Origin: Dehalococcoidia bacterium | GTDB lineage: Bacteria; Chloroflexota; Dehalococcoidia; GIF9; AB-539-J10 | DNA length: 34,066 nucleotides | Assembly (NCBI GenBank): GCA_003552125.1 | Contig: PUON01000128.1 | Coordinates: forward strand, 1 to 34,066 | Reading direction: 5' to 3' | Shown here: positions 1 through 34,066 of the stretch, piece by piece | How the letters are laid out: every line of letters starts with the position of its first letter | Position numbering within the stretch: position 1 is the stretch's first letter | Position numbers and translations under genes: made by a program | The notes under the pieces: model-generated | What the model was told of the DNA's origin: nothing | Database searches by the model: none | The model's input: the letters and a program-made list of their open reading frames with translations, nothing else

Positions 1-437
1 CAGTTGGTACAGTTAGTGAATGGGTATCGATGGCGGCGATCGTTGGCATCCATAACCTCTGCGAGGCAGTCGCGACAGGTTGCGACATCCGGCGACACCA
101 TTTGGCTTCGTCCCGGCACGATCAGGCTTTCCCGGATCTCGAAGCGCATCGTGTATTGAATAGGGATATGTTCGGTCTCGACGCTCTGAATGAGCGCAAG
201 CTCTGGGGCTTCTATCTGGAGCCGTTCAACGAACTCGGTCGCGTGGCTGGTCGATCCTTCGACCTCGATCTGAACGTTCTCGGATGTGTTTCGTACCCAT
301 CCGGTCAACTCAAGACTGTTTGCGAGACGGAAGATGAATGGCCTGAAGCCGACACCCTGGACGACTCCATGTACGCGGACACGAAGGCGTATCTTGTCTG
401 TGGGTTCGTGTTCGCGGCGCCCTGAACTTGGGTTCAC
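1..437 (-). CDS. hypF: Carbamoyltransferase HypF, N-terminal part (cut by window edge)
   Basis: HypF uses carbamoyl phosphate and ATP to make the thiocarbamate from which the CN ligands of [NiFe]-hydrogenase are built, together with HypE. The first 145 codons are visible. They hold the acylphosphatase-like signature HGVVQGVGFRPF (about residues 23-34) and the start of the HypF zinc-finger region, with CRDC at 121-124 and then YPFTNCTNC running off the edge. The start is a GTG (435-437) that overlaps the hypB stop as GTGA, so translation is probably coupled to hypB. An open frame on the opposite strand here (30-425) is a shadow. The catalytic YrdC-like and Kae1-like domains lie outside the window. 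The identity is secure from the two motifs and from its place after hypA-hypB. Confidence 0.95.
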   Translation of the reverse strand, partial: MNPSSGRREHEPTDKIRLRVRVHGVVQGVGFRPFIFRLANSLELTGWVRNTSENVQIEVEGSTSHATEFVERLQIEAPELALIQSVETEHIPIQYTMRFEIRESLIVPGRSQMVSPDVATCRDCLAEVMDANDRRHRYPFTNCTN

Positions 438-1096
438 CTGCGCTGACGCTGATCGCGCAGCCATGTCGCCCATTCTGCCACGCCCTCTCCAGTCTTACAC
501 GACAGGGGGAAGAACTGCACGCTCGCATTCAGGTTGCGCACCGTACGCGTGAACTCTTCCATGTCGAAGTCCACATACGGGAGGAGGTCTGCCTTGTTGA
601 TGATGAGCGCGTCTGCCTGGGCGAAGATGACCGGGTACTTCAGTGGCTTGTCATGGCCCTCAGGAGTGCTGGTGATGACGACTTTCAGGTGTTCGCCCAG
701 GTCGAACTCGGTTGGGCACAAGAGGTTGCCTACGTTCTCAATCAGGACAAGGTCGAGGTCTTCAATTGGCATGCGCTGGAGCGCCACGTGCACCATATCC
801 GCTACCAGTGCGCAGCTTTCCGGCATGCCCTTTGTGTTGATCTGGATGACAGCCTGCGCCACGTCGTGAACCTTCTCCGCGTCGACCGTTGATACCACGT
901 CACCCTCAATGACGCCGATTCGGGTGTCAGCCGACAGCGCCTCTATTGTTCGCAGGATGAAGCTGGTCTTCCCTGCTCCCGGGGCGGACATGACGTTCAC
1001 TGCGAGACAGTCGTTCTTGTCGAAGACCGCTCGGTTCCCCGTTGCGGTCGCCTCATTCGCATCCAGAATGCCTTGGATGATTTCAATCTTGCTCAC
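434..1096 (-). CDS. hypB: Hydrogenase nickel-incorporation GTPase HypB
   Basis: HypB is a SIMIBI-class GTPase that works with HypA to load nickel into the large subunit of [NiFe]-hydrogenase. The 220-residue protein has the P-loop APGAGKT (38-44), the family signature ENVGNLLCP (120-128, with C127) and the guanine-specificity motif NKAD (167-170). There is no N-terminal CxxCGC motif or His-rich stretch, so it is the short form. In most family members the metal-binding loop reads CHLDA-x-MV. Here it reads CALVADMV (95-102): the Cys is kept but the His is replaced by Ala. The start is GTG, overlapping the hypA stop as GTGA, and its own stop overlaps the hypF GTG. Function is firmly assigned; the altered metal site is the odd point. 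Confidence 0.96.
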   Translation of the reverse strand: MSKIEIIQGILDANEATATGNRAVFDKNDCLAVNVMSAPGAGKTSFILRTIEALSADTRIGVIEGDVVSTVDAEKVHDVAQAVIQINTKGMPESCALVADMVHVALQRMPIEDLDLVLIENVGNLLCPTEFDLGEHLKVVITSTPEGHDKPLKYPVIFAQADALIINKADLLPYVDFDMEEFTRTVRNLNASVQFFPLSCKTGEGVAEWATWLRDQRQRR

Positions 1097-1434
1097 GATA
1101 CCTCCATCTCTTTGATATAGAGTTCGCGGCCTCCCTCAATGTCTATTTCGGGTGCACCGCATGCGGGGCACTTCCACTCGCGGGTGATTGGTTCAAATAC
1201 GTCTGCGCATGACCTGCAGCGCAATCTCAAGGGAAGCTCCTCGAACTCCAGCGTCGCCCCTTCGGCGATGGTGTTCTTGCTCATCGTGTCATAGTAGAAC
1301 CGAATGCAGTCGGGAACGAAGCCTGTAAGGGCGCCGACCACGATGTGAATCGACGTCACTTTTGTGACTCCTGCCTCCTTTGCCTTGTCTTCGACAATAC
1401 GGATGATACTTTCAGTGACACCGTACTCATGCAT
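1093..1434 (-). CDS. hypA: Hydrogenase nickel-insertion metallochaperone HypA
   Basis: HypA is a small nickel chaperone that hands Ni(II) to hydrogenase with HypB. The 113-residue protein begins MHE, the N-terminal nickel site that uses His2. It has two CxxC pairs (C73/C76 and C89/C92) forming the structural zinc ribbon. A GGAG ribosome site sits 8 bases before the ATG. It follows nusB after 24 bases and overlaps hypB by four bases (GTGA). No promoter is obvious in the short gap, so the hyp genes are probably read through from the housekeeping genes upstream. Length and motifs are typical of the family. Confidence 0.96.
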   Translation of the reverse strand: MHEYGVTESIIRIVEDKAKEAGVTKVTSIHIVVGALTGFVPDCIRFYYDTMSKNTIAEGATLEFEELPLRLRCRSCADVFEPITREWKCPACGAPEIDIEGGRELYIKEMEVS

Positions 1435-1458
1435 GGCATTTACTCCGAATTCTAGAAC

Positions 1459-1881
1459 CTAGGGCGACGGCATCCCCTGACTATCGATATCGGCAACTGA
1501 ACCGAGCACGCCGTTCACCAGTTTCGGACTTGCGTCACTGCCGAATCGTTTTGCGAGTTCCACCGCCTCGTTGATAATCACCTTGAGGGGAGAGTCTCTG
1601 CTGAACAGCATCTCATACAGCGCCATCTGCAGAATGATACGGTCTACCGCAGCCATCTGTTGCACCGGAAACGCCGGGGCATGCTGTTCGATAATGGAAT
1701 CTATCTGTCGCCGGTGCTGATGTACACCCTGGACGAGCCGCGTCACGAAATCGTATACATCCTCGTTGATGTCCTCGTTGGCGGCGAGGCGCGCCAGTAC
1801 CTCCTCCAGTTTATGTGTCGTACAGTCCAACTCGTACAGAGATTGGAGGGCTACGTTTCGCGCCAGGCGACGTGAGGTCAT
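1459..1881 (-). CDS. nusB: Transcription antitermination factor NusB
   Basis: NusB binds boxA RNA with ribosomal protein S10 (NusE) and promotes antitermination of rRNA operons. The 140-residue all-helical protein opens with the typical SRRLARNVALQSLYELD-type N-terminus. It carries the C-terminal family stretch with VIINEAVELAKRFG and KLVNGVLG (about 100-128). The length is normal. It begins two bases after the fabD stop and ends 24 bases before hypA, within the same minus-strand run. The assignment is safe by pattern. What is unusual is its transcriptional neighbour, a hydrogenase maturation cassette. Confidence 0.95.
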   Translation of the reverse strand: MTSRRLARNVALQSLYELDCTTHKLEEVLARLAANEDINEDVYDFVTRLVQGVHQHRRQIDSIIEQHAPAFPVQQMAAVDRIILQMALYEMLFSRDSPLKVIINEAVELAKRFGSDASPKLVNGVLGSVADIDSQGMPSP

Positions 1882-1883
1882 GG

Positions 1884-2825
1884 TTATATGGACGAGGATG
1901 GTTCGTTCAGTGCTGAGATATCCTCCACCTCGGAAATGTTGATGGTCTGAGCCTCCGGGCTGATTCTCTTAATGAGGCCGCTAAGAACTGTACCCGGCCC
2001 GATCTCGTAGTACGTCGTGACGCCTTGGGCTGTCATGTACTCAATTGACGCCTGCCACTGAATGCAGTGTCGCAACTGAGAGAGCAGTTCCTCGCGCATC
2101 TCATCGCTATCCGTCAGAGGAAGCCCGGTCACGTTACTGACTACGGGAGTTCGAGGGGGCCGGAAGGAAAAGCTGTCGAGGACTCGACCGAACTCCTCTA
2201 CTACCGGATCCATCAGCGTTGAGTGGAACGCGCCGCTTACGTTAAGCGGTATCAGTTTGCGTGCCCCTCGCTCCTTCGCCAGTGCGGTGGCTTTCTCCAG
2301 CTTATCCACAGCCCCGCTGACGACGACCTGCCCCGGAGCGTTTATGTTCGATATCTCTACTCCGGACTCTTCACATACCTCCTGAAGTGACGCGCGATCG
2401 AATGCAATGACCGCCATCATGCTGCCCGGAGCCTTGATGCCCGCCTCGTACATCAGGCGACCACGTTCCCGAACCAACTGCAGCGCATCGGGCAAGGATA
2501 GAGATTCAGCAGCGACGAGCGCGGAGTACTCACCGAGACTGTGACCGGCGAGGAAACCGGGTTCCGGGAGCTTCTTCCCGAGTGATTCCCGGGCGGCTGC
2601 GAGGCATGCGACACTGGTGGTGACCAGCGCGGGCTGGACGTTCACCGTTTTGGTCAACTCGTCTGACGGGCCATCAAAACATAGCTGTGATATCGGGAAG
2701 CCGAGCGTTGAGTCTGCCTCGTCGAAGACGGCTCTTGCCGACGCAAACGTCTCATAGACGGACAATCCCATGCCGACCGACTGGGAGGCCTGGCCGGGGA
2801 ACACATATGCAGCCCACGCAGCCAT
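1884..2825 (-). CDS. fabD: Malonyl-CoA:ACP transacylase FabD
   Basis: FabD moves malonyl from CoA to acyl carrier protein, supplying the extender unit of type II fatty acid synthesis in the cytoplasm. The 313-residue protein shows the N-terminal FPGQ motif and the nucleophile elbow GHSLG (Ser96). It also has the carboxylate-binding Arg121 in RERGR and the catalytic His201 in GAFH. These match the family's Ser-His-Arg arrangement. It starts five bases after the rpmF stop and is followed by nusB after two bases. Presence of FabD implies ester-linked bacterial lipids. No other fab gene lies in this window. Confidence 0.96.
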   Translation of the reverse strand: MAAWAAYVFPGQASQSVGMGLSVYETFASARAVFDEADSTLGFPISQLCFDGPSDELTKTVNVQPALVTTSVACLAAARESLGKKLPEPGFLAGHSLGEYSALVAAESLSLPDALQLVRERGRLMYEAGIKAPGSMMAVIAFDRASLQEVCEESGVEISNINAPGQVVVSGAVDKLEKATALAKERGARKLIPLNVSGAFHSTLMDPVVEEFGRVLDSFSFRPPRTPVVSNVTGLPLTDSDEMREELLSQLRHCIQWQASIEYMTAQGVTTYYEIGPGTVLSGLIKRISPEAQTINISEVEDISALNEPSSSI

Positions 2826-2830
2826 GACTC

Positions 2831-3031
2831 TTACCGCTTCTTCTTATCCTTCGCTGTGGTGATCATCGTCACCTGCCTGCCATCGTACATGCCGCAGCTC
2901 GGGCAGATGCGATGAGAGACTTTCGGGCTCTTGCAGTTCGGGCACAGCATAAGTGCAGGAGAGGTAAGAGACTGGTGGCTCCTGTGCTTCCCTTTTCGGG
3001 ATTGCGATCGCTTCTTCTTGGGTTCAGCCAT
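2831..3031 (-). CDS. rpmF: 50S ribosomal protein L32 (zinc-ribbon form)
   Basis: L32 is a small protein of the large ribosomal subunit. The 66-residue basic sequence has the usual N-terminus (AEPKKKRSQSRKGKHRSH) and two CxxC pairs, CPNC and CPSC (30-33 and 43-46). It is therefore the zinc-containing form rather than the Cys-less paralogue some bacteria use under zinc limitation. A strong GGAGGAG site lies 10 bases before the ATG. The gene overlaps the DUF177 gene by eight bases, the conserved DUF177-rpmF pairing of bacteria. Confidence 0.97.
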   Translation of the reverse strand: MAEPKKKRSQSRKGKHRSHQSLTSPALMLCPNCKSPKVSHRICPSCGMYDGRQVTMITTAKDKKKR

Positions 3032-3491
3032 GGGGATGCAGCTCCTCCAAGCCGGGACAGTCTGTCCGGCACAATGGTTTCAAGGGTAAGTGCAACACGA
3101 TATGTTGTCGGATAATCTCACCCAAGTCAAGTACGTGGTTCGGGCCGATGTGTACCTCATCATCCACTTCGAATCCATCTGTTCCCCGCCGATGCGCAAA
3201 CGCCGGATCGGGATGCAGTTCTTCTTCGACGGTGAAGTTGACGTGTTCACAGTATTCGTTCAGGCAGCGCATGCACATGAGCATCACGTCGGCGGTGCCT
3301 TCGCCGGCTAGTGTCATGCCGCGACTTGTATGTGTGAGGAGAATGGTTCCAGCCACCAGGGCTGATTGGCTGTCGGGCAACATGTCCTCGATTCGATGAC
3401 ACTCACTGGTCCCGACCGGTTGTTGCAGCAGGGAACTGGCGTGATAGCGTATCGTAAGGGGGGCACCCACAAGAGATTCCATAGAGAGCAT
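3024..3491 (-). CDS. DUF177 / YceD family protein
   Basis: Members of this family are encoded next to rpmF across bacteria and are linked to ribosome or 23S rRNA biogenesis. The 155-residue protein has the family's cysteine pattern: CMRCLNEY (about 73-80), then DxxLDLGEIIRQ and CRTDCPGL near the C-terminus. The four cysteines probably hold a metal. The ATG at 3491 has only a weak upstream purine run. A second in-frame ATG three codons later (3482) could be the true start. It is the first gene of the minus-strand run that continues into rpmF, fabD, nusB and the hyp genes. The precise molecular function is not known from sequence. Confidence 0.88.
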   Translation of the reverse strand: MLSMESLVGAPLTIRYHASSLLQQPVGTSECHRIEDMLPDSQSALVAGTILLTHTSRGMTLAGEGTADVMLMCMRCLNEYCEHVNFTVEEELHPDPAFAHRRGTDGFEVDDEVHIGPNHVLDLGEIIRQHIVLHLPLKPLCRTDCPGLEELHPHG

Positions 3492-3606
3492 AGTTACTCG
3501 AAAGGTACTATAGAATTAAGCCCTGACGCAAACGCGGCGCGTACTGCGCACCCTACCCAAGTCCGCTGAAATGACGAGGTCAATCTGCTACCATTATCGG
3601 ATAATC
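3492..3606. promoter_or_regulatory. Divergent intergenic region between DUF177-rpmF operon and trxB operon
   Basis: This short region must hold promoters for both the minus-strand run (DUF177 onward) and the plus-strand run (trxB onward). On the minus strand a TATAGT -10-like hexamer lies at 3507-3512, but the best -35-like hexamer (TTGCGT, 3526-3531) is only 13 bases away, too close for a standard sigma-70 promoter. No convincing plus-strand pair was found. The location is firm; the individual elements are weak. Confidence 0.35.
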
Positions 3607-4536
3607 ATGGAGTATCAGGTAGTCATTCTTGGCGGTGGGCCGGCGGGTCTTACTGCCGGTCTGTATGCGGCCAGGTCGGGATTCACCACTGCGGTCCTCG
3701 AACAGACGATGGCCGGTGGTAAGATAGTGAATGCCTCACACGTCGAGAACTACCCGGGGTTTGACCAAGGCATTTCTGGACTTGACCTGGGACAGGCAAT
3801 GAAGCGGCAGGCAGAGAAGGCCGGCACCGAGGTCGTTCGGACCGCGGTAACCGACGTCACACTTTCTACCCATGGTCCTCCAGGTAGCGCGCATATAGTG
3901 CATACGGCGGATGGAGATATTCAGACAACAGCGCTCATAATTGCCACAGGATCTGACTACCGCACATTGGACGTGCCGGGCGAGGCTGAGCACCTTGGCA
4001 AAGGCGTTTCGTATTGTGCTACGTGCGACGGTGCGTTCTTTCGCGGCAAGAAGGTTGCAGTCATCGGTGGCGGCGATACTGCGTTGACCGATGCGCTGGA
4101 GTTGGCGACATTTGCCAGTGACGTAATTGTCGTGCATCGCCGGGATGAGCTGCGTGCTAGCGAAGCGCTCCAGGCGAATGCGCGCAAGTCACCTAAGATC
4201 AGCTTCAGATGGAACTCAGTGGTCGAAGGCATCGAAGGAGATCAGGCGGTGACTGCCCTCCGACTCCGAAACACAAGGGATGCTATAATCAGTGAAGTTT
4301 CGGTTGACGGAGTCTTCGTGGCGGTGGGGTCCGTACCCTCGACAGAGTTCCTCGGTGGATCACTGTCGCTGGACGAATCCGGGAGCATTATCACCAACGA
4401 CTCGATGGAGACTGGAGTTGCGGGAGTATTCGCCGCTGGAGACGTGCGTCACAACTCGGCACGGCAGGTGATTACCGCCGCAGGTGATGGGGCGACCGCA
4501 GCACTCTCGGCAAGGAGGTATATTATCTCACTATGA
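3607..4536 (+). CDS. trxB: Thioredoxin reductase
   Basis: TrxB passes electrons from NADPH through FAD and a redox-active disulfide to thioredoxin. From the ATG at 3607 the protein has 309 residues, the normal length. It starts directly with the FAD-binding strand and GGGPAG (9-14). The redox motif CATC is at 137-140, the NADPH-site GGGDTA at 154-159, and the C-terminal FAD contact GVFAAGDV and ITAAGDGA follow. An upstream in-frame ATG at 3571 would add 12 residues not expected in the family, so I prefer 3607. The stop overlaps the rplI start (ATGA). The usual SxxE near the NADPH site is TALTDA here, a mild deviation. Confidence 0.93.
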   Translation: MEYQVVILGGGPAGLTAGLYAARSGFTTAVLEQTMAGGKIVNASHVENYPGFDQGISGLDLGQAMKRQAEKAGTEVVRTAVTDVTLSTHGPPGSAHIVHTADGDIQTTALIIATGSDYRTLDVPGEAEHLGKGVSYCATCDGAFFRGKKVAVIGGGDTALTDALELATFASDVIVVHRRDELRASEALQANARKSPKISFRWNSVVEGIEGDQAVTALRLRNTRDAIISEVSVDGVFVAVGSVPSTEFLGGSLSLDESGSIITNDSMETGVAGVFAAGDVRHNSARQVITAAGDGATAALSARRYIISL

Positions 4537-4988
4537 AGGTCCTCTTATTGAAAGACGTCCCGGGTTCAGGTGAGGCTGGCGATGTTAAGGAAGTAGCGCG
4601 CGGCTTTGGACGGAACTATTTGTTGCCCAGGGGCCTTGCTGTCGAAGCCAGTCCCGGCGCCATGAAGCAGGCGGAAGCGCGTATCCGCCAGGAGAAGGAG
4701 CGCAAGGTACAGGAAGCGAAGAAGCTTGAGACGCTCGCTGGTCGTCTGCAGGGCAAGGAGCTTCACTTCAAAGCTCGAGTCGGCAGTGAGCATAAGCTGT
4801 TCGGTTCCATCACTGCAGCGAGTATTGCGGATGAACTGGGCAGGCAGGCTGATACACACATTGACAAGAAGCACGTTGCACTGGACCGGCCGTTGCGTGA
4901 GATCGGGACCCATGAAGTCCTGGTAAGACTCTCCGCGACCGCAGAGGCGACGGTCACCGTGACCATAGAACCGGAAACCGACGTATAA
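4533..4988 (+). CDS. rplI: 50S ribosomal protein L9
   Basis: L9 binds 23S rRNA near the base of the L1 stalk and influences frame maintenance. The 151-residue protein has the N-domain signature (GDVKEVARGFGRNYLLPRG), then a long charged connecting helix (about 45-75), then the C-domain with LFGSIT. The length is standard. Its ATG overlaps the trxB stop by four bases, and dnaB follows after 13 bases. The rplI-dnaB adjacency is conserved in many bacteria. Confidence 0.97.
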   Translation: MKVLLLKDVPGSGEAGDVKEVARGFGRNYLLPRGLAVEASPGAMKQAEARIRQEKERKVQEAKKLETLAGRLQGKELHFKARVGSEHKLFGSITAASIADELGRQADTHIDKKHVALDRPLREIGTHEVLVRLSATAEATVTVTIEPETDV

Positions 4989-5001
4989 CAGGTGGTGTGT
5001 C

Positions 5002-6387
5002 ATGGTGGAACAGGGGAACCTCCCCCCCCACGACATCGAGGCGGAAGAGGCACTGCTCGGCTCACTTCTTATCGACCCCGATGCGATTCTTAAGGTCATT
5101 TCCTTCGTAAAGGTGGAAGACTTCTTTGACGAGGTCAACGCGTCCATCTATGGCGCCTGTGTCAACCTGTATCGTCGAAGCGAACCGATCAACCAGATTA
5201 CCATCGCCCACGAACTCATGCGAGTGGATCGCCTTGAGCAGAGCGGCGGCGCCTCCAACCTCAACCGCCTCATTGCCAACGTTCCCACGTCGCTCCACGT
5301 CGAATACTATGGCCGTATCGTCGAACGGATGGCGCTCAACAGAAAGCTCATCACCGCCGGCAGGCGCATCGCCTCGATAGGCTACGAGGCGGGTCCGGAT
5401 ATCGAACAGAGCATGAGCCAGGCCGAGGAAGCGCTCTTCCAGGTTCGGATGAGAGAGAGTAATCGAGATTTTGTCTCAATTCGAGACGTACTCGACGGGT
5501 ATTTCGAGGCAACTGGACGCAGCCCCGATGAGGCTACCGAAGCCCTGCCACATGTTAAGACAGGTTTTTCCGGCCTTGACAGCCTCCTGGGCGGCCTGCA
5601 ACGATCAGACCTGATTATCCTTGCCGCCAGGCCCAGCATTGGCAAGACCACGCTGGCCCTTGATATCGCTCGGAGGGCTGCAGTTGACCAGAATGCATGT
5701 GTGGCACTGTTCAGCCTTGAGATGTCGGCCGAGTCCGTGGTGCAGCGCCTGCTTGCGGCACAGTCAGATGTGGACTTCTGGCAGGTCAGGATCGGCCGAT
5801 TCTTCGAACACGAAGAACGCAAGATCATGGATGGTGCGGGCGTCCTCTCCGATACCAGCATTTACATTGATGACACGCCGCAGGTTGGCACAATGTCGGT
5901 CAGGAGCAAGGCCAAGCGTTTGGACTTCGAACGGCGTCTTGACCTCGTGATTATCGACTATCTTCAGCTGATCGAGGGAGAGGGAAGAAAGGACACCCGT
6001 GTGCAGGAACTTAGTCAGATCACACGGTCGCTGAAGCTCCTTGCAAGAGAACTCGACGTCCCCGTGATAGCCGTTTCACAGCTTAGCCGCGCTGTTGAAT
6101 GGAGGACTTCACACGTACCGCAGCTTGCCGATCTTCGTGAGTCAGGTACCATTGAGCAGGATGCGGACATCGTGTTATTCATCTATCGTGAGGATAAGTA
6201 TGTGACCGAAGAGGAGTGGAATCGATTACATGACATAATGGGCGAGCCATACCCCAAGGGAATCGCCGATGTCATCATAGCGAAACACAGGAACGGGCCT
6301 CTTGGACAGATTAAGGTGCGGTTTGTGGATCGCGTGGTCCGCTTTGACAATCTGGAACAGGGGGCGGCTTCGTCATCGTTCATATAG
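5002..6387 (+). CDS. dnaB: Replicative DNA helicase DnaB
   Basis: DnaB is the ring-shaped hexameric helicase that unwinds DNA at the replication fork. The 461-residue protein has the N-terminal primase-interaction domain (from PPHDIEAEEALLGSLL, about 8-100), a linker, and the RecA-like C-domain. Walker A is ARPSIGKTT (209-217; the common residue before GKT is Met, here Ile). Walker B is LVIIDY (315-320). The SQLSR segment (359-363) and the KHRNGPLG arginine-finger region follow. No intein interrupts it. The ribosome site is AGGTGG eight bases before the ATG. DnaD- and DnaC-like genes follow directly, so its loader is probably encoded here. Confidence 0.97.
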   Translation: MVEQGNLPPHDIEAEEALLGSLLIDPDAILKVISFVKVEDFFDEVNASIYGACVNLYRRSEPINQITIAHELMRVDRLEQSGGASNLNRLIANVPTSLHVEYYGRIVERMALNRKLITAGRRIASIGYEAGPDIEQSMSQAEEALFQVRMRESNRDFVSIRDVLDGYFEATGRSPDEATEALPHVKTGFSGLDSLLGGLQRSDLIILAARPSIGKTTLALDIARRAAVDQNACVALFSLEMSAESVVQRLLAAQSDVDFWQVRIGRFFEHEERKIMDGAGVLSDTSIYIDDTPQVGTMSVRSKAKRLDFERRLDLVIIDYLQLIEGEGRKDTRVQELSQITRSLKLLARELDVPVIAVSQLSRAVEWRTSHVPQLADLRESGTIEQDADIVLFIYREDKYVTEEEWNRLHDIMGEPYPKGIADVIIAKHRNGPLGQIKVRFVDRVVRFDNLEQGAASSSFI

Positions 6388-6407
6388 TAACGCGACTTTG
6401 AATCTCT

Positions 6408-7079
6408 ATGGCGGGTCGGATGTCTTACTCAGCAGCACAGCCCGGCTCCTTCATACAGGTGCCGGAATCATACGTTGCCACCGTCATTCGCCAGATCCAG
6501 GATCTGGCGGAACTGAAGGTCACGCTGCTGGTGTTCTACCTGCTTGGTAAGTCTCGTACCTACCCCGGATACGTCGTGCATTCGGATCTTGTTGTGAGGG
6601 CGGCGTCCCTCCTGGGGATTGATGAAGGAACATGCAGCGATGCGATTGATGCCGCCGTGAAGCGTGGCACATTCTTGATGGTGGATGTTGAGGGCGAGCG
6701 TGGTGCAACCGGATATGTGGCAAACCTTGAGGCCGATCTCGAAGCTATTGAGAAACTGAAGTGCGGGCACGTCATCATCGGCGACGGCGCGCATGTGGCA
6801 CCCAATATCTTTGAACTGTATGAACAGAACATCGGCATAATTACCCCGATGATTGCCGAGGAGCTGCGTGATGCGCAGAAGACGTATCCGGGAGACTGGA
6901 TTGAGGAGGCGTTCAGGGAGGCCGTAAGAGGACGGAAACAGAATTGGAAATACATCAGCAGGATTCTGGAACGATGGGCCGTCGAAGGAAAGGTTCGTGG
7001 AGCACATAGATCGGGTACTGTCCAGGATGACCCGGACAAATACGTCAAGGGCAGATACGGACGCATCGTACGCCGCTGA
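6408..7079 (+). CDS. DnaD-domain replication initiation protein
   Basis: DnaD-family proteins help remodel initiation complexes and recruit the helicase loader in low-G+C Gram-positives. The 223-residue protein has an N-terminal winged-helix-like region (about 20-110). A C-terminal DnaD domain spans about 133-193, with the family pattern FELYEQNIG, AEEL, DWIEEAF and NWKYISRILERW. It lies 20 bases after dnaB and one base before the DnaC-like ATPase, so the three form a helicase-loading unit. The start at 6408 lacks a clear ribosome site, and an in-frame ATG at 6420 is an alternative. The family is certain; the exact role in this organism is inferred from context. Confidence 0.85.
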   Translation: MAGRMSYSAAQPGSFIQVPESYVATVIRQIQDLAELKVTLLVFYLLGKSRTYPGYVVHSDLVVRAASLLGIDEGTCSDAIDAAVKRGTFLMVDVEGERGATGYVANLEADLEAIEKLKCGHVIIGDGAHVAPNIFELYEQNIGIITPMIAEELRDAQKTYPGDWIEEAFREAVRGRKQNWKYISRILERWAVEGKVRGAHRSGTVQDDPDKYVKGRYGRIVRR

Positions 7080-7080
7080 T

Positions 7081-8379
7081 ATGACTCAGCGTGTTCGGCG
7101 AGCGAACAGTGAGGCCCAAGATGCCTGTGCTCATTGTCGCGGTGCCGGCTTCGTACATCCCCCATTGACGTCTGGCGAACCCGACTACTCGCGCGCCGTC
7201 CCATGTGGCTGTCAGGAGCAGGTACTCGTACGACAGAAGCAAGGGTTTCTGGAGCGCTACAGCAATCTAGGCCTGCTCAGACATTACTCGTTCGAGACTT
7301 TGAGCCCCGCTGGTCGATCGCAGTCGGCGACTGGCTTTCCTGCTGCATATGAAGCAGCGTGCCGGTATGCTGAGCAGCCCCTGGGATGGCTGGTGCTGGT
7401 TGGACCCGTAGGAAGCGGGAAGACGCATCTGGCGTGCGCTATAGCTAACACGAGACTGGCACGGAGTGAGCCCGCGTTCTACGTCAGCGTGGCAGACCTG
7501 CTGGACCACTTGCGGGCGGCCTTCACTCCGGGGAGCGATGTGAGTTACGATGACCTGTTCTCGCAAGTCAGAGGTACGCCGTTGCTGGTGTTGGACGATG
7601 TGCGCACGGATGGTGCCAGCGAGTGGGCGCGGCAGAAGCTTGAGCAGATCCTGAACCACAGGTACAACCTTCGGTTACCTACCGTGATTACCACCGATGC
7701 CGCACCTGAAGAGCTCGATCCTGGGATCAGTGAACGTCTCGTTGACGGCGCATTTTGCTCTGTACTGATACTCGGACATCCGAGGTCAAGTGGGCTGCAG
7801 ATGCCTGCATTACCTGATGGTTTAACCACGGAAACGTTTGAGAGCTTCGACTATCGTCGTACCGAGTTGTCGCGCGAGCAACAGCAGAATCTTGAAATGG
7901 CCTACAGTCTTGCACTCGATTTTGCGAGGCAGCCCGAGGGCTGGCTTATGCTCCAGGGAGTTCACGGATGTGGGAAGACGCACTTGGCTGCGGCCATTGC
8001 CAATGCACGCATTGCTGCGGGAGAGCCGGCATTGTTCGTTGTGGTGGCCGATCTCCTCGATTATCTGAGATCGGCGTTTGGACCGGACAGTCGGGTGTCA
8101 TACGCCAGATTCTTCGAGGAGGTGAAGCAAAGCCCGTTGCTGATTCTGGATGACTTTGGTGACCAGTCGAGCACTCCCTGGGCACGATCAAAGCTCTTCC
8201 AACTTATCAATCATCGTTACAACGCACGCTTGCCGATGGTCGTTACGACCTGCCTGTCGCTTGATGAGATGGAGCTTCGCATCAGTTCGCGTTTTGCTGA
8301 TCCCCGTTTCGGGACAGTGTTCAATATACTCGCCCCCCATTTCAATGTAGACGTCTACGATCACAGGCCCGGCGGGTGA
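7081..8379 (+). CDS. DnaC/IstB-like AAA+ ATPase with two tandem ATPase modules
   Basis: This looks like a helicase loader of the DnaC/DnaI/IstB type but is double-headed. From the ATG at 7081 it has 432 residues. An N-terminal zinc-ribbon-like segment (CAHC at 16-19; CGC at 42-44) is followed by AAA+ module 1, with Walker A GPVGSGKT (108-115) and Walker B LLVLDD (168-173). Module 2 has Walker A GVHGCGKT (293-300) and Walker B LLILDD (353-358). The modules are clearly an internal duplication: both carry VADLLD, LR-x-AF, NHRYN-x-RLP and a TT sensor-1. Both P-loops look intact. Module 2 keeps ISSRFADPRF, while module 1 has a changed version (ISERLVDGAF). An earlier in-frame start (6997) would overlap the DnaD gene by 83 bases and is less likely. 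Confidence 0.85.
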   Translation: MTQRVRRANSEAQDACAHCRGAGFVHPPLTSGEPDYSRAVPCGCQEQVLVRQKQGFLERYSNLGLLRHYSFETLSPAGRSQSATGFPAAYEAACRYAEQPLGWLVLVGPVGSGKTHLACAIANTRLARSEPAFYVSVADLLDHLRAAFTPGSDVSYDDLFSQVRGTPLLVLDDVRTDGASEWARQKLEQILNHRYNLRLPTVITTDAAPEELDPGISERLVDGAFCSVLILGHPRSSGLQMPALPDGLTTETFESFDYRRTELSREQQQNLEMAYSLALDFARQPEGWLMLQGVHGCGKTHLAAAIANARIAAGEPALFVVVADLLDYLRSAFGPDSRVSYARFFEEVKQSPLLILDDFGDQSSTPWARSKLFQLINHRYNARLPMVVTTCLSLDEMELRISSRFADPRFGTVFNILAPHFNVDVYDHRPGG

Positions 8380-8420
8380 CTCCGACGCTTCGCATCCGGT
8401 TACGTTGACTGCATGACAAC

Positions 8421-9107
8421 ATGAGCGCTGTTGTATTGATAGTGTTCGGCTACTTCATCGGTGTATTGCCATTTACCGTCACGCTTGCAGTTGCCAGCGG
8501 GGTTGATATCTGGACTGAATCTGATCTGCATGGTGCCTTGCGTCGCCAAGCCGGATGGCGCCGTTTCGGTGCGGCAGTGATGGTTGATACCGCCAAAGGC
8601 CTTTTCCCGGTACTCATCGGGTTCGGATTTTCGCTGTCACCCTGGGTCGTCTCTCTTGCCGCCCTTGCAACCGTTGTCGGGCAGATGTGGCCTCCATTCA
8701 TCCGGCGGGGGGAAAAGGGCTCGTGTACCGCTCTGGGTGCACTGGTCGCACTTGCGCTTGTGTACGAGACATACCTCGTACTGGTGGCACTGGCGTTCTT
8801 CGCGGGTGGGCTGCTGCTGTATCTCGTGTCCTTGGCTTCTACTTCGGAGGACCGGAATCCAAGCAGCCTGATTGCGCTTGCCCTTCCCTTCATGATGCTG
8901 ATGGGTTTTGGGGTGGCTCCCGCATTGTCATGGCTTGCCGGCGGATACGAGGCAATGACCGTGGGGCTGGCGCTCATCGTGTGCGCTGTTGTCGTCAAAC
9001 GCTTGACAGTCGGTCTGCGCACCGATCTGGATGTGGGGGTGCAGCTTCACAGGGTTCTGCTCCGTCGACTTTTGTTCGATCGTTCCGTTGCGAGTGACGA
9101 TTTCTAG
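8421..9107 (+). CDS. PlsY-like integral membrane protein (degenerate glycerol-3-phosphate acyltransferase)
   Basis: The 228-residue protein has about five or six hydrophobic segments and follows the layout of PlsY, which acylates glycerol-3-phosphate from acyl-phosphate. It keeps a GVLPF N-terminus, a GVDI segment, DTAKG (56-60) and the later GQMWPPFIRRGEKG (87-100). The catalytic loop SGNxGATN expected after GVDI is replaced by unrelated residues (about 33-42). The His in the usual GHxxPxF motif is Gln88. It is therefore either a divergent enzyme or a non-catalytic membrane homologue. No clear ribosome site precedes the ATG. It follows the loader cluster by 41 bases on the same strand. Family membership is likely; activity is doubtful. 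Confidence 0.65.
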   Translation: MSAVVLIVFGYFIGVLPFTVTLAVASGVDIWTESDLHGALRRQAGWRRFGAAVMVDTAKGLFPVLIGFGFSLSPWVVSLAALATVVGQMWPPFIRRGEKGSCTALGALVALALVYETYLVLVALAFFAGGLLLYLVSLASTSEDRNPSSLIALALPFMMLMGFGVAPALSWLAGGYEAMTVGLALIVCAVVVKRLTVGLRTDLDVGVQLHRVLLRRLLFDRSVASDDF

Positions 9108-9211
9108 CGGTTGTCAGTGTGGCATTTCTTGCCGACGTTTCGGTCCCGGTAAGCGTGCCCCCGTATGCATGCTGAGTTCTAATCTGTTATGCCATACTAT
9201 AGGCGACTGCT

Positions 9212-9245
9212 GCAGTTGACTCGGCTGGTCAATGAATACAACTGC
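9212..9245 (+). promoter_or_regulatory. Candidate promoter with overlapping inverted repeat upstream of SDR gene
   Basis: TTGACT (9216-9221) and TACAAC (9237-9242) are spaced 15 bases apart, a sub-optimal but possible sigma-70 promoter. A perfect 7-base inverted repeat, GCAGTTG (9212-9218) and CAACTGC (9239-9245), overlaps both elements with a 20-base spacer. A regulator bound to the two arms would cover the promoter. A GGGGGAA ribosome site (9260-9266) sits properly before the SDR start at 9272. This is inferred only from pattern. Confidence 0.4.
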
Positions 9246-9271
9246 TGTGAATCCTATTCGGGGGAATCTCT

Positions 9272-10072
9272 ATGGGTGACATGAGTGCCTATGCGCTTGA
9301 TGGTAAGACTGCCATCGTAACTGGTGCTGGATCCGGCATCGGCCGTGGTACGGCACTGCAAATGGCGAATGCCGGGGCGAATATCGTCGTTGCCGAATTG
9401 CAGAGGCAAGCAGCGGAGGAGACGGCGAACATGATTCGCTCGCTTGGCCAGCGGGTTCTGGTTTCAACGACTGATGTCACCAGTAGTGAGAGTGTAGGGG
9501 AGATGATGGCTGCAACCCTTCGGGAATTTGGTGGGGCCGACATACTTGTGAACAACGTTGGTGGTCTTGGTCCCAATCCGAAGAAGAAGACCATCCTTGA
9601 ATTGGAGCTAGAGGAGTGGGAGTCATTGCTGCGACTCAACCTGACATCGCAGTACCTCTGCTGCAAAGCATTCATCTCCGAACTGGTGAACTCTGGAAGG
9701 GGTGGCAACGTCGTCAATATTGCGTCACTTGCAGCCCTTGTGCCGTATGAAACATCGGTGGTATATGGCGCGGCCAAGGCGGGAGTTGTCAGTATGACCC
9801 AGACGCTTGCCGCCGAGTATGGCAGGCACGGGATCAGGGTGAACTGTATCGCTCCGGGACACGTCCGCACTCCCATCCCCGAAGCGCTCTACCAGGGAAG
9901 GGAAGAATTGCGTGCCGCACAGGATCGCATAATCCCTGTCGGCAGGTGGGGAGAACCGGAGGAACTGGGGCGCCTGGCAGTGTTCCTGGCTTCACCAGCG
10001 TCCAGTTATGTGACAGGTCAGACGGTGGTTGCCAGCGGCGGCATGACGTACTTCCTGACGAAGCTTCACTGA
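9272..10072 (+). CDS. Short-chain dehydrogenase/reductase (SDR)
   Basis: A classical SDR of 266 residues, an NAD(P)-dependent oxidoreductase acting on an alcohol or ketone that cannot be named from sequence. The Rossmann motif is TGAGSGIG (17-24), the structural motif NNVGG (94-98), catalytic Ser152, Tyr165 and Lys169 (YGAAK), and PG at 195-196. The C-terminus ends with the usual VTGQTVVASGG stretch. A strong ribosome site (GGGGGAA) precedes the ATG. FabG-like acyl-ACP reductases look similar, but there is no fab neighbour. Position 41, just after the second beta strand, is Ala-Glu, suggesting NAD rather than NADP, though this is weak evidence. Confidence 0.88.
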   Translation: MGDMSAYALDGKTAIVTGAGSGIGRGTALQMANAGANIVVAELQRQAAEETANMIRSLGQRVLVSTTDVTSSESVGEMMAATLREFGGADILVNNVGGLGPNPKKKTILELELEEWESLLRLNLTSQYLCCKAFISELVNSGRGGNVVNIASLAALVPYETSVVYGAAKAGVVSMTQTLAAEYGRHGIRVNCIAPGHVRTPIPEALYQGREELRAAQDRIIPVGRWGEPEELGRLAVFLASPASSYVTGQTVVASGGMTYFLTKLH

Positions 10073-10155
10073 CGGCGGATCGAGTGCGAGTTGCGGGATC
10101 GATTGCTGCATGTTGCGTCAATAGAACCCGTGACGAAGATCCTCCTGCGTGCGTG

Positions 10156-10184
10156 TTGCGGGGTCGAAGAGCGGTTGCTAGAAT
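10156..10184 (+). promoter_or_regulatory. Sigma-70-type promoter for HNH nuclease gene
   Basis: TTGCGG (10156-10161) and TAGAAT (10179-10184) are separated by exactly 17 bases. The expected transcription start is near 10191, about 11 bases before the ATG at 10202. This promoter lies inside the longer reading frame that begins at 10091, which argues that 10202 is the real translation start. Confidence 0.55.
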
Positions 10185-10201
10185 ACCGCGAGGGCTCTCC
10201 T

Positions 10202-10762
10202 ATGGTAGACGCTCCTGTATTGGTTCTCAATCAAGGCTTCGAGCCTCACGACGTGTGTCGTACCCGCCGGGCGATCGTACTTGTGTACTGTGGCAAAGCT
10301 GAACTCGTTGAAGACAGTCGGGGTGAGGTGCACACCGTTACCGCGGCGTTCGCCATTCCTTCGGTTATCCGTTTGACACAACGTGTTCGTCGACCGTTTC
10401 ATCCACGGCGCGTTACCAGGCTGGAGGTATTCATGCGCGATAGCTATTGCTGCCAGTACTGCGGGCGCGAGACTCGGGATCTTACTCTCGACCATGTGGT
10501 ACCGCGCAGCCAGGGTGGTGGGCATTCATGGGAGAACGTAGTGAGCGCCTGCAAACTATGTAATCGGCGAAAGGGAGGCCGGACTCCTGAACAGGCTCAC
10601 ATGAAGCTGCTTAACCAGCCCCACGCGCCGCGCGGCTATGGCTATGCGGTGCCATACCACTATTTCTGTTCGCATCACGAGTGGAAAAAATACGTTCCTC
10701 ATACGCAAGGGTTCACTCGTGAGTCCCAGACAGGCGCACCTGGTCCGGACGTAGCTCTCTAA
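10202..10762 (+). CDS. HNH endonuclease family protein
   Basis: A 186-residue protein of the HNH family found as stand-alone genes in Chloroflexota, cyanobacteria and actinobacteria. The N-terminal part (VLVLNQGFEPHDVCRTRRAI, about 7-26) is typical of this subgroup. The HNH core has CQYC (84-87), LDHVVPRSQGG (96-106), ENV (111-113) and CKLCN (117-121), so both zinc-binding pairs and the DH and N catalytic positions are present. The start at 10202 has an AGGG ribosome site and fits the promoter at 10156-10184. The 3' end overlaps the converging ricT gene by 50 bases. Its biological role (repair, restriction or other) is not known from sequence. Confidence 0.85.
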   Translation: MVDAPVLVLNQGFEPHDVCRTRRAIVLVYCGKAELVEDSRGEVHTVTAAFAIPSVIRLTQRVRRPFHPRRVTRLEVFMRDSYCCQYCGRETRDLTLDHVVPRSQGGGHSWENVVSACKLCNRRKGGRTPEQAHMKLLNQPHAPRGYGYAVPYHYFCSHHEWKKYVPHTQGFTRESQTGAPGPDVAL

Positions 10763-11714
10763 TCATCGTCTCCAGTTGAACGGTTACGGTGTCCTTGAGG
10801 ACACTTACTGCGATGACTCTTCCCGGACCGAACTCGGTATCCACCACCCGATTGACCTTGGGCATGCGTGATTTCGCTTCTGCGTACATTTCCTGCTCGT
10901 AGTTGAGACAGCAGAGCAGTCTTCCGCAGACCCCCGATATCTTCATCGGATTCAAAGCGAGCTCCTGGGTCTTCGCCATCTTGATCGTGGATTGCGCCTG
11001 TGGACCGAGGAAGGTCTGGCAGCAAAGCGCATACCCGCACTTGCCCAGCAGACCGCAGAGCTTGCCCTGTTCACGAGGACCAACCTGCCTCAGCTCGATC
11101 CGCGCGTGTAACAGGCGGCTCAACTCCCGAACGAGCTTGCGGAAGTCGACCTTGTCGTCTGCGCGGAAGTAGATCGTGACGTGCTTCTCTCCCTCATAGC
11201 GGGCAGCGAGCGGCCGCATCTTCAGATGAAGCTGCTTAACCTTCTCGCGGCACAACGAGAGGGCTTTGAGGGACTGTTCATCGGTGCCTGCCTGTAGCAC
11301 CATCCGCGGACATTCCTTCAATTCCTCGGCTTGAGTATCGATGCCGCTGCTTGCGGGCGCACCCTCGTCTACCGCATTGGTGTATGGTGCCGGGTCACCG
11401 GTTGCCATCTCTCCTGAACCCTGCAGAGTTGCAGGAGGTTCTCCAATGGCATGACCGGAGACAGCGTGCGCGTCGTCCGCCGCCGGCGTGTCGTCCGATG
11501 CATCGGAAAGCTGATTGGGAACCGTTTCTTCAGGGTGAAGCTGAGTCTCGAGAGTGTCACCGGGGCCATCAGCAGGCTGGGCCTGTACATCATCCTCATC
11601 CGACTTGTGATGTTCGTTGGTGTCGTTGCCCTGTATGGATGGCGAAACGGCATTCGTCAGCTCAGTATCCTCGATGTCGTTCCCTGTTTCCTCGTACCTT
11701 TCACGTTCGTTCAT
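10713..11714 (-). CDS. ricT: PSP1-domain protein, RicT/YaaT-like, with long acidic N-terminus
   Basis: In Bacillus, RicT (YaaT) joins RicA and RicF in an iron-sulfur complex that stimulates RNase Y-dependent mRNA processing. Here residues about 135-330 match the PSP1 core, including VDFRKLVRELS, ARIELRQVGPRE and the cysteine blocks GKCGYALCC (225-232) and GVCGRLLCC (262-269). Seven cysteines are conserved or nearby, consistent with cluster binding. The first approx. 70 residues of the usual protein (a VVGVRF-type N-terminus) are absent. In their place is a stretch of about 130 residues rich in Asp, Glu, Ser, Thr, Pro and Ala, probably disordered. It follows holB (TAATG overlap), as in Bacillus. 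The tail overlaps the HNH gene. Confidence 0.85.
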   Translation of the reverse strand: MNERERYEETGNDIEDTELTNAVSPSIQGNDTNEHHKSDEDDVQAQPADGPGDTLETQLHPEETVPNQLSDASDDTPAADDAHAVSGHAIGEPPATLQGSGEMATGDPAPYTNAVDEGAPASSGIDTQAEELKECPRMVLQAGTDEQSLKALSLCREKVKQLHLKMRPLAARYEGEKHVTIYFRADDKVDFRKLVRELSRLLHARIELRQVGPREQGKLCGLLGKCGYALCCQTFLGPQAQSTIKMAKTQELALNPMKISGVCGRLLCCLNYEQEMYAEAKSRMPKVNRVVDTEFGPGRVIAVSVLKDTVTVQLETMIRELRPDQVRLSGTHE

Positions 11715-12808
11715 TAGGTCTCGCCCTTGTTCCGGGGCACAACGGGTAACCCGATGCCACTGGCCAAGGGCCGGGTGATGCGGGGCATCGTGTATACCAG
11801 CGAGTCGAATACGAGCCTGGGAATCACATTAATGTCGAGGTCGCGCCTCGCTTCGCTGAGCTTCCCGATGTAGTCGCGTATCTGCTCGAGACTCAGGCGT
11901 TGTGCCTGTTCGGTAATATCGTTGACATAGTCTATGTTTACGACGCTCTCCGCGCAACCGGTCTTGACCAGCATCAGGTCGCGCCACCAAATAGTCCATT
12001 GATCAAGTGTATCTGTCGCGGCTGCGCGATCACGCCGGTACAGGGCATCGATCTCGCGCGAGAAGTCGAATCGTGCCGCGTAAGTCATGGATAGCAACTG
12101 GATGGCACCCTCGACTCGGGAGATTCGTTGTTCAATGATGGACTCATCTTCGAGAGCTTGAAGAGCCCAACCGACACGTCCCCGGGAGATACGAGAGAGC
12201 AGCCGGGCCTGTTCCGGTGCTGCACCACATACATCGACCAAGTGTCGTTCCAGTTGGGCTGGCGGCATTGGATGTACGTCAATTCTCTGACATCTGGACA
12301 CGACAGTTTGAAGGAGACGCTCTTCGTTCTCGGCCAGGAGCATCCACACCACCTGTGGTGGCGGCTCTTCCAGTACCTTGAGAATGCGGTTTGCTGCTGC
12401 ATCGGTCATGCGGTCAGCGTTCTCGATGAGCATCACTTTGAAACGTCCTTCGTATGGAGGCAACATTGATGCTCGTTGGAGGTCCTCAATCTGTTCGGTC
12501 AATATGCGCGTTCGTTGACGCCTGACTTCTTCCCCGACCTCGACATCTTCGGGGACACCAGATTCGTCCAACGTGATGCGGTGCAAATCGGCATGCTTTC
12601 CGTCGAGAATCCTCGTGCACGAACGGCAGCTTCGGCAGGGCATCTCTTCAATGTTCTCGCAGTTCAGCGCACACGCGAGCTCGATGGCCAAAGTTTGCTT
12701 GCCGGTGTGCGGTTCTCCCAGGAACAGATAGGAGTGGTGCGTGTTTGAGTCAGCGACACTCTTGGAGAGTCGTTCTACAGTGCTCTTCTGACCGATCGTA
12801 CGCCACAT
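11714..12808 (-). CDS. holB: DNA polymerase III clamp-loader subunit delta prime
   Basis: Delta-prime is the stator subunit of the sliding-clamp loader of the replicative polymerase. The 364-residue protein has a P-loop-like GEPHTGKQT (31-39) and a zinc module with C50, C58, C61 and C64. It also has the LKVLEEPP segment (about 143-150) and VVSRCQRI, the SRC motif that supplies an arginine finger. The sequence resembles the gamma/tau AAA+ fold, but the length and the context before ricT favour HolB. It starts two bases after the lysA stop and overlaps the ricT start by one base, so lysA-holB-ricT appear to be one transcript. Confidence 0.9.
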   Translation of the reverse strand: MWRTIGQKSTVERLSKSVADSNTHHSYLFLGEPHTGKQTLAIELACALNCENIEEMPCRSCRSCTRILDGKHADLHRITLDESGVPEDVEVGEEVRRQRTRILTEQIEDLQRASMLPPYEGRFKVMLIENADRMTDAAANRILKVLEEPPPQVVWMLLAENEERLLQTVVSRCQRIDVHPMPPAQLERHLVDVCGAAPEQARLLSRISRGRVGWALQALEDESIIEQRISRVEGAIQLLSMTYAARFDFSREIDALYRRDRAAATDTLDQWTIWWRDLMLVKTGCAESVVNIDYVNDITEQAQRLSLEQIRDYIGKLSEARRDLDINVIPRLVFDSLVYTMPRITRPLASGIGLPVVPRNKGET

Positions 12809-12810
12809 AT

Positions 12811-14142
12811 CTACGCAATATCCAGCCGATAAAGGTCATCCAGTGTTTCGCGATGACGCACGATACGCGCATTCCCGCGGTTCACAAATACAATCGCGGG
12901 ACGGGGAGTCGCATTGTAGTTGCTCGACATCGGGATGCAGTATGCCCCACATGCGGGAACGGCGAGCACGTCCCCCGGAACCACTCGCGGTAACTGGATG
13001 TCTCGCATAAGTATATCACCGGATTCGCACAGCTTTCCCGCAACGGTTACCGTGTGGATGTCCTGTTCCGCGGCGCGGTTGGCCACAAGTGCCTCGTAGG
13101 TCGCGCCGTACAGTGGCGGTCGGATGTTATCTGACATGCCTCCATCAACGCATACGAAGCGTCGCACGCCCGGAATCTCCTTGAGCGTCCCTACCGTGTA
13201 GAGTGCGACACCGGCACGTGCAGAGATAGCCCTGCCAGGTTCGACGGTAAGACGCGGTGGCATCAGGCTGTTCTTGAGGAGGAGGTTTGACAGCGTGCTG
13301 ATGATTGCATCTGCGTACACCCCTGGATGAGGATACTCGTCCTGCACAGTGTAGGCGACGGGGAACCCCCCACCGACGCTCAACTCGAACATATCGAAAT
13401 CGTACTTACCCTTCATCTCGCGAGCGAACTGCAGCACAACTGCCAGTGCCGACTCATAAGGTTCAGTATCCGGAATGGGCGAACCGAGATGGAAATGCAG
13501 CCCAAGCAGGCTCACGCCTCTCAGCGCGAGCGCCTCCTCAAGTGCTTCCTCTGCCTGCCCCGTGCCAATCGGGAAGCCGAACTTGCTGTCCAGCACGCCA
13601 GTCGTTGTGAACGTATGAGTGTGTGGGTCTACGTTAGGCGTCAATCGCAGAAGTATGTCCTGACACTTGTTGCGGTCACGCGCCAGGCTGTCGACCAGTC
13701 TCAACTCTTGACGGTTGTCCACCACCACGCGCCCGATGTCCGCTTCAATCGTGGTCGCCAACTCCTCTGGTAGCTTGTTGTTGCCGTGGAAGTAGATACG
13801 TTCTACCGGAAACTCCACGGAACGGGCAATGGCGAACTCGCCGAGGGAGACCACGTCGAGTCCAAGACCCTGCTCCATAACCACCTTTGCCATTGCCTTG
13901 TTGAGGAAGGCCTTCGCCGCGTAGCAGATGATGCTGTCGGGATATCGGCTGGCGAAGCGCTCTACGAATTCGCGGCACTGATGTCGCAGCATCTGTTCAT
14001 CGTACACGTAGAGAGGAGTCCCGAACTCCTTGGCAAGGTCATGCGCATCACAACCACCTATCGTGAGGTGTCCCGCTGCGTTGATGCCCGAGTCTTTCGG
14101 GAATAGCGGCAATCTGGGTATCCGTCCGGTGGGTCTCGTCAT
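12811..14142 (-). CDS. lysA: Diaminopimelate decarboxylase
   Basis: LysA makes L-lysine from meso-diaminopimelate using pyridoxal phosphate, the last step of lysine synthesis. The 443-residue protein is a fold-type III PLP enzyme. The cofactor lysine is K77 in YAAKA, the HFHLGSPI motif follows, and then EPGRAISARAG. The CESGD motif near residue 366 supplies the active-site Cys from the partner subunit. The Pro in HLGSP replaces the usual Gln, a small change. The ATG has no ribosome site, and a promoter-like pair sits so close upstream that the message may be leaderless. It heads the lysA-holB-ricT run. Confidence 0.93.
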   Translation of the reverse strand: MTRPTGRIPRLPLFPKDSGINAAGHLTIGGCDAHDLAKEFGTPLYVYDEQMLRHQCREFVERFASRYPDSIICYAAKAFLNKAMAKVVMEQGLGLDVVSLGEFAIARSVEFPVERIYFHGNNKLPEELATTIEADIGRVVVDNRQELRLVDSLARDRNKCQDILLRLTPNVDPHTHTFTTTGVLDSKFGFPIGTGQAEEALEEALALRGVSLLGLHFHLGSPIPDTEPYESALAVVLQFAREMKGKYDFDMFELSVGGGFPVAYTVQDEYPHPGVYADAIISTLSNLLLKNSLMPPRLTVEPGRAISARAGVALYTVGTLKEIPGVRRFVCVDGGMSDNIRPPLYGATYEALVANRAAEQDIHTVTVAGKLCESGDILMRDIQLPRVVPGDVLAVPACGAYCIPMSSNYNATPRPAIVFVNRGNARIVRHRETLDDLYRLDIA

Positions 14143-14148
14143 GTGCAG

Positions 14149-14177
14149 ATGGTACCGTTGAGAGGCACCTTCGTCAA
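14149..14177 (-). promoter_or_regulatory. Candidate promoter producing a leaderless lysA mRNA
   Basis: On the minus strand TTGACG (14172-14177) and TACCAT (14149-14154) are spaced 17 bases. The predicted transcription start, seven bases below the -10, falls on the A of the lysA ATG (14142). No Shine-Dalgarno-like purine run precedes the ATG, which agrees with a leaderless message. A 10-base palindrome AACGTACGTT (14176-14185) overlaps the -35. Inference from pattern only. Confidence 0.4.
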
Positions 14178-14284
14178 CGTACGTTCAGGGATCGCTGCCA
14201 TCCGGTTGGGCTGTCTCCCAATCATGAATCAGTCATACGGGCATTTCTCGTCCGACCGAAACTGTCCAAGAGGGTTGTGGCGTG

Positions 14285-14767
14285 CTAGTCCGCTATCTCA
14301 GAACCTGTCGCCTTGTGAAACTGGGCATCTTGAGGCGGCTCCATCAGTTCAAGGGTGATGCCATCAGGTCCTCTGAAGTAGCTCATGCCCCATCCCTCGA
14401 GAGCTCCGTCGCGAACCCTCAATGGTGGACTCACGAACTGAACTCCTCGTCCACTCAGCTCAAGGTATGTCTTCTGAATGTCATCTACGAGGAACGCAAG
14501 ATGAGCCACACCTGTGTTGCAGGTGGACAGGTCGATTCGTCGCCCTCTTGGCGATAGGTACTCAACGAGTTCGACGGTACTGTTGTCCGGCAACGTCACG
14601 TTCGAGATCTTCATCTGCAACTCGGGGAATCCGACCATGCGCTCGAAGCGTTCTCCGCTCACATGACTCACGGGCGTTGCCTTGAGCTGGAGTTTCTGCA
14701 CGAAGAACTCGCGCGCTTTCTCAATGTCACTCACGGTGTAGCTGACATGGTGAATACCTGTAATCAT
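14285..14767 (-). CDS. VOC-superfamily (glyoxalase/dioxygenase/epimerase-like) protein
   Basis: A 160-residue metal-dependent protein of the vicinal oxygen chelate fold, with two beta-alpha-beta-beta-beta modules. The likely metal ligands are H7 (HHVSY), E66 (STVELVE), H89 (GVAHLAF) and E140 (GITLELME). The layout resembles methylmalonyl-CoA epimerases and glyoxalase I-like lactoylglutathione lyases, but no substrate can be named. The GGAGGTGG ribosome site precedes the ATG closely. It is transcribed away from the methyltransferase gene and toward lysA, 142 bases upstream of lysA. No methylmalonyl-CoA mutase lies in the window, so an epimerase role is not supported by context. Confidence 0.85.
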   Translation of the reverse strand: MITGIHHVSYTVSDIEKAREFFVQKLQLKATPVSHVSGERFERMVGFPELQMKISNVTLPDNSTVELVEYLSPRGRRIDLSTCNTGVAHLAFLVDDIQKTYLELSGRGVQFVSPPLRVRDGALEGWGMSYFRGPDGITLELMEPPQDAQFHKATGSEIAD

Positions 14768-14966
14768 ACTTCCACCTCCAAGAACGTCCTTACCTCTTCT
14801 CTGAATCTCGATTCACTCTAGCATAATTCCTGGACGTCTTGTGAGTACGTGTCCCTATGCTGCTTTTCCTTTGCGAGTAGTTGACCGCCGCAAAGGGCTG
14901 TGATAAGGTGCCTCCTCTGGCTCAGCCTTGGCCACCAGTGAGTCATCCGCACGTTTGGCGACCATT

Positions 14967-14996
14967 CCGGTCGTTTCACTCCACAACAACGACCGG
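14967..14996 (+). terminator. Stem-loop with 9-bp perfect stem and short T-run (terminator or attenuator-like)
   Basis: CCGGTCGTT (14967-14975) and AACGACCGG (14988-14996) form a perfect 9-bp inverted repeat with a 12-base loop, followed by TGTGTTTT (14997-15004). It lies upstream of the methyltransferase start on the plus strand. No plus-strand gene ends here, so it would act in the leader of the downstream gene or be a protein-binding dyad rather than a simple gene-end terminator. Confidence 0.5.
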
Positions 14997-15005
14997 TGTG
15001 TTTTG

Positions 15006-15024
15006 CGGGCAGTCGGCCTGCCCG
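15006..15024 (+). promoter_or_regulatory. Second leader stem-loop abutting the ribosome site
   Basis: CGGGCAG (15006-15012) and CTGCCCG (15018-15024) make a perfect 7-bp stem with a 5-base loop. It ends directly before the AAAGGAGGG ribosome-binding site (15026-15033) of the methyltransferase. Together with the stem-loop at 14967-14996 it suggests a structured leader able to influence transcription or translation. Confidence 0.45.
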
Positions 15025-15037
15025 AAAGGAGGGCAAC

Positions 15038-15667
15038 ATGAGGGATGCGAAGAACAGAGTGCAGTGGGTGTACAGTTCGCCTGACACCGAGGAACTGAGA
15101 CGTCGGTATGATGAGTGGGCGAAGGAGTATGATGCCGACTTGGAACGTGATTTTGGTTGGGAAGGGCCGTCTTTGGCGGTTGACTACCTTGCCAAGTACG
15201 TGCCTGTCTCTGCGGTGATTCTTGATGCTGGCGCTGGTACCGGACTCGTTGGCATCGAACTGGGGAAGCGCGGTTACCAGGATATCTTCGGTATGGATAT
15301 GTCCGACGGTATGCTTGAAGAGGCACGCAAGAAGGGAAGCTATCGTCAACTCGATCGTATGGTCCTTGGGGAGCCATTGGCGTATGGCGATGGACAGTTC
15401 GATGCGGTCATTAGTGTTGGAGTCCTCACGCTCGGGCACGCACCGGCCAACTCTTTCGATGAGATGATTCGTATCACACGCGCCGGCGGCCATATCGTGT
15501 TCAGTCTGCGCCCGGATGTGTATGCGCAGAGCGGCTTCAGGGAGAAGCAGTCTGCCCTTGTTGAGGCTGGCTTGTGGACGCTGGTCGAGGTGTCACCGGA
15601 GGTCAGAATACTGCCGAAGGGAGAACCAGAGGTTGCGCACCAGGTCTGGGTGTACCAGGTTGTGTGA
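15038..15667 (+). CDS. Class I SAM-dependent methyltransferase
   Basis: A 209-residue Rossmann-fold methyltransferase. Motif I is LDAGAGTGL (62-70), the acidic loop is GMDMSDGML (85-93), and the post-motif segment LGEPLAYGDGQFDAV follows. The N-terminal YDEWAKEYD stretch is shared with the Williams-Beuren-region (WBSCR27/METTL27-like) group. The substrate is unknown. The ATG at 15038 has a near-perfect AAAGGAGGG site. A longer frame from 14996 would begin inside the leader stem-loop and is unlikely. The C_GCAxxG_C_C gene follows after 63 bases on the same strand. Confidence 0.87.
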   Translation: MRDAKNRVQWVYSSPDTEELRRRYDEWAKEYDADLERDFGWEGPSLAVDYLAKYVPVSAVILDAGAGTGLVGIELGKRGYQDIFGMDMSDGMLEEARKKGSYRQLDRMVLGEPLAYGDGQFDAVISVGVLTLGHAPANSFDEMIRITRAGGHIVFSLRPDVYAQSGFREKQSALVEAGLWTLVEVSPEVRILPKGEPEVAHQVWVYQVV

Positions 15668-15730
15668 AGTGACGTTCGTGCGACGCGCCGCGCGATGCCG
15701 CGTTCATGAGTTGCAAAGGGGGAACAATAC

Positions 15731-16252
15731 GTGACCGGTAATGCGGATGGAGAAGCCTTACTGCGGCGTGTTGAGACTGAGGCTGCACAGTTGCAACGTG
15801 AATTACACGCCTGTGCAAGATGTACGCTGTACGCGGTTGGACGGAGTCTTCGTCTGGCTGATGATGACTGCCTCGAGGTGGCTTTGAAGACGGCTATACC
15901 GCTGAGTGGCGGGATAGCGGGTACACGCAATCAGTGCGGCGCTCTGATAGGCGGTGTGATGGCTATCGGGCTCGGCATGGTTCAGTACGATGCCCGTACG
16001 GCAAATCCTGAAGCGAGGAAGCCGGTGATGGCTTCGGCCAAGAAGTTGTACCGATGGTTTGAGCGGGAGTTTGGCCACGCAGACTGCTACGATATCCGCG
16101 AAATACACCTCGGACGATTCTTCGACATGGCAGATCCGGAGGAAACCAGGAAGTTTGAGGCAGCGGGCGGGTATGAACTATGCGCAGGTGTGGTGGGAAA
16201 GACAGCACGCAAAGCGGCGGAATTCATCCTCGAGGCTCGTCAGTGTTTGTGA
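15731..16252 (+). CDS. C_GCAxxG_C_C family protein
   Basis: This family of small redox-like proteins is named for its conserved cysteines and is common in anaerobes, often near oxidoreductases. The 173-residue protein has CARC (28-31), the core QCGALIGG (68-75, the GCAxxG-like block), C119 and C151, in the expected order. The start is a GTG with a GGGGGAA ribosome site eight bases ahead. It shares a strand and probably a transcript with the methyltransferase. The four main cysteines suggest a metal or cluster site, but no biochemical function is established. Confidence 0.85.
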   Translation: MTGNADGEALLRRVETEAAQLQRELHACARCTLYAVGRSLRLADDDCLEVALKTAIPLSGGIAGTRNQCGALIGGVMAIGLGMVQYDARTANPEARKPVMASAKKLYRWFEREFGHADCYDIREIHLGRFFDMADPEETRKFEAAGGYELCAGVVGKTARKAAEFILEARQCL

Positions 16253-16275
16253 GACATTGGTGACCCACTCTCGCA

Positions 16276-16289
16276 CGGTGCATGCACCG
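16276..16289. terminator. Perfect 14-base palindrome between converging genes
   Basis: CGGTGCATGCACCG is perfectly self-complementary and can fold into a 5-bp stem with a CATG loop. It lies in the 60-base gap between the converging C_GCAxxG gene and GGDEF gene. There is no T-run on either side, so it is only a weak candidate for a bidirectional terminator. Confidence 0.3.
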
Positions 16290-16312
16290 GCAGCAGACAT
16301 GAGAGTCGTACT

Positions 16313-16951
16313 TCACTGGCTGGTAGCGGAAGGGAAGGGTGCGACCTCGACTCTGTTGCGTCCCACTGACTTGGCGCGGTAGAGAGCGGTGTCGGCACGT
16401 GAAATGAGGAGGTCCTCGTTGTCGGGTGCCGTGTACTCGGCAACGCCGACGCTTACAGTAAGCGGGAACGCTCCTGAAGCGGGATCGGTCATGGGGGTTC
16501 CTTCGATGGATGTCCTGATGCGTTCGCCCATTACGGCTGCACCTGAGGCATCGGTGCTCGGCAGTATGATCAGAAACTCCTCCCCGCCATATCGTCCGAC
16601 GTAGTCGGTCTGCCTTATGCTGCGCTGTAGCACTCTCGCGACCTCCGAGAGGACGCGATCGCCTGTGCGATGGCCCCGGGTATCGTTCACCTGTTTGAAG
16701 TGGTCGATGTCGAGCATGGCGACACTGAGCCTCTCGCCATAGCGCTGCACGTGGATCAGCCATTCAGCCAGCTTCTCCAGAATCGCATGACGGTTGAGCA
16801 GACCGGTAAGAGCGTCGAAGTATGCCAGCCTCTCCAACTGCTGATTCTTCTTCTCAAGCTCACGTTGCATCGTCAGCAGTTGGTTATTGAGCCTGGTGAG
16901 TTCGGCATACACATCTTGGGGGCCGCCAGGCACCTGTGCAGGTGTGCTCAT
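16313..16951 (-). CDS. GGDEF-domain diguanylate cyclase
   Basis: The protein makes the second messenger c-di-GMP from two GTP. Of 212 residues, about 12-42 form a coiled-coil (LNNQLLTMQRELEKKNQQLE), which may drive dimerisation. The GGDEF domain fills 43-205: the FDALTGLLNR entry, DIDHFKQVND (81-90), the active-site GGEEF (122-126), and the inhibitory site RxxD as R113-QT-D116 five residues upstream. Both the active site and product-feedback site are intact. There is no sensor domain of its own. It is encoded 15 bases after the cobalamin-binding protein, which probably supplies the input. Confidence 0.94.
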   Translation of the reverse strand: MSTPAQVPGGPQDVYAELTRLNNQLLTMQRELEKKNQQLERLAYFDALTGLLNRHAILEKLAEWLIHVQRYGERLSVAMLDIDHFKQVNDTRGHRTGDRVLSEVARVLQRSIRQTDYVGRYGGEEFLIILPSTDASGAAVMGERIRTSIEGTPMTDPASGAFPLTVSVGVAEYTAPDNEDLLISRADTALYRAKSVGRNRVEVAPFPSATSQ

Positions 16952-16956
16952 CGTTT

Positions 16957-16974
16957 CCCAGTATACTCACTGGG
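16957..16974 (-). promoter_or_regulatory. Inverted repeat at the junction of B12-sensor and GGDEF genes
   Basis: CCCAGT (16957-16962) and ACTGGG (16969-16974) form a perfect 6-bp stem with a 6-base loop. It spans the stop codon of the cobalamin-binding gene and sits about five bases before the GGDEF ATG. No ribosome site stronger than GGGAA is seen, so this hairpin may tie GGDEF translation to the upstream gene, or may simply be chance. Confidence 0.35.
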
Positions 16975-18031
16975 CGCCCAGGATGTCATGTGCCGCTCTC
17001 AGCGCCTCGAGTGCATCTGTCCCGCATATGTCTGCCTCCATCCTGTTGCAGAGTGCTGGAGCGACAATAAATGGTCGTCCGCCCAGCATTATCCTGAGCT
17101 TTCCGCCGTGTTTGGATGAGCGGATCCACTCAATGAGGTCTCGTGTCTTGTTGAGGTGTGATGTCAGCGTAGTAGAGATAGCGAGCACGTGTGGGGAGTA
17201 TCTGTCCAATGTCGATAGAATTGCCTCTGCAGGGACGTTCGCTCCCAGATAGTGCGTGTCCCATCCATGCAATTCGAATATGTCCGAAACCATGCGTGCC
17301 CCCAATTCATGCATCTCATCTCCGACGCATGTTGCGACAAGCCTGAACCGTGCTTGCGGACTGCTGAAGATGTGACCGTACAACTGGGACATGATCAGTT
17401 GCGTTGCTGCGGTGCAATAGTGTTCGTCCGCCACGCTGATCCTGTTCATCTGCCACAGCCGTCCCACTTCCCATTGGCAAGGTCGGAAGATGTGAAGATA
17501 GATATCTTCTACCGTTGTTCCATTGCCCAAGGCTTCTCCGATGAGGACGCTGGCAGCAGTACGGTCTCCGCGAAGGAGAGCATCGAGGTACTCACGGGCG
17601 GTCTCACCGTGAGGGCGATCGTCGGTGACGAACGGGTCGACCGTATCAGGCACGAGCGGGAGGTACTCCATGGCCTCTCTGACGATGGGCAGTACGGCTG
17701 CCGCATGTTCAGCGGAAAGCGTCTCCTGCACCAGCTCATACGTATAGCGCAGGGTTCCTGGTAGACCTTCGGTCGGCAGCCCCCTGTGGTGGAAGAGCAC
17801 TTTGGCCCAGGCGACGTAATCAACGAACAATGCGGATTCGTTTACGGTGGAGGCATCGGCCAGCACATTGAGATGATAGATGGTATCGCGCACGGCAAGT
17901 TCACGACCCCTCTCCCCGTAGGGTTCCCACAGCGCGCGTTGCCGGTAATACTGCCGCGCCACGATGGCTTCCGCCAGAGCATCAATGTGTCCGCGCAGTT
18001 CGTCGCCTGCACGTGCCGAAGCTTCGAGCAT
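16967..18031 (-). CDS. Cobalamin-binding sensor protein with CarH-type W-x9-EH motif
   Basis: From the ATG at 18031 the protein has 354 residues. The C-terminal half is a B12-binding module: a four-helix cap (about 145-215) with W193 and, exactly nine residues on, E203-H204. It is followed by the flavodoxin-like domain with E-M-H-E-L-G (239-244), where H241 would ligate cobalt. In CarH and LitR photoreceptors the W-x9-EH motif packs on the adenosyl group of adenosylcobalamin and lets light trigger the response. Here there is no MerR DNA-binding domain; residues 1-130 are an unassigned helical region. The ATG at 18031 has AGGAG seven bases ahead; a longer frame to 18160 would run through the promoter. 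It pairs with GGDEF. Confidence 0.88.
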   Translation of the reverse strand: MLEASARAGDELRGHIDALAEAIVARQYYRQRALWEPYGERGRELAVRDTIYHLNVLADASTVNESALFVDYVAWAKVLFHHRGLPTEGLPGTLRYTYELVQETLSAEHAAAVLPIVREAMEYLPLVPDTVDPFVTDDRPHGETAREYLDALLRGDRTAASVLIGEALGNGTTVEDIYLHIFRPCQWEVGRLWQMNRISVADEHYCTAATQLIMSQLYGHIFSSPQARFRLVATCVGDEMHELGARMVSDIFELHGWDTHYLGANVPAEAILSTLDRYSPHVLAISTTLTSHLNKTRDLIEWIRSSKHGGKLRIMLGGRPFIVAPALCNRMEADICGTDALEALRAAHDILGAQ

Positions 18032-18087
18032 GACACACTCCTGCCCTTCGTGACGCGACAGCGCAACAAAGGAGGTAAACTGACCTA

Positions 18088-18117
18088 ATACTACACCCTT
18101 CTGATTCTGAACGGCAA
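18088..18117 (-). promoter_or_regulatory. Promoter for the B12-sensor/GGDEF operon
   Basis: On the minus strand TTGCCG (18112-18117) and TAGTAT (18088-18093) are spaced 18 bases. The expected start near 18081 leaves a leader of about 50 bases before the ATG at 18031. This supports 18031 over the upstream alternative start at 18160. Confidence 0.5.
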
Positions 18118-18286
18118 AGATCGACAGATATAGGACGTGCGTGACTAAGTCCAGCAGCACGTTGATTGGAGGGCCTTTAGCCTTCTGCGCCTATATGGTG
18201 AGCGATGGCTTTCACATCGTCAGGTGGTCCTTCTCACGCGATGAAGCAAGCAAAGCAAAGGGTCAATCGTGCGCGAAGACCGTACC

Positions 18287-18856
18287 CTAACTCTCGTCAA
18301 TCATGATTGTCTTGATCACATCACCCTGTTCGATTTTAAGCAGCACATCCATGCCCTCAATCAACTGTCCAAACACGGAGTGCGCGCCATCGAGGTGTGG
18401 TTGTGGCGCGTGGGTAATGAAGAACTGTGAACCGTTGGTGTTCGGTCCTGCGTTCGCCATGGACAGTGCCCCGGTACCGTGCGCACGGTCGCTGAACTCA
18501 TCCTGGAACTGATATCCGGGTCCTCCGCTGCCTGTGCCCGTCGGATCGCCACCCTGCGCCATGAAGCCAGGGATGACCCTGTGGAATGTGACACCGTCGT
18601 AGAACCCCTCCCTTGAGAGAAAGACGAAGCTGTTCACCGTGACGGGGGCATCAGCGGGAAACAACTCGCATACCATGTTTCCCTTGTTCGTCTGGATGGT
18701 GGCTGTATAGGACTTCCCTGTATCGATGGTCATCGGGGGTGGTGCGTCATATCTCAATGGTCGCGGCTCCTCCTCTTGCTGTGCGCATGCGGTAAGCGCA
18801 AATATTATTATCCCCAGCGCTGCCAGCGCCGTGAACCGTGTGACTTTGCTAGTCAT
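18287..18856 (-). CDS. Cyclophilin-type peptidyl-prolyl isomerase, lipoprotein
   Basis: A cyclophilin that speeds cis-trans isomerisation of proline bonds, here tethered outside the membrane. From the ATG at 18856 it has 189 residues. The signal peptide and lipobox LTAC put the lipidated Cys at 24. A short acidic/proline linker follows, then the cyclophilin core with [15 protein letters not shown], the GxGxGGPGY segment, [17 protein letters not shown] and the [14 protein letters not shown] end. The catalytic Arg (FHR) and the Q-x-x-GG and QFFI residues are present. An earlier in-frame start adds 18 residues before the signal peptide and is not credible. AGGAG lies 11 bases ahead of the ATG. 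Confidence 0.92.
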
Positions 18857-18997
18857 GGGCCAGAATTCTCCTTTCTGTAATTTCGACCTGCAGACGCGTG
18901 CCACCGGCATCCGATCCTCAAGGACGTTCCGCCAGTTGCCTGGTAACTGCCCCGTATAACACTGATGGGAGTAGCGTTCCTTAGCGGCTGGGCGTGT

Positions 18998-19201
18998 TCA
19001 CTCACGCCTTCTTCGGCCCCGATCGGCTTGGAAGCGCTCGTACGTGTCGATCAGGTCGATCTCCCCCAGATAGACCTTGGCAACGAACCAGCCTATCAGC
19101 ACACAGAGGGCCACAATGAGAAAGGCGGCGAATCCCAGCCAGGCTATGATAATGCCCGCAATAAGCCCCGCAACTACCCCGATAGTCTTAGGATGCATCA
19201 T
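18998..19201 (-). CDS. DUF2273 small membrane protein
   Basis: A 67-residue protein with one or two hydrophobic helices (about 7-44), a GEIDLIDTYERFQ segment and a basic RGRRRRE tail. DUF2273 proteins accompany AmaP and Asp23 in Gram-positive envelope-stress operons, which is the context here. The ATG at 19201 has a GGTGGAG site eight bases upstream. A further in-frame start at 19234 would overlap amaP by 17 bases. The function is unknown; it probably helps place the Asp23 scaffold at the membrane. Confidence 0.8.
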   Translation of the reverse strand: MMHPKTIGVVAGLIAGIIIAWLGFAAFLIVALCVLIGWFVAKVYLGEIDLIDTYERFQADRGRRRRE

Positions 19202-19217
19202 TATTGGCTCCACCCCC

Positions 19218-19790
19218 TCACCGTACCGAAACATGGCCGCGCTTGTCGGGATGGTACTTGTACTTGACGTCCACTCGGGCCACCGGCATGCCGGTTAACT
19301 GCTGTATAGTCTCGCGAACCTTAGTCTTCATCTCCGGGTTGATCTCCAGCAGATTGGCACCCAATGCTACGTGTGCGTTACAGTGGACCCGAAGGCCATC
19401 CTGTCTTTCCCGGACATAGCATCGGACATCACGCACACCGTGAATGGTCTCACCGGTGCGCTCCGCCAGAAGACAGAGGCTGTCGTTCTCTATTGTAGCG
19501 ATCCCCTTCTCGGTTACGCTCAGTGTATGAACCACCGATTCGCGCAAAGGCAGAATCTCGGCGAGCAGCAGGGATATCATGCCAACAGCTGCGATCACAG
19601 CCATAGCAATGATCGCCACTCTTGTGGTGCCGGGCGCGTCAGACACCATCTGGAGCTGTGGCTCGAACCACCCCTGCAGGATGTCGGTTGGCCATGCCTG
19701 GATGGCGACTCCAATAGTAACAACCGCTCCGATCAGTACTGCCAGAGTGACCAGTATTGCCAGAATACGGTTGAAAAGGGAGATCATCAT
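19218..19790 (-). CDS. amaP: Alkaline shock response membrane anchor AmaP
   Basis: AmaP anchors the abundant Asp23 protein to the membrane in staphylococci and relatives. The 190-residue protein has two transmembrane helices (about 5-31 and 57-80). A cytoplasmic Asp23-like region follows, with VHCNAHVALGANLLEI and VRETIQQLTGMPVARVDVKY near the end, echoing the neighbouring Asp23 protein. GGAGG lies six bases before the ATG. It sits between asp23 (80 bases upstream) and DUF2273 (16 bases downstream), the usual trio, all on one strand and probably one transcript. Confidence 0.87.
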   Translation of the reverse strand: MMISLFNRILAILVTLAVLIGAVVTIGVAIQAWPTDILQGWFEPQLQMVSDAPGTTRVAIIAMAVIAAVGMISLLLAEILPLRESVVHTLSVTEKGIATIENDSLCLLAERTGETIHGVRDVRCYVRERQDGLRVHCNAHVALGANLLEINPEMKTKVRETIQQLTGMPVARVDVKYKYHPDKRGHVSVR

Positions 19791-19870
19791 CTCGCGCCTC
19801 CACTGCCGCGGTTATCCCATGACTGTGACCCAGTCACGGGATGCTTCATTCTCTTCATTTCCATCAACAA

Positions 19871-20266
19871 CTACTGCACCTTCGGCTGGGGCTTCTGAGG
19901 CTGGATATCAATGCCCACCACGCGGATATTGATCTCCTTCGCAATCAGTCCGGTGAACTCCAGGAGTCGCGCGGCAACCTTCTTCCGCACCTCGTTGATG
20001 ATGTTGGGGATGCTGTATCCGTAATGTACGTTCAACTGCAGATCCACGATACACTCGCGTTTGCCCACCTCGACTGTTACCCCGGACCGGGCCTTTTCCG
20101 CAGCATCGGCGAAAGCCCCGGCGAGCGCTCTACGCACTGTGCTGCGGCCAAGGCTGCCGACGCCAGGTATCTCCTGGGCGGCCATTCCGGCTATGGACGC
20201 CACAACTTCGTCACCGATGATCGTCTCACCGACAAATCCGTGCTCGTTCTTCTTTTCTTCTGCCAT
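19871..20266 (-). CDS. asp23: Asp23/Gls24 family envelope stress protein
   Basis: Asp23/Gls24 proteins form membrane-associated scaffolds linked to cell-wall stress and homeostasis. The 131-residue protein has the family layout: ETIIGDEVVASIAGMAAQEIPGV (14-36), a short variable link, then VTVEVGKRECIVDLQLNVHYGYSIP and the NEVRKKVAARL helix. A strong AAAGGAGG site precedes the ATG. It is first in the asp23-amaP-DUF2273 run and has a good promoter with a long leader upstream. In Firmicutes the operon can be under SigB control; here the promoter looks like a housekeeping type. Confidence 0.9.
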   Translation of the reverse strand: MAEEKKNEHGFVGETIIGDEVVASIAGMAAQEIPGVGSLGRSTVRRALAGAFADAAEKARSGVTVEVGKRECIVDLQLNVHYGYSIPNIINEVRKKVAARLLEFTGLIAKEINIRVVGIDIQPQKPQPKVQ

Positions 20267-20391
20267 AGCTGGACCTCCTTTTCGCTTCTTCCCGAGTGGC
20301 GTCCCTTGACGATCATCAGACTCCCGCGATTGTCACATGCCCGGCATGAGTGTGTGAGGGTTCCTGGTAGTCCGATTAGAACTCTACTCCA

Positions 20392-20419
20392 GTTATCGCC
20401 TCGGAACACCTGTTATCGC
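20392..20419. repeat. Two 8-base direct repeats in the asp23 leader
   Basis: GTTATCGC occurs at 20392-20399 and 20412-20419, 20 bases apart (about two helical turns). Both lie in the leader between the predicted asp23 transcription start and the coding region. The second copy is inside a CCTG/CAGG mini-hairpin. They may be a regulator site. Confidence 0.35.
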
Positions 20420-20464
20420 AGGTCATGAGGTTGGGACAGCTACGTGTCCGCCGAGTCATTCGTC

Positions 20465-20493
20465 AGTTTAGTCCGAGTGCTACGCGGTGTCAA
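20465..20493 (-). promoter_or_regulatory. Strong sigma-70-type promoter of the asp23-amaP operon
   Basis: On the minus strand a consensus TTGACA (20488-20493) is followed after exactly 17 bases by TAAACT (20465-20470). The predicted start near 20458 gives a leader of about 190 bases before asp23, long enough for regulatory structure. The 263-base gap between asp23 and the MFS gene holds this promoter and repeats but no gene I can support. Confidence 0.6.
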
Positions 20494-20496
20494 GGA

Positions 20497-20522
20497 GTGC
20501 CAGAAGTTTGTGTGCCAGAAGT
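20497..20522. repeat. 11-base tandem direct repeat just upstream of the asp23 -35 element
   Basis: GTGCCAGAAGT is repeated perfectly at 20497-20507 and 20512-20522 (15-base period). In promoter orientation it reads as two ACTTCTGGCAC units three bases upstream of the TTGACA. A similar CTCTGG-type repeat flanks the aldo/keto reductase promoter at 28280-28300. Confidence 0.6.
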
Positions 20523-20529
20523 GGGTTAG

Positions 20530-21873
20530 CTAGTCACGTGTTACGTAAGGCGCCTTTCGGGGTTCGCGCAGCATCAATGCGCCGACAAAACCTACTGCCA
20601 TAAGCGCGCAGGGTAGTGCAGTGGCCTGCTGGAATGCCTCCACCGGGTAGTGTCGAATGTCGCCCAGTACCTCTCCCGCCCAGTTCAGGTCGAGGACGTA
20701 GCCGAACAGCGGTTGAATTACCGCAGCTCCTGCGAAAGCCCCCATGTTTATCAGGCCGGAGGACATGCCTCGCACCTCGGGTCGTGCGACGTCTCGTACG
20801 GTTGCGAAGGCGATCGGCATGGTGCCAACGTTGAACCCGATGATGAACGATATGGGCCAGAACGCCGTCAGCGGAGGCTTGCCGCCGTTCCAGAGGACGA
20901 TGAGAAGGAACCCCACCAGTGAGATGAAAGTCGCTGCCATAATCGGTACGCGGCGGCTGTGGATGCGGTCGGATATGAACCCCAACGCCGATGTGCCTAT
21001 GATGGCCCCTATGGCCGACACCAGAGCAAAGGACGCAGCGTAATCCCTGGTGACTCCGTACGTCTGCATGAGATATACCACCAGCCAGTTCAAGAAGAAG
21101 GTGGCATAGGAGCCATAGGTTCCCATCGCTACGAGAAACAGTGGCCACAGCTTCCTGTTGCGCAGCACTTCATGCATTCGCTGGCAGATCCCGGACTGCG
21201 GCTTGTGTTGGGCGCCCTCCTGTGACGCCTCTCCCTCTATCTCCGCAATGGAGGGGAGCCCAGCCTTTTTCGGGGAATCCTTGACGATGAACCAGTTCAA
21301 TAAGGCCACCATCAGACTCACGACCGCCGCCGTTATGAATGACATGCGCCAGCCTATCGCAATTATGAGGAGTGCGAGGGGAGTAGCGGCAAGGAGCTGT
21401 CCGCTGTTGTTTATGGCTCCTGAGAGTCCGGTTACGGTTGCAACCTCGCTCGAGCGAAACCAGTTCATTATGACTTTCAACGCGCTCAGCCACGCCAGGG
21501 AAGCCCCAAAACTGACTATTACACGGCCGATGTACAGCACACCAAAGGTGGGAGCGAGTCCCATTATGACGCTGCCTGCAGTGGTGAGCACGAGGCCGAA
21601 GGTGATGGTCTTGCGTGGCCCCATCGTATCGGCGAATGTGCCTGATGGCAGTTGCATCGCCGCGTACACGTAGAAATAGACTGCCCCCAGGCTGCCGAAT
21701 GCAGCGGCGGTGAGATCGAAATCGGCCATGATACGGTCAGCCATCGGAGCCATCGCTGCTCGGTGGAACAGGCCCACGGTGTGCGACAGCACCGCCACGA
21801 ACCAGATACGCCACCGCTGCCGATAGGCCTTGGCCATCATCTCGGTCCAACGCGGGTGATTCGTTTTCAGCAT
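20530..21873 (-). CDS. MFS transporter (anion/organic-acid-type)
   Basis: A 12-helix major facilitator protein of 447 residues. The loop-2 motif A appears as SGTFADTMGPRK (77-88), and the N-terminal helix 1 region resembles the anion:cation symporter and sugar-acid (ExuT/GudP-like) groups, although the exact substrate cannot be read. A central cytoplasmic loop (about 213-233) separates the two six-helix halves. It begins 35 bases after the HpaI-type aldolase gene on the same strand. The pair suggests uptake and cleavage of a sugar-acid or aromatic breakdown product. The start at 21873 lacks a good ribosome site; an in-frame ATG 11 codons later is possible. Confidence 0.85.
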   Translation of the reverse strand: MLKTNHPRWTEMMAKAYRQRWRIWFVAVLSHTVGLFHRAAMAPMADRIMADFDLTAAAFGSLGAVYFYVYAAMQLPSGTFADTMGPRKTITFGLVLTTAGSVIMGLAPTFGVLYIGRVIVSFGASLAWLSALKVIMNWFRSSEVATVTGLSGAINNSGQLLAATPLALLIIAIGWRMSFITAAVVSLMVALLNWFIVKDSPKKAGLPSIAEIEGEASQEGAQHKPQSGICQRMHEVLRNRKLWPLFLVAMGTYGSYATFFLNWLVVYLMQTYGVTRDYAASFALVSAIGAIIGTSALGFISDRIHSRRVPIMAATFISLVGFLLIVLWNGGKPPLTAFWPISFIIGFNVGTMPIAFATVRDVARPEVRGMSSGLINMGAFAGAAVIQPLFGYVLDLNWAGEVLGDIRHYPVEAFQQATALPCALMAVGFVGALMLREPRKAPYVTRD

Positions 21874-21908
21874 AATCCGAATGTTCGAGCTTTCGGGCGC
21901 GGCCTCCG

Positions 21909-22673
21909 TCAGCGCGTGTCATGGGCTTTGGCCGCTTCAAGTGCGATACTTGCGCCACGCAGCAGAAAAGCGTCAGCCTCGCCCACCAGGAGCGCGCGAT
22001 GTCCGCGTTCAATCAACCAGGGGATACGGTCCATCTCATTGATGAATGTTCCGGCGGCCTTACCGGTGACACGTGCCGCCTCACCGAGTCGCTCGTAAGC
22101 CGTTGTGTAATCAGCTTCGTCCCACCTGAGTGGACTCCCATAGCCCATATCATATGAGAGGTCGTAAGGGCCTATGACGCCGGCATCCAGGCCGGATACG
22201 GTGAGGATTTCCTGAGCATTATCGATTCCCTTGCGAGTCTCTATCAGTGCTACGATGAGGAGTTCCTCTTCCACGGTTGCGAGGTAGTTGTTGTCGATTC
22301 TTAGGGGTCGGCGGGGACCATAACCCCGTGTGCCTCGTGGAGGATACTGGCACGCGCGAACGATCTGCTCGGCATCCTGTTGAGTCTCCACCATCGGGGC
22401 CACGACTCCGTAGGCGCCGAGATCGAGAACCCTCTTCACGTCGATATCACTGTGGGTGGGAGGTCTGACTACAGCAGTGCATTCCGTTCCCTTCACTGCC
22501 TGCAGCATTCGCTGCACCATCTCAAGCGATAGTGGGCCATGCTCCATGTCCAGTATCAGCCAGTCGAACCCGAGATGCGCCAGCCATTCGCACACATCCG
22601 GGTGTGGCAATCCGACGAATGCGCCGACGATGCACTGTCCTGACCTTAGCTTAGCCTTTGCATGATTCTTCAT
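21909..22673 (-). CDS. HpcH/HpaI-family class II aldolase
   Basis: These metal-dependent aldolases cleave 2-keto-4-hydroxy or 2-keto-3-deoxy acids to pyruvate plus an aldehyde. The 254-residue protein has LDMEHGPLS with catalytic His45, Arg70 (VVRPP), metal ligand Glu145 (LIETRKG) and Asp171 in GPYDLSYDMG. These match the HpaI active-site positions. Likely substrates are 2-keto-3-deoxy-sugar acids or 4-hydroxy-2-oxoheptanedioate. The neighbouring KduD-like dehydrogenase favours the sugar-acid option. A GAGGGG ribosome site lies six bases before the ATG. It heads the aldolase-MFS pair and is transcribed away from the KduD-like gene. Confidence 0.9.
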   Translation of the reverse strand: MKNHAKAKLRSGQCIVGAFVGLPHPDVCEWLAHLGFDWLILDMEHGPLSLEMVQRMLQAVKGTECTAVVRPPTHSDIDVKRVLDLGAYGVVAPMVETQQDAEQIVRACQYPPRGTRGYGPRRPLRIDNNYLATVEEELLIVALIETRKGIDNAQEILTVSGLDAGVIGPYDLSYDMGYGSPLRWDEADYTTAYERLGEAARVTGKAAGTFINEMDRIPWLIERGHRALLVGEADAFLLRGASIALEAAKAHDTR

Positions 22674-23049
22674 TTATGCCCCTCATTCATTGACAGTGCG
22701 CCCTCTTCCGGACTCACCGCACGTTCTTCGTAGAAACCCCTATGAGTTTGCACGTCAAAGGGGGATACTGTTCTCCGAGATCGGGTCCCCATTCGCAGGG
22801 ACTCGGGGTGCCTGGCTGGGGATGTGAACATCGGCCAGGGAGCACGGTATCTGCAAAGGGAATTGCCGCTGCCACAGAAGCATATGTACGGCGTGTCGAA
22901 GCGCCGGTGCTTTCGTTCGAATGTATTGTACCCTTTTGTACAGTAGAGAACCAGCGACCCGCTGTGTGCAGCGTGGTGTATAATCGCGATGTTCGTGGAC
23001 ATCTTTCCAGGAGGAATGTCCGCAATTACTTGAGGCAGGAGGATCAGAT
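22674..23049. promoter_or_regulatory. 376-base control region between divergent aldolase and KduD-like genes
   Basis: No gene is supported here; frames on both strands are short and featureless. On the plus strand a perfect TATAAT (22979-22984) lacks a -35, suggesting activator dependence. Upstream are TTGTAC direct repeats (22926-22931 and 22936-22941, 10-base period) and an inverted repeat CAGCG/CGCTG (22952-22964). On the minus strand TACAAT overlaps the same TTGTAC repeats. The KduD-like leader starts with an inverted repeat GGACAT/ATGTCC (22997-23021) and ends with AGGAGG (23037-23042). Confidence 0.45.
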
Positions 23050-23820
23050 ATGGGCATTCTGGATCAGTTCAACCTTAAAGGGAGAACAGCACTTGTGACC
23101 GGCTCCAAGCGTGGATTAGGCAAGAGCATGGCGATCGGTTTGGCTGCTGCGGGGGCGAATGTCATCGGTGTAAGCGCGACACTGGAAGAGACGGGGAGCG
23201 AACTTGAGAAGGAGGTCACAGCACTGGGATGCAGGTGCGCCTGCTATCGCTGCGACGTGTCAGATCGAAATGCTCTGTACGATTTCATTGCCAGAGTGAA
23301 GGCGGAACATCCCATTGTGGACATCTTGGTCAGTAATGCGGGCACCATCGAGCGCAGGCCTTCAGCAGAACACTCTGATGAGCAGTGGGACAGGGTCATC
23401 GAGGTGAACCTCAATTCACATTTCATCATTGCCCGTGAGTTTGGGAAGGACATGCTCGCCCGCGGCTATGGCAAGATAGTTTTCACGGCTTCTTTGCTGT
23501 CGTTTCAAGGCGGGTTTACGGTTCCGGGTTACGCGGCTGCAAAGGGTGGCATCGCGCAGCTGACCAAGGCACTTGCTAATGAGTGGGCTGGCAAGGGCGT
23601 AAACGTCAATGCGATTGCTCCGGGCTATATGGCCACGGAGTTCACAACAGCGTTGATGAATGACCCGGTACGGGGCCCTGCCATAACAGCACGTATCCCT
23701 GCTGGCGGATGGGGCAAGCCGGAGGACATGCAGGGTGCAGTAGTTTTCCTGTGTTCCGACGCCGCCAGCTATGTTCACGGAACGGTGCTGCCGGTCGATG
23801 GCGGCTGGATGGGCCGCTGA
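23050..23820 (+). CDS. kduD: KduD-like SDR (2-dehydro-3-deoxy-gluconate 5-dehydrogenase type)
   Basis: KduD interconverts 2,5-diketo-3-deoxygluconate and 2-keto-3-deoxygluconate in pectin and uronate breakdown. The 256-residue SDR has TGSKRGLG (17-24), SNAG (95-98, where NNAG is usual), Ser148, Tyr161 and Lys165. The surrounding stretches LSFQGG, ANEWA, VNVNAIAPGYMAT and IPAG-WG are hallmark KduD features, so it is much closer to KduD than to generic SDRs. AGGAGG lies eight bases before the ATG. It is divergent from an HpaI-type aldolase and MFS gene, consistent with a 2-keto-3-deoxy acid pathway. The substrate remains to be proved, as related gluconate 5-dehydrogenases are similar. Confidence 0.82.
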   Translation: MGILDQFNLKGRTALVTGSKRGLGKSMAIGLAAAGANVIGVSATLEETGSELEKEVTALGCRCACYRCDVSDRNALYDFIARVKAEHPIVDILVSNAGTIERRPSAEHSDEQWDRVIEVNLNSHFIIAREFGKDMLARGYGKIVFTASLLSFQGGFTVPGYAAAKGGIAQLTKALANEWAGKGVNVNAIAPGYMATEFTTALMNDPVRGPAITARIPAGGWGKPEDMQGAVVFLCSDAASYVHGTVLPVDGGWMGR

Positions 23821-23911
23821 GGTTCGGCTGCAGTAACGCGTGTCGTGCAAGCCTGTTGTGGGTGATCACAGAAGTGAGTGTGGTGTATGTAACACTCGAG
23901 AGGAGAAGACT

Positions 23912-24397
23912 ATGAGTGAGCAGATTGCGGCAATCATATCTACGGTGAGAAAGCCGAAGTCGTTCGGTCGATCTGACACCTATACCCTGATTGTCACTGA
24001 TAACCGCATGATTTTCGCAGAGATGACCAGTGACATGATGAAGGAAGCTGCAGTGGAGGCCCAGCGGCGTGGAAAAGAGGAGGGGAAGGGTTTCTTCTCC
24101 CGGTGGGGAGACCAGATCAAGGCCACGATGCGGTTCGCCGACCGGTACTGGCAGATTCCGCCGGATGAGGCACTCGCGGAAAGCAGCAAGAACTTCGCTA
24201 TACAGAATGCATCGGTGAAGAAGATCAAGGTGAGGTCAAGAGACGATGCCGCCCACCCCGATGATGCAGGTCAGGCCTACACGGAACTCAAGATCGAATC
24301 CAACTCAGGGAAGTATGAGTTCAAGATCGACGGTCATGGTGCAAAGGGCATCCGTGAGTCGCTGCAGGGTATATTCGGAGGCATCGTAGGTAAGTGA
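23912..24397 (+). CDS. Uncharacterised soluble protein, possible PH-like domain
   Basis: I do not recognise this 161-residue protein. The N-terminal half reads as beta strands around YTLIVTDNRMIFAEMT (24-39), similar in feel to bacterial PH-like domains in which a strand carries a VTDxRLIF pattern. A charged helix (EAAVEAQRRGKEEGK) and a second strand-rich part (SVKKIKVRSRDD, AYTELKIESNSGKYEFKIDGHG) follow. There is no signal peptide or membrane helix. The ATG at 23912 has GAGGAG six bases ahead, better than the in-frame start at 23840. It follows the KduD-like gene by 91 bases and could share its transcript. Confidence 0.75.
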   Translation: MSEQIAAIISTVRKPKSFGRSDTYTLIVTDNRMIFAEMTSDMMKEAAVEAQRRGKEEGKGFFSRWGDQIKATMRFADRYWQIPPDEALAESSKNFAIQNASVKKIKVRSRDDAAHPDDAGQAYTELKIESNSGKYEFKIDGHGAKGIRESLQGIFGGIVGK

Positions 24398-24476
24398 TCG
24401 GCTAAGGCGGGCACCGTACGGAAGACTTCGCACCGGTGCAGTTGCGTTGTGCAGCCGTTCGAAATGATTAGTCTTG

Positions 24477-24498
24477 CGGGCGGTCAGATGATCGCCCG
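24477..24498. terminator. Hairpin between converging genes, possible terminator
   Basis: CGGGCG (24477-24482) pairs perfectly with CGCCCG (24493-24498), with a 10-base loop, in the 135-base gap between the converging uncharacterised gene and rarA. It lacks a T-run on either strand, so it is a candidate rather than a clear intrinsic terminator. Confidence 0.4.
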
Positions 24499-24532
24499 TC
24501 TAGCTTATCTGGTGAAGTCAGCATCCCCCGCT

Positions 24533-25933
24533 TCAATCCAGTGAATCACCGTGACCCGATTGCTCCTCAGGTGATGAGCCACTCGATCTTTTCCACCCTT
24601 CCAGCCGCTCACTGACCTCCCGTTCGTAGCCCTGATCGCTTGGCGAGTAGTAGCGTTTACCCCGCAATCCCGGTGGCAGGTGCTCCTGTTCGACGACGTG
24701 ACCTTCGTAGTCATGGGCGTACTTGTAGCCCTTGCCGTAGTCGAACCTCCGCATCAATCCTGTGACCGGGTTCCTAAGGTGCAATGGCACCGGTTCGTTT
24801 GGCCCCTTTCGTATGTCTTCCTGCACGGCTGTGTAGCTGGTATAGAGAGAGTTGCTTTTCGGAGCGGTCGCGAGATAGACCGCTGCCTGAGCCAGTGCGA
24901 GATTCGCCTCGGGAAGCCCCACAAAGTGTACGGCCTGCTGCGCCGCCATTGCGACGACGAGTGCGTTTGGGTCTGCCATGCCGACGTCCTCGGAGGCGAA
25001 TCGCACAAGTCGCCGCGCCACGTACAGCGGATCCTCTCCCGCCTCGATCATGCGTCCAAGCCAGTAGAGGCCCCCATCGGGATCTGAGTCCCTCAGCGAC
25101 TTGTGCAGTGCGGAGATGAGATCGTAGTGCTGGTCGCCAGCCCGGTCGTACAGCAGCGTCCTGCTCTGCATCGCCTCGCGCACCGCGTCGGCTGTAATCT
25201 TTCGGATTCCGCTCTCATTCGGTTCCAAAGCGCCAGCGGCAAGTTCGAGTGCATTGAGGGCAATCCTCGCATCTCCGCTCGCTACTGCTGCCAATTCATC
25301 CATGGCTGCGTCATCCACTCGAACACTCATCTCGCCCAGGCCGCGCTCTGAGTCCTCGGCGGCTCGCGAAAGGATGACCCTGAGATGGTCTTCCGATAGT
25401 GGTTCCAGCTTGAAGGTGCGTGCTCTTGAGAGCAGGGGCGAGATAACCTCGAACGAAGGATTCTCGGTAGTAGCACCTATGAAAGTTACCGTGCCATCTT
25501 CCACGTACGGCAATATGGCGTCCTGCTGCGCCTTGTTAAAGCGATGTATCTCATCGATGAACAGGATGGTGCGCTGTCGCGAGAAGCTTCTGCGTTTGCG
25601 TGCTTCATCAATAACCCGGCGAAGGTCCGCCACTCCTGCGGTGACGGCGCTCATCGGGGCGAAATGCGAACGCGTTGTGCGCGCCACGATGCGTGCAAGG
25701 GTTGTCTTGCCGGTACCGGGTGGTCCCCACAGGACTATCGATGGAAGTGTGTCTGCTTCGATGCTTCTGCGCAGGACCCTTCCCCTGCCGACTATGTGTT
25801 CCTGTCCTACGAATTCGTCGAACGAGCGGGGCCGCATGCGTGACGCAAGCGGTGCTGGCCCGGAGTCGTCACGAGTACCATCATGCTTCCCGGACGGTGC
25901 AAATAGAGGGCCATTTCCGCTGGTATGTGCCAT
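24533..25933 (-). CDS. rarA: Replication-associated recombination protein A (MgsA/WRNIP1 family)
   Basis: RarA is an AAA+ ATPase that acts at stalled replication forks. The 466-residue protein has RPRSFDEFVGQEHIVG (34-49), Walker A GPPGTGKT (70-77), Walker B ILFIDEIHRFN (about 122-132), sensor 1 GATTENPSF, and the C-terminal MgsA domain with SALHKSLRDSDPD, YWLGRMIEAGEDP, RRLVRFASEDVG and YSPSDQGYE. Length and all motifs are typical. It has a Gly/Asp/Ser-rich N-terminal extension of about 28 residues before the conserved start. Like other AAA+ genes in the window it is a chromosome-maintenance function. It is downstream of an SDR on the same strand across 162 bases. Confidence 0.95.
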   Translation of the reverse strand: MAHTSGNGPLFAPSGKHDGTRDDSGPAPLASRMRPRSFDEFVGQEHIVGRGRVLRRSIEADTLPSIVLWGPPGTGKTTLARIVARTTRSHFAPMSAVTAGVADLRRVIDEARKRRSFSRQRTILFIDEIHRFNKAQQDAILPYVEDGTVTFIGATTENPSFEVISPLLSRARTFKLEPLSEDHLRVILSRAAEDSERGLGEMSVRVDDAAMDELAAVASGDARIALNALELAAGALEPNESGIRKITADAVREAMQSRTLLYDRAGDQHYDLISALHKSLRDSDPDGGLYWLGRMIEAGEDPLYVARRLVRFASEDVGMADPNALVVAMAAQQAVHFVGLPEANLALAQAAVYLATAPKSNSLYTSYTAVQEDIRKGPNEPVPLHLRNPVTGLMRRFDYGKGYKYAHDYEGHVVEQEHLPPGLRGKRYYSPSDQGYEREVSERLEGWKRSSGSSPEEQSGHGDSLD

Positions 25934-25987
25934 CCGTCATCCTGTAGATCCGGTTGTCCCGTGCACGGTAGGGAAAGAATCCGTCAT

Positions 25988-26009
25988 CTGATCATCGCTG
26001 ACGATCAGC
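25988..26009. promoter_or_regulatory. Nested inverted repeats upstream of rarA
   Basis: CTGATC (25988-25993) and GATCAG (26003-26008) flank a 9-base spacer, and GCTGA/TCAGC (25997-26009) nests inside. They lie 55-76 bases before the rarA start in a gap otherwise without recognisable elements. A regulator site, possibly damage-related, is conceivable, but there is no motif match I can name. Confidence 0.3.
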
Positions 26010-26095
26010 GTACTCCATAGCCCGTTTGTTCGCACTAAGTATGTCTCGAGGATCTTCCAGACAGCATATCAGCAGGACACATCCTGACGCGTCAT

Positions 26096-26890
26096 TCAGG
26101 GTCGTGGGAAGCTCACTGTGTTGGTGTGCTGCGCCCAACCACCGTCGACTCTGAGGGACTCTCCTGTGATGAAGTCCGAAGCATCACTTGCGAGGAACAT
26201 CGCCGCACCTGCCAGGTCGTTCGGCTGTCCCCACCTTCCCAATGGTGTGCGCTCTTCGACGAACTCACGTAATCCGGGCAGATCTCGCTGTGCTGCCGTG
26301 GTCAGGGGGGTCACAATCCAGCCTGGGAGAATGCAATTGACGTTTATGCCTTCGCGCGCCCACGCAAGAGCCAGGGAGTAGGTCATCGAGAGGAGTCCCA
26401 TCTTGCTGCACGCGTAGAGCAATGCCTTGCCGATGCCGAAGAGAGATGTCATCGAACCGATGTTGATGATCTTCCCTTTGCCCTGCTGTTTCATCGCTGG
26501 ATACACTGCCTGGCAACAGAGGAACGCACCTTTCAGGTTGGTGTTCATCACAATGTCCCATTCTTCTGGCTTATACTCCTGGGGCATCTTGCGTATGTTC
26601 ATTCCGGCGTTATTGACGAGCACATCGATTCTGCCATACTGCTCCATTATCTTCGCAATACCGTCGTCAATGCTTGTCTTATCACTCACGTCAAATGATA
26701 CTCCGGAAACCGGGACCCCGAACCGGGATGCAATGTCATCCACCGCGGCAGCTGTCTTCGCCTCATCGCGTGCTGCCACAATTATCGTGCTGCCTTTTGT
26801 CGCCAGAGCATCTGCGATACCTTTGCCTATGCCGCTGTTGCCGCCGGTAATCACGGAGACTCTCCCATCAAGATTGAACAAGTCGCTCAT
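26096..26890 (-). CDS. Short-chain dehydrogenase/reductase, gluconate-5-dehydrogenase-like
   Basis: From the ATG at 26890 this classical SDR has 264 residues. It has TGGNSGIG (15-22), NNAG (93-96), Ser146, Tyr159 and Lys163 (YACSK), and NCILPGW (176-182). It resembles gluconate 5-dehydrogenase and related sugar-alcohol SDRs, but no substrate can be fixed. GGAGGAG lies nine bases before this ATG. A TTG three codons upstream (26899) is too close to that site to be the start. It is the third SDR in the window; the sequences differ clearly, so they are not recent duplicates. Confidence 0.87.
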   Translation of the reverse strand: MSDLFNLDGRVSVITGGNSGIGKGIADALATKGSTIIVAARDEAKTAAAVDDIASRFGVPVSGVSFDVSDKTSIDDGIAKIMEQYGRIDVLVNNAGMNIRKMPQEYKPEEWDIVMNTNLKGAFLCCQAVYPAMKQQGKGKIINIGSMTSLFGIGKALLYACSKMGLLSMTYSLALAWAREGINVNCILPGWIVTPLTTAAQRDLPGLREFVEERTPLGRWGQPNDLAGAAMFLASDASDFITGESLRVDGGWAQHTNTVSFPRP

Positions 26891-27215
26891 GGTGTTCAAC
26901 TCCTCCTCACACGTGCTGGACCGGAAGCAGCCTTAGGCTGGCCGATGCCGGTCGCCTGATTCTCCAGTGTACACCATCAAAGATTACGTCGGTACCCATC
27001 CGCATACCTTACGCCATGCGTTTGAACACTCGTGAACCCGTCCAGAGTAGTGCAACTGCTGAAAAGGCTGAATCCAGTTTACCGCACCGTCACTCCGCGC
27101 GTTCCGAAGGGAGTCAGCCTTGGCCATAGGGATGATGTGTATCGAACGCTTCTGCCATCGATGTCATGTGCCACTACGGAGACTGTGCGCACTCTGGTGT
27201 CGCGTTTCCCTGTGC
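26891..27215. other. 325-base intergenic region without recognisable gene
   Basis: Between the SDR and aldo/keto reductase genes (both minus). It holds the SDR ribosome site (near 26901-26910) but no convincing -35/-10 pair. Short frames have no coding character, and no RNA gene fold was recognised. Confidence 0.4.
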
Positions 27216-28193
27216 TTAGCGTCCATAGAAGAATCGCAGTGGGCGAAGCAGGTACCAGACCTCTTCAAGCTTCGAGCACTCATCGTTCGAGAGCGAAAGC
27301 TCCGTTGCGGCGATGTTGTGCTCCACATGTTTCAGTGAGGTAGCGCCGATTATGATTGAGGTGACTGCCGCGTTTGTGAGTATCCAGGCCAGCGCCAGCT
27401 GCGCCATATCTTTGCCGGCACCCTCAGCGACTGACTGGATCTGCGCAACTGCGGCGAAGTTGGCTTCATTCCAGTAGCGCTCATAGTACATCCTGCCCAT
27501 CGCGTCGTTGGCGAACCGGGTACCGGCTGCCGGCGCTTTGGCGAAGTCGTGCTTGCCGGTGAGGAGTCCGCCGGCGAGCGGGTTGTACACGCATACCCCG
27601 AGATTCTCCTCAACACAGAGCGGCAGCAGCTCGTATTCGATATCCCGGGTCAGCAGATTGTATGGTGGCTGGACAAGGTCGAATCTGGCGACGTTATGCC
27701 TTTCACTTGTCCACAGGGCCTTGCAGACTTGAAACGCGCGGAAGTTGGAACATGCGAGATAGCGCACTTTGCCCTGTCGCACGAGGTCGTCAAACGCCCG
27801 CAGCGATGTTTCGATCGGTGTGGTGTAATCTGGAAGGTGCGCGTAGTAGATATCGAGGTATTCAGTATCCAGCCTGCGCAGACTATCCTCAACGCTCTTC
27901 TTGATGTGTTTGCTGGACAGACCTATGTCGTTAGGGCCGGCGCCTACCTGAATGCCGACCTTGCTGGCAAGTATGACGTCATCTCTCCTGCCTTTGAGGG
28001 CTTTCCCGACAATTTCCTCCGATTTGCCCTTTACGTACATGTTCGCCGTGTCGATGAAATTGACTCCCTTATCGATTGCGGCATGAGTGATCGTGATGGC
28101 GTCGGCCTCGCTGACCTGATCGCCAAATGTCATGGTGCCAAGGCATACCTCCGAGACCCTCATTCCGGTTCTGCCCAGTGTCCTGTACTCCAT
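27216..28193 (-). CDS. Aldo/keto reductase
   Basis: An NADPH-dependent TIM-barrel reductase of 325 residues. The catalytic tetrad is Asp48, Tyr53, Lys78 and His119. The N-terminus MEYRTLGRTGMRVS and the segment YLACSNFRAFQ are typical of the YajO/YdjG-like, soluble aldehyde-reducing subgroup. Substrate unknown. The ATG at 28193 has AGGAGGG 11 bases ahead. A TTG three codons earlier is too close to that site. A consensus TTGACA promoter lies 60-86 bases upstream. It is followed by a gap and an SDR on the same strand and preceded by two MFS genes, but has its own promoter. Confidence 0.9.
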   Translation of the reverse strand: MEYRTLGRTGMRVSEVCLGTMTFGDQVSEADAITITHAAIDKGVNFIDTANMYVKGKSEEIVGKALKGRRDDVILASKVGIQVGAGPNDIGLSSKHIKKSVEDSLRRLDTEYLDIYYAHLPDYTTPIETSLRAFDDLVRQGKVRYLACSNFRAFQVCKALWTSERHNVARFDLVQPPYNLLTRDIEYELLPLCVEENLGVCVYNPLAGGLLTGKHDFAKAPAAGTRFANDAMGRMYYERYWNEANFAAVAQIQSVAEGAGKDMAQLALAWILTNAAVTSIIIGATSLKHVEHNIAATELSLSNDECSKLEEVWYLLRPLRFFYGR

Positions 28194-28252
28194 GAGACGC
28201 AAATCCCTCCTCTCTTCTGTGTCTGTGGGAAGCGTGTTTCTTCACGCGGAAG

Positions 28253-28279
28253 CTTATAGACGCATTACTGGAGTGTCAA
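28253..28279 (-). promoter_or_regulatory. Promoter of the aldo/keto reductase gene
   Basis: On the minus strand a consensus TTGACA (28274-28279) precedes TATAAG (28253-28258) with a 15-base spacer, short but workable given the good hexamers. A hairpin GCGTG/CACGC (28232-28247) lies in the leader. A 9-base direct repeat abuts the -35 on its upstream side. Confidence 0.5.
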
Positions 28280-28300
28280 CCAGAGTCTGTGCCAGAGTCT
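28280..28300. repeat. 9-base direct repeat abutting the aldo/keto reductase -35
   Basis: CCAGAGTCT occurs at 28280-28288 and 28292-28300 (12-base period), directly upstream of TTGACA. In promoter orientation the sequence reads AGACTCTGGCAC then AGACTCTGG. It shares TCTGGCACA with the repeats before the asp23 promoter (20497-20522). Confidence 0.55.
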
Positions 28301-28302
28301 TG

Positions 28303-29595
28303 CTAATCTCCGTGGAGGTGGATCTTCGGCATAGCTGAGGACCTGGTTGCCAGGAGCACCATCACAATGCCGGTGACGAGGACGGCCTGTACTATCAGGA
28401 ACGCCGTGTTGTAGTTGCCAGTGATGTCATGCAGTACTCCACCGAGCCAGGGTCCTATAGCGCCGCCGACCGAGATTGCGAGGATCAGCGTACCGTGAAT
28501 TGCCCCGTAGTTACGTCCATGAAATCGGTCGGCAACCGCTGCGAACATTGCCGGCGGGGTCACTCCGAGTCCCCAGCCTGTTCCTGATGCGAAGACGATC
28601 GGTATCATCGTCGATGTTGGGTCTGGTGCTACGTTGAGCAGCATGATACTGAGGGCGATCGACAAAGAGCCGGCGACGAAGAATGGTACCCTGCCGAATC
28701 GATCACTGAGCAAACCGGATACGTTCCCGATTGCGAAGGCCACTCCGAATACGCTGAACATACTGGCCGCCGTCATCGGATCGTAACCCACGTCCTGCAG
28801 CAAATACACCTGATGAGCGATGACAACCTGTTGCGAGAAGCCCATATTGCAGAATCCTGCAACGAGAAAGAGTTTGAATGCACGTGTGCTCAATGCATCG
28901 CGCACGGTCCACTGGTGTTTATCTAGAGTCGCGGCTGTTTGTCCATTTTCAGCGTGAAGCCTATGGCCCCTGTCTTGATGCTGCTGATCAAGCAGAGACT
29001 GTTGCTGCGGGCTGCGGCGCATAAGGAACAGACTCAGCGGGACAATGAGAACGATGGCTGCCAGACCGATCTGCAGGTAGGACATACGCCATCCATACTC
29101 CGAGATCAGCCACTGGAACAGAGGAGCGGAGACAAGGCTTACTCCGAATCCCGCTCCAAGGAGGCCGAAGAGCATGCCTCCCCTCCTGCTTCCAAACCAG
29201 TGAGACAGAACTGATATGAGAGGCGTGATGCCGATGAGGCTCAGGCCTATGGCGACTACTATGCCGTAGAAGAAGTAGAAGAACCAGACGGAGTTGGCCA
29301 GGCTGCACAGGGCGATGCCACCTCCAACCAGCAAACCACCGGTCGCGAGTACGTACCTTGGGTGGAACCTGTCGGCAAGTCGTCCGGCGATGGGTGCAAA
29401 CATGCCATAAGAGAGTAGCGTCAGTGAGTACATAAGCGCCGTACCGCCGCGCGTCCATCCGAAGTCGAACACGATGACCGGATAGAACACAGAGAACGTG
29501 TTTCGCATGGCATAACCCAGCAGCATTATGGCGAATCCTGATGCCAGTACCACCCAACCGTAGGAGATTGCCGGTCGCCTCACGTAATCAATCAC
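28303..29595 (-). CDS. MFS transporter (OFA/monocarboxylate-like), second of a tandem pair
   Basis: A 12-helix major facilitator protein of 430 residues. Conserved features include YGWVVLASGF at the start, GRLADRFHPRYVL (motif A, 71-83), a histidine- and glutamine-rich central loop (about 197-225), and LLSDRFGRVPF in the second half. It resembles the oxalate/formate antiporter and monocarboxylate subgroups. It is clearly paralogous to the upstream gene (29592-30890), which has the same residues at many positions (RNTF-x-VFYPV, HDLTG/HDITG, AIHGT/AIQGF). The start is a GTG overlapping the upstream stop (GTGA), so the two are co-translated. Confidence 0.88.
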   Translation of the reverse strand: MIDYVRRPAISYGWVVLASGFAIMLLGYAMRNTFSVFYPVIVFDFGWTRGGTALMYSLTLLSYGMFAPIAGRLADRFHPRYVLATGGLLVGGGIALCSLANSVWFFYFFYGIVVAIGLSLIGITPLISVLSHWFGSRRGGMLFGLLGAGFGVSLVSAPLFQWLISEYGWRMSYLQIGLAAIVLIVPLSLFLMRRSPQQQSLLDQQHQDRGHRLHAENGQTAATLDKHQWTVRDALSTRAFKLFLVAGFCNMGFSQQVVIAHQVYLLQDVGYDPMTAASMFSVFGVAFAIGNVSGLLSDRFGRVPFFVAGSLSIALSIMLLNVAPDPTSTMIPIVFASGTGWGLGVTPPAMFAAVADRFHGRNYGAIHGTLILAISVGGAIGPWLGGVLHDITGNYNTAFLIVQAVLVTGIVMVLLATRSSAMPKIHLHGD

Positions 29596-30890
29596 CCCCC
29601 TCCCGTATGCAGTGCGTTCAGCTTGGCGACGGGTCTAAGCTTGCCGGGCGCTATCAAGGCGACCAGCAGTGCGCCAGTGACCAACGCAGCGACTGCTATT
29701 GCTATCGCGGGCGCGTAACTGCCGGTAAGATCGTGCATGTAGCCTGCGAACCATGGGCTGAACGCCCCACCGATTGAGAAGCCCATCACCATGAATCCCT
29801 GGATCGCGCCATAGCTGGGTCCCTGGAAGAGGTCGGCCACCGTCGCGAAGAAGGTCGTCACTGCAGCTCCCATGCCGAGTCCGCAGAAGAACATCGAAAT
29901 GAACGCGAGCCACGCCTGCGACGGGTCGCTGATGATGAACAGCAGTGAGGTGGCAGCCGCCGCTACAAGACAGCTGGGTATCAGGATGCGTTCGCGACCG
30001 TAACGGTCGGACAGGTTGGCCATCAGGTATCCGATTGTTATGCCTACGCCGTAGAGGCTGAAGGAATTGGCCGCGAGCTGTGGCGTAAATCCGCTGTCGC
30101 GGAACAGGTAAACGCTGTGAGCGATGATCACCTGTTGGGATAGTCCCATGAGACAAAGGTTGAACCCGAGCATCAGCCAGAATTGCCTGGTAGTCATAGC
30201 GCGTCGCAGCGTCCAGCTTGTACGCATCCATGCGGTCTCCATCTGTGCCCGGGCTGATCCTTCACGTGGTATTGTGGGGACCGGTATGCCGTCCGGTGTG
30301 GTTCTCTTCTCTTCCGGCGTGCGTCGCACCAGGAAGGCCACAACAGGAACCGCAATAGCGATGGCCGCAATTCCCATGATCAGGTAGGCCTGCTGGCGCC
30401 CGAGGCTGGAGATCAGTGACTGGGCGATCGGGGAAGCCAGCAGGCTCAGGCCGAAGCCCATATTGAAGATGCCGAACGCAAGTGCACGTCGTCTGACAAA
30501 CCAGCGTGCGATGAGTGCGCTTAAAGGAGTCACTCCGGCCATGCTCAGTCCGATCGCCGCCATTGCTCCGTAGAGCAGATAGAACTGCCATTGCTGTGTC
30601 GCCAGACTGCACAGGGCAATTGCCCCGCCCATGATGCAGACGCCCAGCGACAGCACAAATCGGGGATTGAATCGATCCACCAGTCCGCCTGCGATGGGTG
30701 CGGCGACACCATAGATCACTATATTGATGGAGAACATCAGGGCGGTACTGCCGCGCTCCCATCCAAACTCATCGACCAGCACCGGATAGAAGACCGCGAA
30801 CGTATTGCGCAGTGTGTATCCGACTGCCATCAACATGAGGGCGATCGCGACAATCGCCCACCCGTAGAATAAGCGTGGACGTTCACTCAT
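29592..30890 (-). CDS. MFS transporter (OFA/monocarboxylate-like), first of a tandem pair
   Basis: From the ATG at 30890 (MSERPRLFYGW) this 432-residue transporter has 12 predicted helices, motif A as GGLVDRFNPRFVL, and a central loop rich in Arg, Pro and Thr. The in-frame start at 31004 would add 38 hydrophilic residues and would place the ATG inside a promoter, so 30890 is preferred; it also makes the length match the paralogue downstream. The two may form a heteromeric or substrate-divergent pair of organic-acid carriers. The ribosome site is weak (GATGAG). It follows the AddA-like gene after about 200 bases that hold its promoter. Confidence 0.87.
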   Translation of the reverse strand: MSERPRLFYGWAIVAIALMLMAVGYTLRNTFAVFYPVLVDEFGWERGSTALMFSINIVIYGVAAPIAGGLVDRFNPRFVLSLGVCIMGGAIALCSLATQQWQFYLLYGAMAAIGLSMAGVTPLSALIARWFVRRRALAFGIFNMGFGLSLLASPIAQSLISSLGRQQAYLIMGIAAIAIAVPVVAFLVRRTPEEKRTTPDGIPVPTIPREGSARAQMETAWMRTSWTLRRAMTTRQFWLMLGFNLCLMGLSQQVIIAHSVYLFRDSGFTPQLAANSFSLYGVGITIGYLMANLSDRYGRERILIPSCLVAAAATSLLFIISDPSQAWLAFISMFFCGLGMGAAVTTFFATVADLFQGPSYGAIQGFMVMGFSIGGAFSPWFAGYMHDLTGSYAPAIAIAVAALVTGALLVALIAPGKLRPVAKLNALHTGGG

Positions 30891-30994
30891 CTCATCATGT
30901 GGGCTCGCGGGCGATGACGCAAGGGCATGCTGAGGACTCTCCTGTGGCACATCCACGAAAGGCTGCCGGAAGACGACGGGCCCGAACCCGATGC

Positions 30995-31023
30995 AGTATA
31001 GCATCTGGTTCGGGGCGTCTCAA
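30995..31023 (-). promoter_or_regulatory. Strong promoter for the tandem MFS genes
   Basis: On the minus strand TTGAGA (31018-31023) and TATACT (30995-31000) are spaced exactly 17 bases. The expected start near 30988 leaves a leader of about 98 bases before the ATG at 30890. The -10 sits inside the upstream alternative start frame, which argues against that start. Confidence 0.6.
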
Positions 31024-31089
31024 TCGAGTTTCAGTGAACTGGATCTTTCGGCGGCATCACTCCCGTCGCTGATGGCCTGAGAGGTTGCC

Positions 31090-34066
31090 CTATTCAACCT
31101 CGAGCGACACTCCGGGTGACGTATAGATCAGCACGGTTCGTATTCTCGAGACTGGAAGGGGCAGTATGCGCGCAAGCGCCGCCCTGTAGAGCTCCATCTG
31201 TGAACGGTACAGTGCGCCATGCGTTGAAGCTTGTGCGGCCGCTATGTCGTCTGTCTTGAAGTCATATATGGTCGCGGCCTGAGGCATCCCGTCAGAATCC
31301 GTCCGTATGACCACGCGATCGAAGCTGCCGGTAATCCATCGGTCATTCAGCACGACGTCAAATCTGCGCTCCCGCCAGAGGACCGTATGACCATCGGGCC
31401 GTCGTAGCGCCTCGCGCACCTGGGGCAGCCGCATCGCACGTCGGAAGTGCGCAAGTGCGCGATCGCGAATGTCTGTTTCAACCGTGGTGGTTGCACTCCA
31501 TTCCGTTGTCATGGCCTCAATGTCCAACTCATCCTCCCAGTGAATCTCTTGCAACAGCCTGTGCACCGCTACTCCTTCATCCAGTCGCTGTCTCCGCTCC
31601 GGATGAAACAGTGCTGCCGCTGACGCCTCCAGAAAATCCGTTTCAGAGGGGCGCATAGCGACGAGGCTTGTCCGCTGTGATGGCCTGTTTGAGAGGTCTG
31701 TGGGGGCGGCTATGCGTGAGCAGACGGGTGCTGATTCGGGACGGAGAGGGAAATCATCGAACCAGCGCTCGTCTTCCTTGCCGCCCCCAGCGGAGTAGAG
31801 ACAGGTGAACCACTCTCCGCCGATCTGGACGGGTCTGCCTTGTGCTTCTGTAGGCTTCGTGGTCCCGACCAATCGATCCTTGACCAGCGCCGGCTGGTTG
31901 AAGGCCTCGGAGTTTTTGCCAGGAAACGAGGTAACTACGTAGAGTCCCCGTTTTGCGCGGGTCATGGCCACATAGAGGAGGCAGAGCGACTCGAAACTGA
32001 TATCTGCGTCCGTGTTTTCTATCTCGTTTTGTAGCGTCGCATCGCACTCCGCTACAGCTCTCCTGGGAACCTCCAGGGCCCATCGTGGCTCCTGTGTGTC
32101 GGTATCGCGGTTGATGATGAGACTGAGGTCACGGGCCCGCAGCATGTTGTGTTTGTCCAGTTCGGGCAGGATTACCAGGTCGAACCCCAGTCCTTTGGAT
32201 TGGTGAATCGTCATGACGCGCACGGCGTCGCTAGTGCCTGTCTCTCGGAATTCATGCTTCTCGATATGATCCAGGAAGCCGTTGCAGTCGACGCTGCCAG
32301 TATCATCGTACTCGCCTGCAGCGCTGAGTAACTGTTCGATCCTGAGGCGGCCGAACGCATCTATCTCGTGTACCCTCTCCAGGCGGCGTGCCCAATCTCG
32401 AAGAGTTCCTTGAAATCCCTCGGTTTGAATCTGCTGCAGCACATGCACTGACAGCGAATCGCGGTTCAGCTGCGTGTTATGCAGGACGCTGTTGAGCGGA
32501 CTCATCTGGATATGGCGCCATGCAAACAGGTCGCCTGGATGTGCCGCACAGGCGACAAGCGAGAGCAGCACGGTGACTATCGGGTTATCTTTGATCGCAG
32601 CCCGACCCTCGTGGATGATGATGCTGTGGGGGAGTTGTTCCCTCAGGTAGTTCACGAGCGCCTTGCCCTGGGGATTTGAGCGAACAAGAATGGCGGTTGA
32701 TAGACCTCGGCGAACCGGTTGTATCTCCTGCAGCAATCTTGCTACGACGCGATACCTTTCCTCACTGCCCGGCGTGATCTCGCCGCCATCACATGGTGGC
32801 TCTATGACCGTTGCGTAGCCTTTCTGGGGCACGTGACTGTGTGCACATTCGTGCCTTTGCCAGAAATCGTTCCACAGAGTAACCGTTCGCTCGGGGATGG
32901 GCGATGTGGCCAGGTCGTCGAACACATCGTTCACGATGTCGATAACGGCCTGGCATGAACGGAAGGAGCGTGTGAGAGGAATAAGCTCTATCCGGCCGGG
33001 GTAACGGTTGAGGGGCACGTTGAACAGACGCGGATTTCCTCCACGCCATCGGTAGATTGCCTGTTTGACGTCGCCGACGTAGAAGAAGCTGCGGCGGCCA
33101 CTTGGATCCTGAAGGACCTCATCGACAAGGTTGCTCAAAACCTCCCATTGGAGATCGCTCGTGTCCTGGAACTCGTCCAGCAGCCAATGGTTCAGGTGGC
33201 CATCGAGACGATAGTCGATGTACAGACGGTTATCCTCGCCATCCACGCTGGAAAGTACCGCCTTGCTCCCTGTCCTATTGTCCTGTGCCAACAGGTATTG
33301 CGCATCGACGAAGCTTATGGTTCCGTTTCGCCTCATTGCCCTGTCATACTCACGGTCGTAACTCGTAAGCATCTGATAAATGCCCTGTGTTCTCTCTAGT
33401 GCCGACTGGATATCCGTCCGAATAAGGTGGGTGACGAGGGTGAGTACGTGCCGCGCCATGTCTCCGCACAGGTCATGCCGTGTGCGGTTGAGCTTGATGC
33501 TGCCGGTTCCTGCTCGGAGGTCATCGATACAGGGACACAGCTTCTCGAACAGGTATTTGATCTCCTGACTCCAGGGAGAATTCGCGGTATATCGTGATGC
33601 AGCCGCGATGAAGACATCCCATCTCCTCCCCGCATTATCCGACAGTTCCGACTGGCCGAGCAGTCGCCTCAGGTCCGAAGCTGCGTAGTCTACATCGATT
33701 GGTGTGTCGAGCCAGGGTGTGCCGTGCGGCCATATCACCTCTCTGTGTCCCCACAGGTGCGGATGCGGGAGAGCACGAATATGTGTGTGGTACTTTGTGA
33801 CGAACGCGGTGAGGTTCTCTTCCACCTGCTTGTTCTGGCGACCCAGATTCGCCTGCTTGAAGGCGGATAGGAAATCGCGTTGGGTGTGGCGGTCACTCGA
33901 GTCCTGCCGAAAGATGCCATCCATTATGCGCTGCTGTACGGCTGCTGCTACTGCTCCTTCCGTGTCCATCAGCGTGAATCCAGGTGGAATCCCCAGTTCG
34001 AATGGGAAGCGACGCAGGATCCTTGCTGTGAAGCTGTCAAGTGTCTCGACGCGGAGGCGGTTCAGA
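31090..34066 (-). CDS. addA: AddA-type ATP-dependent helicase/nuclease subunit A (5' end cut by window edge)
   Basis: AddA is the helicase-nuclease subunit of AddAB, which processes double-strand breaks for recombination. The frame is open to the window edge. Residues just inside it (VETLDSFTARILRRFPFE) match the region after Walker A, which itself lies outside. Visible UvrD-type motifs are LLDEFQDTS (near 33160-33183), VGDVKQAIYRWRGG, TRSFRSC, VMTIHQSKGLGFD (near 32180-32220) and LYVAMTRAKRG (near 31940-31975). A RecB-type nuclease domain follows: GVAVHRLLQEI, GSFDRVVI, YDFKTDD and SQMELYRAAL, with all catalytic positions kept. The internal ATG at 33969 is not the start. The partner addB is presumably upstream, outside the window. 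Confidence 0.9.
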   Translation of the reverse strand, partial: LNRLRVETLDSFTARILRRFPFELGIPPGFTLMDTEGAVAAAVQQRIMDGIFRQDSSDRHTQRDFLSAFKQANLGRQNKQVEENLTAFVTKYHTHIRALPHPHLWGHREVIWPHGTPWLDTPIDVDYAASDLRRLLGQSELSDNAGRRWDVFIAAASRYTANSPWSQEIKYLFEKLCPCIDDLRAGTGSIKLNRTRHDLCGDMARHVLTLVTHLIRTDIQSALERTQGIYQMLTSYDREYDRAMRRNGTISFVDAQYLLAQDNRTGSKAVLSSVDGEDNRLYIDYRLDGHLNHWLLDEFQDTSDLQWEVLSNLVDEVLQDPSGRRSFFYVGDVKQAIYRWRGGNPRLFNVPLNRYPGRIELIPLTRSFRSCQAVIDIVNDVFDDLATSPIPERTVTLWNDFWQRHECAHSHVPQKGYATVIEPPCDGGEITPGSEERYRVVARLLQEIQPVRRGLSTAILVRSNPQGKALVNYLREQLPHSIIIHEGRAAIKDNPIVTVLLSLVACAAHPGDLFAWRHIQMSPLNSVLHNTQLNRDSLSVHVLQQIQTEGFQGTLRDWARRLERVHEIDAFGRLRIEQLLSAAGEYDDTGSVDCNGFLDHIEKHEFRETGTSDAVRVMTIHQSKGLGFDLVILPELDKHNMLRARDLSLIINRDTDTQEPRWALEVPRRAVAECDATLQNEIENTDADISFESLCLLYVAMTRAKRGLYVVTSFPGKNSEAFNQPALVKDRLVGTTKPTEAQGRPVQIGGEWFTCLYSAGGGKEDERWFDDFPLRPESAPVCSRIAAPTDLSNRPSQRTSLVAMRPSETDFLEASAAALFHPERRQRLDEGVAVHRLLQEIHWEDELDIEAMTTEWSATTTVETDIRDRALAHFRRAMRLPQVREALRRPDGHTVLWRERRFDVVLNDRWITGSFDRVVIRTDSDGMPQAATIYDFKTDDIAAAQASTHGALYRSQMELYRAALARILPLPVSRIRTVLIYTSPGVSLEVE

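Follow-up and report, generated by a model that had tools for sequence, protein, structure and literature searches.

A photocobilin-type sensor and a coil-bearing diguanylate cyclase encoded side by side in a Dehalococcoidia bacterium

Two adjoining genes in the window (the whole stretch of 34,066 nucleotides that was analysed) would encode a split photocobilin-cyclase switch, in which the photochemistry of adenosylcobalamin (AdoCbl) in a separate sensor is passed by coil contact to an interchangeable output. We give this reading a probability of about two in three. In that case the locus represents a photocobilin and a cyclase naturally paired as two genes, with the coil as the precise contact element, common to many kinase-linked relatives. 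The families, motifs, fold, gene pairing and coil specificity used in the argument were computed here.

Gene arrangement

Inspection of the open reading frames and the sequence of the window showed the genes for a cobalamin protein and a GGDEF protein, both on the minus strand. They are 15 bases apart, a spacing that the initial annotation had given and that the gene coordinates bear out:

16967..18031, minus strand: photocobilin-type sensor gene, 354 aa, photoglobin then B12 domain (Pfam, PDB profile search, AF2)
18031, minus strand: sensor start ATG, with an AGGAG Shine-Dalgarno sequence at 18038-18042
16952..16966, minus strand: intergenic gap of 15 bases, equal in length in the same-genus relative L010
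16313..16951, minus strand: diguanylate cyclase gene, 212 aa, coil and GGDEF only (Pfam GGDEF, 2.4e-46)

The locus had earlier been taken to end at 18117, which is wrong, as this position is out of frame with the sensor gene; the residue numbering used then is consistent with the ATG at 18031. The AF2 model of the full sensor gene product has a pLDDT of 95.6. A terminator search found none between or 3' of the two genes. The ribosome-binding site of the cyclase gene within the 15-base gap is weak, which favours the view that the genes are adjacent without a functional link and that the coil merely dimerises the cyclase; coils ahead of GGDEF domains are also common.

A C_GCAxxG_C_C redox-type gene (window 15731-16252) is convergent on the cyclase gene. 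It is conserved next to the sensor-cyclase pair of the same-genus relative (L010 264-782).

The sensor

The sensor is almost certainly a photocobilin with the order globin-B12, and not a CarH protein, since its N-terminus is a globin with the biliverdin-contact residues. The following features were located:

17618..18031, minus strand: phycobiliprotein-like globin (photoglobin), residues 1-138 (AF2, Foldseek PDB matches, profile search)
17885..17887, minus strand: Asp49 codon; aligns with the biliverdin-contact Asp270 of SasPcob (8j2w)
17807..17809, minus strand: Trp75 codon; aligns with Trp296 of SasPcob, a contact of biliverdin ring D and corrin
17381..17599, minus strand: four-helix B12 cap (B12-binding_2), residues 145-217 (Pfam, 1.8e-15), with W193-x9-E203-H204
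17000..17344, minus strand: Rossmann B12 domain, residues 230-344 (Pfam B12-binding, 8.7e-21), with E239-x-H241-x-x-G244 and G263-ANV-P267

Pfam gives no domain in residues 1-138, a second sensory domain that the initial annotation overlooked. The AlphaFold model of this part (pLDDT 96.0) has a globin fold, and all 50 PDB matches listed were phycobiliproteins or engineered relatives, among them the biliverdin protein smURFP, with TMq up to 0.81. Individual Foldseek E-values were about 1e-3 to 1e-2, so what counts is that the matches are all of one kind and agree with a profile search: the profile, built from 57 relatives, matches both the C-terminal biliverdin globin in the photocobilin SasPcob (i-Evalue 6e-5) and phycobiliproteins, of which allophycocyanin scores best (2.4e-6). 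SasPcob is also the closest solved sequence to the sensor in a PDB profile search. Asp270 and Trp296 are key biliverdin contacts of SasPcob (Zhang et al. 2024, PMC10979010). Their counterparts on alignment, Asp49 and Trp75, are identical in 57/57 sensors from many phyla, and the only invariant globin residues in these relatives are D49, L57 and W75. In the mapping to 8j2w the chain index equals the SasPcob number minus 6, and the landmarks His108, Trp61, Glu71 and His72 all fit. A globin-like bilin domain is thus joined to the B12 domain as in other photocobilins, with the order reversed; globin first and B12 second is the order of one photocobilin group listed by Zhang et al. (2024, PMC10979010).

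The B12 part is CarH-like in that it combines cap helices and a Rossmann domain with the W-x9-EH and E/DxH motifs. The initial annotation had read the protein as a CarH-like sensor without a DNA-binding domain, naming the W-x9-EH cap, the E-x-H-x-x-G motif and the lack of a MerR domain. Both motifs are present, Pfam gives no MerR domain, and an AdoCbl-type B12 sensor without DNA-binding domain is what remains of that reading; the CarH-like identity gives way to that of a photocobilin. A CarH orphan lacking its DNA-binding domain was rejected: CarH has an N-terminal MerR DNA-binding domain, in place of which the sensor has the globin, and a His after the cap Trp for the bis-His light state, where the sensor has Gln194, as in SasPcob. 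The adenosyl cap W-x9-EH is invariant in the alignment of 57 sensors. Among the SignatureFinder motifs of light-responsive cobalamin proteins, GRLW, EH and GANVP are present; GxxH reads DEMH and is imperfect, its Gly (Gly237) standing at -4 rather than -3. The sensor is highly likely to bind AdoCbl, and the genome of the window encodes the adenosyltransferase CobO/BtuR, which makes it.

The Rossmann domain does score against NCBIfam corrinoid proteins, as would be expected of a methyltransferase corrinoid protein of the MtaC/MtbC type lying beside the cyclase by happenstance. That identity was rejected and is hardly credible: the scores, 47-56 bits, are far under the cut-offs of 215-370, no corrinoid methyltransferase partner occurs among the ten genes scanned, the sensor carries the W-x9-EH cap and the bilin globin, and the partners of its relatives are kinases and cyclases.

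Conservation of the pair and of the upstream DNA

Another genome from the genus (G045; locus L061/L010) retains the pair, with the same gap. L061 is a Dehalococcoidia MAG with the record label CSSed11_241, which we take to denote soda-lake sediment. The sensor is 73% and the cyclase 79% identical to the counterparts there, and dN/dS is about 0.08-0.09 for both genes, with dS near saturation. Because both proteins are conserved, with the same gap and a low dN/dS, the pair is not due to chance.

18046..18096, minus strand: upstream block of 51 bp, candidate promoter/operator, 49/51 identical in the same-genus relative

By comparison, identity is only 71% in the coding DNA, and the DNA further upstream of the block barely aligns with the same-genus genome. 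Within the block, two 11-bp arms separated by 4 bases form an imperfect inverted repeat; the block is a candidate operator or promoter. An RNA element upstream of the sensor gene was considered and rejected, as an Rfam search with E up to 1 gave no match and there was no folding signal (z -0.56).

The cyclase and its coil

The initial annotation had described a GGDEF enzyme with a coiled-coil N-terminus and intact GGEEF and RxxD sites, in agreement with the motifs and with Pfam, which places the GGDEF domain at residues 43-200:

16826..16921, minus strand: partner coil RLNNQLLTMQRELEKKNQQLE, common to histidine kinases of the sensor family (coil profiles)
16604-16615, minus strand: RxxD I-site, R113-x-x-D116, five residues ahead of GGEEF (sequence motif)
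16574-16588, minus strand: GGEEF site, residues 122-126 (sequence motif)

With a GG[DE]EF motif and an RxxD I-site five residues before it, as in diguanylate cyclases, the 212-aa protein is predicted to make c-di-GMP. It consists of the partner coil fused directly to GGDEF and has no sensor domain of its own. Two other cyclases are encoded in the genome, one with PAS domains and one a GAF-GGDEF-HD-GYP protein that could degrade c-di-GMP. A PilZ c-di-GMP receptor was not found in this genome (94% complete, 175 contigs).

A scan of species genomes with the sensor yielded more than 500 relatives, and the best 80, from about 18 phyla, were analysed. They include Chloroflexota, Pseudomonadota, Bacteroidota, Acidobacteriota, heliobacteria and one methanogen. 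The gene adjoining the sensor in these best 80 relatives is nearly always single and nearly always encodes a histidine kinase, frequently with a 4-base overlap. In a set of 55 partner proteins that includes the window cyclase, HATPase_c was found 52 times, HisKA 46 times and GGDEF 3 times. All partners except that of L100 (54/55) carry a stretch aligned to residues 13-43 of the window cyclase, and the near-invariant coil motif of the kinase partners is RLNNELxNxQRELxKKN. Polar residues of the coil are kept in nearly every partner (N22 and R30 in 54/55, N23 in 53/55, Q29 in 52/55); such conserved polar helix residues point to a specific interface, not a generic coiled coil.

The coil is present at 76/80 of the relative loci (best 80 of more than 500): 65 directly downstream of the sensor, 1 upstream, 2 fused and 9 labelled by the script as elsewhere. 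Seven of these nine are stop-to-stop frames that overlap the sensor end and thus lie directly downstream; the others are a coil 400 bases downstream in L063 and a second coil kinase in L111. At nearly all coil-bearing loci, coil and sensor share a strand and adjoin each other, or are fused. Natural sensor-coil-kinase fusions occur in L111 and L128.

The coil profile finds the window cyclase at 1.6e-14 in its own genome. A profile built from kinases only, with all cyclases excluded, still finds it (2.1e-13, 47.5 bits), as well as the cyclase of the same-genus genome (3e-12), and does not match either of the other cyclases in the genome of the window. The coil profile was also run against 400 Chloroflexota genomes and matched at 7 sites, 6 of which directly adjoin B12-sensor genes found in an independent search (G379, G117, G000, G125, G391 and G412); the one remaining match, at 1e-4, belongs to an ordinary kinase. 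Partner genes went into making the profile, which renders its sensitivity partly circular; the scarcity of other matches is free of this circularity. In G412 the coil scores only weakly (5.7e-4) and the sensor is matched over the B12 part alone, and the sensors of G125 and G391 are without the bilin Asp.

The coil specificity and the existence of sensor-coil-kinase fusions lead us to reject the view that the genes are unlinked neighbours, which is also at odds with the retention of the pair in the same-genus genome and with the 6 of 7 coil sites beside B12 sensors in Chloroflexota; we consider it very unlikely. There is little doubt that sensor and cyclase are a functional pair. Action on the cyclase by protein contact, as put forward in the initial annotation, is most likely, with the partner coil as the specific conserved element; a direct contact of the sensor through the coil is likely, coil conservation alone being no proof of it.

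On a sensor tree made by a quick method, with many open forks, at least five changes of output state occur, and the window sensor and L061 form one fully supported pair. In the partners of the window, L109 and L107 and in the L078 cyclase, the coil lies at the N-terminus or close to it. Since such window-like partners begin at or near the coil, the coil is the only part that they have in common with PAS-bearing partners.

Several other loci deserve mention. Two further genomes of this class, at L144 (1258-1629) and L145 (1426-1755), encode a coil partner with a terminal Cys-rich tail (LLPICxxCKxxRDDxGYW) in place of an enzyme, and the sensor is without the bilin Asp. L107 belongs to the archaeon Methanohalophilus euhalobius and combines this globin-B12 sensor with a partner of the coil-PAS-kinase type. 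L128, in a record titled Klebsiella pneumoniae MAG, encodes a globin-B12-coil-hybrid-kinase fusion; its sensor clusters on the tree with those of a Rubrivivax MAG and a Verrucomicrobiales MAG, and the record title looks doubtful. In L042, L047, L053, L054 and L056, all Chloroflexota, a B12 protein with a different N-terminus is encoded directly before a PAS-GGDEF gene. These pairs lack the coil and the bilin Asp and were rejected as members of the same system; they represent a separate pairing.

Bilin supply and the nature of the signal

The bilin contacts are invariant also in strict anaerobes in which no heme oxygenase was detected, which raises the question of the pigment bound. Neither a heme oxygenase nor an ABM heme-degrading gene was found in the genome of the window (94% complete, 175 contigs), and no HutW scored above cut-off there. 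Only 3/20 other sensor-bearing genomes had a heme oxygenase above cut-off, and none was found in that of Methanohalophilus euhalobius (L107). At 21/80 loci (best 80 of more than 500), none of them in Chloroflexota, a gene of about 99 aa of the ABM family, related to the heme-degrading MhuD, HmoB and IsdI, immediately precedes the sensor gene (L063, L072, L075, L087, L091-L094, L096-L099, L103, L110, L111, L116, L122, L126, L127, L135 and L137). It is plausible that this gene supplies bilin in its lineages, though not in Chloroflexota. The chances that a bilin is bound in this organism are about even.

These observations bear on the signal. In a plain cobalamin-status sensor, AdoCbl occupancy or the state of the ligand (Ado, methyl, OH) would set the cyclase activity, and light would be incidental. 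Such a role would fit the occurrence of the sensor family in strict anaerobes, a close relative that is a sediment Dehalococcoidia bacterium and the lack of a detected bilin-making enzyme in the genome of the window, and AdoCbl binding alone decreases the activity of the cyclase AbDPcob (PMC10979010). A plain B12 sensor would, however, need neither W-x9-EH nor D49/W75, which are invariant in 57 sensors, and the closest solved relatives are photolabile (PMC10979010). We regard a status sensor as unlikely and light as the probable natural signal at this locus. Light need not be the signal everywhere in the family, which includes a sediment relative and strict anaerobes.

Proposed mechanism

Photocobilins bind AdoCbl and biliverdin, and light cleaves their Co-C bond; upon photolysis, the Glu-His helix of the cap moves and the quaternary state changes (PMC10979010). 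In the split switch proposed here, the cap helices and the Rossmann domain would enclose AdoCbl in its base-off form; H241 would be the lower ligand, and W193, E203 and H204 would cover the adenosyl group. The adjoining globin may house a linear tetrapyrrole, held by D49 and W75, that relays the energy of red light. Breakage of the Co-C bond by light would shift the E203-H204 helix and change the quaternary state of the sensor. The N-terminal coil of the cyclase, kinase-borne in most relatives, would serve as docking site and transmission rod, and its contact with the sensor would set whether two GGDEF domains face each other, that is, the dimer state of the cyclase. Light, or loss of the adenosyl group, would in this way alter c-di-GMP synthesis, and the product would inhibit the enzyme at the RxxD site. 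In the cyclase AbDPcob, AdoCbl inhibits in the dark and light activates more than 10-fold (PMC10979010); by analogy, light would activate the window cyclase.

A broader reading is about as likely as not: a widespread two-protein set for light signalling, made up of a standard globin-B12 sensor, a docking coil and repeatedly swapped outputs (histidine kinase, diguanylate cyclase or Cys-rich tail, and here c-di-GMP). The pocket in anaerobes would take its tetrapyrrole from an unrecognised source, a point that concerns anaerobes without known heme oxygenase. For the construction of green- and red-light tools, it would help to exchange outputs while the docking coil is kept.

Comparison with known systems

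The initial annotation regarded a c-di-GMP mode of action as new. Control of diguanylate cyclases by photocobilins in response to light, both fused and in trans, had already been published (PMC10979010). Isolated photocobilins alter the activity of isolated cyclase in trans in a dose-dependent manner, in vitro and with purified, separated or mixed parts only (PMC10979010). For SasPcob, the sign of the effect is opposite with and without biliverdin, and the role of standalone photocobilins was called less clear (Zhang et al. 2024, PMC10979010). What is new with respect to that work is the natural two-gene, coil-linked and output-swapped photocobilin-cyclase arrangement.

SasPcob of Saccharothrix syringae (PDB 8J2W/8J2X) has, like the window sensor, an AdoCbl domain and a bilin globin, W-x9-EH, ExH, a Gln after the Trp and the Asp and Trp bilin contacts, and as a standalone protein it regulates a cyclase in trans in vitro. 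It differs in having the B12 domain first and in its chromosomal partner, and its His137, a bilin contact from the opposite monomer, corresponds to Ala270 in the window sensor. AbDPcob (PDB 8J2Y) is likewise a photocobilin controlling a GGDEF enzyme, but as one polypeptide instead of two genes and with a His at the position of the bilin Asp, which is intact in the window sensor. TtCarH shares the B12 cap and Rossmann domains and the adenosyl cap motif; it has a MerR domain and the second-ligand His132, whereas the sensor has Gln194 and an extra bilin globin.

A helical-stalk cyclase that is switched by a separate, stalk-binding partner is known from SiaC-SiaD of Pseudomonas aeruginosa, the solved case in which SiaC binds the helical stalk of the cyclase and promotes the active dimer (eLife 2021, PMC8457831). 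SiaD is the best NCBIfam match of the window GGDEF protein, which is not a member of that family (NF038266), since its 190.6 bits are under the cut-off of 290; SiaC, in contrast to the sensor, is no B12 or light protein. The majority arrangement among the relatives found here is a photoglobin-B12 sensor with a PAS-coil histidine kinase. It has the sensor architecture, the gene order and the partner coil in common with the window, where GGDEF replaces the kinase output and the PAS-like domain is missing.
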